NCBI RefSeq assembly: GCF_031583025.1
Contig: NZ_CP134062.1
Span: forward strand, 1,984,001 to 2,048,000
DNA length: 64,000 nt
Reading direction: 5' to 3'
Source: Mycobacterium sp. Z3061
Lineage (GTDB): Bacteria > Actinomycetota > Actinomycetes > Mycobacteriales > Mycobacteriaceae
Both the position numbers and the translations under genes were made by a program. How positions within the stretch are numbered: position 1 is the first letter of the stretch; every line of letters starts with the position of its first letter. Shown here one piece after another: positions 1 to 64,000 of this stretch. A model generated the notes under the pieces. The model was not told the origin of the DNA, ran no database searches, and saw nothing but the letters and a program-made list of their open reading frames with translations.

Positions 1-2
1 AG

Positions 3-461
3 CAGCTCCTGACATTTCGTCGTAGCGGAAACGTGGATTCGAATGTCCAGGTGGCGTACCCCGAGGCGCAACCACCGCGACTCCGGTCGCCAGCCCAAGG
101 ATTGCACGGTCAATATCTGGAGACAATGCAACAGATAAAGGGCACCTATACCCTTAGTCATTTTGTCAAGACGTATTGTGTCCGCACCGGAGACCACTGC
201 ATAAGTCTCGTCTACACCGACCTCGACTTTACCCCGCTGGTCTTTGCGGGCCAAAAATGGACCGTGAATTTTGAACGCGGCATGAGATGTGCGAGTGGTG
301 GCGCGGGGCGTTATACGGACAACCGGGAATTCCCGTTGCCCCCTGCGCCGCAGGATCCGATTCCCATCCTCACGGGGCGCGCCCACCAGCAGGTGACCGG
401 CGGCACCCCCTGCGACAGCGTCTACGACTTCGACGACAAATTCGAACGCACGGGAGAATGA
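3..461 (+). CDS. C-terminal part of a Ser/Thr-kinase-type extracytoplasmic sensor protein (5' end outside window)
   Basis: The reading frame is open from base 3 with no convincing start, so this is the 3' end of a gene that begins before the window. The visible 153 residues contain PPRLRSPAQGLHG and a GTYTLSHFVKTYC stretch, paired cysteines (TYC, DHC, MRC, TPC) and a DFDDKFERTG end. From memory this arrangement is typical of the extracellular C-terminal region of some mycobacterial Ser/Thr protein kinases; the kinase domain itself cannot be seen. The downstream propeller gene starts three bases after the stop, so the two are probably co-transcribed. The kinase link is inference from family resemblance. 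Confidence 0.55.
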   Translation, partial: QLLTFRRSGNVDSNVQVAYPEAQPPRLRSPAQGLHGQYLETMQQIKGTYTLSHFVKTYCVRTGDHCISLVYTDLDFTPLVFAGQKWTVNFERGMRCASGGAGRYTDNREFPLPPAPQDPIPILTGRAHQQVTGGTPCDSVYDFDDKFERTGE

Positions 462-464
462 ATT

Positions 465-1652
465 GTGAAAAGCCTGGCCCTCTTCCCAAGCCTCGTTAGG
501 CTGCAACGCCGACCCAACCGCCAACGCCCGCGGCTGGCCCGGATCCCGTTGCGCACCGGTGTGCTCGCGGTCATCGCGGCTGTCGTGTTCGCAATGGTCC
601 TGGATGGATGCGGGGGCCCTAACGGGGGCCAGGCTTCGACGGCGAGTTCCGCGCCGGCCGCGCCGTCGACAAGCAAGCCTGATCCCAATAGGGCAGGTTC
701 TTACACCGTCGCGGCCACCATATCCGTCGAAGGCGGCGCGTTCGGCCTGGCGGTGGACCCGGGCACCCACACCATCTACGTCGCCAACGCTGACAACACC
801 GTATCGGTGATCGACGGGGCGACGCGCAGTGTGACCGCTACCGTGCCCGTCGGCAAGAGCCCGGTCGACCTGGGGGTGGACTCGAACACCCACACCCTCT
901 ATGTCGCCAGCTCGGACAACACGGTGTCGGTGATCGACGAGGCGACCCGCACCGTAACCGCCACCGTGCCCCTCGGCAAGAGCCCTGTCGACTTAGCGGT
1001 GGACTCGAGCACCCACACCGTCTACGTCACAACCGGACGCATGTGCGGCAATGCAGGGTTCTGCTACGGCGACGGCACGGTTTCGGTCATTGACGGGGCG
1101 ACGCGAACCGTCGTCGGCACCGTGTCCCTCGAAAAAGGTGACGCAACCGACGTGGCGGTGGATCCGGGCACCCATGCCGTCTACATCAGCACGTTCGGCG
1201 GCGTGGCGGTGATCGACGGCGCGAAGCGCACCGTCACCGCGACCGTTCCCATCGAAGGTCCCCATCCGGACAACCTGGCAGTGGACCCGGCCACCCACAC
1301 CGTCTACGGCACCGCGGGCGACGGCGTGTCGGTGATCGACGGGGCGACACACACCGTCACCGCCACCGTGCCCTTGCACGTCGACAGCGGTTCGATGCAC
1401 TCGTACCCGTACGACCTGGCGGTGGACCCAGGCACCCATACCCTCTACGTCACCTACGGCTACAACGACACATTGTCCGTGGTTGACGGAGCGACGCGCA
1501 CCGTCACCGCCACCCTGCAGCTGCCCACCGGCAAGGAAACGCTGCACATGCTGGCGGTGGACCCGGGCACCCATACTGTCTACGTCAGCAGCCCTGTTTA
1601 CGGCGCCAACCAAGGCAGCGCCACGGTGTTGGTGATCGAACATCGATCGTAG
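465..1652 (+). CDS. Membrane-anchored seven-bladed YVTN/YncE-like beta-propeller protein
   Basis: 395 aa from a GTG three bases after the preceding stop. A basic N-terminus (residues 1-30) leads into a hydrophobic segment (about 31-46) ending in VLDGC; Cys49 could be lipidated, but Asp at -2 is atypical for a lipobox, so a signal anchor is equally possible. The rest is seven repeats of the form AVDPGTHTVYV / VSVIDGATRTVTATV, enough for one complete propeller. Repeat 3 carries an insert with two cysteines (MCGNAGFCYG). Such propellers are usually extracytoplasmic binding platforms. Ligand unknown; probably partnered with the kinase-like gene upstream. Confidence 0.8.
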   Translation: MKSLALFPSLVRLQRRPNRQRPRLARIPLRTGVLAVIAAVVFAMVLDGCGGPNGGQASTASSAPAAPSTSKPDPNRAGSYTVAATISVEGGAFGLAVDPGTHTIYVANADNTVSVIDGATRSVTATVPVGKSPVDLGVDSNTHTLYVASSDNTVSVIDEATRTVTATVPLGKSPVDLAVDSSTHTVYVTTGRMCGNAGFCYGDGTVSVIDGATRTVVGTVSLEKGDATDVAVDPGTHAVYISTFGGVAVIDGAKRTVTATVPIEGPHPDNLAVDPATHTVYGTAGDGVSVIDGATHTVTATVPLHVDSGSMHSYPYDLAVDPGTHTLYVTYGYNDTLSVVDGATRTVTATLQLPTGKETLHMLAVDPGTHTVYVSSPVYGANQGSATVLVIEHRS

Positions 1653-1672
1653 GTTGTATCGCCGTAGGAAGC

Positions 1673-2275
1673 TCACCTGTTGCGCGTCCACCAGTCATAC
1701 AAACCGGCGAGATCGGGTCCTTCGGCGATGCTGAGGAGCCGGTCGGAGTCCCGCGTCCACATGATGGATTTCGCCTCGGCATTGCCGTGCACCGGGCCGT
1801 AGACCTTGCCGCACACCATCCAGCCGGCAACCCTGTCGGGCGCGCGATTGTCATGCCAGGTCGCCGCGGCCGCGGGACCGGTTCCCTGCTGGCCAGGGCA
1901 CGGTAGGAACCACCAATAGGCCTGGCGGCTGGCATTTTTTTCCCCCGAGAACGCCTTATCCAGCTTTTCGTTATCCGCGTAGAGCCTGTAGTAGGCGTAG
2001 GTCGGGCCGCCAGGCAGGGAGTTGTCCCGACATTCAAGGGCGGCTAGGGCAAGCATCGACTGCGCCACTCCCGTAGGTGACGACTGATTGTTCGGCGACT
2101 GGCACGAGGCGGGGTCATAACCAGCTGGCAGCACGCTTCTCAGCTGTTCCTCGGGGCCGGCGCCGGCCGTGGAAGCGGCACCGATGGCGGTCGTCGCAAC
2201 GGCTCCCACCACCGCAAGGGTTCGGATTGCCAAACCCCGCAACGGATTAGATGCTTTCCACACGTTACGAGCCAT
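1673..2275 (-). CDS. Secreted protein resembling the sensor domain of mycobacterial Ser/Thr kinases
   Basis: 200 aa. I place the start at the ATG of MARNVWK, preceded by AGAGA; a longer frame upstream lacks signal-peptide character. Residues 1-38 form a signal peptide (basic stretch, hydrophobic core, TAGAG). The mature part begins PEEQLRSVLPAGYDPASC and ends GPDLAGLYDWWTRNR, with four cysteines (PASC, LEC, LPC, MVC) that could form two disulfides. An LPAGYxPxxC...CPG...LYxWW pattern occurs, as I recall, in extracellular regions of several mycobacterial STPKs and in stand-alone exported paralogs. Convergent with the propeller gene and about 105 bp downstream of the Cys-rich peptide gene on the same strand. 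Confidence 0.6.
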   Translation of the reverse strand: MARNVWKASNPLRGLAIRTLAVVGAVATTAIGAASTAGAGPEEQLRSVLPAGYDPASCQSPNNQSSPTGVAQSMLALAALECRDNSLPGGPTYAYYRLYADNEKLDKAFSGEKNASRQAYWWFLPCPGQQGTGPAAAATWHDNRAPDRVAGWMVCGKVYGPVHGNAEAKSIMWTRDSDRLLSIAEGPDLAGLYDWWTRNR

Positions 2276-2380
2276 TCTCTGTGGAATCGTGCCCGCCCAA
2301 CCGGTGGGGCGATCTCGCTGTGTCGGGTTGCGGCGCGAGATCGCGAAAACCATTATCTGCAACTGCTATTCGGGACTGGA

Positions 2381-2590
2381 CTAGCAGTTCTTAAGGCAAT
2401 TAGTCAGGCACGAGAGCTGTGAGGAGGTGCGGCAGTAGACGTCCCCGCAACAGCGTTCGTAACAGGTGTCGCTGCAACTACTACTCTCTTCACTGCAGGG
2501 CGGGTCGGGGTCAGGGTCGGCGATGGCTATGGGAGCAAATCCCAGCGCGGCCGCCGCGACGGCCGCTGCGGCAAGTAATGAGCGAATCAT
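2381..2590 (-). CDS. Secreted cysteine-rich mini-protein (9 Cys in the mature 45 residues)
   Basis: 69 aa. Residues 1-24 are a clear Sec signal peptide (MIRSLLAAAAVAAAALGF, then an AIA cleavage site). The mature part starts with an acidic DPDPDPP run and then carries nine cysteines, including an adjacent CC pair and a C-terminal Cys; spacing is C-6-C-3-C-3-CC-4-C-7-C-3-C-3-C. No known family recognised. The odd Cys number implies one free thiol or an intermolecular disulfide. A perfect 16-bp palindrome lies 36 bp upstream. Reads toward the sensor-like secreted gene and may share a transcript with it. The SD is weak, so the start is supported mainly by the signal peptide. Confidence 0.65.
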   Translation of the reverse strand: MIRSLLAAAAVAAAALGFAPIAIADPDPDPPCSEESSSCSDTCYERCCGDVYCRTSSQLSCLTNCLKNC

Positions 2591-2950
2591 AGGAGCGAAT
2601 TTTCTCGGTAAGGTGATGTCCCGCTAGGGCCTTTCGGCCCTGATGGGGCGTCGGCGTCACTTTGATCAAAAGCAGGATGGCCGTCGCCAGTCGTAGACGA
2701 GAACAAGTTTCGATTGGTTTGTCCACTCCACGGCGAGGTCGGCCCCGCGGACCTGGGGCCGATATTGGGGTCTTAAGGCTCTGCACGGTCGGTTCAAAAG
2801 GCTCTTCTCGAACAGCACTGGGATGCGGGAACGTGGCGTCTCAGGAATTCACGGCCAGCACCAGAAAGATTGGGGCGACTGCCGGGTTGCGCGCAGCGGT
2901 GACCTAACCCGCGGAAACCGCGAATCAGTTGCTTCTGAGAGGAGCGAAAT
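2591..2950. other. Intergenic region between divergent small secreted-protein genes
   Basis: 360 bp without a supportable gene. It separates the minus-strand Cys-rich peptide from the plus-strand lipoprotein and should hold both promoters. Short open frames occur on both strands, but none has a ribosome site plus a signal peptide or recognisable domain. The palindrome at 2626-2641 is the only structured element I see. Confidence 0.5.
2626..2641. promoter_or_regulatory. 16-bp perfect palindrome, loosely DosR-box-like
   Basis: AGGGCCTTTCGGCCCT: 6-bp arms around TTTC, 36 bp upstream of the Cys-rich peptide start. I aligned it by eye with the published DosR consensus (GGGACTWWAGTCCC core) and got about 13 of 20 positions, so it is only a candidate. 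It could also be a hairpin in the leader RNA. Confidence 0.3.
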
Positions 2951-3145
2951 ATGTTCCAGCGCTGGCTTTTCGCGTTCTTGGCAACGATTTTGGTGGCTGC
3001 CTGTGGCAATTCGCGAAGCGCGGGATCGACGACGATTCCGGAGCCGACGCCCTACTGCGTTTCCTGCCCTGGGACCGGCTATCACTGCGAACACAATCCC
3101 GAGACATGCGTGCCTGACAAGACATCAACGACAAAGCCGAAGTAG
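2951..3145 (+). CDS. Small cysteine-containing lipoprotein
   Basis: 64 aa from an ATG preceded by GAGAGGAG (2938-2945). Residues 1-17 are a lipoprotein signal peptide ending in the lipobox LVAAC (Cys18). The mature part holds four further cysteines in PYCVSCPGTGYHCEHNPETC, spaced to form two disulfides or a metal site, followed by a Thr/Lys-rich tail. Not recognised as a named family. It lies 56 bp upstream of the WD40 gene on the same strand and could be co-transcribed with it. Confidence 0.75.
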   Translation: MFQRWLFAFLATILVAACGNSRSAGSTTIPEPTPYCVSCPGTGYHCEHNPETCVPDKTSTTKPK

Positions 3146-3201
3146 TCATCGAGGCAGACGCATGCGACGCCGCATGCACATTGCTGTGAAGGAGATGTTC
3201 C

Positions 3202-5430
3202 GTGGGAGACAAGGCCGGCCCACAGGTTGTCGTTGAACAGGATGCTGCCCAAAGGCTCTCGCCCGTGGCTACAAAGCGTCCGCGGGTCCTGATAGCGGTG
3301 CTGGTGGTGAGCACCGTCGTGGCTCTGGTCGCCGCCGCAGTCGGTTTCGTGATGGCATTCCGGGCCACACATGCGGCGGAGCGGGACCTTCGCCAGGCGA
3401 CCAGCCTTCGCCTGGTCGCCGAGGCGCAGTCGATTCTGGCCCGCACCCGACCCGGGTCGGACGTGATGGCCTTCCAGAGACTGGTTGCGGCGGCGCGACT
3501 TGCGCAAACGCCTGACGACGGTCCGTTGCGGAGCGCGCTGGAAGACAACTCGCGCACGTTGAAGATCATCGAGACACGTGAGTCAGTGGACAGTGTGGCT
3601 ATCAGCCGCGACGGGCGGCGGGTCGCCTCAGGCGGCGCCAATGGTGTGTCTTTCTGGAATGCCGACACGGGCCAGCCGGTTGTCGACCGCGTGAGCCTCT
3701 TTTCTGTCCGTGCGGTGCAGTTCAGCCCGGACGGGGCGCGGGTCGTCGCGGTCAGTGCGGGTGTCGCGCGGGTATGGGACGCGCAGAACGGTAATCCGAT
3801 CGGTGATCAGCTCAATCTCGTCGGCATTACCGATTCGGTGGCTTTCAGCCCGGACGGTACCCGGATCGCCTGCGGCAGGCGGGACGGCACCGTGCAGATG
3901 TGGGACCTCAACACCGGCCGAACGGTCGGGCGCTACATGGCGGGGCACCAGGACTCGGTGAATACCGTGGCCTTCAGCCCCGACGGTCGGCGAATCGTCT
4001 CCGGTAGCGCAGATAAGACACTGCGGGTTTGGGACACGGACACCGGTCAACCCGTCGGTCAGCAACTGACCGGCGGCAGAGTGTTCAGCGTCGCGTTCAG
4101 CCCCGACGGCACTCGGATCGCCTCCGGTAGCGGGGACGGCACCATTCAGGTGTGGAACTCTGATGCAAGCCAAGCCCTCGCCCCGCCGATGACCGGCCAC
4201 ACCGGGCCCGTGGCCAGCGTGGCATTCAGCCCGGACGGCAAGCGGATAGCCTCCGGTGGTGACGACACGACCGTGCGGTTGTGGGATGCCGCCACCGGCC
4301 AGGCCGAGGGCCCGCCCCTAATGGGCAACCGGCGCGGAGTTCATGCCGTAGCCTTCAGCCCCGACGGCAACCGGATCGTCTCCGGCGGTGAGGATCACAC
4401 GGTCCGTATCTGGAGTGGCGAACCCATTCCGCTGGTCGGGCAGCCGCTTACCGGGCCCCCGGGGGCGGTAAACAGCGCGGTGTTCAGTCCCGACGGCAAG
4501 CGGATCGCCTCCGGCAGTCGCGACCGCATCGTGGTGTGGGATGCAGCCACCGGCCAACCTGTCGGCGCCCCGATCACCGGTTACGGAGGGGGAGGTATGA
4601 CGTGGAGCCCAGACGGTGCGCGGATCGCGGCGAGGAGCGCCGACGACTCCACGGTACGGGTGTGGGACGTGGCGAGCGGCCAACCCGTCGGTACCCCGAT
4701 CGGGACCAAAATGGACATTGTCGGCTTTAGCCCGGATGGAACGCGGATCGTTTCCGCCGGCGACAAAACGTTGCGGGTGTGGGACTTAACGACCGGCCAA
4801 GAGATCGGTGATCCGATGACCGGCCCGGACTGGATAGTCAGCGTCGCGTTCAGCCCGGACAGCACGCGGATCGTTTCGGGTGACACCGACGGCGCTGTGC
4901 GCCTGTGGGACATGGCCACCCGCAAGCAAATCGGTGAGCCGATGCCCGGCCCCGGCTGGGTATACAGCGTCGCGTTCAGCCCCGACGGCAAGCGGATCGC
5001 CTCCAGCGGACTGAACGATGAGGTGCGCTTATGGGACGCAGAGACCGGCAGAGCCGTCGGCCAGCCGATGACCGGCCACACGGGCAGCGTATTGAGCGTC
5101 GCGTTCAGCCCCGACGGCAGGCGGATCGCCTCCGCCAGTGACGATTTCACCGTGCGGCTGTGGGATGCCGACACCGGGCAACCCGTCGGTGCTCCGCTCA
5201 GGGGCCACACGCAGCCGGTGAAGAGCGTGGCGTTCAGCCCCGACGGAGGCTATCTGGTGTCCGGCAGTGTCGACCACAGCATGCGGTTGTGGCTCAACTA
5301 CCGCGATGCGACGTCGGGGTTGTGCGCCAAGCTCTCCACCAATATGAGCCGCCAGCAGTGGCAGGACTCGGTATCACAAGATATCGGCTACATCGTCGCC
5401 TGCCCGGGGCTGCCAGTCGCAAAAGTCTAG
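3202..5430 (+). CDS. Single-pass membrane WD40 protein with 14 repeats
   Basis: 742 aa from GTG with an AAGGAG site at 3189-3194. Residues 29-53 form one transmembrane helix. Residues about 54-115 are a charged helical linker (AERDLRQATSLRLVAEAQ) like that before the propellers of nSTAND-type proteins. I count 14 repeats with the VAFSPDGxRIASG...VRLWD signature, enough for two seven-bladed propellers. A Cys-containing tail (LCAKLS, IVACPG) follows. No kinase, NTPase or protease domain is present, unlike the multidomain WD40 proteins that share this linker. By the positive-inside rule (KRPR before the helix) the propellers would face outside. Probably a protein-interaction scaffold; partner unknown. 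Confidence 0.85.
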   Translation: MGDKAGPQVVVEQDAAQRLSPVATKRPRVLIAVLVVSTVVALVAAAVGFVMAFRATHAAERDLRQATSLRLVAEAQSILARTRPGSDVMAFQRLVAAARLAQTPDDGPLRSALEDNSRTLKIIETRESVDSVAISRDGRRVASGGANGVSFWNADTGQPVVDRVSLFSVRAVQFSPDGARVVAVSAGVARVWDAQNGNPIGDQLNLVGITDSVAFSPDGTRIACGRRDGTVQMWDLNTGRTVGRYMAGHQDSVNTVAFSPDGRRIVSGSADKTLRVWDTDTGQPVGQQLTGGRVFSVAFSPDGTRIASGSGDGTIQVWNSDASQALAPPMTGHTGPVASVAFSPDGKRIASGGDDTTVRLWDAATGQAEGPPLMGNRRGVHAVAFSPDGNRIVSGGEDHTVRIWSGEPIPLVGQPLTGPPGAVNSAVFSPDGKRIASGSRDRIVVWDAATGQPVGAPITGYGGGGMTWSPDGARIAARSADDSTVRVWDVASGQPVGTPIGTKMDIVGFSPDGTRIVSAGDKTLRVWDLTTGQEIGDPMTGPDWIVSVAFSPDSTRIVSGDTDGAVRLWDMATRKQIGEPMPGPGWVYSVAFSPDGKRIASSGLNDEVRLWDAETGRAVGQPMTGHTGSVLSVAFSPDGRRIASASDDFTVRLWDADTGQPVGAPLRGHTQPVKSVAFSPDGGYLVSGSVDHSMRLWLNYRDATSGLCAKLSTNMSRQQWQDSVSQDIGYIVACPGLPVAKV

Positions 5431-5620
5431 GTGTGCAGGGGAATTGCGGCGCTCCGGCGATCAACGGGGAGCGATTGCCTATCCGACCAACATCGCCGGT
5501 TGCCGATTATCGCGAGGGAATCTGCTTGGTGGTCGGGGACTTTTGGCACTACTTGCGCAGCAGCACTGCGGCTTAACGTGCCGTCTATAAGCTCCGGCAC
5601 TTTAACGGATAGGGGTCCGC

Positions 5621-6337
5621 ATGTCCTCCCCGCCGCCACCGCGAGAGTGGCAACAGGCACCCGAAGCGGGAGGACTGCCACCCGACGACCCTTGGCCGCG
5701 GCCGCCACAGCCAAGAAAGGGCAAGGGCCTTGCGCTGACGGCCCTCTTGTTCGGCATCTTCGGGACTTGTCTAGGGCTGCTTCCCGTGGTCGGGATCATG
5801 GCCTTGCCGGTCGCCGTCGTGGGCCTTGTGTTCGGCATCATCGCGCTGGTCGGCGCGATCAGAGGAGTGCGGGCGGGCAGAGCCGGGGCTATTGCCGGCA
5901 CATTGCTCTGCGTGCTGGCGCTGGTCCTCGGGAGCTTCTGGATCGTCGTCATCCTCAACTCCTTCAAGGACAGCCGCCCACCAATGGAGTCCATCACGGG
6001 CCAGGACACCGACGTGATTCTGCGCAACGATCTCGACGTCCAGTTGGGCCAATTTGTCAATGACAGCGATCCGGGCAAGCCCGGCAAAATGGTTGTGACC
6101 CTGCGCAACAAGAGCAACAGCAGCCAGTCCTTCAGCGTCGAAGTTGAAGCTCTGGACGCCAACGGAAATCGCATCGCAGACGACACCGCTTTCGTGGACA
6201 TCCTGGCGCCGGGCGAAGCCGCCCAGAGGGACATGTTCGTTTTCGTCACGAGAGACAGGCGCGATGCGATGAAGAAGGCAACCTTCAAGATCGTCGCGGC
6301 GTCGAAGTATGCACCGGTACCGCCGCCGACGAAGTAA
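5621..6337 (+). CDS. Proline-rich multi-pass membrane protein with an extracytoplasmic beta domain
   Basis: 238 aa. A Pro-rich cytoplasmic N-terminus (1-35) is followed by about three hydrophobic helices (about 36-120, DUF4190-like LxFGIxG patterns). A C-terminal soluble domain (about 125-238) contains VTLRNKSNSSQSFSVEVEALD and APGEAAQRDMFVF, as in FxLYD/DUF4352-type immunoglobulin-like domains. Separate from the WD40 gene by 190 bp that hold no gene. Convergent with the mmpL gene. No function can be assigned beyond envelope location. Confidence 0.7.
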   Translation: MSSPPPPREWQQAPEAGGLPPDDPWPRPPQPRKGKGLALTALLFGIFGTCLGLLPVVGIMALPVAVVGLVFGIIALVGAIRGVRAGRAGAIAGTLLCVLALVLGSFWIVVILNSFKDSRPPMESITGQDTDVILRNDLDVQLGQFVNDSDPGKPGKMVVTLRNKSNSSQSFSVEVEALDANGNRIADDTAFVDILAPGEAAQRDMFVFVTRDRRDAMKKATFKIVAASKYAPVPPPTK

Positions 6338-6375
6338 GAGATTTCAGATGTGTTGTAATGCAATTCTTCACGGCG

Positions 6376-9300
6376 CTACCGCTCCTCTACCAGAGCCTTG
6401 AATGTCCATTTTGTCGGTCGATGTGGCCACCAGCTCGTCTCGCGCAACAGCGTGGCGATGGCAGGTACCGTGACGGTTCGGACGACGAACGTATCCAGCA
6501 GCAGCCCGCAACCGATAATGAACCCCGCTTGGATCATCATGCCGACGGATCCGATCATCAAGCCGAACATACTGGCGGCGAAGATGATTCCCGCCGAGGT
6601 GATGACCGACCCGGTGTTGACGACGGTGCGTAGGACGCCCACACGCATGTTGCGGGTGGATTCCTCGCGGAGTCGGGATACCAGCAGCATGTTGTAGTCG
6701 GCACCGACGGCGACCAGCAGGATAAAAGCCAAAAGCGGTACGGGCCAGCCGATGTCGTGGCCGAACCCGTACTGGAACACGAGAACTCCCAATCCCAGGG
6801 CAGCGAAGTAGTTCAACACGACGGTGCCCAGCAGGTAGAGCGGGGCGACCAGAGCGCGCAACAGCAGAATCAAGACGACCCCGACGACCAGCAGGGTAGC
6901 GGCGGCCAGGCGGTTGAAGTCGGTGGACAGCAGATGTTGCAGGTCGGAGTTCACGGCGGGAAAGCCGACCATCGAGATCGCGGTGTTCGCCAGCGACGTG
7001 TTGGGTCTGGCGGCGTTGGCCGTGTCCACGATGGTGCGGTTCAAGGCCATGGCCTCGGCAGAATAGGGATCGTAGGCCGATGCGATGGCGAACCGGGCCG
7101 TGTGCCCGTCAGGGGACACGAATTGTCTTGCTAAATCACCGAATCGGTGATCTCCGAATGCATCGGGTGGCAGGTAGAAGCCAGCAGCGGCGTCGGATCC
7201 GGAGGTAGCACGTGCAGAGTTCTGCAATTGGGTGGCGATCTGGCTCATGCCGCCGAGCAGTTGGATGTTGCTGTCGGCCAGGGTGTGAACTCCCGTCGCG
7301 AGTGCCTGCGCACCGAAGGCGAGACGGCTGACGCCGTCTTGGAGGCGGTGGATGTTGCCGACGAGGTCCGCTGGATTCCCTGCGGCGCCAAGGGTTTGTT
7401 GCATGGTGGTGGCGGCGTTGTGGATGTCGGTGAGTGTGCTGGCCAGGGATGCGTTCGGGCTGAATTGGTCGGTCAGGCCGGCGATCTGATCGAAGAATCC
7501 GCCGTTGCGCAGCGTGACGAGTACCCGGATTTCTTCCTGTAGTTGCGTGCATTCGGGGGTAGTGGCACACCAGGGAGAGGTGTCGAGGCTCTGCGCCAGG
7601 GGCTCGATGACCGCAATAGCGGTCGCGGCTTGTTCGGCCAGTGGCCGTAGTCCCGCGCCACTGCGCACGGCTTGATCGAGGATCGGCGCGGTGGCGTTGA
7701 GTTGCTGCAGCAGGGGGCGGGCGTTCTCCAAATTGTGGCCGGCGTTTTGGGCTTGGCTGAGCAACCCGGTCAGCGGAGCCAGTGCGCGCCGCAGTGTGGT
7801 GTCGAGTTGGCCGAGGCCGGCAGCGAGTTGGTCGGCTCCATTGGTGAGCTTGGCGAGGTCGTCTCGGTGGGCCTGGCCGTCGGCGACCGCGCGGGCCATT
7901 CTTTCGCCGATTTGTCCGTTCTGCCATGACAATTGCGCTTCGTCGAGCCGCTTTCCGGTGGGGCGGGTGACGCCGGAAACACGCTTCACCCCGGGGAGCT
8001 GCGCGACCCGTGACGCTAGTTCGTCGAGGTCGGCGAGGCCTTTCGCGGTGCGCATGTCGGTGCTGGACCGGACGAGCAGGAATTCGTTGATGACAGTGTC
8101 TTTGGGGAAGTGTCGGTCTAACAGCTGGTAACCCAAGTTGCTACCGGTGCTTGCGGGTTGGCCCGCCCGGTCGTCGTATGTGATCCGCATTCCGGCCACG
8201 ACGCCGGCCAGGGCCAGGAGCACCACCAGACTGGCGGCCAGCATCCGGCCCGGCCGCCGCACCACCGTGACGGCAACACGGTTCCAGTACCGGCGCGAGA
8301 GGTCGGCGCGGGGCTCGGCGATGCCCCGCTTGGCGGCGAGCGCCAACACCGGCGGGAGCAGCGTCGCGGTGGCGAGGAATCCGATCAGCACGGCGACAGC
8401 GCATGCGGGCCCGACACCCTTGAAGACACTGAGACGGGCGAACACCATTGCGGCGAAAGCCAACGCGACGGTGGCGGCTGAGGCCAGGATGACGCGCCCG
8501 ATACTGCCGCACGCACGGGGGATCGCCTGTTCTGGGTCGACGTTTTGTCGTCGTTGTTCGTGGTAGCGGCTGATGAAGAACACGCTGTAGTCGGTCCCGG
8601 CGCCCAACAGGATGGCAACCAGGAAGGCAACGGTGAATTGAGAGACGGGCACGCCCAATTGACCGAGCGCCGACAGGACACCGCGGGCGACGGCCACGCT
8701 GACACCAATCACCAGCAGCGGTAGCAGTGCGGTGAACACCGATCGGTAGACCAGTAGCAAGATCAGCGCGATGAGAACGGCGGTGACCACCGAGACGATC
8801 AACGCGTCGTGCTCGCCGGCCGAGATTTGATCATGGAACGTCGCGGCGGGTCCGGTCACATACGCGGTCGTCGGAGACCCGGCGATTACCGAGGTGACGG
8901 TCGCACGCACGGCATCGACGGACGCGGCTGACGTGGGGTCACCAAGTGTTCCCGCGATCCCGACCGGAAGAAACCAAGCCTTTCTGTCGGTGCTCACCGC
9001 ACCGGTTCGGGTGACGGCGTCAGCCAGGAGGTCCTGTACCAGCAGGACGTGTGCTTGATCGGCGCGCAGTGCGGAAACGACCGCGTCGTAGCGCTGCCGC
9101 GCAGACGGGGTCAAACCGGCCGGGTCTTCCATGGCGACGATGACCGTGGTCTTGGCGCCCCGCTCGTCGAACGCCGCCGCCATGTCATTGGCGGCGCGAA
9201 ATGACGCGACGTCATTGGGCAGCAGCTGTACCGACTGTTGGCGCACGACCGTCTCCAACTGTGGGAAGACCACGGCCAGGATGACCGCCGCACCGATCCA

Positions 9301-9438
9301 CGCCCCGATCACCAGCCCCTTGTGTCGCACCGCGAACGCACCCAGCGCCGCGAGGCGAGCGCTGTATTCACCGGTGGATTCACGGAGCGGGCCCCCGCTG
9401 GGCGGGCAACGTCGTGGCGACTCAAGGGTTTCCGTCAT
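6376..9438 (-). CDS. MmpL-family RND transporter
   Basis: 1020 aa, the usual MmpL size. I take the ATG of MTETLES as the start (AAGG just upstream) over a TTG 21 bases earlier. It has the MmpL layout: TM1 (VIGAWIGAAVILAVVF), a periplasmic domain, TM2-6, a second periplasmic domain with helical Gln/Asn-rich stretches and TM7-12. The two Asp-Tyr proton-relay motifs are present (GAGTDYSVFFISRYHE and VGADYNMLLVSRLREE). MmpLs export lipids or siderophores to the outer membrane; the substrate here cannot be told. No mmpS lies beside it. A divergent TetR gene and three palindromes in the shared 373-bp gap point to TetR control. Confidence 0.95.
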   Translation of the reverse strand: MTETLESPRRCPPSGGPLRESTGEYSARLAALGAFAVRHKGLVIGAWIGAAVILAVVFPQLETVVRQQSVQLLPNDVASFRAANDMAAAFDERGAKTTVIVAMEDPAGLTPSARQRYDAVVSALRADQAHVLLVQDLLADAVTRTGAVSTDRKAWFLPVGIAGTLGDPTSAASVDAVRATVTSVIAGSPTTAYVTGPAATFHDQISAGEHDALIVSVVTAVLIALILLLVYRSVFTALLPLLVIGVSVAVARGVLSALGQLGVPVSQFTVAFLVAILLGAGTDYSVFFISRYHEQRRQNVDPEQAIPRACGSIGRVILASAATVALAFAAMVFARLSVFKGVGPACAVAVLIGFLATATLLPPVLALAAKRGIAEPRADLSRRYWNRVAVTVVRRPGRMLAASLVVLLALAGVVAGMRITYDDRAGQPASTGSNLGYQLLDRHFPKDTVINEFLLVRSSTDMRTAKGLADLDELASRVAQLPGVKRVSGVTRPTGKRLDEAQLSWQNGQIGERMARAVADGQAHRDDLAKLTNGADQLAAGLGQLDTTLRRALAPLTGLLSQAQNAGHNLENARPLLQQLNATAPILDQAVRSGAGLRPLAEQAATAIAVIEPLAQSLDTSPWCATTPECTQLQEEIRVLVTLRNGGFFDQIAGLTDQFSPNASLASTLTDIHNAATTMQQTLGAAGNPADLVGNIHRLQDGVSRLAFGAQALATGVHTLADSNIQLLGGMSQIATQLQNSARATSGSDAAAGFYLPPDAFGDHRFGDLARQFVSPDGHTARFAIASAYDPYSAEAMALNRTIVDTANAARPNTSLANTAISMVGFPAVNSDLQHLLSTDFNRLAAATLLVVGVVLILLLRALVAPLYLLGTVVLNYFAALGLGVLVFQYGFGHDIGWPVPLLAFILLVAVGADYNMLLVSRLREESTRNMRVGVLRTVVNTGSVITSAGIIFAASMFGLMIGSVGMMIQAGFIIGCGLLLDTFVVRTVTVPAIATLLRETSWWPHRPTKWTFKALVEER

Positions 9439-9811
9439 ACCTTCGGCTGGACGAATCAAGACACACCGCCGGCGATCGACAACCAGATCGCCGCGATCGT
9501 CAGACAGATCGCCGTCATCGCCGTGGACCTGCCAGCGGAGGCAAGCCGAGGAGTCAGCGAGTTCGGACCGCGGGAGATGTCCGCTACCAAGAAGAATCGA
9601 GGCAGCCGAAGCTCAACCCGTGTCGTCGTTGCTTCATCTGGCGAAAACGGGCGCAACGTTGCCGGATGTTTGAGCGGATGGTGATTCCGATTCACCTGTC
9701 GACCCCCCATTAGTGGTGAAACACTTCACCAAACTATTGGTGATATCTTTCACCAAACTGGCGCGGCAGCGCAAGACGTATCGGCAGAGGGGAAGGAGTG
9801 TCGAAGCGTCG
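9439..9811. promoter_or_regulatory. mmpL/tetR divergent regulatory region with three palindromic operators
   Basis: The 373-bp gap contains no supportable gene. It holds three related inverted repeats built on GGTGA...TCACC: 9680-9696 (7-bp spacer), 9715-9730 (6-bp spacer, perfect GGTGAA/TTCACC) and 9739-9754 (6-bp spacer, extended to TTGGTGA/TCACCAA at 9737-9756). The last two are exactly 24 bp apart. The GGAAGGAG site for the TetR gene is at 9791-9798. Confidence 0.75.
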
Positions 9812-10468
9812 ATGGCCATGCATCGCGGCCGAACCGCAGATCAACGGCGTGACGAACGCCGCCGACAACTGATGGAGGCGGCCCTCGACGCGATTGCCGA
9901 AAACGGTGTGAGCAATTTGCGGGTACGCGCCGTCAGCGAACGTGCACGACTCAACGACCGCTACTTCTACGAAAGCTTTCCCGACTGCCAGGCGTTACTG
10001 CTCGCAACTTTCGATGACCAGTTCACCCGCGCGCTGACAGGAATCATGGCGACGGTCGCCGACTCGCCACACGAACTGCGGCCCCGCGCGAAGGCTGTAC
10101 TTGAGTTTGCGTTCGCGTTCATCGACGAGGATCCACGACGATCACGGCTGCTGATCGAGCTACAGACCGCCGAGGCGCTCGTCGAACGGCGTCATGAGAT
10201 CATCGATGTCCTAGTTCAGATCATGGTCGGCCAAGCACGCGCACTACTCGGTGACGCCGCCGGATCCGACGAAAACCTCAGGCTGACGGCGTTGACCGTC
10301 ACCAGCGGTCTACTTGAACTCACCACGCAGTGGTATCGACACCAAATCAGCGTCAGCCGAATGGAACTCATCGAGTTCATGACTGCCCTCGTCGTGACGA
10401 CCACTGACATCAGCGGGGAGCTGGGACGTCAACTCGAGGGAAAGTCAGGACCGGAAAGCACTGGCTGA
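9812..10468 (+). CDS. TetR-family regulator, probably of the divergent mmpL
   Basis: 218 aa from ATG 9812 (MAMHRGR); an upstream extension is in frame but runs through the operators and is unlikely. Residues 10-60 are a TetR HTH (RRRQLMEAALDAIAENG, VRAVSERARLNDRYFYESF). The C-terminal ligand domain is helical. It faces mmpL across a region with three GGTGA/TCACC palindromes, the classic autoregulated arrangement. Ligand unknown. Confidence 0.9.
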   Translation: MAMHRGRTADQRRDERRRQLMEAALDAIAENGVSNLRVRAVSERARLNDRYFYESFPDCQALLLATFDDQFTRALTGIMATVADSPHELRPRAKAVLEFAFAFIDEDPRRSRLLIELQTAEALVERRHEIIDVLVQIMVGQARALLGDAAGSDENLRLTALTVTSGLLELTTQWYRHQISVSRMELIEFMTALVVTTTDISGELGRQLEGKSGPESTG

Positions 10469-10469
10469 T

Positions 10470-11273
10470 TCACGGATGCAGGTGCCACTGACCGCAATCC
10501 GCGGCAAGGATGTCGTTGACGTCCACTTCTTGTCCTCCCACTTTCGGGCCTGGGTTCGACGCCGTACTAACTACGCGTTGGTAGAGGACGGCGGCGGGGT
10601 CGATCCTGCTACCGGACCAGGCTTTGGTCTGCCAGGCCCACCGATGGCCGGGGGTGCGCGAGTTTCCGATGACTCCGTCAGCGGCTGCCCACTGGCATAC
10701 ATCGATCCCGCCGTAGACACCGGTCCGCTGCACGCCCAGAACGGAGTTGATTCCGCGAAACCACTTCAACGCCAAATTGTTCCAGGTGTCGTGGTTGATG
10801 TCCTCGTCGATGGTGAAGAAGATCGGGGCACTCTGACCGCCACCCGCCGCCGTGTGCAACTTCCAGGCGGTGCGGGCATCCTCGACGCCACCGGCGAACC
10901 CGCGCTTGAAGTCCGACGATGCCGTCCCACCGGGCTTGCCGTACTGGTAGTTGCTGACGATCATCAGCCCGGCAGCGGTCAGCTGCTCGGCGTAGGACCG
11001 GGTGATCGGCTTGGCGCCGAAGGACGAGCCGGGACGCGACAGCGAGACGTAGTTGATGACCCCGGAATAGCCGGCGGCCTTGATGTGCTCGGCTGGAATC
11101 TGGTGCATGGCGAAGTCGATCAGTTTGGGGGCGGCGGCAGCCGTCGCGGGTGCCGTTGTCGAGGCCACGTATAAAGCCGGCAGCGTGGAGAAGGCGACGG
11201 CATAGCGCATGAAGTCACGACGAGCAACAGGGCGCGCTTGCCGTGTCCAAAGATTGATCGAGCAGTCCCGCAT
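10470..11273 (-). CDS. Tat-exported DUF1906 glycoside-hydrolase-like protein (Rv2525c-like)
   Basis: 267 aa. Twin-arginine signal in residues 1-45: ARRDFMRY then a hydrophobic stretch ending in an Ala-rich cleavage region. The mature part matches DUF1906, a TIM-barrel glycoside-hydrolase-like domain: KLIDFAMHQIPAEHIKAAGY at the start, FFTIDED (acidic barrel-end residues), GVYGGIDVCQWA, HRWAWQTKAWSG and EVDVNDIL. Rv2525c of M. tuberculosis is a Tat substrate of this family linked to cell-wall function. Tail-to-tail with the TetR gene. Confidence 0.88.
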   Translation of the reverse strand: MRDCSINLWTRQARPVARRDFMRYAVAFSTLPALYVASTTAPATAAAAPKLIDFAMHQIPAEHIKAAGYSGVINYVSLSRPGSSFGAKPITRSYAEQLTAAGLMIVSNYQYGKPGGTASSDFKRGFAGGVEDARTAWKLHTAAGGGQSAPIFFTIDEDINHDTWNNLALKWFRGINSVLGVQRTGVYGGIDVCQWAAADGVIGNSRTPGHRWAWQTKAWSGSRIDPAAVLYQRVVSTASNPGPKVGGQEVDVNDILAADCGQWHLHP

Positions 11274-11391
11274 CGCGTGATGCTATGTATGTGACTGTCG
11301 GAGATAGAAGTGGCGTGTGTGACCTGATACCAAATCGGTCCGTGCGGTTAACCGGACAGAGTTGAAAAGGAGTGGACCGCTCGCGCGAAAG

Positions 11392-11850
11392 CTAGCCGGA
11401 GAGCGCTTCCCGCAGACCCCGGGTTGCCAGTTCGTCCGCAAGTTCGTTGTCGTCGATACCTGCGTGCCCCTTCACCCAGAACCACTCGACGCGGTGCCGG
11501 GCGCAGGCCGCCTGGAGCCTCACCCACAGGTCGACGTTCTTCACCGGTTGCTTCGCGGCGGTCATCCAGCCGTTGCGCTCCCAGCCGAGAACCCACTTGG
11601 TGATGCCGTTCCGGACGTAGGTGCTGTCGGTGTAGAGGTGGACCTGCACCGCTCGGGTCAGCGCCTCCAGCGCCATGATCGGCGCCATCAGTTCCATCCG
11701 GTTGTTGCTCGTCAGGCCGGGTTCACCGCCGTACATCTCGCGGACGTGGTGACGCTGGCGCAGCACGGCGCCCCACCCGCCGGGGCCGGGGTTGGGTCTG
11801 CACCCGCCGTCGGTGTGAATGACGACGATGTCCGGGGTGGTGTCGACCAT
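11392..11850 (-). CDS. rnhA: Ribonuclease HI
   Basis: 152 aa from MVDTTPD; an in-frame ATG 30 bases upstream would add ten residues without homology. Cleaves RNA in RNA/DNA hybrids. The DEDD set is visible: Asp14 (IHTDGGC), Glu in NNRMELMAP, Asp in YTDSTYV and Asp in [10 protein letters not shown], plus the KGHAG loop. Length is typical of bacterial RNase HI. It stands alone on this strand; the divergent TetR at 12065 is not obviously related. Confidence 0.95.
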
Positions 11851-12030
11851 GCGCCGAGGATAGGCATTTGGTCGCGACACCGGCCGCGCGACCCGCGATC
11901 TGGCCGGCGGTTGTCGAACCGCCCGTTCGACGAGCCGAGGCTCGCGGCCTTCCGCCTCACGGCGTTTGGGCGATGATCACCTCCGAATCGCCCGCCTGAA
12001 GATATCGTCATTCACGAATGGCGCTATTTT

Positions 12031-12044
12031 TGAAGAAAGCTTCA
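12031..12044. promoter_or_regulatory. TGAAG-N4-CTTCA operator upstream of tetR (12065)
   Basis: TGAAGAAAGCTTCA, 5-bp arms around AAAG, ends 20 bp before the TetR start codon. The same arms with the same 4-bp spacing recur at 13777-13790 and 13822-13835 upstream of the hydrolase, which makes a shared operator likely. Confidence 0.7.
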
Positions 12045-12064
12045 TAACCGAGGAGCCAACGCCC

Positions 12065-12718
12065 GTGTCCGATGACCGCCCACTCAACCGCCTGGAAAGA
12101 CGGAAGAAGCGCACCCGTGCGGCGCTGATCGCAGCCGCGCAGGAGTTCATGGCGGCGGGCAAGCTCAACGTGCCGATCCAAGACATCAGTCAAGCCGCTG
12201 ACGTCGGCGTCGGCTCGTTCTACAACCACTTCGAGACGAAAGAAGATCTCTTCGAAGCGGCCATCAATGAGGTCCTCGATGCGCACGGGGCGTTGCTTGA
12301 CGCGCTGACGGAGTCGATTGACGATCCAGCCGAGAAATTTGCATTCAGTTTCCGGCTGACCGGGCGGATGTTTCCTCAGCCGGCGAGCCGCATCGTCCTC
12401 AACCACGGCCTGGCTCTCATTACCGCCGACCGGGGTCTGGCGCCGCGCGCCAAGCGCGACATCGCCGCCGCGGCCGCAGCCGGCAGGCTCCACGTCGCGG
12501 ATCCGAAACTGGCGATGGCCGTCACCGCCGGAGTGTTGCTGGGGCTGGGCGAACTGCTGCAGGCCGAACCTGAGCGTGACGCGGCACAGAACACCGACCG
12601 GGTCGCGGAAGACCTGCTGAGGATGTTCGGGATGTCGGCCGACGAGGCTCACCAATTGTGCTGCAAACCATTAGATTTCGACGCCCTTGGCCAATTGCAG
12701 GCGGCGGTTCAGCCGTAG
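12065..12718 (+). CDS. TetR-family regulator of the neighbouring hydrolase
   Basis: 217 aa from GTG 12065 (VSDDRPLNR), with CGAGGAG about 10 bp upstream; an ATG at 11966 is in frame but far from any SD. HTH in residues about 12-60 (RTRAALIAAAQEFMAAG, ISQAADVGVGSFYNHFETKEDLF). Its gene ends 10 bp inside the 3' end of the convergent hydrolase gene. The TGAAG-N4-CTTCA operator in its own promoter is repeated twice in the hydrolase promoter, so it probably represses both. Confidence 0.9.
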   Translation: MSDDRPLNRLERRKKRTRAALIAAAQEFMAAGKLNVPIQDISQAADVGVGSFYNHFETKEDLFEAAINEVLDAHGALLDALTESIDDPAEKFAFSFRLTGRMFPQPASRIVLNHGLALITADRGLAPRAKRDIAAAAAAGRLHVADPKLAMAVTAGVLLGLGELLQAEPERDAAQNTDRVAEDLLRMFGMSADEAHQLCCKPLDFDALGQLQAAVQP

Positions 12719-13752
12719 ACGGCGCGCGCCGAACGGCTTTGGGACACCGTGTCGCAGAAGTCGCTCAGCACGTCAACCGTTTCCTGTGGCGCTTCGAACG
12801 GCCAGAAGTGCCCGGTGTCGAACAGATGCAGGCCACTTCCAGGCGGCAGCAGTTCCAAAAGTGCTGACTCTTCGTAGAATTCGCGGGGCTGCAGCGGATC
12901 GTGGGCGCCCTGCAGCAGCAGCACCGGAGCAGTCCAGGACCGAATCAGCCGGGTCCGCCGGTCCACCCATTCCTGACGAAACGACGAGGAGTGGAAATAG
13001 CGGGGGACCGCTGTCGCGATTCCCGGGTAGCTGAACTCCGCGCTGGTGCGCAGCAGATCCCGTTCTGCGACCGGCCTTTCGGTGAGCCACGAGTACACGG
13101 TCAGGACGAAGCGGCGTGCCTCGGTGAGCATGGCCGGCGCCTCCGGCGACTGCATCAGTTGTTGTTGCGGGTGCAGACTGGGGTGCAAATGCCAGAAGTG
13201 TTGCTGCCCACGGCCGTAGCCGCGGATACGGTCGCCGAGCGCCGCGGCGAGGTGGTCACCGACGGGGCTGCCGCGGTCGTGTGTGATGAGGGTGAGTTCG
13301 CCGACTTGCAGCGTGTCGAGCAGGGCGCCGAGCTGCTGCGCCACACCCTCTTGGCGGTAGTCGCCGCTGCGTTTGTCGGACTGACCGTAGCCCTTGAGGT
13401 CGATGGCCAGGCAGTGATAACGGGGGCTGAGGGCCTCCAGGGCGTAGTGCCATTGCCACCACGAGTCGGGCAGTCCGTGCAGAAACACCACGGTGGGATC
13501 TGACGGCGTTCCGGATTCCACGACGTGCCAGCGCACCGTTTCGCTGTCGCCCGGGGCGTCGACGAAGCGGTGGACCACGCTCACATCGCCCAGTTGCTCG
13601 GCTTCACCGTCGTGATTGGGGCGGGGCGGTTCCTGTTCACCCAGGGCCGTGACGAGTTCGTGCGCGGTCTGCACCGCGGCGGCGAGGCCGTCCTGCAGCT
13701 TGTCGGCCACCCGCTGTGGGGGCGCGGTGTAGGTGAGTTCAGAAGCTGCCAC
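12709..13752 (-). CDS. Alpha/beta hydrolase of the epoxide hydrolase type
   Basis: 347 aa. A helical N-terminal region (1-50) precedes an alpha/beta hydrolase core: oxyanion motif HGLPDSWWQW, nucleophile elbow THDRGSPVG with Asp instead of Ser (as in epoxide hydrolases and haloalkane dehalogenases), acid in GAHDPLQP and His in DTGHFWPFEAP. Asp nucleophile plus HGLPDSW favours soluble epoxide hydrolase. Two TGAAG-N4-CTTCA operators lie within 85 bp upstream. Substrate unknown. Confidence 0.88.
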   Translation of the reverse strand: MAASELTYTAPPQRVADKLQDGLAAAVQTAHELVTALGEQEPPRPNHDGEAEQLGDVSVVHRFVDAPGDSETVRWHVVESGTPSDPTVVFLHGLPDSWWQWHYALEALSPRYHCLAIDLKGYGQSDKRSGDYRQEGVAQQLGALLDTLQVGELTLITHDRGSPVGDHLAAALGDRIRGYGRGQQHFWHLHPSLHPQQQLMQSPEAPAMLTEARRFVLTVYSWLTERPVAERDLLRTSAEFSYPGIATAVPRYFHSSSFRQEWVDRRTRLIRSWTAPVLLLQGAHDPLQPREFYEESALLELLPPGSGLHLFDTGHFWPFEAPQETVDVLSDFCDTVSQSRSARAVYG

Positions 13753-13776
13753 GGTCGACCTCCGGTCAAAGAGTAG

Positions 13777-13790
13777 TGAAGATATCTTCA
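13777..13790. promoter_or_regulatory. Perfect 14-bp palindromic operator upstream of the hydrolase
   Basis: TGAAGATATCTTCA, fully self-complementary, 25 bp upstream of the hydrolase start. Same arms and spacing as 12031-12044. Confidence 0.75.
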
Positions 13791-13821
13791 GTCACGAGGT
13801 AATCGGCAGTCAAGGCGTTAA

Positions 13822-13835
13822 TGAAGAAATCTTCA
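13822..13835. promoter_or_regulatory. Second operator copy upstream of the hydrolase
   Basis: TGAAGAAATCTTCA, 45 bp from the first copy (centre to centre), near the 3' end of the upstream TetR gene. Its position suggests cooperative binding. Confidence 0.7.
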
Positions 13836-13844
13836 GAAACTACC

Positions 13845-14417
13845 TCACGGCGCAAGCAGAGCAACCAGCAGATCGACACGGTCGGCGCCGAGGCCCGGGC
13901 GTAGCCGGCGAGTGCGGGACAGGCTGACCAATCCGTGCAATGCCGACCAGAGCACCTCGGTCAGGGTGTCCGCGTCGCGGTGCTCGGCAATGGCCGCGAC
14001 CACCTCGCGCAGTTCGGAGAAGGCCGCTGCCAATTCTGGCGGCGTGTCCTCGGCGGCGAAGTGCAGGGAGGTCGCCCGGGTGAACATCGCGTCGTAAAGG
14101 GCAGGGTTCTCCTGCGCGAAATCGACGTACCCGTGCGCAACCCGCCGCAGCGCGTCGGTAGTCGTGGCGGCGCCGGCGCGCGCGGCGCGCAGATTCTCGG
14201 TGAGCTCGCCGAACCCCTCGACAGCGACGGCCTTCGCGAGTTCGTCCATGTTGGTGAAGTGCGAATACAGCACGGGTTGGCTGTATTCGATCTCGGACGA
14301 CAGTCGGCGCGTGGTGACGGCGTCCCACCCTTCCTCCTCGGCCAGACGGCGCGCGGTCCTCACGATCATCTGCTGTCGCGCGGCTCGTTCACGGGTGCGA
14401 CGGTCCTCGGCGGGCAT
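13845..14417 (-). CDS. TetR-family regulator of the divergent DUF1772 gene
   Basis: 190 aa from MPAEDRR; a longer frame adds 15 hydrophobic residues that overlap the operators and look non-coding. HTH at about 12-60 (QQMIVRTARRLAEEEG, RRLSSEIEYSQPVLYSHFTNMDEL). The divergent 105-bp gap holds three overlapping or adjacent palindromes on TGCTA/TAGCA and AATAGC/GCTATT. The upstream hydrolase gene belongs to a different operator set. Confidence 0.9.
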   Translation of the reverse strand: MPAEDRRTRERAARQQMIVRTARRLAEEEGWDAVTTRRLSSEIEYSQPVLYSHFTNMDELAKAVAVEGFGELTENLRAARAGAATTTDALRRVAHGYVDFAQENPALYDAMFTRATSLHFAAEDTPPELAAAFSELREVVAAIAEHRDADTLTEVLWSALHGLVSLSRTRRLRPGLGADRVDLLVALLAP

Positions 14418-14432
14418 GCGCAACAGTAGCAT

Positions 14433-14501
14433 TGCTAGTTTCAATAGCACCGCTATTGACACATGCGACGGACCGGCCTAGCGTTGCTAGTATATCTAGC
14501 A
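14433..14501. promoter_or_regulatory. Operator cluster between tetR and the DUF1772 gene
   Basis: Three inverted repeats: TGCTA/TAGCA at 14433-14449; overlapping CAATAGC-ACC-GCTATTG at 14442-14458 (perfect 7-bp arms); and TGCTAG-TATAT-CTAGCA at 14485-14501 (perfect 6-bp arms). The last sits 22 bp before the DUF1772 start and would block its promoter or leader. Confidence 0.7.
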
Positions 14502-14522
14502 GTGACCAACGGAAGGCCTCGC

Positions 14523-14999
14523 ATGTCGCTCGTCCAGTTCGCTCAGCTTGCGGCGCTGATCGCCGTAGTCGCCAACGCGGTGGTTTACGGCACCGATGTG
14601 TTCTGCGCGATCGTGTTGCGGCCCGCCCTGGCCCAGGTTGACGACCAGGCGCTGTCGGCGGTCAGCGGTTTCGTGCACCGCTACGGTGACCGGCGTATGC
14701 CCGTACCGGGGGTGGTGGGCGTCGTCGCGGCCGCCGCCAGCGCCGTACTTGCCGCAGTCGCGGGGCACTGGGCCCAGGCGATCTCGGCCGGCGTGGCCGT
14801 GGTGTTGTTGCTCGCCTGGCTGGTGCTCTACCTCCGCGTCAGCGCGCCGATCAACCGGCAGCTCACCGCCGCCGCCGATCGAGGTCGGGTATTGCCGAAT
14901 GTGCGCGTGCTGCAGGCTGATTGGGACCGGATCATCAATGCCCGCGCCCTGTTGCAGGGTCTCGCGCTGGCCGCCTTGTGCCTCGCTCTGATCGCCTGA
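14523..14999 (+). CDS. DUF1772-like four-helix membrane protein
   Basis: 158 aa from ATG 14523 with GGAAGG upstream. Four hydrophobic helices; a conserved Arg/Pro motif (VLRPALAQVD), FVHRYGDRRMPVPG and WDRIINARALLQG, which match the DUF1772 (anthrone oxygenase-like) family as I know it. Small members act as membrane oxygenases or have no assigned role. It forms an operon with the DUF385 gene 35 bp downstream, both probably repressed by the divergent TetR. Confidence 0.7.
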   Translation: MSLVQFAQLAALIAVVANAVVYGTDVFCAIVLRPALAQVDDQALSAVSGFVHRYGDRRMPVPGVVGVVAAAASAVLAAVAGHWAQAISAGVAVVLLLAWLVLYLRVSAPINRQLTAAADRGRVLPNVRVLQADWDRIINARALLQGLALAALCLALIA

Positions 15000-15034
15000 C
15001 CCCGCGCCGAAGCGAACCCGAAAGGAATGGACCG

Positions 15035-15421
15035 ATGACCACACGACCGAGAACCCTTGGGCGACTGCTGATGCGCGCCGCTCCGGTGATCAACGCGCCG
15101 GTGGCCGCAGTGGCCAGGTCACCGCGTTTCGCCGGACTGGTGAATCGAAACATCGCCATGCTCAGCTACACCGGGCGGCGTTCCGGACGCAGCATCAGCA
15201 TCCCCGTCGCATATCGCCGCACCGGTGACGAGGTCACCGTGAACGCCAACCTGCCCGAGACGAAAACGTGGTGGCGCAACTTCCTCGGCGACGGTGGCCC
15301 GGTCACGCTGCAACTCAGGGGGATCGAGCGCACCGGTCATGCGGTGGCCACCCGGGACAGCGAGGGCCGGGTCATCGTTACGGTTCGGCTGACCGACGCC
15401 GGAGGTCAGACGACGGCGTGA
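15035..15421 (+). CDS. DUF385/F420-dependent nitroreductase-like (DDN-type) protein
   Basis: 128 aa from ATG 15035 with AAAGGA upstream. It has the family signature LSYTGRRSGRSISIPVAYRR, then NANLPETKTWWRNFLGDGGPVTLQLRG. These split-barrel proteins bind deazaflavin F420 and reduce quinones or nitroaromatics (Ddn type), or act on fatty acids. A short member, ending soon after the VTVRL strand. Its last 16 bp overlap the convergent thioesterase gene. Confidence 0.7.
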   Translation: MTTRPRTLGRLLMRAAPVINAPVAAVARSPRFAGLVNRNIAMLSYTGRRSGRSISIPVAYRRTGDEVTVNANLPETKTWWRNFLGDGGPVTLQLRGIERTGHAVATRDSEGRVIVTVRLTDAGGQTTA

Positions 15422-15771
15422 CTCCCGATCGCGCGGGCGACCAGCTTGCCGTCCTGAAACACCTCCGCCTCTGAGGCGACGACGCGGCGACCGGCCTTCG
15501 TCGTCCGCGCCTTGCAGGTGAGTAGCGTCCCCGCGACCGCCGGCCGCAGGTACTGGATCATCAGGTCGAAATGCGGAGCCGCCCTCTCGTCGTCGAGTGC
15601 GGAGTGAACCGCCAGGCCGGTGCTGGTGTCCAACAGGGCCGCAAGGAATCCGCCGTGGACGCTTCCGCGCTCGTTGCAGTGTTCGGCAGCTGGCAAGGCC
15701 TCCACGATCGCGTCCGGCCCTTGCGACGGCACGTATCGGAAGCCCAGGAACTGGGCAAAATTACGTGTCAT
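15406..15771 (-). CDS. PaaI-type hotdog thioesterase
   Basis: 121 aa from MTRNFAQFLGF. Hotdog-fold acyl-CoA thioesterase of the PaaI/YbgC group: CNERGSVHGGFLAALLDTSTG carries the conserved HGG and the catalytic Asp on the central helix, followed by FDLMIQYLRPAVAGTLLTCKA. Likely acts on aromatic or medium-chain acyl-CoA. Last gene of a minus-strand run with 15788-16132 and the hydrolase. Confidence 0.85.
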   Translation of the reverse strand: MTRNFAQFLGFRYVPSQGPDAIVEALPAAEHCNERGSVHGGFLAALLDTSTGLAVHSALDDERAAPHFDLMIQYLRPAVAGTLLTCKARTTKAGRRVVASEAEVFQDGKLVARAIGSHAVV

Positions 15772-15787
15772 CGCCAAATCGGTTGCC

Positions 15788-16132
15788 TCACTTGCGTTGC
15801 TGACGCGTGGATTCGCGCACCGCTTCGGCCGCGTCGCGAAAGATCTGCCCGAAGTCGGGTACCCGGGCACGCGCGGCGGGCAGCGGCGCCGTCGGACGCT
15901 GCGTCTCGGCCAGGTCCAGAACCAGCCACGCGCCGAACTGGTGGGGTTGCACGCGCAGCAACAGGGTGTCCAATTCGTCTTCGAGCACCACGGGAACGGT
16001 CACGAACTCACCCGGTTGCGCCTTGTCGAGGCGGCGGCGCACGTCCGTGACATCGGCATCTTCGGCGAGGCGCCACCGCAGCTCCTGGCCGGTTCGGTGG
16101 GCCGGCGAATACAGCACGAGATATTTCCCCAC
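15788..16132 (-). CDS. Conserved-looking hypothetical protein
   Basis: About 114 aa if it starts at the GTG of VGKYLVLYSP; an upstream in-frame start would overlap the hydrolase gene by about 70 bp. It has beta-rich segments (ELRWRLAED, FVTVPVVLEDELDTLLLRVQPHQFGAWLVLDL) and a charged helical C-terminus (FRDAAEAVRESTRQQRK). Not recognised. Third-codon GC is high and it lies 16 bp from the thioesterase, so it is probably part of that operon. Confidence 0.5.
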   Translation of the reverse strand: MGKYLVLYSPAHRTGQELRWRLAEDADVTDVRRRLDKAQPGEFVTVPVVLEDELDTLLLRVQPHQFGAWLVLDLAETQRPTAPLPAARARVPDFGQIFRDAAEAVRESTRQQRK

Positions 16133-16170
16133 GAGACGAAGCGTAAGGCCTGTTTCCGACGATGCGTCGC

Positions 16171-16917
16171 TCAGTCCAGCAAATTCCAGAACTCGGTCAG
16201 GGCCGCCGCGCCGCGTGCCGGGTCCTGCACCATCCACCAATGCCCGAGGCCGTCAAGCACTGCGGTGCGGGCGCCGGCCCGCTCGGCCGCCCGGCGCCTG
16301 GTTTCTTCGCCGCCGATATATGGGTCGTCGGTCGCCAGCAACGACAGCCCGGGCCGGGCCGCGGCGTTCTCGAGGGCCCGTCCGGCTTCGGCCATCGACG
16401 GCTGGGCGGCCGAGCGGTAGAGCGTCAGAATCGCCCGGCCCATTGCCGCGTCCTGTTCCCGCGCGATCGCCGTGGCGATGTCGGCCGGTATGCCGAGCGC
16501 ACCCATCTGCGCGGCCCGGTCCTCGACGGTTCCACCCAGCATGGTGTCGACGAGTTGCTCACCGTCGCCGGGCGTCTGCCAGATCTGCGCCATGTCGTGC
16601 CAGACGTAGTCCGGGTCGAACAGGCCGACGGCGTCGCTGGCCCAGCTGCGGACCAGCTCGGGCCGGTGCATCACCAGATTCACCACGTGCCCACCACCCC
16701 AGTCGTGACCGACCAGGTCGATCACGCCGCCGATCCGCTCCAATTCGCCCTCGAGCCAATCGCGATAGGCGACATAAGTCGCCGGGAAGTCCTCCGGCAG
16801 GGGTGCGCCGAATCCCGGCGGGGACAGCCGCACCACGTCGTCGCGTCCCAGCGCGTCGATCAACGGACCCCAGATCGCATCCGTCTCCGGATTGCCATGC
16901 ACCAGAACAATCGACAC
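16171..16917 (-). CDS. Alpha/beta hydrolase with an Asp nucleophile
   Basis: 248 aa from GTG with AAAGGAGG five bases upstream. Oxyanion motif HGNPETDAIWG, nucleophile elbow VGHDWGGGH (Asp), and the catalytic His in GLGHWWMVQDP. HGNPE and GHDWGG are shared by epoxide hydrolases and haloalkane dehalogenases; which it is cannot be decided. The cap domain is short. First gene of the run that continues with 15788-16132 and the PaaI thioesterase. Confidence 0.85.
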   Translation of the reverse strand: MSIVLVHGNPETDAIWGPLIDALGRDDVVRLSPPGFGAPLPEDFPATYVAYRDWLEGELERIGGVIDLVGHDWGGGHVVNLVMHRPELVRSWASDAVGLFDPDYVWHDMAQIWQTPGDGEQLVDTMLGGTVEDRAAQMGALGIPADIATAIAREQDAAMGRAILTLYRSAAQPSMAEAGRALENAAARPGLSLLATDDPYIGGEETRRRAAERAGARTAVLDGLGHWWMVQDPARGAAALTEFWNLLD

Positions 16918-17067
16918 GCTGCCTCCTTTTCCGAGTTCCGATTAGGTTTTACTCCGGAGTCGCATTAGTCTTGCGCGCGGTCCGTCATCCGACTCAGGAA
17001 CACACCTATGCCTCTTCAGCCCACTCTGCGCCGCCCACATTCCACGCGCAGAGGTCGTACACAGCGT

Positions 17068-17274
17068 ATGAACTGCGTGACGGTTGGCCAGTGCTTCGAC
17101 ATCGACATCAGCCGTGACGCCGACGGATGGTTGATCCGGATACCCGAGGTGGACGGGATCGCCCGCGCCGCTCGCCGGTCGGCGGTCGAGCTCGCGGCGC
17201 GCCAGTGCATCGCACGCAAAACCGGCATCCCCATCGGTTACGTCGCCGTCTGGGTCGCCAACGAGAGCCGTTAG
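17068..17274 (+). CDS. HicB-like small protein without a HicA partner
   Basis: 68 aa from ATG 17068 (MNCVTVGQCFDIDIS). The pattern FDIDISRDADGWLIRIPEVDG then an Ala-rich helix resembles the partial RNase-H fold of HicB antitoxins. The C-terminal DNA-binding extension of full HicB is missing and no HicA-sized gene is adjacent, so it may be an orphan relative rather than an antitoxin. A longer in-frame ATG at 17008 adds an Arg-rich leader with no clear SD. Confidence 0.5.
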   Translation: MNCVTVGQCFDIDISRDADGWLIRIPEVDGIARAARRSAVELAARQCIARKTGIPIGYVAVWVANESR

Positions 17275-17294
17275 CCGGTCGCCGTTTCTGCCCG

Positions 17295-18731
17295 TCAGTG
17301 CGAGAAGACGGTCAGATCCCCGGGCTCGTTGTCGAGCACCTCGCGGTTGAAGATCATCATGTACCCGAAGTACAGGGCGCCCGTGCCCAGCAGGCCGGCC
17401 ACGATGATCATCGGTACGACCGCGGAGGCGGGGGAGAGCAGGATGATCAGCGCGCAGACCGACCAGATCAGCGCCGCCACCGCGATCGGCAGCTCGAACC
17501 GCCCGATATCGAAAGCACCTTCCTGACGATCCAGTCGTTTGCGCACCACCAGGTACAGCACGACGATCATGCCGTAGGTCAGCGCCGGGAACACCGTCCC
17601 CGAGGTGATGAGCTCCAATAGCGCGTCGCCCGGCAGCGCGGCCAGCACCGCCACTCCGATGACCACAGGCACGACGGTCGCCGGAATCGGGGTCTGGGTC
17701 CGGGAATTCACGCGCCGCATCAGCCGGTGGGCGGGGAAACGGTCGTCACGCGACATCGCGAAAATCATCCGTGAGCAACTGGTCAGCGTGACCATTCCGC
17801 CGCCGAAGAAGGCAATCGCAATGGCGACCAGGAAGATTCGCTCGGTCACCGTGCCGAGTTGATCGTGCATGATCATCGCCACCGGTGAACCGGCGGCCGA
17901 GACATGCGGGATGTCGTCGATGGCGACCGTCAACGCAATCAGGAACAGCAGGCCCAGCACGCTGGCTGCGGCCACCGATCCCACGATGGCACGCGGAACG
18001 CTGCGGAACGGGTCCTTGGCCTCCTCGGCCATATTGGCCGCGGAATCAAAGCCAACCAGCGTTCCCAGGCCCACGATCATGACGGCCATCAAGCCGCCGC
18101 CGAAGGCGAAGTAGTTCGGCGCCCCCTCGGTGATACCGCGGGACGTGAGGTTGCCGACCGAGCCGTTTCCCGTCACCGACACGACAACGACGAGCGCGAT
18201 GGCCAGCACCACCACGATGGACAACTCGATAGCCACCGCCGCCGAATTGATCAGCGCCACAATCCTTGTCGAAGCAATCGCGAGTACAGCCTGGATCACC
18301 ATCACCGTCACGGTGATCAGGCGCGCGGTGTCTTCATCGGGCGCGATGTTGAACAACGGCATCAGGCATGTGCTCGACATCGCGCTGTCAATCGCCATCA
18401 GCCCGGTGATCAGGTAGCAGAAGGTCAGCCACCCGAAGAACCAGCCGATCTTCGGGTTGGCCAGGCGCGATCCCCATTGATAGGACGAGCCGCTGAGCGG
18501 GATGCGGGCGGCGAACTGTGCGATCACCAACGCGATCAGCAGCTGCCCCACCGCGGCGACGATCCACGTCCAGATCCCCACCGGGCCGGAGTTGCGCAAC
18601 AGGTCGTCGTAGGTTCCGAAGATGCCCACCGCCACCGAGATGAAGGCGAACGAGACGGCGAACACCTGGAAGGAACCCAGGGTGCGTTTCAGTTCGGGCT
18701 CGTAACCGTATTCCTCGCTGAACTCAGTCAT
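17295..18731 (-). CDS. APC-superfamily amino acid permease
   Basis: 478 aa with about 12 hydrophobic segments. The first helix region FQVFAVSFAFISVAVGIF and IPLSGSSYQWGSRLANPKIGW fit the APC/ACT group (amino acid or GABA permeases); GFDSAANMAEEAKDPFRSVPRAI is the conserved TM6/loop signature. Imports or exchanges amino acids or amines by cation coupling. Same strand as glgP, whose stop is 18 bp away, but the order makes glgP downstream of this gene only if transcription is reversed; here glgP is upstream and may read through. Confidence 0.9.
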   Translation of the reverse strand: MTEFSEEYGYEPELKRTLGSFQVFAVSFAFISVAVGIFGTYDDLLRNSGPVGIWTWIVAAVGQLLIALVIAQFAARIPLSGSSYQWGSRLANPKIGWFFGWLTFCYLITGLMAIDSAMSSTCLMPLFNIAPDEDTARLITVTVMVIQAVLAIASTRIVALINSAAVAIELSIVVVLAIALVVVVSVTGNGSVGNLTSRGITEGAPNYFAFGGGLMAVMIVGLGTLVGFDSAANMAEEAKDPFRSVPRAIVGSVAAASVLGLLFLIALTVAIDDIPHVSAAGSPVAMIMHDQLGTVTERIFLVAIAIAFFGGGMVTLTSCSRMIFAMSRDDRFPAHRLMRRVNSRTQTPIPATVVPVVIGVAVLAALPGDALLELITSGTVFPALTYGMIVVLYLVVRKRLDRQEGAFDIGRFELPIAVAALIWSVCALIILLSPASAVVPMIIVAGLLGTGALYFGYMMIFNREVLDNEPGDLTVFSH

Positions 18732-18749
18732 CGAGCCCCCGTATCATCC

Positions 18750-21272
<2,523 letters not shown>

Positions 21273-21392
21273 GGTGGGTCCTATCCCTGGAAATCTCGCC
21301 GGCGCACGGGGGAAACAGGCAAAGAGGCCTGCAGCGATGTTTGCACACCCGGCACGGGAATGCCGTCCGAACACATGAACAGCTGGCTATGT

Positions 21393-21409
21393 ACTCGTTA
21401 TGCACTAGT
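21393..21409. promoter_or_regulatory. Imperfect palindrome before tetR (21421)
   Basis: ACTCGTTATGCACTAGT: ACTnGT and ACnAGT arms around a 5-bp core, ending 11 bp before the TetR start. Could be the autoregulatory operator; the arms are short, so it is tentative. Confidence 0.35.
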
Positions 21410-21420
21410 CTCACGCTACG

Positions 21421-22062
21421 ATGAAACAGATGGCCAAGAAGGCGGTGACTCCCGGGCCGCGCGACGAGCGCGGGGTGCTGCAGGCGCGAATCCTCAACTC
21501 CGCCAGGCAGGAATTCGCCACGCACGGCTGGGCAGGAACGACGATCCGGGCCGTCGCCCGCACCGCCGACGTAGACCCGGCGCTGGTGTATCACTACTTC
21601 GGCTCCAAGGAGCGCCTGCTGGACGCGGCGACGGACCCGCCGGCCAAGTGGCTGGAAACCGTCGCGCAGACATGGGCCACGCCCCGCGACGAGTTGGGCA
21701 CCCGCCTGGTCCGCACCGTGCTCGGCGCCTGGGCAGACGACGAGATCGGTCCGGTCCTGCGCGCCGTGGTGCTTACGGCCGCGCACGACGAGCGCACCCG
21801 GGAAAAGCTGCGCGCGGTGGTCGAGCGCAGCCTCATCGGCGGTTCGACGCTGGGTACCGACGAGACGGATCGGCTGCGGCGCAGCGGGTTGATCGCCAGT
21901 CAGCTGATCGGCTTCGCCCTGATCCGCTTCATCTGGAAAATCGAACCGGTGGCTTCGATGTCCGAAGAGGACGTGGTAGCCGCCGTCGCGCCCAACATTC
22001 AGCGGTACATCGACGGAGACGTCGTCGCCAGGCCGTCCAGCACCGGCGGCAGCGGTTCCTGA
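21421..22062 (+). CDS. TetR-family regulator
   Basis: 213 aa. HTH at residues 20-66 (LQARILNSARQEFATHGW, IRAVARTADVDPALVYHYFGSKERLL) is canonical. The C-terminal domain resembles the group with a TetR_C_17-like helix bundle (RLVRTVLGAWADDEIGPVLRAVV). Divergent from glgP by 148 bp. Its last 64 bp overlap the 3' end of the helicase gene on the other strand, so its target could be glgP or itself; no link with the helicase promoter is visible. Confidence 0.9.
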   Translation: MKQMAKKAVTPGPRDERGVLQARILNSARQEFATHGWAGTTIRAVARTADVDPALVYHYFGSKERLLDAATDPPAKWLETVAQTWATPRDELGTRLVRTVLGAWADDEIGPVLRAVVLTAAHDERTREKLRAVVERSLIGGSTLGTDETDRLRRSGLIASQLIGFALIRFIWKIEPVASMSEEDVVAAVAPNIQRYIDGDVVARPSSTGGSGS

Positions 22063-24275
22063 TGGACAACGCCGAGGCGCTGAGTCGCGCGGGTGAGGGC
22101 GACGTAGAGTTCGGCGGCGCCGCGAGGGCCGTCGGCCAGGATCCGCTGCGGATCCACCACCAGAACGGCGTCGAACTCCAGCCCCTTGGTCGCTGACGGC
22201 AGCACCGCGCCGGGGACACCGGGTGGCCCGATCACCACGCTGGTGCCCTCGCGGGATCCCTCGTCACGCACGAAATCGTCGATGGCAGAAACTAATTGGC
22301 TTGCATCTACCCGTCGTGACCACGGCGGGGCGCCGCACGCGCGGACCGACTCGGGCGCCACGACGTCGGGTGCGAACTCGGCGAGCAACGCCGCGGCGAC
22401 GGCCATGATCTCCGCCGGCGTGCGGTAGTTCACCGTCAGCGACCGGTAAACCCAGCGGCCGGGCACATAGGGCCGCAGCATCGCATCCCAGGACGTCGCA
22501 CCGGCCGCGGACCGTCGCTGCGCGAGATCGCCCACTACGGTGAAGGATCTGGCCGGGCAGCGACGCATCAAGACCCGCCAGTCCATTTCGGACAGTTCCT
22601 GCGCTTCGTCGACCACCACGTGCCGATATGTCCAATTCCGGTCCACCGCAGCGCGTTCCGAGAGTTCACGCAGATCGCGTTCGACGAATCGGTCGGCGAG
22701 GTCCTCGCCGTAGAGCAGGTCCTGGGCGAGCAACTGGTCTTCGTCGTCCATCAGGTCTTCGCGGCTGACCATCAGGTCCAGGACGCCCGCCGCATAGGCT
22801 GCCTCTTCGGCTTGTTCCTGTGCGGCAGTCTTTCTGGCGAGTTCCTCGGCTTCTTTGTTGACGCCCAACAGATCCACCAGCTCGTCCAGCAGGGGCACAT
22901 CGGATACCGTCCACGCGTCACCGCTCTCGCGCCACAGCGCGGAATCGGCACCCGCCGCGCGCAGCCTCTCGGGCGACTCGTACAGCGCGGACAGCAGCGC
23001 GTCCGGGGTCAGGATCGGCCAGAGCTCATCGAGCGCGGCGGCGAACGCGGCGTTGTCCGCGAGTTCTTCGATCAGCTCCTCGCGAAGCTTCTCCCACGCG
23101 TTGCGGTCCGACCGGGTCAGCCAGCCGCGGCCGATCTTGCCGATCGCCCGCTCGGTCAAGACCCACGTGACGATGTCGGTGAACGCGGCGCGGGCCGCGT
23201 TGTGCGGCAGCCCGGTGGCGCGCGCCTCCTCCCTGGCCCACTGCGCCGTCTCGGCGTCGATGCGCAGGGTGACATCGGACAGCTTGATGAGCAGCGGATC
23301 CTCCGGCAGCCGTTGGTAGTCGGCGATCGCGGCGGCGAGCACATCGAGGATCTGCAGTGAACCCTTGAGGCGCGCGGCGGTTGGCTCATCCTCGGCCGTA
23401 ATGTGCAGACCGGGAACCAGATCGCCGACCGTCATGAACACCACGGTGGATTCGCCGAGTGAGGGCAGGACGCGGCTGATGTGGTCCAGGAATGCCGGAT
23501 TGGGACCGATGACGAGCACGCCGTGGCGTTCCATCCGCTCGCGCTGGGTGTAGAGCAGATAGGCGACGCGGTGCAGCGCAACCACCGTCTTGCCGGTGCC
23601 GGGACCGCCCTCGATCACCAGCACCCCGGAGTGGTCCAGACGGATGATGGCGTCCTGCTCGGCCTGGATGGTTGCCACGATGTCGCGCATCCCATCACCG
23701 CGGGGGGCGTTGATCGCGGCGAGCAGGGCGGCGTCGCTTGAGCTTTCGCGCTTGTCTCCGTCGTCCGCGCGGCCGAGCACCTCGTCGGTGAAGTCGACGA
23801 CGCGACGCCCGCGGGTGTGGAACTGGCGGCGCCGCCGGATGTCCTCGGGGTTGGCTGCCGTCGCGGTGTAGAACGGACGCGCCGCCGGCGCGCGCCAATC
23901 GATCAGCACCGGTTCGTACTCGTTATCCTCATCGAGCAGGCCGATGCGCCCGATATAGGACCGGTTGCCCGAAATACCATCCAGCCGACCGAAACACAGC
24001 CCGTCGTCGGCGACGTCGAGGCGCTTCATCCGCCGCGCCAGCGCCCGCACTTCGACATCGCGATCCATCGGCGTTTCGCCGTCGCCCCGCAAGGCGGCGC
24101 TGTACCTCGATTTCGCCTGCGCCCGTTCGGCGTCGAGCCGGGCATAAAGGCCGGTGACGTAGTCCTGTTCGAACCGCAGTTCGTCATCGAAGCTGGTAGC
24201 TGACTCCCGCAATTCACCCCCCAATCCATGGACCCCGACCCACGCGGCGGCGTCCGGCCAGCAATTGTGCGGCAT
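21999..24275 (-). CDS. HelD/HelR-type RNA polymerase-associated helicase-like protein
   Basis: 758 aa from ATG 24275, with AAGG 8 bases upstream; homology begins nearer DDELRFEQDYVTGLYARLD, so a TTG at 24212 is an alternative. UvrD-superfamily 1A domain split by an insertion: Walker A EGGPGTGKTVVALHR, motif II VVDEAQELSEMDWR, motif III VGDLAQRRSAAGATSWD, late motif ALTRATQRLGVV. The N-terminal coiled coil (AERAQAKSRYSAAL) matches the secondary-channel arm of HelD. Such proteins bind RNA polymerase and recycle it; the HelR branch displaces rifamycin. A 19-bp element in the leader matches the rifamycin-associated element, so I favour HelR. Confidence 0.85.
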   Translation of the reverse strand: MPHNCWPDAAAWVGVHGLGGELRESATSFDDELRFEQDYVTGLYARLDAERAQAKSRYSAALRGDGETPMDRDVEVRALARRMKRLDVADDGLCFGRLDGISGNRSYIGRIGLLDEDNEYEPVLIDWRAPAARPFYTATAANPEDIRRRRQFHTRGRRVVDFTDEVLGRADDGDKRESSSDAALLAAINAPRGDGMRDIVATIQAEQDAIIRLDHSGVLVIEGGPGTGKTVVALHRVAYLLYTQRERMERHGVLVIGPNPAFLDHISRVLPSLGESTVVFMTVGDLVPGLHITAEDEPTAARLKGSLQILDVLAAAIADYQRLPEDPLLIKLSDVTLRIDAETAQWAREEARATGLPHNAARAAFTDIVTWVLTERAIGKIGRGWLTRSDRNAWEKLREELIEELADNAAFAAALDELWPILTPDALLSALYESPERLRAAGADSALWRESGDAWTVSDVPLLDELVDLLGVNKEAEELARKTAAQEQAEEAAYAAGVLDLMVSREDLMDDEDQLLAQDLLYGEDLADRFVERDLRELSERAAVDRNWTYRHVVVDEAQELSEMDWRVLMRRCPARSFTVVGDLAQRRSAAGATSWDAMLRPYVPGRWVYRSLTVNYRTPAEIMAVAAALLAEFAPDVVAPESVRACGAPPWSRRVDASQLVSAIDDFVRDEGSREGTSVVIGPPGVPGAVLPSATKGLEFDAVLVVDPQRILADGPRGAAELYVALTRATQRLGVVHQEPLPPVLDGLATTSPSMYR

Positions 24276-24280
24276 GAACC

Positions 24281-24299
24281 GGGCCTTGCCGCAAGCCCC
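24281..24299 (-). promoter_or_regulatory. Rifamycin-associated element (RAE) in the helicase leader
   Basis: Read on the minus strand the sequence is GGGGCTTGCGGCAAGGCCC, an inverted repeat of CTTGC/GCAAG with G/C flanks. It is identical to the RAE as I remember it from actinobacterial rifamycin-resistance genes. It begins about where transcription should start from the TATAAC box at 24307-24312 and ends 5 bp before ATG 24275. Confidence 0.75.
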
Positions 24300-24306
24300 G
24301 GGGGCC

Positions 24307-24312
24307 GTTATA
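24307..24312 (-). promoter_or_regulatory. Putative -10 box of the helicase gene
   Basis: TATAAC on the minus strand, 7 bp upstream of the RAE. No clear -35 hexamer at 16-18 bp spacing. Confidence 0.5.
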
Positions 24313-24366
24313 AGGTGAAAAGGGCTTGAAAAGGCTTTGCGCGCAACCTCGTCTTCTGGAGTCCCC

Positions 24367-24777
24367 ATGACCGGACCGCCGCCCGACAACCCGTACGGTG
24401 GCTATCAGCCAGCCGGGGAATATCCGCCGTATCAGGGCGGCGGGTACCAGCCGCCACCACCGCAAGGACCTTACGGCGGCTACCCACCGCCTTCGCCGCA
24501 GCCTTATGGCGGGTTCTCGCCGCAGGGGCCCTATGGGCAGCCGATGAAGCCCAACAATTACCTGGTGTGGTCCATCATCACCATCTTCCTGTGCATGATC
24601 CCGGGCATCGTGGCCACGGTGTATTCCAGCAAGGTCGACGGGCTGTGGGCACAGGGGCGATGGGCGGAGGCGAGCAGGTCCGCGAACACGGCCAAGACGT
24701 GGGCCATCGTGGGAACGGTCCTCGGTGGGCTGCTCTGGTTGTCCTACCTGGGCAGGCTGGGCTCTCACGTCTCGTAG
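24367..24777 (+). CDS. CD225/dispanin-family two-helix membrane protein
   Basis: 136 aa from ATG 24367 with GGAG upstream. Residues 1-58 are a Pro/Gly/Tyr-rich cytoplasmic tail with PYGGY repeats. Helix 1 (YLVWSIITIFLCMIPGIVAT) and helix 2 (WAIVGTVLGGLLWLSYL) flank the conserved AxAxxSxxAK-type loop (GRWAEASRSANTAKTW). Bacterial CD225 proteins relate to IFITM/dispanins and are thought to affect membrane properties. Divergent from the helicase gene by 91 bp; tail-to-tail overlap of 13 bp with the TetR gene. Confidence 0.85.
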   Translation: MTGPPPDNPYGGYQPAGEYPPYQGGGYQPPPPQGPYGGYPPPSPQPYGGFSPQGPYGQPMKPNNYLVWSIITIFLCMIPGIVATVYSSKVDGLWAQGRWAEASRSANTAKTWAIVGTVLGGLLWLSYLGRLGSHVS

Positions 24778-25331
24778 TCAGTCGCCGCCAGCCGGGCGAT
24801 GGCGTCGGCCAGCGCGTCGGTGCTCAGCGGGGTGCCGGTAGCCAGCGGATGCAGCATGGCGCCGTCGAGAAACACCGCGATGGCGTCCGCGGCCCGCCGT
24901 CCGACCCGCGGCTCCAGCAGTGCGACGACGCCCTCGTTCCACACCCGGGCCAGGGGCCGCAATTCGTCCCGGTAACTCGCCGCCAGATACAACTCGTTGA
25001 GCGTCCGGTACCGGTCGTGGTCGGCCAGGTAGTCGGCGGTGAGCCGGGCCAGCACGGCCGGCAGGTCGGAGTCCGCGTCCAGTTCCTGCCGCCACTGCTC
25101 CAGGTGCTCGGCCGAGGTGGTGGCGGCATGCGCCAGGGCTGCTTCCCGCAGCTCGCCCAGGTCGCTGAAATAGTAGGTCGTCGACCCCACCGGGACGTCC
25201 GCCTCGGCTGCCACCAGGCGGTGTGTCAGCTGGCCGAGTCCGCGGCGGGCGATCACCCTGGTAGCCGCTTCGACGATCGCCTGACGGCGGCCGGCCGGGT
25301 CGCGCGGCCGGCGTTCGGGCGCGGAGCTCAA
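24765..25331 (-). CDS. TetR-family regulator of the SMR pump (Rv3066-like)
   Basis: 188 aa if it starts at the TTG that overlaps the stop of the pump gene (TTG 25331, stop 25330-25328). HTH in about residues 15-60 (RRQAIVEAATRVIARRG, LVAAEADVPVGSTTYYFSDLGEL). M. tuberculosis has the same pair, mmr (Rv3065) with Rv3066, and the latter represses the pump in response to cationic drugs. The TGTACA-rich operator before the pump gene is its likely site. Confidence 0.85.
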   Translation of the reverse strand: MSSAPERRPRDPAGRRQAIVEAATRVIARRGLGQLTHRLVAAEADVPVGSTTYYFSDLGELREAALAHAATTSAEHLEQWRQELDADSDLPAVLARLTADYLADHDRYRTLNELYLAASYRDELRPLARVWNEGVVALLEPRVGRRAADAIAVFLDGAMLHPLATGTPLSTDALADAIARLAATDYET

Positions 25332-25651
25332 TGCGCACCGCCGAGGTTGAGCGTGACGACCCCGCCGATGATCAGTCCGACACCGATCAGCTTTGCCGCC
25401 GACAGGGGTGAGCCGAGAAACGCCACGGCGATGAACACGATCACGGCCGTCCCGATCGCAGACCACAACGCGTAGGCGACATCGGTCTGCATCCCGCGCG
25501 AGATGGACAGCGCCAGCAGGGCAAATGACACCGCGTAACCGGCCAGGCAGATGACGGTCGGCCACAGCCGGGTGAAACCCTCGGTGCTCTTGAGCAGGCT
25601 CGTTGCCGCTACCTCCGCGAAGATGGCGACCAATAGGAATAGATATGCCAC
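25328..25651 (-). CDS. mmr: Small multidrug resistance pump (Mmr/EmrE type)
   Basis: 107 aa, four helices, with the SMR signature: membrane Glu in AIFAEVAATSLLKSTEGF (catalytic Glu13), WPTVICLAGYAVSFALL, YALWSAIGTAVIVFI and the GVGLIIGGVVTLNL helix. Exports quaternary cations and dyes using protons as a dual-topology dimer. Matches Rv3065 (Mmr). First gene of a two-gene operon; a GGGAG site lies 9 bp before ATG, right beside the 28-bp operator. Confidence 0.93.
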   Translation of the reverse strand: MAYLFLLVAIFAEVAATSLLKSTEGFTRLWPTVICLAGYAVSFALLALSISRGMQTDVAYALWSAIGTAVIVFIAVAFLGSPLSAAKLIGVGLIIGGVVTLNLGGAH

Positions 25652-25665
25652 GACACTCTCCCTTG

Positions 25666-25693
25666 TGTACAGATGTACATGTACAAATGTACA
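25666..25693. promoter_or_regulatory. Quadruple TGTACA operator of the mmr-tetR operon
   Basis: Four identical TGTACA hexamers with spacers of 2, 0 and 2 bases (GA and AA), giving a 28-bp nearly symmetric element that ends 14 bp before the mmr start codon. Each 14-bp half (TGTACA-NN-TGTACA) could bind one TetR dimer. Confidence 0.8.
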
Positions 25694-25726
25694 CTATCAT
25701 CGTGGCGGGTCACCGCCGCGCGGCAG

Positions 25727-26362
25727 TCAGTTTCCCCATCGACCGAGGGCGGCCATCTGTTCCAGGAGGGTGATTCCGCCGTCGCGACGTTCGCGCAACA
25801 CCTCGCCGGCCATCGTGTACGGGAGCGCTGCCTCGGGACTGCGTTGCGCCTGGGCGGCGATCGCGTCCATCAATGACTTCGCCATGGCCAGGCGTGGGTA
25901 GCGGGCATGGATGGCCGCGGCCGCCCGGTCGTCGATGAAGTCGGCGTTGCGGCCGAAATCGATCCCCACGCCGCCGTTGACCAGGTAGCAGATCGGCCCG
26001 CGGCGCTGGGCGATTCCGAACGAGCTGTGCAACGCAATCGCTTCCCATACCGCATCGATCACCGCACGCTCACAACCCTGCTCGGTCAGCAGGTTGGCTG
26101 CCAGGTCCGCGCCTTCGATCTCGAAGCGTTCCTTGCCGGCGGCGGCCGTACCGGCGCCGAGGTCATGCAGGACGCAGCCCAGGAACAGCGTCTCGCTGTC
26201 GAAATCCGGGCCGGGTTTCAAGCCTTCGTGTGCGGCGAGCAGCTCGCCGAATAGATAGCTGCGCACACTGTGGTTGAAGACGGACTCCGATTCGGTCGAT
26301 CGGGCTAATTCAATTGCGGCGCAGGCAACTTCAGAGTTCAGGAGTGATGGTACCGGTTGCAT
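25727..26362 (-). CDS. HD-domain metal-dependent phosphohydrolase-like protein
   Basis: 211 aa from MQPVPSLLNSE. The HD motif is LGCVLHDLG, with an upstream His in FNHSVRSYLFGELLA and a downstream IALHSSFGIA as further metal ligands. The layout (H...HD...H, EGADLAANLLTEQG) resembles cyanamide-hydratase-like HD proteins rather than nucleotide-signalling enzymes, but no substrate can be assigned. Divergent from the DoxX gene. Confidence 0.8.
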   Translation of the reverse strand: MQPVPSLLNSEVACAAIELARSTESESVFNHSVRSYLFGELLAAHEGLKPGPDFDSETLFLGCVLHDLGAGTAAAGKERFEIEGADLAANLLTEQGCERAVIDAVWEAIALHSSFGIAQRRGPICYLVNGGVGIDFGRNADFIDDRAAAAIHARYPRLAMAKSLMDAIAAQAQRSPEAALPYTMAGEVLRERRDGGITLLEQMAALGRWGN

Positions 26363-26464
26363 GAACACGACTGTACGAGCCGCGGCGGTGTCAGCGTGAG
26401 TGGCGCAGCAGACACCGATCCCACTATTTCGGCCATGTCGGGCCGCGACCGTAACGTGGGCGCT

Positions 26465-26890
26465 ATGACAAACGACCTCAACCACCGCGTGGCCGGCTTG
26501 TCGCCGGCAGTTCTGAGCCTGTTCCGGTTGGTCTACGGCTTCCTCTTCGCCGGCTACGGCTCGATGATTCTCTTCGGCTGGCCGGTCCCATCCGGGCAAC
26601 CCGTCGGGGTCGGCGACTGGCCGGGCTGGTATGCCGGCGTGATCGAACTGGTCACCGGGTTGCTGATCGCTGCGGGACTGTTCACCCGTATCGCTGCCTT
26701 CGTGGCCTCCGGCCAGATGGCGGTCGCGTACTTCTGGATGCATCAACCGCTGGCGCTCTGGCCGATCAGCAATCCACCCGACGGCAACGGGGGAACTCCG
26801 GCGATATTGTTCTGTTTCGGCTTCCTGCTGCTGGTTTTCACAGGGCCCGGTCGGTACGCGCTGGGCGGTAGTCGGTTGCGGCTCAGATGA
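26465..26890 (+). CDS. DoxX-family membrane protein
   Basis: 141 aa from ATG 26465; an in-frame ATG at 26435 would add ten residues. Four hydrophobic helices with the DoxX pattern: LSLFRLVYGFLFAGYGSMIL, WYAGVIELVTGLLIAAGLFTRIAA, MAVAYFWMHQP and a final helix before GPGRYALGG. DoxX proteins sit in the membrane in redox-stress contexts (for example with SodA and SseA in mycobacteria); those partners are not here. Overlaps the convergent 26883 gene by 8 bp. Confidence 0.85.
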   Translation: MTNDLNHRVAGLSPAVLSLFRLVYGFLFAGYGSMILFGWPVPSGQPVGVGDWPGWYAGVIELVTGLLIAAGLFTRIAAFVASGQMAVAYFWMHQPLALWPISNPPDGNGGTPAILFCFGFLLLVFTGPGRYALGGSRLRLR

Positions 26891-27611
26891 TTCCGTTGAC
26901 GCGTTCGCTGCAGTAGGTCCGTTTGGGCTGAGGAAACGTGACCGTGCGCGCCCCCGATGGGCAGGCCGATGTGTCGACGGTGTTGTCCAGCCGCGTGGTG
27001 ATCCGCACCACGGTGCCGCCGGCGCCGCAGCTCACCGCGCGTATCGTCTCCCCGTTGTGATCGGACGAATAGCAATGGCTGACAAGCAGATTGGGTATGA
27101 AGCAGCGCCGCAAACCGTCGTGCTCGACGGATAGGTAGGAGCTGCTGTCGAGCTTGCCGTCCGGACAGTTCCCCCTGGAGTCCACCTTTGCGGCGTATTC
27201 GAGCACCGCCTCGGGATTGCCGCAACTCTTGGACTTCCAGCGCTGCTTGTCCAGGATTTCGTTGGTGAAACAGTCGCCCACCGCCAGTCGGGTACTCCGG
27301 CCGGCCGCCAGGGCCACCGTGCCGACGACCCCGAGGGCGCTCACGGCGAGCAATACGACACCCGCGATGATCAGGCCTGCGCCCGACTTGGGGGGTGGCG
27401 GCGGCAACGGCGGGTAGCCGCCACCGGGGTAGCCCGGGAATGCGGGCGGGTACCCGCCCGGATAGCCGGGCAGGTAGCCCGGCGGGTAACCGATCTGCGC
27501 CAGATTGCGCCGCGCCGAACGCTTCCGCACGCCGATTATCAGCAGCGTCACTCCCATGGCGGTGCAGACGAGTGCGCCGAGGACCCCCGCCGCCAACACC
27601 GCTCCCTGCAT
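26883..27611 (-). CDS. Proline-rich membrane protein with extracytoplasmic Cys-containing domain
   Basis: 242 aa. The ATG overlaps the stop of the SDR gene (TGATG), implying translational coupling. One helix at 1-25, a Pro/Gly/Tyr-rich linker (YPPGYLPGYPGGYPP) and a second helix (AGLIIAGVVLLAVSALGVVG), then an outer domain with LAVGDCFTNEILDKQRWKSK and seven further cysteines. The GDCF start resembles the septum-formation/DUF4190-linked domain of actinobacterial LppM/septum proteins, but that is weak. Function unknown. Confidence 0.65.
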   Translation of the reverse strand: MQGAVLAAGVLGALVCTAMGVTLLIIGVRKRSARRNLAQIGYPPGYLPGYPGGYPPAFPGYPGGGYPPLPPPPPKSGAGLIIAGVVLLAVSALGVVGTVALAAGRSTRLAVGDCFTNEILDKQRWKSKSCGNPEAVLEYAAKVDSRGNCPDGKLDSSSYLSVEHDGLRRCFIPNLLVSHCYSSDHNGETIRAVSCGAGGTVVRITTRLDNTVDTSACPSGARTVTFPQPKRTYCSERVNGII

Positions 27612-28441
27612 CAGCTGTCCAGATTGGTGCTGGTAGTGAACTCTTCCCACGCCGATATCTCGGCCGCTCTGCGTTCGGCGATGTGGCGGTAGGAGAACAG
27701 GGCATCCTCGCCGAGCAGCAGGAAGGCGGGGGGCTCGTCGGACTCGACTGCGGTGATGATCACCCCGGCCGCCTTGGCGGGGTCACCGGTCTGACTGCCG
27801 TGCATGGTGTCGTTCTCGATGCGCCGGCGCCCGGCGGTGTCGGCGTAATCGTCGATGACGCAAGAGGATTGGGTCAGCGAACGCCCGGCGAAATCCGTTC
27901 GGAAAGCGCCGGGTTCGACTATGGTGACCGAAATGCCCAGCGGCGCAAGCTCACCGTGCAATGCCCCGCTCATGCCTTCCACGGCCGCCTTGGCGGCCGA
28001 GTAGTAACCCGATCCGACCGGCGTCAGCTGCACGCCGATCGAGGAGATGTTCACGATCGCACCGGAGCGGCGCTCCCGCATGCCCGGTAGCACCGCCTTG
28101 ATCATGGCGACGGCGCCGAAGAAGTGGGTTTCGAACAGGGCGCGCACATCTCTGTCGTCACCTTCTTCGATGGCGGCGCGATATCCGTAGCCGGCGTTGT
28201 TCACCAGGACGTCGATGCCGTCGAACCGATCCTGTGCCTGCTGGACCGCCGCACCGACCTGTTCGGCGTCGGTGACATCGAGGGCCACGGCCAGCGTGCG
28301 CTCGGATGCGGTCTCAGCCAGGTCGGCGATTTTCGCGACGTCGCGTGCGGTGACGACGACATTGTGGCCGGCGTCGATTACCGCCTCGGCGAGGGCACGG
28401 CCGAGGCCGGTCGAACAACCCGTGATGAGCCACGTAGACAT
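27611..28441 (-). CDS. Short-chain dehydrogenase/reductase
   Basis: 276 aa classical SDR. NAD(P) motif TGCSTGLGRALAE, structural NNAGYGY, catalytic Ser in NISSIG and YYSAAK (Tyr/Lys). Arg in TARDVAK after strand 2 suggests NADP preference. The substrate loop is long, as in oxidoreductases related to retinol/17-beta-HSD types, but the substrate is unknown. Translationally coupled to the downstream membrane protein. Confidence 0.9.
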   Translation of the reverse strand: MSTWLITGCSTGLGRALAEAVIDAGHNVVVTARDVAKIADLAETASERTLAVALDVTDAEQVGAAVQQAQDRFDGIDVLVNNAGYGYRAAIEEGDDRDVRALFETHFFGAVAMIKAVLPGMRERRSGAIVNISSIGVQLTPVGSGYYSAAKAAVEGMSGALHGELAPLGISVTIVEPGAFRTDFAGRSLTQSSCVIDDYADTAGRRRIENDTMHGSQTGDPAKAAGVIITAVESDEPPAFLLLGEDALFSYRHIAERRAAEISAWEEFTTSTNLDS

Positions 28442-28514
28442 CGGCGACCTTCCTTCCGGTCAGAGGCGTTAAAGCCAGCAGGCGGAACGGAATTCGTGAC
28501 GTGTCTCGGTCAGC

Positions 28515-28778
28515 CTAGAATCCCATCTTCTGGCACTTGACGTTTCGGTTCTGACAGTACATTCCGCTACCGGTCCATTCTTTGGGTCCGGGGCCTTTCT
28601 CGGTGGCGTCCCGGTCGCGGGGATCCAGCGTCAATCCCGGCACTATGATCAGCAGATCGTCGATGATCTGGGGCGCCGCGTCGTCCGGATCGGCGCGGGC
28701 GACGCCCGCGCTCCCGAACACGGCAGTGATCGCGATCAGTCCGGCAAGCACCGCGGAAGCGAACCTGTGACGTGTCAT
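28515..28778 (-). CDS. Small secreted protein
   Basis: 87 aa from ATG 28778 with GGGAGGG 6 bases upstream. Signal peptide 1-30 (hydrophobic core, then GVARA/DPDD). The mature part has an acidic start (DPDDAAPQIIDDLLIIVPGL) and a C-terminal CQNRNVKC pair that could form one disulfide. Not recognised as a named family; similar small exported DP-starting proteins are common in mycobacteria. Divergent from the MspA-like gene. Confidence 0.7.
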   Translation of the reverse strand: MTRHRFASAVLAGLIAITAVFGSAGVARADPDDAAPQIIDDLLIIVPGLTLDPRDRDATEKGPGPKEWTGSGMYCQNRNVKCQKMGF

Positions 28779-28951
28779 TGGTCGCCCTCCCTGCCGATTG
28801 GCGCGAACGGTCAACTGCGGAGTCTACTCGCGACACGGTTTGTCCAGCCTCCCGTCTTTGCATCGCGAACCAGCTACAAACGCGCAACAACTTCGAGTTG
28901 CTGCCTCGCGCAAACCCGGACAGTAATCCCGCCGTGCCTAGCGTGTAGGCC

Positions 28952-29653
28952 GTGATGCCGATTTCCGCGGTTGTTCGCCGTGCTGCGGTATTCGCTGTGT
29001 GCCTTCTGTTGGTGACGCCCGCTGCCGCGGCGACTGCGCAGCCCGGCGCCGAACCGGTGTCGGGCACGGGATCACCGGCCGACGGTGTCCTGCCCCCTGG
29101 CACACCTGCGCGGGTCAACACCCCCGATGGCTGGACGCTGGCCCTCGGCGCGAAAGACGAGAAACAGGTTCCCGTCGCGCCGCTGACCACCGCGGCGTCC
29201 TCGCGCGAATACCTGTCCAGCGGAGTTTTCGTAGCGTCGCTGCAGGGTCCGGAACCTCCGCACGGCATCCTGGAAGTCGGCTATGAAATCGGCTGCGGCA
29301 TCGACATGAGCACCGCCAACGGCGTCACCATGGCCAACGGCGGCGGTATCGCCCCGTCGCTCGGCGCGGAGTTGCCGCTGGGGCCGGGCCAGCCGCCGGT
29401 GCTGCTGCCGCTGATCACCGGCTCGTACAACGGGGTGGTGAGCGTAGGGATGAAGCCCGGCTTCGTCGTCGTGGTGCCGGTCGTGCGAAAAGAGTTCAAG
29501 GGCCCGAACCCCTGGATCATGATCAGCGACTTCCACATCAAGATCGACGGATGCGTGGGACAGTCGTTCATCCGCTCGTACTCGACCCTGACCCGCATCA
29601 CCGATGAATCTGACGTGGTGGTGTCCTACGTCGGCACAACCAAGGCCGTCTGA
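28952..29653 (+). CDS. MspA-family porin-like protein
   Basis: 233 aa from GTG (second codon ATG). Signal peptide 1-28. The mature part shows the MspA layout: TPDGWTLALGAKDEKQVPVAPL, SREYLSSGVFVASLQG, LEVGYEIGCGIDMS, then GxxPSLGAELPLGPGQ and a C-terminal strand set ending ITDESDVVVSYVGTT. MspA porins form octameric channels in the mycobacterial outer membrane. This one carries cysteines (GCGID, DGCVG) absent from classical MspA and is distant from it, so channel activity is inferred. Confidence 0.75.
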   Translation: MMPISAVVRRAAVFAVCLLLVTPAAAATAQPGAEPVSGTGSPADGVLPPGTPARVNTPDGWTLALGAKDEKQVPVAPLTTAASSREYLSSGVFVASLQGPEPPHGILEVGYEIGCGIDMSTANGVTMANGGGIAPSLGAELPLGPGQPPVLLPLITGSYNGVVSVGMKPGFVVVVPVVRKEFKGPNPWIMISDFHIKIDGCVGQSFIRSYSTLTRITDESDVVVSYVGTTKAV

Positions 29654-29666
29654 GACGCGCGCAGGG

Positions 29667-30332
29667 TCAGCCGTCGAAGACCGGCCCGTCGAAACGTTCC
29701 AGAGTCACGAACTCGGAGACCGGACGGCGGCGCAGTTTCGTCAGCTGGCGCGGGGGCTTTCCGAGCGGCACCAGCGCCGCGACCGCGTGCGAACCCGGAA
29801 TTCCCAGCAGCTCGCGGACCGCGTCTTCGCGTGGAATAGCCATCGTCGTGATGGTGCCGCCATAGCCTTCGTAGCGGGCGGCCAGCAGGATGCTCCACAC
29901 CAGCGGGTACACCGAGGCTCCACCGGCGAGCCCGGCGCGGTCCAATTCCTGATCCAACGCCGCCACCACGTTCAGGTCGACGGAGACGACCAGGACGACG
30001 GCGGCGTTGATCATCGGCGCGATGAACGTCTCGGGAACCTCGGTGTCATCGATGACGTCTTGCGGCACCGCGGTGGGATGCACCGGATTCCAAGGGTTTT
30101 CACCGGCGGTCAGCTGGGCGAAATAGCGACGGGCGGCGGGTGCCCCCAATTCCGCGAGTCGCCGGCGGGTACCGGCGTCGCGCACCACCGTGATGTGCGC
30201 GCCCTGCCGGTTGCCACCGCTGGGAGCGAACCTGGCGTTGTCGAGGATGCGGTACAGGACGTCGTCGGGCAGTGGGTCATCGGTGAATTCCCTTGCGGCG
30301 AAGGTGCTTCGCAGGACGTCATAGAACTCCAT
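29667..30332 (-). CDS. Nitroreductase-family FMN oxidoreductase
   Basis: 221 aa from MEFYDVLRSTFAAREFTDDP. Signature residues: R-x-F near the N-terminus, NARFAPSGGNRQG (FMN phosphate site), LVVSVDLN, GASVYPLVWSILLAARYEGYGG and the LGIPGSHAVAALVPLGKP strand. Reduces nitro groups, quinones or flavins with NAD(P)H as a dimer. Its ATG lies inside the 3' end of the Hsp70-like gene (14-bp overlap), so it is co-translated with it. Confidence 0.9.
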   Translation of the reverse strand: MEFYDVLRSTFAAREFTDDPLPDDVLYRILDNARFAPSGGNRQGAHITVVRDAGTRRRLAELGAPAARRYFAQLTAGENPWNPVHPTAVPQDVIDDTEVPETFIAPMINAAVVLVVSVDLNVVAALDQELDRAGLAGGASVYPLVWSILLAARYEGYGGTITTMAIPREDAVRELLGIPGSHAVAALVPLGKPPRQLTKLRRRPVSEFVTLERFDGPVFDG

Positions 30333-31848
30333 GGCCCCGCCGTTCCAGCCGGAAGGTGCGTTGGATGCCGGTCGGCTCGGTGGTGAGGGTGACTTCCACC
30401 GCGCCGGTAGGACCCACGGTGTAGATCTCCTCGACGTCGGGCCCCTCCTGCCAGCGGCCCACCGGCTGGCGCCGCAGATCGTCACGGTCGCTGAGGGCCG
30501 GGTCGAACGGGAACAGGACCGGATCGTACGGCGTGACGTCGCCGTCGGGGCGCCCGTCGACCACGCGGCTGCACTCGACGAACCGGAAGTGCCCGATGTT
30601 GTGCGCCGCCCGGTACTTTCGGCTGACGACCAGCGGTGTGCGTCCGTCGGCGGGCAACGCGGCGTCTTTGGGCACGATCGGGTCGAAGACCACATCGGCG
30701 CCGGCGTGCGCCTCCCGGAACACCCCGAAATGACGCGAAAAGCGTTCGGAGAGAACGAAACCCGACTCCGTGTCCAGGAAGACGGCAAGTCCGATGGCGG
30801 TCGCGGCGAACGGGTGCGGTGAGCGCTTGACCCGCTTGTCGCCGAAGCTCGCGCGCAGCATCCGCGACACGATCGGGAAGCTGCCCGCGCCACCCACCAC
30901 GTAGATACCCGCCACCTCTGACCACGGGACGTCTCTGCCGTCACCGACCGGGTCGTGCAGGACGCGCGAAAGAAGCTCCGTCGTCTTGTCGACGAGCGGT
31001 GCACACGCGGCGTACACATCGTCGATCGGGCAGGAGAACGGCGGGCGGTCGGCGCCGTCGATGACGGTCAGGTCCACCAGGAAACGCCGGGTCTGCGGAC
31101 CGACCGCTTCCTTGCGCGTGGCGCACTCCTCCACGAGCAGTTCGTAGGCTGCGCCCCGCACGCCGGGCAGTTGTGAGTCGGCAAGCACCAACTGCGCGAT
31201 CGCGTCGTCGAAGTCGTCACCGCCGAGCCGTTGAATTCCCTCGCTGACCACGACTTCGTTGACGTGCCCGGCCATTTTCAGCAGCGAGGCGTCGAACGTG
31301 CCACCGCCCAGGTCGTAGATCAGCACGTACTCGCGTTTGGCGGTGATCGTGGAGCGGTACCGGTGGGCGTATTCCAGTCCCGCGGCGGACGGCTCGTTCA
31401 GCAGCGCGACCACCTCGAACCCCGCCGCAGCGAAGGCGTCCAGGGTCATAAAGCGTTGGGCGCTGGATGAATTCGCGGGCACGCTGATGGCCGCCTGGAC
31501 GGCCTCACCGCTGGCGGCGCCGGCATTCGAGCGCTCGATGAGATCACTTTTCAGTTGAGCCAGAAACCCGGTGAGCAGATCGGCCAACCGGTATTCACGG
31601 CCGGCCAGCCGCACCATGGTCTGCGGCCCGGCGTCGTTGAGCAGACGCTTGAACGACCTGAGCACCTCCCAGCCGGGTTCGTGGCGCACCGCCGCCGCGT
31701 CCAGGCCGTAACGCAACTCGCCGCCGGGATCGGCCGCTATCACCGACGGCCACGTGTCGACGCCGTCGTAGGCGACGACCGGGTAATTGCCCCGGTCGAC
31801 GATCGCTGCGACGGTGTGGGTGGTGCCGAAGTCGATACCGACTCTCAT
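30319..31848 (-). CDS. Hsp70-family ATPase-like protein lacking a chaperone C-terminus
   Basis: 509 aa from MRVGIDFGTTHTVAAIVDRG. Actin/Hsp70 ATPase motifs: phosphate-1 VGIDFGTTHT, connect-1 ISVPANSSSAQR, phosphate-2 YDLGGGTFDASLL and adenosine motif VVGGAGSFPIVSRMLR. After the ATPase domain there is only a divergent 120-residue region rich in short beta segments (VVFDPIVPKDAALPADG, VEVTLTTEPTGIQ); the helical lid and the EEVD-like end are missing. Overlaps the nitroreductase gene. Confidence 0.85.
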   Translation of the reverse strand: MRVGIDFGTTHTVAAIVDRGNYPVVAYDGVDTWPSVIAADPGGELRYGLDAAAVRHEPGWEVLRSFKRLLNDAGPQTMVRLAGREYRLADLLTGFLAQLKSDLIERSNAGAASGEAVQAAISVPANSSSAQRFMTLDAFAAAGFEVVALLNEPSAAGLEYAHRYRSTITAKREYVLIYDLGGGTFDASLLKMAGHVNEVVVSEGIQRLGGDDFDDAIAQLVLADSQLPGVRGAAYELLVEECATRKEAVGPQTRRFLVDLTVIDGADRPPFSCPIDDVYAACAPLVDKTTELLSRVLHDPVGDGRDVPWSEVAGIYVVGGAGSFPIVSRMLRASFGDKRVKRSPHPFAATAIGLAVFLDTESGFVLSERFSRHFGVFREAHAGADVVFDPIVPKDAALPADGRTPLVVSRKYRAAHNIGHFRFVECSRVVDGRPDGDVTPYDPVLFPFDPALSDRDDLRRQPVGRWQEGPDVEEIYTVGPTGAVEVTLTTEPTGIQRTFRLERRGHGVL

Positions 31849-31990
31849 TCCGCACAATTCTAGGGCCCGGCAAGGCAGTTCGGCACCATCCCGGCACCAG
31901 CGCGCCGCCGCGGGTGCGGTGACGCGGCGCTGAATCGTTCCTGGCCAGCCGATACGCAAGTGTTTTCGGGAACGTAAGTTGGCGACCTAA

Positions 31991-32046
31991 GTCCCTAGTG
32001 GGACCGCATGCGCGTTGCGCAAGCTGAACCCGCCGGCATTGCGCAA
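31991..32046. promoter_or_regulatory. Palindromes upstream of the mce operon
   Basis: GTCCC-TAGT-GGGAC at 31991-32004, then two identical TTGCGCAA palindromes at 32015-32022 and 32039-32046, 24 bp apart. They lie in the 215-bp gap between the Hsp70-like gene and yrbE, before a GAGGAAG ribosome site at 32049-32055. Candidate regulator sites; no known family motif assigned. Confidence 0.45.
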
Positions 32047-32063
32047 AGTAGAGGAAGCCGCCG

Positions 32064-32837
32064 ATGGTTTCAGTTGAGTTGGAGAGGGTCACCAAGCTGC
32101 TGCGATCCGTCGGCGAGTTCTTCGCGATGTCACTGGACACGTTCGTGGCCATGTTCAAGCTGCCGTTTCCATGGCGCGAATTCCTGCTGCAGAGCTGGTT
32201 CGTGGCACGGGTCTCACTGATTCCGACGCTGCTGCTGACCATTCCGTTCACGGTGCTGGTGGTCTTCACCCTCAACATCCTGTTGGTGGAGTTCGGTGCC
32301 GCCGACTTCTCCGGCACCGGCGCGGCGACCGCCTCGGTGACCCAGATCGGCCCGGTGGTGACGGTTCTCGTCGTCGCCGGCACCGGGGCCACCGCCATGT
32401 GCGCCGACCTCGGTTCCCGCGCGATCCACGACGAGCTCAACGCGTTACGAGTGATGGGCGTGGACCCCATTCGCCGGCTGGCGGCGCCCCGGGTGTTGGC
32501 CGCCACCGTTGTCGCGGTGTCCCTGGTGTCGCTGGTGACCCTGGTGGGTCTGGCCGGCTCGTTCGTCTTCTCGGTATTCGTTCAGCACGTCACTCCCGGG
32601 GCCTTCGCCGCCGGTCTGACACTGATCACGCACCTGCCCGATCTGATCCTCGGCCTGGTCAAAGGTGCGCTGTTCGGGATGGCGGCGGCCCTGATCGCCT
32701 GCTACAAGGGCATTTCCGTGAGCAAGGGGCCGCAGGGCGTGGGCAACGCCGTCAACGAGACGGTCGTCTACTCCTTCATCGCCCTGTTCCTGATCAACAT
32801 CGTCGCCACCGCGGTCTTCTACACGGGGCCGCAATGA
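32064..32837 (+). CDS. YrbE permease, first subunit (mce operon)
   Basis: 257 aa membrane permease of the Mce lipid-import systems (MlaE family). About five to six helices; signature FSGTGAATASVTQIGPVVTVLVVAGTGATAMCADLGSRAI and DELNALRVMGVDPIRRLAAPR (the EQ-loop-like coupling helix facing the ATPase Mkl, which is encoded elsewhere in mycobacteria). Starts at ATG 32064 after GAGGAAG. Stop overlaps the next start (ATGA). Confidence 0.95.
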   Translation: MVSVELERVTKLLRSVGEFFAMSLDTFVAMFKLPFPWREFLLQSWFVARVSLIPTLLLTIPFTVLVVFTLNILLVEFGAADFSGTGAATASVTQIGPVVTVLVVAGTGATAMCADLGSRAIHDELNALRVMGVDPIRRLAAPRVLAATVVAVSLVSLVTLVGLAGSFVFSVFVQHVTPGAFAAGLTLITHLPDLILGLVKGALFGMAAALIACYKGISVSKGPQGVGNAVNETVVYSFIALFLINIVATAVFYTGPQ

Positions 32838-33637
32838 ACGTGGTGGCGAGCTGGAATCACGTTGGCGCCCAGGTGGCTTTCTACGCCCGGACATTCGCAG
32901 AGATGCGTACCGCCTTCCGGCGGTACGGCAGAGAGATGGTACGACTCGTCGCCCAGATGAGCATGGGCACCGGAGCGCTGGCAGTGATCGGCGGGACGGT
33001 GGTCATCGTCGGCTTCCTGACCCTCTCGACCGGAGCCGTGATCGCCGTTCAGGGCTACAACCAGCTGTCGGGCATCGGCGTGGAAGCGATGACAGGCTTC
33101 ATCTCCGCCTACGTCAACGTCCGGATCATCGCTCCGGCGGTGGCCGGGGTGGGCCTGGCCGCCACCATCGGGGCCGGCTCCACCGCGCAACTGGGGGCGA
33201 TGAGCATCGCCGACGAAATCGACGCACTGGAAGTAATGGCGGTCCGCTCGGTGGCCTACCTGGTCTCCACCCGGGTGGTGGCCGGTGTCGTCGTGGTCAT
33301 CCCGCTGTACTGCGTGGCTGTGGTGTGCGCCTTTCAGGCCGCGCGATTCGGAACCACCAGGCTCTATGGACAGTCCACCGGCGTGTACGACCACTACTTC
33401 CACACCTTCCTCAACTCGATCGATCTGCTCTGGTCGTTCGTCACGGTGATCGTCGCGGCGATCGCAATCATGTTGGTGCACACCTATTACGGCTACACCG
33501 CACGCGGTGGTCCCGCCGGGGTGGGGGAGGCGGTGGGCCACTCCGTGCGCACTTCGTTGATCGTATTGACCCTTGTGGTGCTTGCGATTTCGCTGTCCGT
33601 CCACGGCCAGTCCGGTCACTTCAACTTGTCGGGCTAG
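32834..33637 (+). CDS. YrbE permease, second subunit
   Basis: 267 aa from an ATG overlapping the previous stop. Same MlaE/YrbE family: MGTGALAVIGGTVVIVGFLTL, GAGSTAQLGAMSIADEIDALEVMAVRSVAYLVSTR. Forms a heterodimer with the first YrbE. Its own helices carry GFLTLSTGAVIAVQGY. Followed by the Mce genes after 19 bp. Confidence 0.95.
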   Translation: MNVVASWNHVGAQVAFYARTFAEMRTAFRRYGREMVRLVAQMSMGTGALAVIGGTVVIVGFLTLSTGAVIAVQGYNQLSGIGVEAMTGFISAYVNVRIIAPAVAGVGLAATIGAGSTAQLGAMSIADEIDALEVMAVRSVAYLVSTRVVAGVVVVIPLYCVAVVCAFQAARFGTTRLYGQSTGVYDHYFHTFLNSIDLLWSFVTVIVAAIAIMLVHTYYGYTARGGPAGVGEAVGHSVRTSLIVLTLVVLAISLSVHGQSGHFNLSG

Positions 33638-33656
33638 CGGGCGGATCGGGGTCGGC

Positions 33657-35078
33657 ATGCAGGAGCCACGACCAGGGGGAATGCATCCCGCATGGTGGAC
33701 CCTCATACTGCTCGTGTCGACGATCGGCGTCGTCGCGGCGACCTCGGCGCTGTTCAGTGGGTCGTTCAAATCCTATGTTCCGGTCACCTTGGTCTCGGAC
33801 CGGGCCGGCCTGGTGATGGACCGCGGCGGCAAGGTCAAGATGCGCGGCGTGCAGGTGGGCCGGGTCGGCGCCGTCAGCACCGGCAAAGACGAGGTGCGCC
33901 TGCGGCTGGACATCTACCCGGCAGAGATCAGGCACATCCCGGCGAACGTGCGGGCCCGCATCCGGGCGACCACGCTGTTCAGCGCCAAATATGTCGACCT
34001 GGTCTACCCCAGTGACCCCAGCGGCCGACACCTGGCCGCCGGCGCTGCGATCAGGGTCGACAGCGTCGGCACCGAGGTCAACACGATGTTCGCCAACCTG
34101 GTCAAGGTGCTCAGCCAGATCGACCCGGCCAAACTGAACGGGGTGCTGTCGGCGCTGGCTGAAGGGCTGCGCGGACACGGGGCAGCCATCGGTCAGGGCA
34201 TCACCGATGCCAATGAGGTGCTCCGGGCGGTCAACCCGCGCGCGGAGATGATCCGCGCCGACACCCGGGCGGCCGGCAGCGTCGCCGACACGTATAGTGC
34301 TGCGGCACAGGACATTCTGCGAACGCTGGACACAGCCAGCGTCACCAGTTCGACACTCTCCGACGCACCCGACCTGGATGCCTTGCTGACCAACGTCATC
34401 GGGCTGTCGCGCAGCGGAACCCAGGTTCTGGGAGCTAACCGGGACAACCTGATCAAAGCCGTGAACCTGCTGGAGCCCACCACCGGCCTGCTGATGAAGT
34501 ACAACCCCGGACTGACGTGCATGCTGGTCGGCGCAAAGCTCGCCCTGGACACCGGCTACCTGGACGCGACCGGAGGCGCGAACGGGTACTCACTGGTCAT
34601 CGACAGCACTCCGCTGTTCGGCGCCGATCAATATCGTTATCCGCAGAACCTGCCGATCGTCGGGGCCAAGGGCGGTCCGGGCGGTAGGCCGGGTTGCGGA
34701 TCCCTGCCCGACGTAGCAGCGAATTGGCCGCTGCGCCAACTCATCACGGACACCGGCTGGGGAACCGGACTCGACATCCGGCCCAACCCCGGCATCGCGT
34801 TCCCCGCCTACGCCGACTACCTCCCGGTCACCCGCGGGATCCCCGAGCCGCCCAGCATCCGCTACCCGGGCGGCCCGGCGCCCGGACCGATCCCGTATCC
34901 CGGGGCACCGCCCTACGGCGCCGCGCAGTACGCCCCCGACGGAACACCGCTCTACCCGGGCCTACCCCCGGCGCCCCCGCCGGGCGCACCGCGCGAACCC
35001 GGGCCCGCGCCACCGGGATCCGAACCGTTCGTGCCACCGGCGCCCGCTCAGGTGCAGCCCACCCCGAGCGGCCACTAG
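33657..35078 (+). CDS. Mce-family protein, A position
   Basis: 473 aa from ATG 33657. One N-terminal helix (WWTLILLVSTIGVVAAT) followed by the MCE domain (VTLVSDRAGLVMDRGGKVKM, GVQVGRVGAVSTGKDEV) and a helical region (about 130-290) of the barrel/needle. The tail from about 395 is Pro/Gly-rich (PYPGAPPYGAAQYAP, PPAPPPGAPREPGP), typical of several MceA proteins. Binds and transports lipids through a hexameric MceA-F tunnel. Confidence 0.93.
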   Translation: MQEPRPGGMHPAWWTLILLVSTIGVVAATSALFSGSFKSYVPVTLVSDRAGLVMDRGGKVKMRGVQVGRVGAVSTGKDEVRLRLDIYPAEIRHIPANVRARIRATTLFSAKYVDLVYPSDPSGRHLAAGAAIRVDSVGTEVNTMFANLVKVLSQIDPAKLNGVLSALAEGLRGHGAAIGQGITDANEVLRAVNPRAEMIRADTRAAGSVADTYSAAAQDILRTLDTASVTSSTLSDAPDLDALLTNVIGLSRSGTQVLGANRDNLIKAVNLLEPTTGLLMKYNPGLTCMLVGAKLALDTGYLDATGGANGYSLVIDSTPLFGADQYRYPQNLPIVGAKGGPGGRPGCGSLPDVAANWPLRQLITDTGWGTGLDIRPNPGIAFPAYADYLPVTRGIPEPPSIRYPGGPAPGPIPYPGAPPYGAAQYAPDGTPLYPGLPPAPPPGAPREPGPAPPGSEPFVPPAPAQVQPTPSGH

Positions 35079-35096
35079 TACCCAGGAGCAGACCAC

Positions 35097-36125
35097 GTGA
35101 GAATGACTGTGCTAGGGGCGATCTGGCGGCTCGCTGCCTTCATGGCCGTGTGCGTGCTGGGCCTGGTTGCCATGCTGGCGATTTTCGCCGACCTGCGGTT
35201 CGGGAAAGAGAAGCAGTACCGGGCGACGTTCAGCAACGTCTCCGGGCTGGAGGCCGACAACTTCGTGCGCATCGCCGGAGTCGAGGTCGGCCAGGTCAAG
35301 AAGATCTCGATCCAGGATGACGGCACCGCCCTCGTCGACTTCAGCGCTGACGATTCCGTGGTACTGACCGAGGGCACCCGGGCGGTCATCCGGTACCAGA
35401 ACCTGATCGGCGGGCGTTATCTCGCCCTGGAGGAAGGCCCGGGCGGCGCAAGGCAACTCACACCGGGCGGCACGATTCCGCTGGCCCGGACCGCGCCCGC
35501 GCTGGACCTGGACGCGCTGATCGGCGGCTTCCGGCCGCTGTTCCACGCGCTGGATCCCAACCAGGTCAACGTGCTGTCCAGCGAGCTGATCAAGGCATTC
35601 CAGGGTGAGGGCGCCACCATCAGCTCGGTCCTGGTGCGCACCGCGGCACTGACGAACACGCTTGCCGATCGGGACACGCTGATCGGGCAGGTCATCGGGA
35701 ACTTGGACACCGTGCTCGGATCGCTGGGCGACCAGAGCACCCAGTTCGCCAAGGCCGTCGACGCATTGGCGCAATTGCTCGCCACATTGGCCGACCGAAA
35801 GCAGGACATCAGCACCTCGCTGGCCTATGGCAACGCGGCGGCCGGCTCCGTCGCCGATCTGCTGGCACGGGGACGGCAGCCGCTCGGGAAAGCCCTGCAC
35901 GAGTCGGACCGGGTAGCGGGTCTCGCCCTGGACGACCACGACTACTTCGACGATCTGCTCAACACGCTGCCCGATGCCTATCAGATGCTCAATCGCCAGG
36001 GCCTGCACGGCGACTTCTTCAGCTTCTATTTGTGTGACCTGATCTTGAAGGTGAACGGCAAAGGGGGGCAACCGGTTTACGTCAAGGTGATCGGTCAGCC
36101 GTCGGGGAGGTGCACGCCGCGATGA
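35097..36125 (+). CDS. Mce-family protein, B position
   Basis: 342 aa; GTG 35097 with AGGAG upstream (an ATG two codons later is possible). N-terminal helix (LAAFMAVCVLGLVAMLAIFA), MCE domain (YRATFSNVSGLEADNFVRIAG, VEVGQVKKISIQDDGTALVD), helical shaft, then a short C-terminus with paired cysteines (YLCDLI, SGRCTPR). Stop overlaps the next ATG (ATGA). Confidence 0.93.
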   Translation: MRMTVLGAIWRLAAFMAVCVLGLVAMLAIFADLRFGKEKQYRATFSNVSGLEADNFVRIAGVEVGQVKKISIQDDGTALVDFSADDSVVLTEGTRAVIRYQNLIGGRYLALEEGPGGARQLTPGGTIPLARTAPALDLDALIGGFRPLFHALDPNQVNVLSSELIKAFQGEGATISSVLVRTAALTNTLADRDTLIGQVIGNLDTVLGSLGDQSTQFAKAVDALAQLLATLADRKQDISTSLAYGNAAAGSVADLLARGRQPLGKALHESDRVAGLALDDHDYFDDLLNTLPDAYQMLNRQGLHGDFFSFYLCDLILKVNGKGGQPVYVKVIGQPSGRCTPR

Positions 36126-37411
36126 AGTATTTCTCCGAGCGCAATCCACTTGTCGTCGGCGCAGTCGGCGTGGTGGTCGTCGCCGCGGCGGTGGTGACCG
36201 CCCTGACGTACAGCAAGCTGCCGTTCTTCAAATCCGCGAAAGAGTATTCGGCCTACTTCGCCGAAGCGGGCGGGCTGTTGATCGGGACCGCGGTGCAGGT
36301 CTCGGGATACAAGGCGGGCAAGGTCGACAGCATCGCCCTGGACGGGCCCCGCGTGCTGGTCACCTTCGAGGTCGACAAGCACATCCGGCTCGGCGAACGC
36401 ACCGAGGCGTCCATCAAGACCAAAAGCCTGCTGGGCGCCAAAATCCTGGAGGTGACGCCCCGGGGCGACGGCCGGCTGCGCGGGCCGATTCCGCTTGAGC
36501 GCACCACATCGCCGTACCAGCTTCCCGACGCACTCGGGGATCTGGCGGCCACCATCAGTGGACTGGACACCAACCGCCTGTCCGAATCGCTGGGGGTGCT
36601 GGCCGACACCTTCTCCGACACCGCGCCCGACCTCAAGATCGCGCTGAGCGGCGTGGCCCGGTTCTCCGCGGTGCTGGCCGACCGGGACGCGCAACTGCGA
36701 AACCTGTTGTCCAACGCCAATAAAGCGACAACGGTGCTGGCCGGGCGCAGCGACCAGATTGTGCGTCTGGTTGCCGACAGCAATGCCGTCCTCACCCAAT
36801 TGCGCAGCCAGAGCCGGGCCCTGGATCAGATATCCGGCAACATCGAGGCAGCGAGTCGTCAGGTGAAAGGCTTCATCGCCGAACACCGGCAGACGCTCAA
36901 ACCGACGCTGGACAGACTCAATGCGGCGCTGGCGATCGTCGACCGCCGCAAGGAGCGGATCGCGCTGGCAATCAAGAAGTTCGACGACTACGCGCTGTCG
37001 CTGGGCGAGTCCATGTCCACCGGGCCATGGTTCAACTTCTACATCGCGAACCTGATCCCCGGCCAGTTCATCCAGCCCTTCGTCGACGCGGCGTTCTCCG
37101 ACCTGGGGCTGGACCCCAATGTGCTGTTGCCCTCACAACTCACCGACCCCGAAGTCGGTCAGCCCGGCACACCGGCGTTGCCGATGCCGTACCCGCGCAC
37201 CGGCCAGGGCGGCGAGCCACGGTTGACCCTGCCGGACGCCATCACCGGTAACCCCGGCGATCCCCGCTATCCCTACCGCGAACCGCCGCCCGCACCACCG
37301 CCGGGCGGGCCGCCACCGGGACCACCGGCATTGGCGCCCGGTCAGACGTCCCCACCGCCGGTGCCGACGCACCCGCCGGTATTCGTGCCGGCTCCGGGGG
37401 AACAGAGATGA
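36122..37411 (+). CDS. Mce-family protein, C position
   Basis: 429 aa from ATG 36122 (ATGA overlap). Helix (PLVVGAVGVVVVAAAVVTAL), MCE domain (YSAYFAEAGGLLIGTAVQVSG), helical shaft (NIEAASRQVKGFIAEHRQTL), then a Pro-rich tail from about 350 (EPPPAPPPGGPPPGPPALAP). The tail resembles MceC/MceD tails in other mycobacteria. Stop overlaps mceD. Confidence 0.92.
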   Translation: MKYFSERNPLVVGAVGVVVVAAAVVTALTYSKLPFFKSAKEYSAYFAEAGGLLIGTAVQVSGYKAGKVDSIALDGPRVLVTFEVDKHIRLGERTEASIKTKSLLGAKILEVTPRGDGRLRGPIPLERTTSPYQLPDALGDLAATISGLDTNRLSESLGVLADTFSDTAPDLKIALSGVARFSAVLADRDAQLRNLLSNANKATTVLAGRSDQIVRLVADSNAVLTQLRSQSRALDQISGNIEAASRQVKGFIAEHRQTLKPTLDRLNAALAIVDRRKERIALAIKKFDDYALSLGESMSTGPWFNFYIANLIPGQFIQPFVDAAFSDLGLDPNVLLPSQLTDPEVGQPGTPALPMPYPRTGQGGEPRLTLPDAITGNPGDPRYPYREPPPAPPPGGPPPGPPALAPGQTSPPPVPTHPPVFVPAPGEQR

Positions 37412-38694
37412 ACCGCAACGTCATTCGCCTCGGACTGGGTGCCGTGCTGGTGCTCACCCTGATCGCCGGAGTGGCGGCGGCCTGGCATGGCCTTGCGGCT
37501 TCCGGCAAGACCAGGGTGGTCGCCTACTTCCAGAACAGCAACGGCATCTTCGCGGGCGACGAGGTGCGCATCCTGGGGGTAGCCGTCGGCAAGATCGACA
37601 CCATCGAACCCCAGCCCCGACGCGTCAAGATCACCTTCTTCTACGACTCCAAGTACCAGGTGCCCGCCGACGCCAAAGCGGTGATCCTGTCGCCGTCACT
37701 CGTCACATCGCGGGCCATTCAGCTCACGCCGGCCTACACCGGCGGCCCGCAACTGCCCAACGACGCGGTGATCCCGCTGGAGCGCACCGCGGTACCGGTG
37801 GAGTGGGACGACCTGCGTTCGGATCTGGAAAGACTCGCGCAGATGCTGCAGCCCACCCGGCCCGGCAACGTCAGCCCCCTCGGCGCGGTCGTCAACACCG
37901 CCGCTGCCAACCTGCGGGGCCAGGGCGCAACCATCCGGGACACCCTTCTCAAGCTTTCCCAGGCTGTTTCGGCGATCGCCGACCACAGCAACGACCTCTT
38001 CAGCACGGTGCGCAACCTGTCGATCCTGGTTTCGGCGCTGCAGAGCAGCGCGGACCTGATGACGCAGCTCAACGAGAACCTCGCCGCGGTGACCGGACTG
38101 CTGGCCAACGATCCCAACGAAGTGGGCAGTGCCGTGGCCGCCCTTGCCGAAGTGACCCGTGACGTCACGGGATTCGTGGCCGAGAATCGGGAAGCGCTGG
38201 GCACTTCGGCCGACCAGCTCGCGTCGGTGTCCCAGGTGCTCAACGCCAGTCTCGGCGACATCAAGCAGGCACTGCACATCGCCCCGACCGAACTGCAGAA
38301 CTTCATGAACATCTACCAGCCGGCGCAGGGCACGTTGAGCGGAGCGCCGGCGTTCAACAACTTCGCGAATCCCATCGCTTTTCTCTGCGGAGCCATCCAG
38401 GCGGCGTCGAGGCTGGGGTACCAACAGTCGGCGAAGTTGTGTGTGCAGTACCTGGCGCCGATCATCAAGAACCGTCAGTACAACTTCCCGCCGCTGGGCG
38501 AGAACACGGTGGTCGGTGCCACGGCGCGACCCAATGAGGTGACCTACAGCGAGGACTGGCTGCGGCCGGACTACGTTCCACCACAACCGAATACGCCATT
38601 CGGGGCCGGACTTGTGCCGTTGCCGGCCGAGATCCACGCCACCGATCCCGCCGACGGACTGCCGGGACTGCTGCTGCCGGAGGGGGGTAACTGA
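37408..38694 (+). CDS. Mce-family protein, D position
   Basis: 428 aa from the overlapping ATG. Helix (LGAVLVLTLIAGVAAAW), MCE domain (VVAYFQNSNGIFAGDEVRIL, GVAVGKIDTIEPQP) and helical shaft; it ends DGLPGLLLPEGGN without a long Pro tail. Contains Cys (FLCGAIQ, KLCVQYL). Stop TGA overlaps the next ATG (TGATG). Confidence 0.92.
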   Translation: MNRNVIRLGLGAVLVLTLIAGVAAAWHGLAASGKTRVVAYFQNSNGIFAGDEVRILGVAVGKIDTIEPQPRRVKITFFYDSKYQVPADAKAVILSPSLVTSRAIQLTPAYTGGPQLPNDAVIPLERTAVPVEWDDLRSDLERLAQMLQPTRPGNVSPLGAVVNTAAANLRGQGATIRDTLLKLSQAVSAIADHSNDLFSTVRNLSILVSALQSSADLMTQLNENLAAVTGLLANDPNEVGSAVAALAEVTRDVTGFVAENREALGTSADQLASVSQVLNASLGDIKQALHIAPTELQNFMNIYQPAQGTLSGAPAFNNFANPIAFLCGAIQAASRLGYQQSAKLCVQYLAPIIKNRQYNFPPLGENTVVGATARPNEVTYSEDWLRPDYVPPQPNTPFGAGLVPLPAEIHATDPADGLPGLLLPEGGN

Positions 38695-39821
38695 TGGTTC
38701 GCCGTGCGACGGCAGCTCTGTTGTTGGGGATGGTTGTGCTGGTTCTGGGTGGCTGCGGATGGCGCGGTCTCAATTCGTTGCCACTGCCGGGCAGTGTCGG
38801 TAACGGCCCCGGCTCGTTCATGATTCACGTCCAGATGCCCGATGTCGGGACCCTGGAGCAGAACTCCCGCGTCCAGGTTGGCGATGTCACCGTCGGCAAC
38901 GTCACCAGGATCGAGCGACAGGCCTGGCATGCGCTGCTCACCATCAGGCTCAACGGTGACGTCGACCTGCCGGCCAACGCGACCGCGACGATCGGACAGA
39001 CCAGCCTGCTCGGTTCGCTGCACATCGAACTGGCACCGCCGACCGGCGTCCCGCCGCAGGGCAAGCTGAGAGAGGGATCGCTGATACCCCTGGCGTCGGC
39101 CGGCAGTTACCCGTCGACCGAGCAGACCCTGGCAGCTATCTCGTTGCTGCTCAACGGCGGTGGCATCGGCCAGATTCAGGACATCACCGAGTCGTTGAGC
39201 ACGGCTCTGTCCGGACGGGCCGACGACCTGCGCAGCCTGATCGGGCAGCTGGACCGGTTCACCGGCTCGGTGAACGATCAGACCGGTGACATTCTGGCCG
39301 CCACCGAACACCTGAACAACCTGGTTGGCCAGCTCGCCGAGCAGCGTCCGGTACTGGACCGGGCGCTTGCGACCATGCCGAATGCGCTTGCGACCCTCAA
39401 ACAGGAGCGCCAGCAACTGGTCGAAGCCCTCGATCAGATCGGCAAGTTCAGTGCCCTGGCGGCCGACTCCGCCAACCAGACCAAGGACGCTCTGGTCAAG
39501 GAGCTGAAAGACCTGGGTCCGGTGCTGGAATCACTCGCCAATGCCGGTCCGGCACTGACGCGCTCACTGGGACTGCTGCCCACCTACCCATTCCCGAAGG
39601 ACACCATCAGCAAGTGGGCCCGCGGCGACTACGCAAACCTGACCGCGATCATCGACCTGACACTGAGCCGGCTCGACGCCTCCTTCCTCACCGGCACCCG
39701 GTTCGAGGGCAATCTGACCGAACTCGAACTACAGTGGGGCCGCACGATCGGCCAGATGCCCAGCCCGGCTACTGCCGGCAATCCCCTTGTGGCGCCTTAC
39801 CATTGGGATCAGGGGCCCTGA
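38694..39821 (+). CDS. Mce-family lipoprotein, E position (LprN-like)
   Basis: 375 aa. Lipoprotein signal MVRRATAALLLGMVVLVLGGC with lipobox VLGGC (Cys21), as in MceE/LprK/LprN proteins. MCE domain VQMPDVGTLEQNSRVQVGDV and shaft follow. The E subunit anchors the complex by its lipid. The next gene starts after one base. Confidence 0.93.
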   Translation: MVRRATAALLLGMVVLVLGGCGWRGLNSLPLPGSVGNGPGSFMIHVQMPDVGTLEQNSRVQVGDVTVGNVTRIERQAWHALLTIRLNGDVDLPANATATIGQTSLLGSLHIELAPPTGVPPQGKLREGSLIPLASAGSYPSTEQTLAAISLLLNGGGIGQIQDITESLSTALSGRADDLRSLIGQLDRFTGSVNDQTGDILAATEHLNNLVGQLAEQRPVLDRALATMPNALATLKQERQQLVEALDQIGKFSALAADSANQTKDALVKELKDLGPVLESLANAGPALTRSLGLLPTYPFPKDTISKWARGDYANLTAIIDLTLSRLDASFLTGTRFEGNLTELELQWGRTIGQMPSPATAGNPLVAPYHWDQGP

Positions 39822-39822
39822 C

Positions 39823-41235
39823 ATGCCGCCGCTGACGAGACGAATCCTGATCCAGCTGGCGATCTTCGGGGTGGTCGCGCTGGTGGGTGGCGCGGCGATG
39901 GCCCTGGGTTATATGCAGTTGCCGGCCATGTTCGGCGTGGGACGCTACCAGGTCACCGTGGAGTTGCCGCAGGCCGCGGGTCTCTACGTCAGTGGGAACG
40001 TCACCTATCGCGGCACCGAGGTCGGCCGCGTCGAGAGCGTGCGGCTTACCGACACCGGCGTCGCGGCCGTGCTTTCGCTCAAATCGGGCGTTGACATCCC
40101 TTCGGATCTCGATGCTCAGGTGCACAGCCAGTCGGCGGTAGGGGAGCAGTACGTGGCGCTGTTGCCGCGCCGGGATTCCCGGCCGCTGCGCAACGGCGAC
40201 GTGATCACCCGGGACCGTGTGTCGGTGCCGCCCGATCTGGACACCTTGCTGGACTCGGTCAACAGGGGTATGGAAGCGATCCCGCGCGACAACCTGAAAA
40301 CCGTTGTGGACGAGTCTTTCACGGCGGTGGGTGGCCTGGGGCCCGAGCTTTCCAGGCTGGTGACGGGCACCAGCGCGTTGTCCAGCGACGCCCGCAAAAA
40401 TCTGGGGCCGCTGCTCACGCTCATCGACCAATCCAGGCCGGTGCTGGACAGCCAGGCGGCGTCCCCGGACGCGGTAACGCAGTGGGCCGCCCATCTGTCA
40501 GATATCAGCTCGGGGCTGCAACGAAACGACGGCGCCCTGAAAGACGTGCTGCGTGACGCGGGACCCGCGGCGATCGAGGTGCGCCGGCTGTTAGACCGGG
40601 TGAACCCGACGCTGCCGATCCTGCTGTCCAATCTGATCGGCGTCGGCCAGGTCGCCCTGACGTATCACGCCGGAATCGAGCAGCTGCTGGTGCTGCTTCC
40701 CCAGGCCGTGGCGACGATTCAGGCCATCGGCGTCCCCAACCGAAACACCAAACAGGCCTACCGGGGCGCCTTCCTTAGTTTCAATCTGCGGCTCAACCTG
40801 CCACCGCCGTGTACCACCGGCTACCTGCCGGCCCAACAGCAGCGGGTGCCTTCCTGGGAGGATCACCCGGACCGGCCGCCGGGTGATCTGTACTGCAGGG
40901 TGCCGCAAGATTCGCCGAACAACGTTCGCGGCGTTCGCAATACACCGTGCGTAGAACAACCAGGCAAACGCGCGCCCACGGTCGCGATGTGTGAGAGCGA
41001 TCAAACCTATGTACCGCTCAACGACGGCTACAACTGGAAGGGCGACCCGAACGCGACGCTGTCGGGTCAGCCCGTCCCGCAGCTGCCACCGCCGTTACCT
41101 GTCCCGGCCGCCGAATATGACCCCGCCACCGGCAGTTACCTCGGCCCCGACGGGCGCGTCCACACCCAGTCTGATCTGGCCATCGCCGGCGGGCAGCGCA
41201 CCTGGCAGTCGATGCTGTTGCCGCCGGGGAGTTGA
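39823..41235 (+). CDS. Mce-family protein, F position
   Basis: 470 aa from ATG 39823 (an in-frame extension upstream overlaps mceE). Helix (LIQLAIFGVVALVGGAAMAL), MCE domain (VTVELPQAAGLYVSGNVTYR, GTEVGRVESVRLTDTGV), shaft, then a Cys-containing C-terminus (PPPCTTGYLPAQQ, LYCRVPQDS, NTPCVEQP, AMCES) usual for MceF. Last structural gene; no Mce-associated (Mas) genes follow, unlike mce1-4 operons. Confidence 0.93.
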   Translation: MPPLTRRILIQLAIFGVVALVGGAAMALGYMQLPAMFGVGRYQVTVELPQAAGLYVSGNVTYRGTEVGRVESVRLTDTGVAAVLSLKSGVDIPSDLDAQVHSQSAVGEQYVALLPRRDSRPLRNGDVITRDRVSVPPDLDTLLDSVNRGMEAIPRDNLKTVVDESFTAVGGLGPELSRLVTGTSALSSDARKNLGPLLTLIDQSRPVLDSQAASPDAVTQWAAHLSDISSGLQRNDGALKDVLRDAGPAAIEVRRLLDRVNPTLPILLSNLIGVGQVALTYHAGIEQLLVLLPQAVATIQAIGVPNRNTKQAYRGAFLSFNLRLNLPPPCTTGYLPAQQQRVPSWEDHPDRPPGDLYCRVPQDSPNNVRGVRNTPCVEQPGKRAPTVAMCESDQTYVPLNDGYNWKGDPNATLSGQPVPQLPPPLPVPAAEYDPATGSYLGPDGRVHTQSDLAIAGGQRTWQSMLLPPGS

Positions 41236-41301
41236 TCGGGGCAGTCACGCACATCGGCCGAGCATTGTGGCAGCGGCACAACGGGATTAGATTCTGCCCC
41301 T

Positions 41302-42609
41302 ATGGAGCCTCAATGGCGGCCGCTTCGGGAGCCGGCCGCCCGGCGTGTGTGGGAACAGGTGTTGCGGCCGGTCGCTGCCCAATTGCGCTCGGAAGCAACA
41401 GAACTGGCTGCGGAGATAGTTGAGCGGTACCAGGCCGTAGTGCCCACGGTAGTCCCCGACCCACCGGCTGTGTCCGAGCAGCTGATCAGCGTCGAAGACA
41501 GCCTGCGCCAAGTAGCCCAGTGCATCGATATGGGCGACGACCCGCGCGGGCTCGAACTCACCCCATCCACCGTCGTCATTGCGCGCTCCGGTGTGCAACG
41601 AGGGATACCTCTCAACGATCTTTTTCGATCCGTGCGCCTGGCGCACGAGAGAGCGTGGCAGTGGACGTTCAAGCAGATCGTGACGAGGGCGCCGACAAGC
41701 GAACAGGCCGCGAGCCTCGAGCTTGTGAGCACCTTCTTCTTCGCTTATGCCGACGTGATTCTGCTCGAGGCCGAGCACCACTACGAAATCGAGCGCGAAG
41801 CGTGGCTGCGAGGCACGGCTGCCGCGCGGGCAGCGGCGGTGGAAGACATCCTCGCCGGAACCGAAGTCGACGCTCAACGTGCTTCGAAACGCATGCGCTA
41901 TGACATCAACCGCCACCACCTCGGTGTCCGCGCCTGGCTCGATAGCTCGAGTGACGACCCCGGGTTGCAGAGCACACTCACGGCGGCGCTGTGGCAGCTC
42001 ACCGAGGCGCTGTCGGCGCAAAGTCCCATGATCCTTCCCGCCGGTTCGATGGCAATCACAGCCTGGCTCAGCCGGCCGCAGGCGTTCACCGCGGCCGAGC
42101 TGGCGTCCCTGGGCGATGACGCTCGATCACCCGACGGGGTGTCGGTGGCGCTCGGTGAGCCGGGATGGGGGATCGGCGGCTTCCGCCGCACCTATCTCGA
42201 AGCCTCGCACGCCCACCGACTCGCTTCGTTGCTGGGCGAGCGTGCCGCGGTCGTGACTCGTTACCGAGACGTGGCCGTCGCGGCGCTGGCCAGCACGGAC
42301 GACGAGCATGCCGTGGCATTCGTCAAGCGCGTCCTCGGACCGTTGGCCGTCGACGATGAAGCGACTTACCGCATCGCGGCCACCCTGGCGGTGTACCTCG
42401 ATGAAAACCGGAGCCCGGGCAAGGCGGCGCAACGGCTTTCGGTGCACCCCAACACCGTCAGCTATCGCGTCCACCAGGCGGAGCAACTCCTCGGCCGCCA
42501 GATCGACAACAACACCCTGGAGCTGTCGGTGGCCCTGGCGTTGCTGCCCGCGGTGCGGGGGCTCACCGAGCACGGTGGTTTTGTGCCGGCAACACAAATG
42601 CGTTGGTGA
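41302..42609 (+). CDS. PucR-type transcriptional regulator
   Basis: 435 aa. The N-terminal sensory region has VQRGIPLNDLFRSVRLAHERAWQW, as in GGDEF-like PucR/CdaR proteins. The C-terminal HTH_30 is TLAVYLDENRSPGKAAQRLSVHPNTVSYRVHQAEQLLG. Starts 66 bp after mceF on the same strand and may be co-transcribed; it could regulate the mce operon or the cupin. Ligand unknown. Confidence 0.85.
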   Translation: MEPQWRPLREPAARRVWEQVLRPVAAQLRSEATELAAEIVERYQAVVPTVVPDPPAVSEQLISVEDSLRQVAQCIDMGDDPRGLELTPSTVVIARSGVQRGIPLNDLFRSVRLAHERAWQWTFKQIVTRAPTSEQAASLELVSTFFFAYADVILLEAEHHYEIEREAWLRGTAAARAAAVEDILAGTEVDAQRASKRMRYDINRHHLGVRAWLDSSSDDPGLQSTLTAALWQLTEALSAQSPMILPAGSMAITAWLSRPQAFTAAELASLGDDARSPDGVSVALGEPGWGIGGFRRTYLEASHAHRLASLLGERAAVVTRYRDVAVAALASTDDEHAVAFVKRVLGPLAVDDEATYRIAATLAVYLDENRSPGKAAQRLSVHPNTVSYRVHQAEQLLGRQIDNNTLELSVALALLPAVRGLTEHGGFVPATQMRW

Positions 42610-42701
42610 ACTCTGTCGCCCCGCCCCGAGCCGATGTCGCGACCGTTGCTTAGCGTTTTGCGGCATCGGCGCCCATGCCGATCCAGGACGAGGAGGAGCA
42701 G

Positions 42702-43169
42702 ATGCAAGCGCTACAGGAACTCGACGTCAACTACATGCACGGGTCTGACAACCCGTGGGTACCCTTCACGCCCCTGAGCGACCAGGTCTTCTTGAAATAC
42801 TGGAAGATCGATCCGGTGCGCGCGGAGTCTATCGTGTCGATGAAGATCCCCGCCGGGGTCGAACTGGGAACCCACTATCACACCGGAATCGTTGTGGCGC
42901 ATACCATTAGCGGAGCTTGGCGCTATAAAGAGAGCGACTGGATCGCGCGGGCCGGCGACACCCTGTACGAGGTGGCGGGTTCGTCGCACACTCCCGAAAG
43001 CTTCGAGGACACCGAGGTCTTTTTCATTCTGGTCGGTGAGTTGCTGTTCCTCGACGAGGACAACAGGATCCTGTGGCAGGAAAACCACAAAACATCGCTT
43101 CAGCGATACCACACCTATTGTGCCGAAAATGGAATACCGGCACGGGATCTGACTAGCTGGGGTCCCTAG
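42702..43169 (+). CDS. Cupin of the 2,4'-dihydroxyacetophenone dioxygenase type
   Basis: 155 aa from ATG 42702, chosen because GAGGAGGAG sits 6 bases upstream; an ATG at 42675 would add nine residues. Cupin motif 1 GVELGTHYHTGIVVAHTISGAWRY gives two His, and motif 2 is AGDTLYEVAGSSHTPESFEDTEVFF with His. Metal (Fe/Mn) dioxygenase-like fold; DAD-family members cleave aryl ketones or act on acetylacetone. Substrate not deducible. Tail-to-tail with cstA (17-bp overlap). Confidence 0.8.
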   Translation: MQALQELDVNYMHGSDNPWVPFTPLSDQVFLKYWKIDPVRAESIVSMKIPAGVELGTHYHTGIVVAHTISGAWRYKESDWIARAGDTLYEVAGSSHTPESFEDTEVFFILVGELLFLDEDNRILWQENHKTSLQRYHTYCAENGIPARDLTSWGP

Positions 43170-45396
43170 CGGCCACCGCATCCCACTGGCGCTGGACATC
43201 ACGTTCGGCGGCGGTGGGGATCAGCCCGGACGGCGCGAAGCGCCGGGAGCTCACCTGATCGTCTTCGGTCAACGGCCTTCCGGCGCCTCGAATCACCTTG
43301 ACTGACAGCAGGATCGCGGCGGCGACGATGACCAGGACCACTGTTGCGAAGACGATCGACAGGGTGCCTTGCACGAACGCGTTGCGGATGACGTCGTCGA
43401 GCTGCTGCGCGGTGGCCGCCGAACCGAAGGATGTCTTGCCGGCGTCGCGGGCCGCCGAGTACTGGAAGTACTGCGTCCAGTAACCGACTTTGGGGTCCCC
43501 GGAGAAGATCTTCTGCCACGATGCCGTCAGCGTGACCGCCAGATCCCACAACAGCGGAACACCGGGAATCCAGGCCCATTTCACGTGGCCCCTTTTGATC
43601 ACGATCACCGTGATGACGGTCAGCGAGATACCCGCGAGCAATTGGTTGGCGATCCCGAACAGCGGGTAAAGCGAGTTGATGCCACCCAACGGGTCGGTCA
43701 CGCCGAGCAGTAGCGTGCTGCCCCACGCGGCGACCACCACCAGGCTGCACAGCCAGGCACCCGGGCGCCAACTGGGATTGCGGAACTTGTGCAGTGCGGG
43801 GCCCAGGTTTCCGAGTGCGTCGGAGACCATGAATCGCGCTACCCTGGTACCGGCGTCGACGGTGGTCAGGATGAACAGCGCCTCGAACATGATCGCGAAG
43901 TGGTACCAGAAGGCCTTGAGGGCGGTGCCGCCGAACACCCGGTGCAGAATCTCCGACATCCCGAAGGCCAGGGTCGGGGCACCGCCGGTGCGCGAGATGA
44001 TCGTTTTTTCACCGACACCGGCAGCGGCTTGGTTGATCTGCTCCGTGGTCGCCGACGGCCCACTCAACCCGAGCCCGTTGACGTACCGCGCGGCGGTGGC
44101 GGCGGTGGCGTGAGTCTGCGCCGACGGCGCGTTGATCGCAAAATACAAGTGCTGGTCGAGAATTGATGCGGTCAGCAGCGCGACGACGGCGACGAACGAC
44201 TCGGTGATCATTCCGCCGTAGCCGATGAGGCGCATCTGCCCTTCCTTTTCGAGCATCTTGGGCGTCGTCCCGGAGCAGACGAGCGAATGAAAGCCGGACA
44301 GCGCACCGCAGGCGATGGTGATGAAAAGGAACGGGAACAACGAACCGGCGAACACCGGGCCATCGCCGCTGAGAGCGAACCGCGAGACCGGCGGCGCCTC
44401 GAGGACCGGATGCGCCACACAGACGCCGATTGCCAGCAGGGTGATGGTGCCGACCTTCATGAAGGTCGACAGATAGTCACGCGGTGCCAGCAGGAGCCAC
44501 ACCGGCAACACCGATGCCGCGAGGCCGTAGACGATGAGCAGCCAGGCCAGCGTGACCGGCGACAGGGTGAACCACCGTGCGCCCCAGGACGTGCCGGCGA
44601 CCCAGTCACCCGAGATCACGGCGAGCAGCAGCAGGCCCACCCCGATCGCCGACACCTCCGAGATCTTCCCGGGACGCAGGAATCGCAGGTAGCAACCCAT
44701 GAACAGGGCGATCGGGATGGTCATGGCGATCGAGAAGACACCCCACGGGCTCTGCGCCAGCGCGCGGACGATGATCAGCGCAAGCACCGCGATCAGGATG
44801 GTGATGATGACCGGTATGCCCAGCAGCGCTGCCGCTCCGGCGGTCGCGCCGAGTTCGTCGCGGACCATCTGACCCAGCGATCGGCCGCGCCGACGCGTGG
44901 AGATCCACAGCGTCAGGTAGTCCTGCACGCATCCGCCGAGCACGGCGCCGACGACGATCCAGATGCTGCTGGGCAGGAAACCCATCTGGGTGGCGAGCAC
45001 TGGGCCGACGAGTGGACCGGCGCCCGCGATCGCGGCGAAGTGATGGCCGAACACCACCCGCCGGTCGGTCGGCACATAGTCGGTGCCGTCGTCGAGAATT
45101 TCCGCCGGTGTCGCGAAGTCGTCCCTGGGGCGGACGATCTTCGCCTCGATCAGCCTGGCGTAGAACCGGAACGCGATGATGTAGGTGCACACCGCCGCGA
45201 CCACGATCCACACGGCGTTGACCGCCTCGCCGCGGACGAAGGCGACGATCGTCCAGGCGGTCGCGCCGATGACCGCGATGAGACCGAAGACGACCTTGTG
45301 TCCGAGGTTGATGGGGGAGCGGTCGACGATGGCGACGGGTGGGAGGTCAGGCTCGGTGCGGATGTAGCTGATGTCGCTGTCGGCCACGGCGCACAC
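43153..45396 (-). CDS. cstA: Carbon starvation / peptide or pyruvate transporter
   Basis: 747 aa with 16-18 hydrophobic segments. CstA signatures: YARLIEAKIVRPRDDFATPAEILDDG, DYVPTDRRVVFGHHFAAIAGAGPLVGPVLA, GFHSLVCSGTTPKMLEKEGQ and NQLLAGISLTVITVIVIKRG. CstA proteins take up peptides or pyruvate under starvation. Corresponds to Rv3063, next to ligB as in M. tuberculosis. Start is GTG 45396 or GTG 45387; TAGGGT lies nearer the latter. Could be under CRP or starvation control, not visible. Confidence 0.93.
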   Translation of the reverse strand: MCAVADSDISYIRTEPDLPPVAIVDRSPINLGHKVVFGLIAVIGATAWTIVAFVRGEAVNAVWIVVAAVCTYIIAFRFYARLIEAKIVRPRDDFATPAEILDDGTDYVPTDRRVVFGHHFAAIAGAGPLVGPVLATQMGFLPSSIWIVVGAVLGGCVQDYLTLWISTRRRGRSLGQMVRDELGATAGAAALLGIPVIITILIAVLALIIVRALAQSPWGVFSIAMTIPIALFMGCYLRFLRPGKISEVSAIGVGLLLLAVISGDWVAGTSWGARWFTLSPVTLAWLLIVYGLAASVLPVWLLLAPRDYLSTFMKVGTITLLAIGVCVAHPVLEAPPVSRFALSGDGPVFAGSLFPFLFITIACGALSGFHSLVCSGTTPKMLEKEGQMRLIGYGGMITESFVAVVALLTASILDQHLYFAINAPSAQTHATAATAARYVNGLGLSGPSATTEQINQAAAGVGEKTIISRTGGAPTLAFGMSEILHRVFGGTALKAFWYHFAIMFEALFILTTVDAGTRVARFMVSDALGNLGPALHKFRNPSWRPGAWLCSLVVVAAWGSTLLLGVTDPLGGINSLYPLFGIANQLLAGISLTVITVIVIKRGHVKWAWIPGVPLLWDLAVTLTASWQKIFSGDPKVGYWTQYFQYSAARDAGKTSFGSAATAQQLDDVIRNAFVQGTLSIVFATVVLVIVAAAILLSVKVIRGAGRPLTEDDQVSSRRFAPSGLIPTAAERDVQRQWDAVAARDPS

Positions 45397-45436
45397 CCTA
45401 CGCGGGTGCTGCGGGAATCGCCCGACGAGCGCGGGA

Positions 45437-46960
45437 TCAGTACATGGCGCGCACGGCGTCGATGGTGTCGGCCTCAGCGGGGCTCTTGTCGTCGCGGTAG
45501 CGCAGCACCCGCGCGAACCGCAGAGCCACGCCGCCGGGATAGCGGCTCGAGCCCTGCACCCCGTCCAGGGCGATTTCGACCACCTGCTCGGGTCTGACCG
45601 CTACGACGTACCCGTCGGTGCCGTCGGTCGCCAGCTCGGTGAACCGCCGGGTCTGCCACTCCAGCATGGTGTCGGTCATCCCCTTGAAAGTCTTGCCGAC
45701 CATGACGAAGCCGCCGGATTCTGGGTCGCGGGCGCCGAGATGGATGTTGGACAACTTGCCGCTGCGACGTCCCGAACCCCACTCCACGGCCAGCACCACC
45801 AGGTCCAGGGTGTGCACCGGCTTGACCTTCAACCAGCCCGCCCCGCGCCGCCCCGCCTGATACGGGGCGTCCGGCGCCTTGGCCATCACACCCTCGTGAC
45901 CTGCGGCCAGAGTTGCGTCCAGGAATGCGGTCGCGGCCGTGGCATCGGAAGTGACCAGCCGATCCACCCGGTGCTGCGCGGGCACCAGCTCATCCAGCGC
46001 GGCGAGCCGCTCAGTGGTCGGCGCATCCAGTAGGTCGACTCCGTCGCGATGCAGGATGTCGAAGAAGAACACCGAGAGCGGTTGCTTGTCGCGCGCGGCA
46101 GCCACATCCACCGATCGCCCGAATCGCGACGCGGTGACCTGAAAGCGGTGCGGCCTGTTGTCCGGGCGCAGCGCGATCGCCTCCCCGTCGGCGATCAGGT
46201 CGGACACGGGCAGGGCCAGCGTGGCCTCCACGACCTCGGGCAACCGGGCGGTGACGTCGTCGAGGCTGCGGGTGTAGACGGTGACATCATCACCGCGGCG
46301 GTGGATCTGCACTCGTGCGCCGTCCAGCTTCGCCTCGAAAATGGTTGTGCCGTTGTGGCGTTCGAGCGCACCGGCGACGTCGGTCGCGGTCTGCGCCAAC
46401 ATCGGCCCGACCGGCCGTCCGACTTGCAGGGTGAAGGCGTCCAGCGATCCACCTGCCAGGGCGGCCGCGGCGACCGCCGGCAGCTCCCCGCCCAGCATGG
46501 CCGCCCGCTGCACCGCGGCGGCGGGGAGCCCGGCGGCTTTGGCCACGGCGTCGGTCATGATCCCGATGAGTGCGCCCTGACGCAGCTCCCCGCCGAGTAA
46601 GCGGACCATGAAGGTCTGCTCGGTTTCGGTGGCCGCGGCGAACAGTTCGGTGAGCAGGGCGGCGCGCCGCGCCTGGGAACCCTTGCCGGCGGCTGCGCCG
46701 ATCTCGGTGAAAGTGGCGTCGACCTTTCCGACGGTCAGCGTCGGATCGGCTGCAGGCGGGGGGAGTGATCGCAGCGCCGCCCAACCGACGCCGATCTGAC
46801 GTTGCCGAAGCTCGCCGGAAAGCCAGGACACGACGGTGGCGACCAGTTCGGGATCGGTGGCGGCACCGCGCAGCAGGTCGGCGATGTGGGCGACCTTGGT
46901 CAGCCGCGACGAGGTGGCGCCCACATTAAGCGAAGTGCTTGCTACGTCGATGAGGAGCAC
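45437..46960 (-). CDS. ligB: ATP-dependent DNA ligase LigB
   Basis: 507 aa from GTG 46960, the length of M. tuberculosis LigB (Rv3062); a GTG ten codons earlier is possible. Domain order: N-terminal DNA-binding (1-200), nucleotidyltransferase with motif [17 protein letters not shown] (adenylated Lys about residue 210), DGEAIAL (motif III), [10 protein letters not shown] (IV), GWLKVKPVH (V), and OB domain to [11 protein letters not shown]. Seals nicks with ATP; a non-essential accessory to LigA. Between cstA and an SDR. Confidence 0.95.
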
Positions 46961-47072
46961 GGTTTCGAGCTTGGCATGGCTCGGTGACACGGAGTCGGAC
47001 CGGACGCGCTACCGTGACGGGTTAACGTTACAAATCTTAGTCAAAGTGACAAGCCAGATATTGGAGGTTCGG

Positions 47073-47831
47073 GTGGAGATCAGCGGGAAGAAGGTCGTCG
47101 TCATCGGCGGCGCCTCGGGGATGGGACGGGCCAGCGCCGAACTTCTGCACCAGCGCGGTGCCCAGGTGGCGGTGCTCGACCGGGAGAGTTCGGACGGCAA
47201 GGCGGTAGCCGACGGGATCGACGGGAAGTTCTATCCGGTCGATGTCACCGACTTCGCCGACACCGAGCAGGCGTTGCAGGCGGCGGTCGACGATCTCGGT
47301 GGCCTGCACGTCACGGTGACGACCGCCGGTGGTGGCATCGCCAAGCGGACCATGACCAAGTCCGGCCCGCACGACCTTGAGTCCTTCCAGTCCGTCATCG
47401 ACCTGAACCTGATCGCCACGTTCAACATCAGCCGGCTGGCCGCCGCGCACATGGCCAAGAACGACCCCGAGGATGAGGAGCGTGGCGTCATCATCAACAC
47501 CGCGTCCATCGCGGCGTTCGAGGGCCAGATCGGACAGGTCGCCTACACCGCCGCCAAGGCCGGCATCGCGGGCATGTGCCTGACCATGGCGCGCGACCTC
47601 GGGTCGCTGGGGATCCGGGTGCTGGCGATCGCGCCGAGCCTGTTCGCCACGGGCCTGACCCAGGGCATCCCGGACGAGTTCGCCGCGGCGCTGACCAAGG
47701 ACGCGGCGTTCCCGAAGCGTCTCGGCCGGCCCGAAGAGTACGCCAAGCTGGTCGCCGCCATCGTGGACAACCCGATGCTCAACGGCCAGTGCCTGCGGCT
47801 GGACGCGGGGCAGCGCTTCGCGCCCAAGTAG
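47073..47831 (+). CDS. Short-chain dehydrogenase (3-hydroxyacyl-CoA dehydrogenase type 2-like)
   Basis: 252 aa from GTG 47073 with GGAGG at 47063. NAD motif VVVIGGASGMGRASAE with Asp in VAVLDRESSDG (NAD preference), TTAGGGI, Ser in NTASIAAFEGQ, YTAAKAG. The EGQIGQVAYTAAK segment is typical of 17-beta-HSD10/HADH2-type enzymes in fatty acid or steroid oxidation. Adjacent to the fadE22-like acyl-CoA dehydrogenase on the same strand, fitting beta-oxidation. Absent from this position in M. tuberculosis. Confidence 0.88.
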   Translation: MEISGKKVVVIGGASGMGRASAELLHQRGAQVAVLDRESSDGKAVADGIDGKFYPVDVTDFADTEQALQAAVDDLGGLHVTVTTAGGGIAKRTMTKSGPHDLESFQSVIDLNLIATFNISRLAAAHMAKNDPEDEERGVIINTASIAAFEGQIGQVAYTAAKAGIAGMCLTMARDLGSLGIRVLAIAPSLFATGLTQGIPDEFAAALTKDAAFPKRLGRPEEYAKLVAAIVDNPMLNGQCLRLDAGQRFAPK

Positions 47832-47902
47832 CACCCCGGCGCTCCTCACGGCGCATTGAGTACACTCTTTAGGGAATCAGCAGCGCCGCGAGGAGGACCC
47901 GC

Positions 47903-50068
47903 ATGGGTATCGCATTGACCGACGACCATCGCGAGCTCGCCGAGGTGACCCGCGGGTTTCTGACCTCGCAGAAGGCGCGGGCGGCGGCGCGGTCGCTGCT
48001 CGACGCGCCGGAGGAGACGCGGCCGTCGTTCTGGCAGGGCTTGGCGGAACTGGGTTGGCTCGGCCTGCACATCGGCGAAGAGCACGGCGGGTCGGGCTAC
48101 GGACTGCCCGAACTGGTGGTGGTGATCGAAGAACTCGGGCGCGCCGTCGCGCCGGGCCCGTTCGTGCCGACGGTGATCGCCTCAGCGGTGATCGCCCGTG
48201 ACGGCACCGCCGATCAGCAGGCGCGGTTGTTGCCCGGCCTGATCGACGGAACCGTCACCGCCGGCGTCGGTTTGGCTGGCGGCGTAAGGGTTTCCGACGG
48301 TGTCGCCGACGGCGAGGCCGCGGTGGTGCTCGGCGCCGGGCTGGCCGACGTGCTGTTGCTCGTCGCCGGTGACGACGTGCTGGTACTGGACCGCGGACGG
48401 TCCGGCATCACCATCGAGGTGCCGGAGAACCTCGATCCGACGCGACGCTCCGGGCGCGTTCGCCTTCAGAACGTGAAGGTGACCGACGACGACATCCTGT
48501 CCGGCGCCGCCGCGTCGGCGCTGGCCCGGGCGCGCATACTGCTGGCCGCCGAGGCCGTCGGCGGTGCGACCGACTGCGTCGAGTCGGCGGTGGAGTACGC
48601 CAAGGTGCGCAAGCAGTTCGGCCGCACCATCGCGACTTTCCAAGCGGTGAAACATCATTGCGCGAACATGCTGGTGGCCGCGGAATCCGCGCTGGCCGCA
48701 GTGTGGGACGCCGCCCGGGCGGCCTCCGAAGACGAGGATCAGTTCCGGCTGGTCTCAGCAGTCGCCGCCACGCTGGCGTTCCCGGCCTACGCGCGCAATG
48801 CGGAGCTCAACATCCAGGTGCACGGCGGCATCGGATTCACCTGGGAGCACGACGCGCATCTGCATCTGCGGCGCGCCCTGGTGTCCTCGGCCCTGCTCGG
48901 CGGCGACGGGCCGGCCCGCGATGTCTTCGATCTCACCGCGGCCGGCGTTGTGCGGGAGAACAGTCTGGACCTCCCGCCGGAAGCCGAGGAACTGCGGACC
49001 CAGATCCGGGCCGACGCCGCCGAACTCGCCGCGCTGGAGAAGAAGGCCCAGCGCGACAAGCTGATCGAGACGGGCTACGTGATGCCGCACTGGCCCAAGC
49101 CGTGGGGCCGGGCCGCCGATGCGGTGGAGCAACTCGTCATCGAAGAGGAGTTCCGTGCGGCCGGCGTAAAACGCCCCGACTACGGCATCACGGGCTGGGT
49201 CATCCTCACCCTGATCCAGCACGGAACCGACTCGCAGATAGAAAGATTCGTCGAAAAGGCGCTCCGAAAAGACGAGATCTGGTGCCAGCTTTTCTCCGAA
49301 CCGGAGGCCGGCTCGGATGCGGCGTCGGTCAAGACCCGCGCCACCCGGGTGGACGGCGGGTGGAAGATCAACGGGCAGAAGGTCTGGACCAGTGGGGCGC
49401 AGTACTGCGCACGCGGCCTGGCCACCGTGCGCACCGACCCGGAGGCGCCCAAGCACGCCGGCATCACCACCGTGATCGTGGACATGAAGGCACCCGAGGT
49501 CGAGGTGCGTCCGCTGCGCCAGATCACTGGCGGTGCGGAGTTCAACGAGGTGTTCTTCAATGACCTGTTCGTGCCCGACGAGGACGTCGTCGGCGCACCC
49601 AACTCCGGGTGGACGGTGGCGCGCGCCACGCTGGGCAACGAGCGGGTCAGCATCGGGGGCAGTGGCTCGTTCTACGAGGGGTTGGCCGGCGAATTGGTGA
49701 AGCAGGCGCAGCGTCGTGCAGATCAGTTGGCGGGCGCGGTGATTCGGGTCGGAACCTACCTGGCCGAGGAGAACGCGCTGCGGCTGCTGAACCTGCGCCG
49801 TGCGGCCCGCAGCGTGGAGGGGGCGGGCCCGGGGCCCGAAGGCAACGTCACCAAGCTGAAGCTGGCCGACCACATGATCGAGGGCGCCGCCATTTCGACG
49901 GCGCTGGCCGGTCCGGAGACGGCTCTGCTGGACGGACCCGCCGCGCTGGCCGGGCGGATGGTGATGGGCGCGCGCGGTATGGCGATTGCCGGTGGCACCT
50001 CAGAGGTCACCCGCAACCAGATCGCCGAGCGGATTCTCGGCATGCCGCGCGACCCGCTGATCAACTGA
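47903..50068 (+). CDS. fadE22: Fused double-domain acyl-CoA dehydrogenase (FadE22-like)
   Basis: 721 aa, the same length as M. tuberculosis FadE22 (Rv3061c). Two acyl-CoA dehydrogenase modules in tandem: module 1 about 1-350 (AEVTRGFLTSQKARAA, ELGWLGLHIGEEHGGSGYGL, VRKQFGRTIATFQAVKHHCA, VHGGIGFTWEHDAHLHLRRA) and module 2 about 355-721 (CQLFSEPEAGSDAASVKTRA, GQKVWTSGAQYCARGLATV, GGTSEVTRNQIAERILG). ATG with GAGGAGG upstream. Likely oxidises a sterol or branched acyl-CoA. Oriented with the SDR upstream. Confidence 0.92.
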   Translation: MGIALTDDHRELAEVTRGFLTSQKARAAARSLLDAPEETRPSFWQGLAELGWLGLHIGEEHGGSGYGLPELVVVIEELGRAVAPGPFVPTVIASAVIARDGTADQQARLLPGLIDGTVTAGVGLAGGVRVSDGVADGEAAVVLGAGLADVLLLVAGDDVLVLDRGRSGITIEVPENLDPTRRSGRVRLQNVKVTDDDILSGAAASALARARILLAAEAVGGATDCVESAVEYAKVRKQFGRTIATFQAVKHHCANMLVAAESALAAVWDAARAASEDEDQFRLVSAVAATLAFPAYARNAELNIQVHGGIGFTWEHDAHLHLRRALVSSALLGGDGPARDVFDLTAAGVVRENSLDLPPEAEELRTQIRADAAELAALEKKAQRDKLIETGYVMPHWPKPWGRAADAVEQLVIEEEFRAAGVKRPDYGITGWVILTLIQHGTDSQIERFVEKALRKDEIWCQLFSEPEAGSDAASVKTRATRVDGGWKINGQKVWTSGAQYCARGLATVRTDPEAPKHAGITTVIVDMKAPEVEVRPLRQITGGAEFNEVFFNDLFVPDEDVVGAPNSGWTVARATLGNERVSIGGSGSFYEGLAGELVKQAQRRADQLAGAVIRVGTYLAEENALRLLNLRRAARSVEGAGPGPEGNVTKLKLADHMIEGAAISTALAGPETALLDGPAALAGRMVMGARGMAIAGGTSEVTRNQIAERILGMPRDPLIN

Positions 50069-50096
50069 AGGGCGCGCCGAGCTGGCGAGGAGCACC

Positions 50097-50158
50097 CGCG
50101 AGCAGACGCAAAATCGCATCAAAATCCTAGATTTTGTGCGATTTTGCGTCTGCTCGCG
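50097..50158. terminator. 62-nt perfect hairpin between convergent fadE22 and the DUF35 gene
   Basis: Two 22-bp perfectly complementary arms (50097-50118 and 50137-50158) enclose an inner CAAAATC/GATTTTG stem (50120-50126, 50130-50136) with one bulged T and a CTA loop. It sits 28 bp after the fadE22 stop and 3 bp after the DUF35 stop, so it can act as a bidirectional terminator. It also looks like a dispersed intergenic palindrome of mycobacteria. Confidence 0.75.
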
Positions 50159-50161
50159 CAA

Positions 50162-50500
50162 CTAGGCGACGGGCGCGAATAGCGGGGCTCCGCTGGTGCC
50201 CCGCTCCGGGCGGATGGCGACAGGCATCCCGCACGTCACCGAATCCGGTTCGCAGTCAACGATATTGGCCGCGACACGGAGGCCGCTCTGCTCGGCCAGT
50301 TCGACCAGGGCGATCACGTACGGTGTCGGGATCTCCGGGTTGTAGGGGTGGTGGTTGACGGTGTAGGTGAACACCGTCCCGTGGCCCGAGACAGGCTTGG
50401 CGCTCAGGGGTCCGCCGCAGTCGCGGCATTCGCCTGCGGCGGGATGAACCCAGTGTGCGCAGCTGTCGCAGTGCTCGACGAGCAACGAGGAAGTCGACAC
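50162..50500 (-). CDS. DUF35 OB-fold/zinc-ribbon protein
   Basis: 112 aa. N-terminal rubredoxin-like zinc ribbon (HCDSCAHWVHPAAGECRDC, four Cys) followed by an OB fold (GHGTVFTYTVNHHPYNPE, YVIALVELAEQSGLRVAANI). Such proteins bind acyl-CoA and partner with a thiolase-like lipid-transfer protein in sterol side-chain or polyketide chemistry. The thiolase gene is divergent 58 bp away, supporting a complex. Confidence 0.88.
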   Translation of the reverse strand: MSTSSLLVEHCDSCAHWVHPAAGECRDCGGPLSAKPVSGHGTVFTYTVNHHPYNPEIPTPYVIALVELAEQSGLRVAANIVDCEPDSVTCGMPVAIRPERGTSGAPLFAPVA

Positions 50501-50558
50501 GACGAATACAGTACACTCATTTCGAACTGGTATTTGTTCGGGGCTACGGACGGTGCAG

Positions 50559-51743
50559 ATGGATTACTTCGAAAAAGACGCGATCGTGTCCGGCATCGGT
50601 ATCTCGCGTATCGGCCGTCGCACCGGCATTCCCGGGCGGGATCTGACCATGGAGGCGGTGCGGTCCGCCATCGACGACGCCGGCCTGCGCGCGGCCGATA
50701 TCGATGGCATCGCGACACTGGGTGACACTCCGGCCGCCGAGGTCAACGCCGAACTCCGGATCGACGCCGCCGACTGCGGCAGCGGGTTCGGCACCGGCGG
50801 TCTGCTGAGCCCGGTGATGTCCGCCTGCCGTGCCGTCGCCGAGCGGCGGGCACGCCATGTCGTGGTCTATCGCACCATCCAGATGTTGGGCGGCACCATT
50901 CTGCAGGACAAGGACGCCCCCGCACCACCGCTGGCGCGCATGTTCGATGCGCCCGAGGGCGAGCGTCCTGCCGTCGGTGCCATGGACGACATAAACGATC
51001 TGGTCGCCGCGCACGCCTACTCGGCGGCGAACTGGCTTGCCCTGAACTGTCGTCGGCACATGGAACTGTACGGCACGACCAAGGAGCAGCTGGGCTGGAT
51101 CGCCCTCAACGGCCGCCGCAACGCGGCGCTGAATCCCCTTGCGGTATATCGGGATCCGATGACGATGGCCGACTACCTGGGTGCCCGTCCGGTGTCCACG
51201 CCGTTCGGACTGCTGGATTGCGATGTGCCCATCGACGGTTCGATCGCCGTGGTGGTTTCCCATGCCGACTACGCCGCAGACTGTCCGCACCGTGCCGTGA
51301 AGGTCGAGGCCATCGGCGGCTCCGACGGTGCCGGCGGGTGGTTTCACCGCCCTGACTACCCGAAGATGGCGATGTCGGACGCGACGGCGCAGATGTGGTC
51401 GCGGACGGAATTGACACCCGCGGACCTCGACGTCGCGCAGCTGTACGACGGTTTCACCTACCTCACCCTTTCGTGGCTGGAAGCCCTCGGAGTGTGCGGC
51501 GACGGTGAGGCCGGGCCCTTCGTCGAGGGGGGTGCCCGCATCGCCCGAGACGGTGAGCTGCCGCTGAACACCTACGGCGGACAGCTCTCGGCCGGTCGCA
51601 TGCACGGCTACTGGGCGCTGCACGAGGGCTGCCTGCAACTGCGCGGCGGGGCCGGGGAGCGGCAGGTCGAGCGCCGCCCCGAGGTCGGCGTGGTGTCCGT
51701 CGGCGGCGGTCCGGTGGCAGGATGCATGCTGCTCACGTGCTGA
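50559..51743 (+). CDS. Thiolase-like lipid-transfer protein (acetyl-CoA acetyltransferase family)
   Basis: 394 aa from ATG 50559 (a GTG two codons upstream is also possible). Thiolase-fold elements: DLTMEAVRSAIDDAGLRAADIDGIAT, SPFGLLDCDVPIDGSIAVVV, VAQLYDGFTYLTLSWLEALG and LPLNTYGGQLSAGRMHGY. The nucleophile position reads DCGSGFGTGG; as in Ltp/aldolase-type proteins that work with DUF35 subunits it probably does retro-aldol or related chemistry. Divergent DUF35 partner. Confidence 0.85.
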   Translation: MDYFEKDAIVSGIGISRIGRRTGIPGRDLTMEAVRSAIDDAGLRAADIDGIATLGDTPAAEVNAELRIDAADCGSGFGTGGLLSPVMSACRAVAERRARHVVVYRTIQMLGGTILQDKDAPAPPLARMFDAPEGERPAVGAMDDINDLVAAHAYSAANWLALNCRRHMELYGTTKEQLGWIALNGRRNAALNPLAVYRDPMTMADYLGARPVSTPFGLLDCDVPIDGSIAVVVSHADYAADCPHRAVKVEAIGGSDGAGGWFHRPDYPKMAMSDATAQMWSRTELTPADLDVAQLYDGFTYLTLSWLEALGVCGDGEAGPFVEGGARIARDGELPLNTYGGQLSAGRMHGYWALHEGCLQLRGGAGERQVERRPEVGVVSVGGGPVAGCMLLTC

Positions 51744-51750
51744 GCCGGCA

Positions 51751-53199
51751 GTGACCGTCGAAGCGGCACAAGTCCGGGCGGACAAGCGGGCCGCGAAGAT
51801 CGCGCGTCGTATCGAGGAGGACATCGTCCGGCGCGGCTGGGCGGTGGGGGAGTCGCTGGGCTCGGAAGCCGCTCTGCAGCAACGCTATGGCGTGAGCCGG
51901 TCGGTGCTGCGCGAAGCCGTCCGCCTGGTCGAGCACCACCAAGTCGCCCGGATGCGTCGCGGCCCCAACGGCGGGCTGCTCATCTGCGAGCCCGACGCCG
52001 GGCCGGCGACGCGCGCCGTCGTGATCTACCTCGAATATCGCGGCACCACGCTGGGCGATCTGCTCAACGCGCGCCTGGTGCTCGAACCGCTGGCAGCGGC
52101 ACTGGCCGCCGAACACATCGACGAAGCCGGAATCGCCCGGCTGCGATCGGTGCTGAGCGCCGAGGAACAGTGGCGTCCCGGCCTGCCCGCGCCGCCCGAC
52201 GAATTCCACATCGCACTGGCCGAGCAGTCGAAAAACCCTGTGCTGCAATTGTTCATCGATGTCCTGACGAGGCTGACGAAGCGCTATGCGCGCGCTTCGC
52301 GGACCGGGTCGCCGGCCGAAGCGGCCGATGCTGCCCACAAGATGCGCGGTGCGCACGCCGACATCGTCGCCGCCGTCACCGCCGGCGATTCCGCGCGGGC
52401 CAAGACACTGAGCGAACGACACGTGGAGCGCGTGACGGCCTGGCTGGCCGAACACCGCGACCCGTCACTTCGCGGCAGGCCGGGTCGCAAGCGCCTCGCC
52501 TCGGAAGCGCCGCGCGGCAAGCTCGCCGAAGTGCTGGCGGCCAACATCGCCGACGACATCGCCGCCAGCGGCTGGCACGTCGGGTCGGTGTTCGGCACCG
52601 AGACGGCGTTGTTGGAGCGCTACCGGGTGAGCCGGGCGGCACTGCGCGAAGCCGTGCGGCTACTCGAATATCACGAGGTTGCGCACATGCGCCGGGGGCC
52701 CGGCGGTGGGCTGGTCGTCGCCAGGCCGCGCGCCCAGGCCAGCATCGACACCATCGCGCTCTACCTGCAGTACCGCAAGCCGACCCGGGAAGACCTGCGT
52801 TGCGTGCGCGATGCCATCGAGATCGACAACGTGGCAAAGGTGGTTGCCCGTCGCTCCGATCCGGAGGTGGCGGCTTTCCTGAACCCGCATGACTGGGCGA
52901 GTGCGGCCGGCAATGCCAGTGACGATGCGCGCACCGCCGCCGTCGAGGAGTTCCGCTTTCACGTCGGCCTGGCGCATCTGGCCGGGAATGCGCTGCTTGA
53001 TCTTTTTCTGCGAATCATCGTCGAACTGTTCCGCCGGCATTGGTCCACGACCGGGCAGGCCCAGCTGACGCCCGCGGACACGATGGCCGTCGAGAACGCT
53101 CACTTGCGCATCCTGGAAGCGATCGACGCCGGTGATGACAGCCTCGCGCGCTACCGCATCCGGCGCCATCTGGACGCCGCCGCGTCGTGGTGGCTGTAG
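51751..53199 (+). CDS. Double GntR/FadR-type regulator (Rv3060c-like)
   Basis: 482 aa from GTG 51751, starting 7 bp after the thiolase stop. Two complete GntR units in one chain: HTH1 about 15-80 (GSEAALQQRYGVSRSVLREA, MRRGPNGGLLI), FCD-like domain to about 235, HTH2 about 250-320 (GTETALLERYRVSRAALREA, MRRGPGGGLVVARP) and a second FCD to the end. M. tuberculosis Rv3060c has the same plan. Likely represses acyl-CoA metabolism genes such as fadE22 and the thiolase. Confidence 0.9.
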   Translation: MTVEAAQVRADKRAAKIARRIEEDIVRRGWAVGESLGSEAALQQRYGVSRSVLREAVRLVEHHQVARMRRGPNGGLLICEPDAGPATRAVVIYLEYRGTTLGDLLNARLVLEPLAAALAAEHIDEAGIARLRSVLSAEEQWRPGLPAPPDEFHIALAEQSKNPVLQLFIDVLTRLTKRYARASRTGSPAEAADAAHKMRGAHADIVAAVTAGDSARAKTLSERHVERVTAWLAEHRDPSLRGRPGRKRLASEAPRGKLAEVLAANIADDIAASGWHVGSVFGTETALLERYRVSRAALREAVRLLEYHEVAHMRRGPGGGLVVARPRAQASIDTIALYLQYRKPTREDLRCVRDAIEIDNVAKVVARRSDPEVAAFLNPHDWASAAGNASDDARTAAVEEFRFHVGLAHLAGNALLDLFLRIIVELFRRHWSTTGQAQLTPADTMAVENAHLRILEAIDAGDDSLARYRIRRHLDAAASWWL

Positions 53200-53312
53200 G
53201 CGCGACACGCTGAGCGGCAACGCCGCGCATAGCAAAGCCCTGCCCGGGGTACAGGAATACTCAAGTGATGGCGGCACAAAGGCGTGCCGGCCGACGTTGG
53301 GTGGGAGTCTCT

Positions 53313-54290
53313 ATGACTACGAGCACGGAGATCAGGCCCCTGGGCTCGACGAGGGGATTCGTGCATTCGGCGCTGTTCTTCCAAAGCGAACGGGAATATC
53401 TCGATTCTGTGGTGCGGTTCGCCGCCGACGGCTTCGCGCTCGACGAGCCGGTGCTGGCGGCTGTGCCCGGTGACAAGCTCGCGATGCTGGGACCGGCTCT
53501 CTACGGCGCCCGCGCCGGATCTGACGCCGAACTTCGGCTGACCGACATAAGCGAAGTGGCGCGCAACCCGGGCCGGTTCGCGGCGATGGAAAGCTCCTTT
53601 GCCGACAAACACGCCGATCGGACCGTCCGGATCGTGCGACAGCTCGTCTGGCCCGGGCGCACCGCGGACGAGTGTCTGGCCTGTATGGAACACGAGTCGC
53701 TGATCAACGGCGTGCTGAAGAATCCGAACGTCATGGGGCTGTGCCTGTACGACGCGACCCACCTGCCCGACGATGTGCTGGCGGATGCCCGGCGCACCCA
53801 CCCGATGCTGTGGCAGGGTGGATCGGCTTGCCCCAGTTCGGATTACGCGCCCGAGGATGTCCTGGCGCGATGCAACCAACCGCTCGATACGAACCCGGGC
53901 GCGGTGACGTACACGGTCCGCGGCAGCGCGGACCTGCGTCCGGCGCGGTCATTCGCCGCCGACTATGCCGGCTGGGTCGGTCTGTCCAGAGACGGTCTGG
54001 ACGACCTGCAAATGATCGCCACCGAACTCGCCACGAACAGCCTGCAGTACGCCGGGGGCTCTTGCCGGCTGGCCTTCTGGCGGCACGACGAGCACCTGGT
54101 GTGCGAGGCGCGCGACCGCGGGCGGCTGAAAGACCCGTTCATCGGACACAGGCGACCGAGTGCCCGCGGCACCGCCAGCCGCGGGCTCTTCCTGGTCAAT
54201 GCGATGGCTGACCTGGTGCGCACGCACACGAGCGCCAACGGCACCACCATTCAGGCGTACCTGAGGCTGACTCCCGCGCGGGATTGCTGA
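53313..54290 (+). CDS. MEDS-domain protein with anti-sigma-type histidine kinase ATPase
   Basis: 325 aa from ATG 53313 (GGGAG upstream; a 16-residue longer ATG at 53265 is possible). N-terminal MEDS domain (FVHSALFFQSEREYLDSVVRF, ADGFALDEPVLAAVPGDK), then an HATPase_c_2/RsbW-like domain with N box DLQMIATELATNSLQYAGG, G1-like CEARDRGRLKDPF and G2 TASRGLFLVNAMADLV. MEDS senses methanogen/haloform-like metabolites or redox in some bacteria. Probably switches a sigma-factor antagonist by phosphorylation; no partner gene is next to it. Confidence 0.85.
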   Translation: MTTSTEIRPLGSTRGFVHSALFFQSEREYLDSVVRFAADGFALDEPVLAAVPGDKLAMLGPALYGARAGSDAELRLTDISEVARNPGRFAAMESSFADKHADRTVRIVRQLVWPGRTADECLACMEHESLINGVLKNPNVMGLCLYDATHLPDDVLADARRTHPMLWQGGSACPSSDYAPEDVLARCNQPLDTNPGAVTYTVRGSADLRPARSFAADYAGWVGLSRDGLDDLQMIATELATNSLQYAGGSCRLAFWRHDEHLVCEARDRGRLKDPFIGHRRPSARGTASRGLFLVNAMADLVRTHTSANGTTIQAYLRLTPARDC

Positions 54291-54309
54291 CCGACTGGGC
54301 CTACCGACC

Positions 54310-54453
54310 CTACTGGGGTGCCGGCGACTCCACCGGTACCGTCACGGGCAGCGGCGCGGGAGTCGGGGCCTTCATGCAGCCGACGGACAGCAGGGCGTAG
54401 CCGGCGAATATCGCGGCGCCGATAACGGCTTTCACCTTGGTTCTTGCGCTCAT
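54310..54453 (-). CDS. Micro-lipoprotein 1 (47 aa)
   Basis: 47 aa, shorter than common gene-calling cutoffs. ATG 54453 follows GAGGAGGG (6-base spacing). Basic N-terminus MSARTKVK, hydrophobic core VIGAAIFAGYALL and lipobox SVGC (Cys26), then a 21-residue Pro/Val-rich tail (KAPTPAPLPVTVPVESPAPQ). Similar in plan to the two lipoproteins at 54654 and 55048. Function unknown; lies 3' of the MEDS protein, convergent. Confidence 0.7.
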   Translation of the reverse strand: MSARTKVKAVIGAAIFAGYALLSVGCMKAPTPAPLPVTVPVESPAPQ

Positions 54454-54653
54454 CGTTGAGCCCTCCTCAAGGATGCATCGGCAAATTTACGCCGATGTAA
54501 GAGTGTTACCTGTGTCACACTAGCTGCTCGGCCGCCGTCGCGGAATACCCAAAACGGAAGGCGAGTTGCCTTGCGGCATAACGACCTACGCACGGGACAG
54601 GGGTCAGCCCGACCGGGGTTCGATCGAGTCCTGGCCGAACGCTGCCGGTGTGT

Positions 54654-54797
54654 TCAGCCGAACTGACCCGTGCCTCCGCCACCGACTTCGGGGTTCCGCA
54701 CTGGGTCCATCGTGTGACTGCAACCGACCGCGAACAAGGCGAACGCCGCAAGGATCAGGGCTCCCACCGCCTGGACGGTCCTCCGCTTGGTGCGCAT
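54654..54797 (-). CDS. Micro-lipoprotein 2 (47 aa)
   Basis: 47 aa. ATG 54797 (another ATG four bases upstream is out of frame) with GAAAGGCGAG upstream. Sequence plan: MRTKRRTVQAVGALILAAFA then lipobox FAVGC (Cys26) and a 21-residue polar tail ending VGGGGTGQFG. Paralog-like to its neighbours. High-GC coding with a clean stop, and separated by about 200 bp from each neighbour, which may hold separate promoters. Confidence 0.65.
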   Translation of the reverse strand: MRTKRRTVQAVGALILAAFALFAVGCSHTMDPVRNPEVGGGGTGQFG

Positions 54798-54980
54798 TCA
54801 TCTCGCCTTTCTCCCCGTGCCGGGGCGCGCTTGACGTGACTGGCGCCTGCGATGCTATCGCCGCTCAGCGGTTAAGGAGAGGGTTTTCGGCGAATTGTGG
54901 AAAATCCTGAATGAATTCAAACGAATGGGGTTATCTGCCATTTTGGTTTTGGGGGTTTAAGCATTCATTCGGTACGTCAG

Positions 54981-55021
54981 CCCGCTGGGAACCGACTGCA
55001 GGTGCAGCGGTTCCCAGCGGG
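54981..55021 (-). terminator. Hairpin after micro-lipoprotein 3
   Basis: Perfect 14-bp arms CCCGCTGGGAACCG / CGGTTCCCAGCGGG, with a nested CTGCA-GG-TGCAG stem, 27 bp after the stop. No U-tract on either side, as is common in mycobacteria, so efficiency is uncertain. Confidence 0.65.
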
Positions 55022-55047
55022 TTCCCCCGACGCTCGTAAGAACGTTT

Positions 55048-55206
55048 CTACTGAGTCTCAGGCGGGACCGGGTTGCCGATCGTGCCACCGACGGAACCTG
55101 CGGTTTGTGCTGTACAACCCGCCGCCGTCAGGGCGAAAGCAGCGGCCAGCACGGCAACCACCACTTTCACCGCTTGAATCCCCCTGCCAGATTTACGCAC
55201 CTTCAT
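55048..55206 (-). CDS. Micro-lipoprotein 3 (52 aa)
   Basis: 52 aa. ATG 55206 with AAGGGGG 7 bases upstream. MKVRKSGRGIQAVKVVVAVL, then AAAFALTAAGC (lipobox, Cys31) and a short tail GSVGGTIGNPVPPETQ. The third tandem copy of the basic-hydrophobic-lipobox plan. A strong hairpin (54981-55021) follows its stop. Function unknown. Confidence 0.68.
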   Translation of the reverse strand: MKVRKSGRGIQAVKVVVAVLAAAFALTAAGCTAQTAGSVGGTIGNPVPPETQ

Positions 55207-55521
55207 CGGCTACCCCCTTCATTCGCTGATTTCCCCGGTTAGCGATTTGCATCGCTATCTGGATGCTAACTCCGGCAATGTGTCTCGCGAGCTGTTTTGC
55301 GTTGAATTAGCGAAATTTTCGAATGAGATTCCGATATCGCCCTCTCATAAAATTCAGTTGCGCCGGGCGGCCCCGCCCGTCTAATGTCTTCGCTCGTGCG
55401 TCCTTCACCGCGTGCCGTAGTAGCCAGCACCCGCAGCGGGGTCTGATCCAGACCGACCCCCCGCTGTGGGTCGGAAGCTACTACCGTCGGTCGCTCCTTC
55501 GAGCCAGAGAAGACCGGCACA
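55207..55521. other. Intergenic region between micro-lipoprotein 3 and the LeuA-domain-like gene
   Basis: 315 bp, no supportable gene. It should contain the divergent promoters of the two flanking genes. A short inverted repeat, CCGACCC/GGGTCGG (55453-55459 and 55468-55474), lies 48 bp before the downstream start. Nothing else recognised. Confidence 0.45.
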
Positions 55522-56046
55522 GTGACGAACCCGAAGACGAATCCCAGCCAGAACACTTACCGATTCCGCGAATCCGCTTCCGCCAACGCGTGGTTCGCTC
55601 ACCACTTCGGGGTGGCACTGCCGCGCGGGTTGGGCGACCCCGGCGACGCAATGCCGTGGGAGCTTTTCGTCACTGTCTACGGCCATACCGCCGGCCCGGT
55701 GCGTTTGGGGCACTGGTCGTGTACCGACGCCGAGCGGCCGGCCACTCGAATGGGTCCGCAGGCGCGCAACTTTCGTGCCGTGATCGCCGTCGGCGACCGC
55801 ATCGGCACGTCGACAGCGGCGGCCGGTGGAGCAGTCGCGGCGCTTACCGCGATGTTGCACGGCCGCGGAATCCGCGTGGAGACATTGAACTTTCACCAGA
55901 TGTGCGCGGGAGGCGACACGGCTACCTTCGTGCGCGGTACCGATGGCGTGCGCACGGAATGGGCCATGGGGTGGGCTCAGGATTCCACCGAGTCCGCGTT
56001 GCGCGCGGTGGTTGCCTGCGCCAACCGACTGATGGCCGGGTCTTGA
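55522..56046 (+). CDS. Stand-alone protein resembling the LeuA regulatory domain
   Basis: 174 aa from GTG 55522. The second half reads GDRIGTSTAAAGGAVAALTA, RVETLNFHQMCAGGDTATFV and WAMGWAQDSTESALRAVVACANRLM. This follows the pattern of the C-terminal allosteric (leucine-binding) domain of 2-isopropylmalate and homocitrate synthases, but no catalytic barrel is present. The first half (ESASANAWFAHHFGVALPRG) is less clear. Tail-to-tail with cyp136. Could be an amino-acid-binding regulator; inferred from pattern only. Confidence 0.55.
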   Translation: MTNPKTNPSQNTYRFRESASANAWFAHHFGVALPRGLGDPGDAMPWELFVTVYGHTAGPVRLGHWSCTDAERPATRMGPQARNFRAVIAVGDRIGTSTAAAGGAVAALTAMLHGRGIRVETLNFHQMCAGGDTATFVRGTDGVRTEWAMGWAQDSTESALRAVVACANRLMAGS

Positions 56047-56057
56047 GGACGATCCGT

Positions 56058-57539
56058 CTACAGCGGACGTAACACGATATGCATGCCGTCCATCGGCACC
56101 GGCATGCCGCTGTAGTCCCAGCGTGGCTTGTAGTCGGGGCGCGGCAGCTCCAAACGGTAGCGCCGGAGCAGGCGGTGCAGGATCGTCTTGACTTCCAACT
56201 GGCCGAACACCATCCCGATGCACTTGTGTGCACCGCCGCCGAACGGAGTGAATCCATAGCGGTGCCGTTTGTGCTCGTTGCGCGGTTCGGTGAACCGCTC
56301 TGGATCGAATTTCAACGGATCGGTCCAAATTTCGGGCAGGCGATGATTCAGACCGGGGAACGCCGTGATGTTGGTGCCCTTGGGGAGGTAGTGGCCGAGC
56401 AGTTCGGTGTCGCGCACCGTCCGCCGCATCGCCCATTGAACGGGCGTCACCAACCTGATGGACTCGTTCATCACCAGGTCGAGGGACTCCAGCTTCTCCA
56501 GCGACTCGATGTCCAGCGGCCCGTCGCCGAGGCGGTCCGACTCGTCGCGGCAGCGCTGCTGCCACTCAGGGTGCGCCGCCAGGTGGTAGATCATCGTGGT
56601 CGCTGTCGACGTGGAGGTGTCGTGCGCGGCCATCATCAGGAAGATCATGTGGTTGATGACGTCTTGGTCGGAGAACCGGTTGCCGTCCTCGTCCTCGGTC
56701 TGGCACAACACGGTCAGCAGGTCGTTGCCGTCTTTCCCGCGGCGCTCCTTGACCCGCTCGGCGAAATAGTTCTCCAGCAGCTCTCGCGCCTTGAGACCGC
56801 GCCACCAGGTGAACGGGGGAACGCCCTTACGGATCACCGCGTTGCCGGCGCGGGTGGTGGTGGTGAATGCCTTGTTCACCTTGGTGACCAGCTCCCGATC
56901 GGTGCCGGGTTCGTGCCCCATGAACACCATCGAGGCGATGTCGAGCGTCATCTCCTTCATCGCCGGATACAGCATGAAGCGCGGGTCGTTCGTCACCCAG
57001 TCATCGGAGATGACGTGCTGCACCACCTGGTCGATGTGTTCGAGGTAGCCGACCAGACGGGAGCGGATGAACGCTTCCTGCATGATCCGGCGGTGAAACA
57101 TGTGTTCTTCGAAGTCGAGCAGCATCAGCCCGCGGTTGAAGAACGGGCCGATCACCGGGACCCAACCCTGTTGGGAGAAGTCCTTGTTGCGGTTGGTGTA
57201 GATCGTCTGCGCGGCATCGGGTCCCAGCGCCGTGACGAACGGCAGGAACGGCGAGTCGCCGAAGATCAGCGGGCCCCTGGTCTCATACAGGAACATCAGG
57301 TAATCCGGCCCGCCCCGCAACAACTCGATCATGTGCCCGAGGATCGGCAGGCCGGCGTCACCGACTACCGGCTTGAGTCCGCTCCCCGGGGGTGGATCGG
57401 CAAGGGTTTTCTCCGCGAATTGGGTGTTGCGCAGTCTGCGCTCCACCAAGCCCATGCCGGGAAAATTGTTGAACGACGGCGTAAACCGGCGCCTCGCTTG
57501 GTCGAGGAGATAGTCGGGGGTGCTGATGGTCGTCGTCAT
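56058..57539 (-). CDS. cyp136: Cytochrome P450 CYP136
   Basis: 493 aa, the length and context of M. tuberculosis cyp136 (Rv3059). Heme-binding loop FGGGAHKCIG (Cys440), I-helix FLMMAAHDTSTSTAT, ExxR in NESIRLV, PERF in FDPERFTEPRN. Monooxygenase of the bacterial class using ferredoxin; natural substrate unknown. Divergent from a TetR gene (Rv3058c-like) with a perfect 18-bp palindrome in the 120-bp gap. Confidence 0.95.
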   Translation of the reverse strand: MTTTISTPDYLLDQARRRFTPSFNNFPGMGLVERRLRNTQFAEKTLADPPPGSGLKPVVGDAGLPILGHMIELLRGGPDYLMFLYETRGPLIFGDSPFLPFVTALGPDAAQTIYTNRNKDFSQQGWVPVIGPFFNRGLMLLDFEEHMFHRRIMQEAFIRSRLVGYLEHIDQVVQHVISDDWVTNDPRFMLYPAMKEMTLDIASMVFMGHEPGTDRELVTKVNKAFTTTTRAGNAVIRKGVPPFTWWRGLKARELLENYFAERVKERRGKDGNDLLTVLCQTEDEDGNRFSDQDVINHMIFLMMAAHDTSTSTATTMIYHLAAHPEWQQRCRDESDRLGDGPLDIESLEKLESLDLVMNESIRLVTPVQWAMRRTVRDTELLGHYLPKGTNITAFPGLNHRLPEIWTDPLKFDPERFTEPRNEHKRHRYGFTPFGGGAHKCIGMVFGQLEVKTILHRLLRRYRLELPRPDYKPRWDYSGMPVPMDGMHIVLRPL

Positions 57540-57596
57540 TGACGCGCGCTCCTAACCGGTTGTGGTCACCGTCACTAAAGCTCAATATTTCGGACG

Positions 57597-57614
57597 ACTT
57601 GACGCCTGTCAAGT
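57597..57614. promoter_or_regulatory. Palindromic operator between cyp136 and tetR
   Basis: ACTTGAC-GCCT-GTCAAGT: perfect 7-bp arms, 4-bp centre, located 57 bp from cyp136 and 45 bp from the TetR start. Likely the TetR binding site controlling both. Confidence 0.75.
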
Positions 57615-57659
57615 TTTCTTTTTGGATTGATGTGGTGCAAGGTCAGGATGTGATCACCA

Positions 57660-58307
57660 GTGAGTAGTCCAGCCGCCGACGAGGGGCAGGGAGCGCCGGC
57701 GTCGCGCCGTCGTGGTGACAAACATCGGCAGGCGATCATGCAGGCGGTTCGCGAACTGCTGCAGGAGATGCCGTTCTCAGAGCTCTCGGTCAGCGCCATC
57801 AGCCTGCGAGCCGGGGTAGCCCGCTCGGGCTTCTACTTCTACTTCGACTCCAAGTACTCGGTGCTCGCGCAGATCCTGGCTGAGGCGGCCGAAGAGCTCG
57901 AGGAACTGACGCAGTACTTCGCACCGCGGCAGCCGGGCGAGTCTCCGGAACAGTTCGCCAAGCGGATGGTCGGCAGCGCCGCGGCGGTCTACACCGACAA
58001 CGACCCGGTCGTCAACGCCTGTAATGCCGCCCGTCACAGCGACGTTGAGATCCGAGAGATTCTCGATCGGCAGTTCGACGTGTTGTTTCGCCAGATCGTC
58101 AGTGTGGTGGACGCCGAGATGAAGGCCGGGACCGCCCGGCCGATCAGTGACGACCTGCCCACCCTCGTTCGTACCTTGGCCGGGACCACCGCGCTCGCGT
58201 TGACGGGCGACCCGCTGATGGTGGGACGGGAGAGTGATCTGGAGCGCCGGGTAAAGGTGCTCGAGCAGATGTGGCTCAACGCGTTGTGGGGCGGCCCGGC
58301 GCGGTAG
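57660..58307 (+). CDS. TetR-family regulator (EthR-like, Rv3058c-like)
   Basis: 215 aa from GTG 57660. HTH about 22-70 (KHRQAIMQAVRELLQEMPFS, LRAGVARSGFYFYFDSKYSVL); FYFYF is characteristic of the EthR branch. Helical ligand domain with VRTLAGTTALALTGDPLM. Operator at 57597-57614. By synteny it corresponds to Rv3058c and should regulate cyp136 and itself; the SDR follows 28 bp downstream. Confidence 0.9.
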   Translation: MSSPAADEGQGAPASRRRGDKHRQAIMQAVRELLQEMPFSELSVSAISLRAGVARSGFYFYFDSKYSVLAQILAEAAEELEELTQYFAPRQPGESPEQFAKRMVGSAAAVYTDNDPVVNACNAARHSDVEIREILDRQFDVLFRQIVSVVDAEMKAGTARPISDDLPTLVRTLAGTTALALTGDPLMVGRESDLERRVKVLEQMWLNALWGGPAR

Positions 58308-58335
58308 GTCCGGTACCGCCGGTATCGTTCCGACC

Positions 58336-59214
58336 ATGGTGCAGAGCGGCTCCACGGAGTATTTCGCGGGAAAGCGGTGTTTCGTGACGGGCGCGGCCAG
58401 CGGCATCGGCCGGGCCACGGCGCTGCGGCTGGCCGCACACGGCGCCGAACTGTATCTGACCGATCGCGACGGCGACGGCTTGGCGCAGACCGTGGCGGAC
58501 GCCCGGGCGCTCGGCGCGCAGGTGCCCGCGCACCGGGTGCTGGACATCTCGAAGTACGACGAAGTGGCCGCGTTCGCCGCCGACATCCATGCCGGGCATT
58601 CCAGCATGGACGTGGTGCTGAACATCGCTGGTGTGTCGGCCTGGGGGACGGTCGACCGATTGAGCCACGAGCAGTGGGACAAGATGATTTCGATCAATCT
58701 GATGGGCCCGATCCACGTGATCGAGTCCTTCGTTCCGCAGATGATCGCCGCGCGCAGGGGCGGGCACGTGGTCAACGTGTCGTCGGCGGCCGGAATCGTC
58801 GCGCTGCCATGGCATGCCGCATACAGTGCGAGCAAGTACGGACTGCGCGGACTGTCCGAGGTGCTGCGTTTCGACCTCGCCCGGCACCGCATCGCGGTGT
58901 CGGTGGTGGTGCCGGGCGCCGTGAAGACTCCCTTGGTCAACACCGTCGAAATCGCCGGTGTGGACCGGGAAGACCCGAATGTGGCTCGCTGGGTGGACCG
59001 CTTCAGCGGCCACGCCGTGTCACCGGAACGGGCCGCCGAGAAAATCCTGGCCGGGGTCGCGAAGAAGCGCTACCTGATCTACACCTCGCAGGACATCAGG
59101 GCGCTGTATGCGTTCAAGCGGCTGGCCTGGTGGCCGTACAGCGTGGCGATGCGGCAGGTCAACACGATCTTCACGCGGGCGCTGCGCCCGGCGCCCCCGC
59201 AATTGGAGCGTTAG
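58336..59214 (+). CDS. Short-chain dehydrogenase (Rv3057c-like)
   Basis: 292 aa. NAD(P) motif FVTGAASGIGRATALRLA, NIAGVSAWG, Ser in VSSAAGIVALP, YSASKYG. A C-terminal extension (GVAKKRYLIYTSQDIRALYAFKRLAWWPYS) is typical of membrane-associated SDRs acting on lipids or sterols. ATG 58336 follows the TetR gene by 28 bp and is probably co-transcribed. Matches Rv3057c by order. Confidence 0.9.
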   Translation: MVQSGSTEYFAGKRCFVTGAASGIGRATALRLAAHGAELYLTDRDGDGLAQTVADARALGAQVPAHRVLDISKYDEVAAFAADIHAGHSSMDVVLNIAGVSAWGTVDRLSHEQWDKMISINLMGPIHVIESFVPQMIAARRGGHVVNVSSAAGIVALPWHAAYSASKYGLRGLSEVLRFDLARHRIAVSVVVPGAVKTPLVNTVEIAGVDREDPNVARWVDRFSGHAVSPERAAEKILAGVAKKRYLIYTSQDIRALYAFKRLAWWPYSVAMRQVNTIFTRALRPAPPQLER

Positions 59215-59356
59215 GCCGCCATTTCCGGCTGCAGTGCCTGCAGCACAGGCACGTTCGCCGCTTCACGATTTCGGCTCTGCGGCGATTCTGACTTCCCGTT
59301 ACGCGCCCTGACGATCTACCTTCTCAGTGGGGGCCGACACATCGGCGGAGGTTGGC

Positions 59357-60601
59357 GTGGACAGCGACGTCGCAAGGATTGTTGCCCGACTCGACGAGCA
59401 GGCCGCCGCGATCAGTGATGCCCTCTGTGCCGCTGCTCAGGAAGATGTTCCGGAACTTCCCCGCGACGCCAGGATGAGCGAATTGATGCGCGCCGCAATG
59501 CGCGACCAGTTCCACACGATATTCCGCGCTCTGCTTCAGGACATCGACGTCACCAGGATCGCGGTGCCCGCAACACATACCGAGTACGCCAGAACTCTTG
59601 CCCGCCGGGGCATTCCGATCAAATCGATGATGCGGGCTCACCGGCTCGGGCAGCGCCGGCTGGGCGAGGCGGTGTTCGCGGAACTACAGGCCGCCGGGAT
59701 GGCGCCCGAAACCCAGTCCACCGTGGTGGAAACCCTCGCCAGGACGTTGTCGAAATACGTCGACGTGCTGTCACAGCAGGCCCTTGCGGCCTACCAGGGC
59801 GAGCACGAGCGACTGACGGCTCGGCACATCGCAACCGAAACCCAGATTCGGGGCGTGCTCGATGGACCCGAATCCTTTGACGTCGAGGCGGTTTCCGCGG
59901 CCATCAACTATCCGCTGAGCTGGGAACACCTCGCCCTCATCGTATGGTTCCCGCACGTGGCCGCGGAACACGACCGGTTGGCCAGTGTGTGGGAGTTCGT
60001 TCGCGCGTTGGCGGTGGCCGCGGACGCGACGGCACGCCCGCTGCTGGTTGGCGCCGGCCGGGCCGCTTGGTGGGTTTGGTTGCCCTACCGCTCGGTGCCG
60101 GGTGACGTCATCATGAACATCCGCGAATTCGTCCGGCTACGAACGGATGTGCCCAACGTCGCGATCGGGGCGATGGGTTGCGGCGTCGAAGGATTCCGCC
60201 GGTCTCATCGTCAGGCGGAGCGCGCGCGCAAGGCCGCGGAGGGCCGCATCGGTCAGCCGAGTGAGGTGGTCGCGGCGACCGATGCCGGCATCGTCTCCGC
60301 GGCGCTGCTGGACGTGGACCTCGAAGAGATCCGCGGATGGGTGACCGACGTGCTCGGCCCCTTGGCCTCCGATACCGACGACGACGCCCGTCTGCGTGAG
60401 ATATTGCGGATCTATCTCCATTTCGGTCGGCCCTTCCGGGTCGCAGAAGAACTGCACGTGCCTCTCGAGGCCGTCAGGGATGACGTGCAGCGAGCCGTCG
60501 CGAGACGGGGCCGTCCGATCGAGGACAAGCGCGGCGTCGAACTCGCCCTGCGGGCCGCTCAGCGATACGGCGCCGCCGTCCTGAAGCCGCTTCACGACTG
60601 A
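59357..60601 (+). CDS. PucR-type regulator (second copy in the window)
   Basis: 414 aa from GTG 59357 with GGCGGAGG at 59344; a GTG ten codons earlier has no SD. N-terminal helical region with RRGIPIKSMMRAHRLGQRRLG, GGDEF-like middle, and C-terminal HTH_30 (LREILRIYLHFGRPFRVAEELHVPLEAV). The helix-turn-helix signature is weaker than in 41302 (FRVAEELHVPLEAVRDDV). Not found at this position in M. tuberculosis. Target unknown. Confidence 0.8.
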   Translation: MDSDVARIVARLDEQAAAISDALCAAAQEDVPELPRDARMSELMRAAMRDQFHTIFRALLQDIDVTRIAVPATHTEYARTLARRGIPIKSMMRAHRLGQRRLGEAVFAELQAAGMAPETQSTVVETLARTLSKYVDVLSQQALAAYQGEHERLTARHIATETQIRGVLDGPESFDVEAVSAAINYPLSWEHLALIVWFPHVAAEHDRLASVWEFVRALAVAADATARPLLVGAGRAAWWVWLPYRSVPGDVIMNIREFVRLRTDVPNVAIGAMGCGVEGFRRSHRQAERARKAAEGRIGQPSEVVAATDAGIVSAALLDVDLEEIRGWVTDVLGPLASDTDDDARLREILRIYLHFGRPFRVAEELHVPLEAVRDDVQRAVARRGRPIEDKRGVELALRAAQRYGAAVLKPLHD

Positions 60602-60621
60602 CAGGTCATGCGACCTCCAGG

Positions 60622-61650
60622 TCAGGACGGCATTTCCAGTTCCAGGCGAACCCCGAGCAGCCGGATCGGGCGGTCGAGTTCGAACAGGTCCAGGATGCGC
60701 AGGGCGGCCGCGGCAATGACGTCGGAGTCGATGGTCGGAGCGTCCAGTTTGCGGATCTTGGTGCGGGTGTAGAAGGTCGCGGTCCGGACGGTGACCGCCA
60801 CCCGCGTCACGATCCGCCCTGAGGCGACGACGTCGTCCAGCGCTCGTTGGGCCAATTCGGTTACCGCCGAATCCATTTCGGCACGATCGGTGAGGTCGCG
60901 CGGGAACGTGACGACGTGGCTGCGCGAGCGCGGCACCCACGGCTGGGAGCTGACCTCGGTGTCGCCGCCGCCCTTGGCGAGAAGTAGCAACCACAGCCCG
61001 GTGCGGGGGCCGAACGTCGACGTCAACAACTCACCATCGGTACGGGCCAGCTGCCCCACTGTGCTGATATCAAGGGCAGCAAGCTTTTTCGCGGTCTTCG
61101 GGCCGATGCCCCAGAGCGCGTCGACGGGCCGGTCGGCCATCAGTGCCATCCAGTTGGCATCCGTGAGCTGGAAAACCCCGGCCGGTTTCGCGAAACCGGT
61201 GGCGACCTTGGCGCGTTGCTTGTTGTCGCTGATGCCCACCGAGCAGGACAGTCCGGTCTCCGCCGCGACGACGCTGCGGATGGTTTCGGCGACGTTGACG
61301 GGGTCACCCGGAGCCGCCACATACGCCTCGTCCCAGCCCCATACCTCGACGGGATGGCCCAGGTCGCGCAGCAGGCCCATCACCTGCTCGGACGCCTCGT
61401 CGTAGGCGGCCGGATCGGAGGCGAGAAAGGTGGCGCCCGGACAACGGCGCGCTGCCGCGCGCAACGGCATGCCGGCATGCACCCCGAATTCGCGCGCCTC
61501 GTACGACGCGCAGGTGACGACCTTGCGCGGTTCGGTCGGGTCGCCGCTGCCGCCGACGATGACCGGCAGCCCGACCAGTTCGGGATGGCGGCGCAATTCG
61601 ACCGAGGCGAGGAACTGGTCGAGGTCGACGTGCAGGACCCAGCGCGTCAT
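60622..61650 (-). CDS. dinP: Y-family DNA polymerase IV, DinB2/DinP type
   Basis: 342 aa, matching Rv3056 (DinP/DinB2). Catalytic acids Asp9 (HVDLDQFLAS), Asp107 and Glu108 (VWGWDEAYV). The steric-gate position is Leu14, as reported for mycobacterial DinB2, which incorporates ribonucleotides; DinB1 has an aromatic residue there. HhH region PVDALWGIGPKTAKKLAAL and little-finger domain follow. No beta-clamp-binding QLxLF-like tail is seen (ends LLGVRLELEMPS). Error-prone translesion synthesis. Confidence 0.93.
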   Translation of the reverse strand: MTRWVLHVDLDQFLASVELRRHPELVGLPVIVGGSGDPTEPRKVVTCASYEAREFGVHAGMPLRAAARRCPGATFLASDPAAYDEASEQVMGLLRDLGHPVEVWGWDEAYVAAPGDPVNVAETIRSVVAAETGLSCSVGISDNKQRAKVATGFAKPAGVFQLTDANWMALMADRPVDALWGIGPKTAKKLAALDISTVGQLARTDGELLTSTFGPRTGLWLLLLAKGGGDTEVSSQPWVPRSRSHVVTFPRDLTDRAEMDSAVTELAQRALDDVVASGRIVTRVAVTVRTATFYTRTKIRKLDAPTIDSDVIAAAALRILDLFELDRPIRLLGVRLELEMPS

Positions 61651-61658
61651 GCCCGGGC

Positions 61659-62285
61659 TCAGCGTCCGCAGAGCTTGCGGGCCAGGCCGGCCCAGCCGTC
61701 GGCCAGTGTCTCCGGCGTGTGGCCGCCCTCGGTGATCTGGTGCTCGACATAGCCGATATCGAGCAGCGCCAGTAGCGCGTCGGTCTGGATGTCCAGATCG
61801 CCGCTGGTGTGCGCGGCCTGCAACAGCACCCGCACATGGGTCCGCAGCACCAGGGCGGCGCCGACGTGTCGCATGTGCGGGTCCCGGCTGGCCGCGGACA
61901 TCAGCTCGCGGTGGGCGTGCGCGAAGGCGATGCGTTCGCGGCCGAATGCGATCAGTCTCTCCAGAGGCGGCGCACCGGGACCCAACGGCGGCGGCCCGAA
62001 AAGGAATGCCTGCTGGCTGGCCTTTTCGTCTTCGTCGAGCAGCACCAACATCAGGCCGGACCGGCTGCCGAACCGGCGGAACAGGGTTCCCTTGCCGACA
62101 CCCGCGGCGGCGGCGATGTCGTCCATGGTGACCGCGTCGGCGCCGCGCTGGGTGACCAGCTGACGCGCGGCCTCCAGCAGCAGCGCCCGGTTTCGCGCCG
62201 CGTCGCTTCGCTCCGGCAGCGGCTCCCCGGCCAGGTCTTCGTGCGCAGCGAGCCGCAATCCGCCCCGGTCCTCAATACCGCTCAC
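61659..62285 (-). CDS. TetR-family regulator (Rv3055-like)
   Basis: 208 aa. HTH about 30-78 (ARNRALLLEAARQLVTQRG, IAAAAGVGKGTLFRRFGSRSGL). Ends 8 bp before the dinP start, so the two are in one transcript. Divergent from the FMN reductase, with a perfect palindrome in the 89-bp gap. Synteny with Rv3055. Confidence 0.9.
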   Translation of the reverse strand: MSGIEDRGGLRLAAHEDLAGEPLPERSDAARNRALLLEAARQLVTQRGADAVTMDDIAAAAGVGKGTLFRRFGSRSGLMLVLLDEDEKASQQAFLFGPPPLGPGAPPLERLIAFGRERIAFAHAHRELMSAASRDPHMRHVGAALVLRTHVRVLLQAAHTSGDLDIQTDALLALLDIGYVEHQITEGGHTPETLADGWAGLARKLCGR

Positions 62286-62314
62286 TCCTGCACTTTAACG
62301 CGGCGGGAATAAAG

Positions 62315-62328
62315 CGGACTATAGTCCG
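62315..62328. promoter_or_regulatory. Perfect 14-bp palindromic operator between tetR and FMN reductase genes
   Basis: CGGACTATAGTCCG, fully symmetric, flanked by AAAG and TTTC. It lies 30 bp from the TetR start and 46 bp from the reductase start. Likely TetR site. Confidence 0.75.
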
Positions 62329-62374
62329 TTTCAACGATGCAAGGATGGACACCAACGACCGAAGGGAACGGACA

Positions 62375-62935
62375 GTGACAGGAATCAAGATCTTGGCCCT
62401 GGTGGGCAGCTTGCGAGCGGGATCGGTCAACCGGCAGATCGCCGAACTGGCCGCCGAGTTGGCCCCCGAAGGGGTTACCGTCGCGGTGTTCGAAGGGCTG
62501 GGGGAGGTTCCCTTCTACAACGAGGACATCGACGATGCGATGAACAGCGAACTGGACCAGGCGCCGGCGCAGGTGGTGGCGTTGCGGGCCGCGGCCGCCG
62601 AGGCCGACGCCGCGCTGGTGGTCACCCCGGAATACAACGGGTCCATTCCCGCCGTGGTGAAGAACGCGATCGACTGGCTGTCGCGGCCCTTCGGAAACGG
62701 CGCGTTGAAGGACAAGCCGCTGGCCGTGATCGGCGGCTCGCTGGGCCAGTACGGCGGGGTATGGGCGCACGACGAAACGCGCAAGTCGTTCGGCATCGCG
62801 GGCGCGCGGGTGAGCGACGCGATCAAGCTTTCGGTGCCGTTCCAGACCTTGGGTGGCAGCGCCCCGGCCGACAACGCGGAATTGTCGGGCAATGTGCGCG
62901 ACGTGGTCGGCAAGTTGGCCGCAGAGGTCGGCTGA
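62375..62935 (+). CDS. NADPH-dependent FMN reductase (Rv3054c-like)
   Basis: 186 aa from GTG 62375 with GAAGGGA about 8 bases upstream; an ATG 30 bases earlier lacks an SD. Flavodoxin-like NAD(P)H:FMN reductase: LVGSLRAGSVNRQIAELAA (FMN phosphate loop), LVVTPEYNGSIPAVVKNAIDW and LAVIGGSLGQYGGVWAHDE. M. tuberculosis Rv3054c is about the same length. Quinone or flavin reductase, probably induced through the divergent TetR. Confidence 0.9.
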   Translation: MTGIKILALVGSLRAGSVNRQIAELAAELAPEGVTVAVFEGLGEVPFYNEDIDDAMNSELDQAPAQVVALRAAAAEADAALVVTPEYNGSIPAVVKNAIDWLSRPFGNGALKDKPLAVIGGSLGQYGGVWAHDETRKSFGIAGARVSDAIKLSVPFQTLGGSAPADNAELSGNVRDVVGKLAAEVG

Positions 62936-62980
62936 CCCGTTTGCACCGAGCCGGCCGTGCCCGGCTCAACCCTCCTAGTC

Positions 62981-63010
62981 AAAGCCGCCGGCGGTCTCGC
63001 CGGCGGCTTT
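62981..63010 (+). terminator. Intrinsic-type terminator after the FMN reductase gene
   Basis: Perfect 13-bp arms AAAGCCGCCGGCG / CGCCGGCGGCTTT around GTCT, 45 bp after the stop. Only a short T-run (TTT) follows. Confidence 0.8.
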
Positions 63011-63188
63011 GCTGGTAGGTGCCGGCCAGGTCGTGCGCGACGGAGTTGTCGGTGGCCGCTGATATACCTCTGATCATGGGTGCCTGCATGTCGGATCGGA
63101 TACACCAACGTGGCGATTTTGTGATCTGCGACACGCCGGAGCGACACGCCAGACGTGCCCTGCTACCTGGGAATTTCAGGAATGTTAT

Positions 63189-63236
63189 TCAGAACATGTT
63201 GTATCTCTTCATGTTGTCACCCCCTAGGTGTAGTGT
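63189..63236. promoter_or_regulatory. Candidate NrdR boxes upstream of nrdH
   Basis: CCCCTAGGTGTAGTGT at 63221-63236 fits the NrdR-box half-site pattern (ACACTA-N4-TAGTGT) at 10 of the 12 half-site positions. A weaker copy TCAGAACATGTTGTAT lies at 63189-63204, 32 bp (about three turns) upstream, as for paired NrdR boxes. Reading is by eye; the upstream box is poor. Confidence 0.4.
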
Positions 63237-63473
63237 TTCGAGGACCAGCAGATCCCAGGTTCACCAAGTCCCGATCAGGTTCCGACCGACCAGGCGGGGC
63301 GTGATGAACTTCCCGGAATCGGACGGCGCAGCTCGAGCAGGGTCAGCTCGAAACCAGCGCCCGCCCGATGGGAATCTGGGGGCTCGCCGGGGCGCTGAAT
63401 ACAGCGTGGTTGTGCCAATCCAGTCGTTGCCAGTCTTATCAACCCCCCTCATCCGCAAAGGAGCGGTACGCCC

Positions 63474-63713
63474 ATGAGCATCACCGTCTACAGCAAGCCG
63501 GCCTGCGTGCAGTGCGTCGCCACCTACAAGGCGCTCGACAAGCAGGGCATCGACTACCAGAAAGTCGACATCACCCTGGACCCCGAGGCGCGCGACTACG
63601 TAATGGCGCTGGGCTACCTGCAGGCACCCGTTGTGGTGGCCGACAACGCACACTGGTCCGGTTTCCGGCCCGACCGCATCAAGGCGCTCGCCGAAACGGC
63701 GCTGAGTGCGTAG
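63474..63713 (+). CDS. nrdH: Glutaredoxin-like NrdH redoxin
   Basis: 79 aa with AAAGGAG 11 bases upstream. Redox CVQC motif (KPACVQCVATYKALDKQG) and the NrdH signature WSGFRPDRIKAL. Reduces class Ib ribonucleotide reductase NrdE and takes electrons from thioredoxin reductase. First gene of the nrdH-nrdI-(nrdE) operon; same as Rv3053c. Confidence 0.96.
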   Translation: MSITVYSKPACVQCVATYKALDKQGIDYQKVDITLDPEARDYVMALGYLQAPVVVADNAHWSGFRPDRIKALAETALSA

Positions 63714-63753
63714 TTCGTAACCGGATAGATAGAAGGAAGGGTTGCGGTGCCCG

Positions 63754-64000
63754 ATGGACATCTCAGATATCGCGGGACGCAATCTGGTCTATTTCAGCTC
63801 CGTGTCGGAGAACACCCACCGCTTCGTGCAGAAGCTGGGTGTTCCCGCCACGCGGATACCGCTGCACGGCCGCATAGAGGTGGACGAACCGTACGTGCTG
63901 GTGCTCCCCACGTACGGTGGCGGGCGGGCCACTCCGAACATCAATGACGGTGGCTACGTCCCCAAGCAGGTCATCGCCTTTCTGAACAATGAGCACAACC
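63754..64000 (+). CDS. nrdI: NrdI flavodoxin (truncated by window end)
   Basis: 82 codons visible from ATG 63754 ([20 protein letters not shown]). FMN-binding phosphate loop [15 protein letters not shown], then [14 protein letters not shown]. Activates the dimanganese cofactor of NrdF. Runs off the window; compared with the M. tuberculosis protein the first 80 residues are collinear. AAGGAAGG lies 13 bases upstream. Confidence 0.95.

What the first reader, a model, noticed from the sequence alone, without database searches (positions are those of the whole stretch)
24212..24312. HelR-type helicase with an exact rifamycin-associated element in its leader
Seen: on the minus strand a 19-bp inverted repeat GGGGCTTGCGGCAAGGCCC lies between a TATAAC box and the start of a HelD/HelR-like gene. 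Known: the RAE controls rifamycin-induced resistance genes in actinobacteria, including helR, whose product removes rifamycin-bound RNA polymerase from stalling (sequence recalled, not looked up). Inference: this mycobacterium may carry inducible intrinsic rifampicin tolerance through this locus. AAGG inside the RAE is also the only SD for ATG 24275, so the element may couple transcription start and translation start.
Basis: partly seen in the sequence, partly recalled or inferred. Interest (0 to 1): 0.8.

Follow-up and report, generated by a model that had tools for sequence, protein, structure and literature searches.

The report
Twin promoter at rifamycin response element
A mycobacterium carries the known rifamycin-response DNA element in front of a known RNA-polymerase-protecting gene, and comparing many such elements shows a conserved layout: two promoters set back to back around the element, one for the gene and one firing the other way.

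Summary
The genome's only other site with at most one mismatch precedes a Rox-like monooxygenase. The helR/RAE pairing is already known. The proposed start ATG 24275 is wrong: it lies inside the promoter; TTG 24212 is likelier. TATAAC is not a sense -10 box but overlaps an antisense one.

New here: in 157 de-duplicated RAE leaders (helR, arr, rox, rgt) of Actinomycetes, two -10 boxes flank the RAE symmetrically, each 11 bp from its edge. The sense box is [CT]ANNNT in 153 of 157; the antisense box is TANNNT in 152 of 157 (shuffled mean 1.7, maximum 7). Ten further RAE loci, seven before rph, have both. The sense box fits a mapped M. smegmatis arr start; no antisense start was seen mapped. The published sense promoter P1 is not conserved.

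I read the RAE as a regulator site at the hub of two competing promoters. The regulator and the role of the antisense promoter are inferred.

The parts
24281..24299 (-). RAE, GGGGCTTGCGGCAAGGCCC, at the -35 place of both promoters
   Evidence: column profile of 157 leaders
24264..24269 (-). sense -10 box CACAAT of the helR promoter, 19 nt after TTGCGG (24294-24289)
   Evidence: sense [CT]ANNNT at this spacing in 153 of 157 leaders; fits the start mapped for M. smegmatis arr as quoted in PMC7882622
24257..24257 (-). predicted helR transcription start (7 nt after the -10 box)
   Evidence: inference from M. smegmatis arr
24311..24316 (+). antisense -10 box TAAGGT, 19 nt after TTGCCG (24286-24291, + strand)
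   Evidence: antisense TANNNT at this spacing in 152 of 157 leaders, shuffled mean 1.66, maximum 7 of 1000 rounds
24323..24323 (+). predicted antisense transcription start
   Evidence: conserved GG at this place in 137 of 157 leaders; inference
21999..24212 (-). helR, 737 aa from TTG 24212
24217..24222 (-). GGGGGG, possible SD for TTG 24212
   Evidence: sequence; inference
24367..24777 (+). divergent CD225-domain gene that the antisense promoter could also serve in this genome
   Evidence: Pfam PF04505, 78 bits; neighbour kept in 1 of 80 related loci

Best explanation
This is the rifamycin-inducible promoter of helR. Shown by comparison: the palindromic RAE sits at the -35 place of two back-to-back promoters, a sense one (CACAAT) for helR and an antisense one (TAAGGT) pointing away; the same geometry stands in front of helR, arr, rox, rgt and rph genes. 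Inferred: a dimeric drug-responsive protein, still unknown, binds the RAE, because the positions other than 4, 10 and 16 are nearly invariant, ends included, which polymerase contacts alone do not explain. Inferred: polymerase on the antisense promoter, which has the better -10 box, excludes polymerase from the helR promoter and keeps it low; rifampicin, through the RAE factor, moves initiation to the sense side. HelR then displaces rifampicin from polymerase and frees stalled polymerase (published for relatives).
For: Two -10 boxes 11 bp from either RAE edge in 157 de-duplicated leaders: antisense TANNNT 152, sense [CT]ANNNT 153; both kept in each of four gene families. The surrounding columns are near random, the three middle bases of the antisense box are free, and GARAGT-GG follows it. 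Ten loci not used in those counts all have both boxes. The antisense box is kept where the upstream gene is co-directional, so no gene uses it (4 of 4 Nocardia loci examined; one annotated Streptomyces plasmid). Mapped arr start fits the sense box. TANNNT promoters give more transcript than VANNNT in M. smegmatis (PMC6448022 section 19). HelR identity.
Against: No antisense start has been seen mapped; no rifampicin data for this species. A symmetric site does not by itself say how a factor would favour one side. Pure competition cannot induce. In B. subtilis, bringing the two promoters so close that they overlap abolished induction (PMC12802891 section 48), so that mechanism does not carry over directly. 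SigA promoters of mycobacteria show no -35 consensus, so calling TTGCNG a -35 box is tentative. In 5 of 157 leaders the antisense box is not at 19 nt: in three it is one base off (L069, L091, L226), in two it is absent (L128, L218). A sigma-70 pattern scan of 24100-24500 found nothing (it allows only 16-18 nt spacing). 25 of 80 close helR relatives have no RAE in the fetched DNA.
Confidence: 0.5

Rival explanations
1. The RAE is simply the operator of an unknown rifampicin-responsive factor acting on the sense promoter; the antisense promoter is real but has no part in induction.
For: Near-invariant 19-bp palindrome; reviews propose an unknown factor (PMC10719064 and PMC12802891, passages); loss of half the RAE abolishes induction (quoted in PMC10719064).
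Against: It leaves unexplained why the antisense box is kept at one spacing in 152 of 157 leaders, also where it points into the 3' end of a co-directional gene.
Confidence: 0.3
2. No factor: polymerase alone is the sensor, as in the B. subtilis helD alarm, with rifampicin arresting polymerase on the stronger antisense promoter.
For: B. subtilis helD has a stronger antisense promoter, also with a 19-bp spacer, and rifampicin relieves it (PMC12802891 sections 45 and 48).
Against: Here the promoters share the RAE, so an arrested polymerase should block the sense side. A pure mutual-exclusion model gave no induction in 200000 random parameter sets (it assumes the same drug-bound fraction at both promoters). 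Invariant GGG and CCC ends are unexplained.
Confidence: 0.12
3. The RAE acts as an RNA hairpin or attenuator in the leader.
For: It is a palindrome, and its right arm can also pair with TGCCGCA downstream.
Against: Positions 4 and 16 could pair in only 32 of 157 leaders; of 24 leaders with C at position 10 only two have a pairing G at the downstream partner. The mapped arr start lies downstream of the RAE.
Confidence: 0.03
4. One reading: TATAAC is the helR promoter box and the RAE couples transcription start to translation start at ATG 24275.
For: TATAAC, AAGG and ATG are present.
Against: Sense TANNNT at the TATAAC place in 2 of 157 leaders. The ATG is out of frame or absent in close relatives, and the same ATGCCGCA occurs in the rox leader, where it cannot start rox.
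Confidence: 0.03

Closest known systems
helR/helD with RAE in M. abscessus (MAB_3189c), M. smegmatis (MSMEG_2174) and S. venezuelae (SVEN_6029)
   Same: Class II HelD with a 19-bp palindromic RAE upstream, as described in PMC10719064 and PMC8655204 (passages); rifampicin induction and resistance are published there, not tested here.
   Different: Those texts describe two sense promoters and no antisense one. Here the conserved second promoter is antisense, and a sense TANNNT that fits P1 is in 1 of 157 leaders.
B. subtilis helD rifampicin alarm of two convergent promoters
   Same: A sense promoter for helD paired with an antisense promoter whose spacer is 19 bp (PMC12802891 section 45).
   Different: Promoters face each other and lie apart there, without an RAE; here they point away from each other and overlap at a palindrome. 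PMC12802891 says actinobacterial RAE genes are not of its kind.
arr, rox, rgt and rph genes under RAE
   Same: The same RAE with both -10 boxes at the same spacing.
   Different: Other gene products: rifamycin-modifying enzymes rather than a polymerase-protecting factor.

Membership tests
HelR (class II HelD) | Full-length match to curated HelD/HelR models | tested here: met
   HelD_MYCSM 1372 bits (cut-off 1051), motor_HelR_2 1343 (cut-off 1100); motor_HelR (Streptomyces type) 504, under its cut-off of 750
HelR (class II HelD) | PCh loop with acidic tip (E484, D485 in M. smegmatis) | tested here: met
   DDED at 482-485 of M. smegmatis aligns with DDED in the window protein; exact DDED in 61 of 82 rows
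HelR (class II HelD) | Removes rifampicin-bound polymerase, confers tolerance | not testable with these tools
   published for M. abscessus and S. venezuelae (PMC10719064, passages)
HelR (class II HelD) | Groups apart from constitutive HelD in a tree | tested here: inconclusive
   groups with four RAE-bearing M. gordonae/M. asiaticum proteins; no proven constitutive HelD in the tree
Rifamycin-associated element (RAE) | 19-bp palindrome of the known sequence upstream of a rifamycin-resistance gene | tested here: met
   same 19 bases readable from M. smegmatis arr oligos; the 2014 paper was not read
Rifamycin-associated element (RAE) | Needed for induction by rifampicin | not testable with these tools
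   no expression data
B. subtilis type dual-promoter alarm | Convergent, separate sense and antisense promoters | tested here: not met
   promoters are divergent and overlap at the RAE; compare
Rifampin monooxygenase (second RAE gene, L002) | Over the curated cut-off of NF033145 rif_monoox | tested here: not met
   454 bits against 800, on a frame cut by the locus end; over the cut-off of NF005303, named hypothetical protein

The most novel reading that the evidence does not exclude
The RAE is not just an operator but the hub of an orientation switch: polymerase held on a conserved antisense promoter keeps actinobacterial rifamycin-resistance genes (helR, arr, rox, rgt, rph) low, and drug stress flips initiation to the sense side. 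This would be a divergent, independently built counterpart of the convergent B. subtilis rifampicin alarm.
Probability: 0.3. Interest if true: 0.85.

Novelty: new variant of a known kind. Interest (0 to 1): 0.6.

Why it matters
How the RAE senses rifamycins is unresolved; PMC12802891 (2026; discussion passage) still says the mechanism remains to be elucidated. A conserved antisense promoter at a fixed distance, in front of five unrelated resistance families, is a concrete part that any mechanism must explain, and it can be tested by 5'-end mapping in M. smegmatis. It also changes the picture of the promoter: the published upstream sense promoter P1 is not a conserved part.

Tried and rejected
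Translation-start role of the RAE: rejected. RNA hairpin or alternative stem: disfavoured by the lack of compensating changes. TATAAC as sense promoter: rejected. P1 as a general part: a sense TANNNT at the right place is in 1 of 157 leaders, L159, from a close relative of M. smegmatis. The neighbouring TetR as the RAE factor: found beside helR in 1 of 80 related loci. Pure promoter competition: cannot induce in the model. RAE on viruses: 3 contigs matched; none has either -10 box in place, taken as chance. Own-genome sites with 3 mismatches: four of the seven were looked at and lack the boxes. arr in the own genome: none found (PF12120). M. smegmatis itself was not found in 396 genomes, but the pattern used had one base missing, so that search says nothing.

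Rows left out before the counts: 172 leaders oriented by gene were cut to 157 by removing those at least 80% alike over 111 flank positions; undeduplicated, 167 of 172 have the antisense box and 170 of 172 a sense NANNNT. Ten RAE loci without one of the four reference genes were set aside and reported apart. The listings were cut off ('more matches are not listed'; best 80 of 550). From I fetched 99 listed places, not all; the 24 loci that itself returned from other genomes of the genus (L007-L030) and those up to L036 were not used separately. The five plasmid loci read after (of 34 records) were found with the module itself as query, so their 5 of 5 is not independent. Shuffles kept base content only, not neighbour pairs.

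Full report
Observation. In the whole 6.79 Mb genome two sites have at most one mismatch; the sites with three mismatches are at the level of the reversed-pattern control. The second site, C1:156583, is in front of an FAD monooxygenase related to Rox but below the curated rifampin monooxygenase cut-off, on a frame cut by the locus end. The genome search found one HelR and no Arr.

The gene. The protein passes HelD_MYCSM and motor_HelR_2. Its best solved relative is M. smegmatis HelD, 6YXU, 1163 bits. The acidic tip of the PCh loop (DDED, M. smegmatis 482-485) is kept. The closest named relative is M. gordonae DSM 44160, 91% identical, so the window comes from a relative of M. gordonae.

Start codon. 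The rox leader of the same genome has ATGCCGCAAAAT at the same distance from its RAE, where it meets a stop after five codons. In M. gordonae the distance to helR differs by one base, so the ATG is out of frame; the three M. asiaticum leaders have no such ATG. M. smegmatis HelD residue 3 aligns with residue 26 of the ATG-started reading. TTG 24212 gives 737 aa.

The module. I collected RAE loci from 80 named relatives, from 198 genomes of the genus (148 with a site of at most one mismatch; the reversed control also hits scattered genomes there) and from 296 genomes of the class (114 with an exact site, in 46 of 114 genera; the reversed control hits three, G377, G439 and G440). 172 leaders were oriented by the gene behind them: helR 95, arr 32, rox 31, rgt 14; 157 remained after removing near copies: helR 85, arr 31, rox 28, rgt 13. 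Column by column the RAE is nearly invariant except positions 4, 10 and 16 (the last position is C in 91%), and two further blocks stand out, each 11 bp from an RAE edge. Downstream: [CT]ANNNT in 153 of 157, CANAAT in 124, C at the first place in 97%. Upstream, read on the other strand: TANNNT in 152 of 157 at exactly 19 nt from TTGCNG, and 155 of 157 if 18-20 nt is allowed. Misses of the antisense box: L069, L091 and L226 (one base off), L128 and L218 (absent). Misses of the sense box: L180, L201, L218, L225. Shuffling the upstream 50 bases gives 1.66 on average and 7 at most in 1000 rounds. Outside the window's genus, in the 49 leaders L177-L238, the antisense box is in 47. The three middle bases are free or nearly so, as in mycobacterial -10 boxes (PMC6448022 section 19: ANNNT/TANNNT, no bias in NNN). 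Read on the sense strand, the same place gives TANNNT in 2 of 157. After the antisense box comes G-A-R-A-G-T and then GG at the expected start, in 137 of 157. Ten RAE loci not used in these counts all have both boxes: seven are rph, one a DrrA-type ABC transporter, one an amidase-like protein, one a rox-like frame that looks broken.

Support for the sense box. In M. smegmatis arr the oligos printed in PMC7882622 (passages read) show the RAE followed by CACAAT ending at -38, and the paper quotes a mapped start at -31, seven bases on. Carried over to the window this puts the helR start near 24257, downstream of ATG 24275.

Antisense promoter. It is kept where no gene can use it. In the four Nocardia loci examined (L043, L048, L065, L068) the upstream gene is a co-directional OpuAC protein (in L043 it ends 46 nt before the RAE). 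On an annotated Streptomyces plasmid the co-directional hydrolase ends at 2449 and the RAE begins at 2527. In the window it could also serve the divergent CD225 gene at 24367, but that neighbour is seen in 1 of 80 related loci. I found no mention of an antisense promoter at the RAE in what I read from the held library. PMC10719064 (passages) and PMC12802891 (sections 37, 45, 48, 49 and passages) describe two sense promoters and an unknown factor. The primary papers (Spanogiannopoulos 2014, Surette 2022, Hurst-Hess 2022) were not read: a look-up of the last failed and the other two were not tried. The claim of newness is limited to that.

P1. The review places a sense start about 20 nt upstream of the RAE in M. 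smegmatis. The closest relative in hand (L159, 97% over 145 aa) has a sense TACCCT that fits; no other of the 157 leaders has a sense TANNNT there. P1 looks local. I did not obtain the M. smegmatis leader itself.

Mechanism. Shown by comparison: a palindrome at the hub of two back-to-back promoters. Inferred: mutual exclusion, since both would use the same 9 bp; a stronger antisense side, since TANNNT promoters make more transcript than VANNNT in M. smegmatis; and a dimeric factor, since the GGG and CCC ends are kept. Pure competition without a factor gave no induction. In B. subtilis a stronger antisense promoter, also with a 19-bp spacer, silences helD until rifampicin arrests it, but there the promoters face each other and moving them closer destroys the response. 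So this may work like that alarm but is not a member of it. How the drug would favour one side of a symmetric site is unexplained. No expression data exist here for either promoter in this species.

RAE-less helR. Of 80 related loci, 47 have an RAE (at most two mismatches) within 360 nt, 8 have it further upstream, and 25 have none in the fetched DNA. Six of the eight far cases have rgt between RAE and helR (L042, L049, L054, L055, L069, L073), among them N. brasiliensis (RAE with two mismatches), which PMC8655204 (passages) lists as lacking a clear RAE. Of the 25, two follow a rox gene and one follows rgt.

Noticed in passing
L042, L049, L054, L055, L069, L073: helR stands behind an rgt gene with the RAE in front of rgt, so some helR genes called RAE-less (N. 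brasiliensis, L073) may be under an RAE as second gene of an operon.
   Followed up: partly
L222:89-1012 (-): An RAE with both -10 boxes stands before a DrrA-type ABC transporter ATPase (TIGR01188, 338 bits, over its cut-off), a possible efflux member of the RAE regulon.
   Followed up: partly
L240:436-1107 (-): An RAE with both -10 boxes stands before an Amidase_2-domain protein, an unexpected neighbour for a rifamycin element.
   Followed up: partly
L087, L089, L107: helR of M. ahvazicum, M. triplex and M. montefiorense has no RAE in the 1500 bases upstream, though the relative M. rhizamassiliense (L098) has one: likely loss.
   Followed up: no
window 21421-22062 (+): A TetR-family gene converges on helR and overlaps its end by 64 bases; this neighbour is seen in 1 of 80 related loci, M. 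gordonae.
   Followed up: partly
window 25328-25651 (-): A small multidrug resistance (SMR, PF00893) protein gene lies near helR.
   Followed up: no
RAE module, 8 bp from either RAE edge (window 24273 and 24307): A G at the -16 place of both promoters is conserved (sense 87%, antisense 91%), symmetric about the RAE and unexplained.
   Followed up: no
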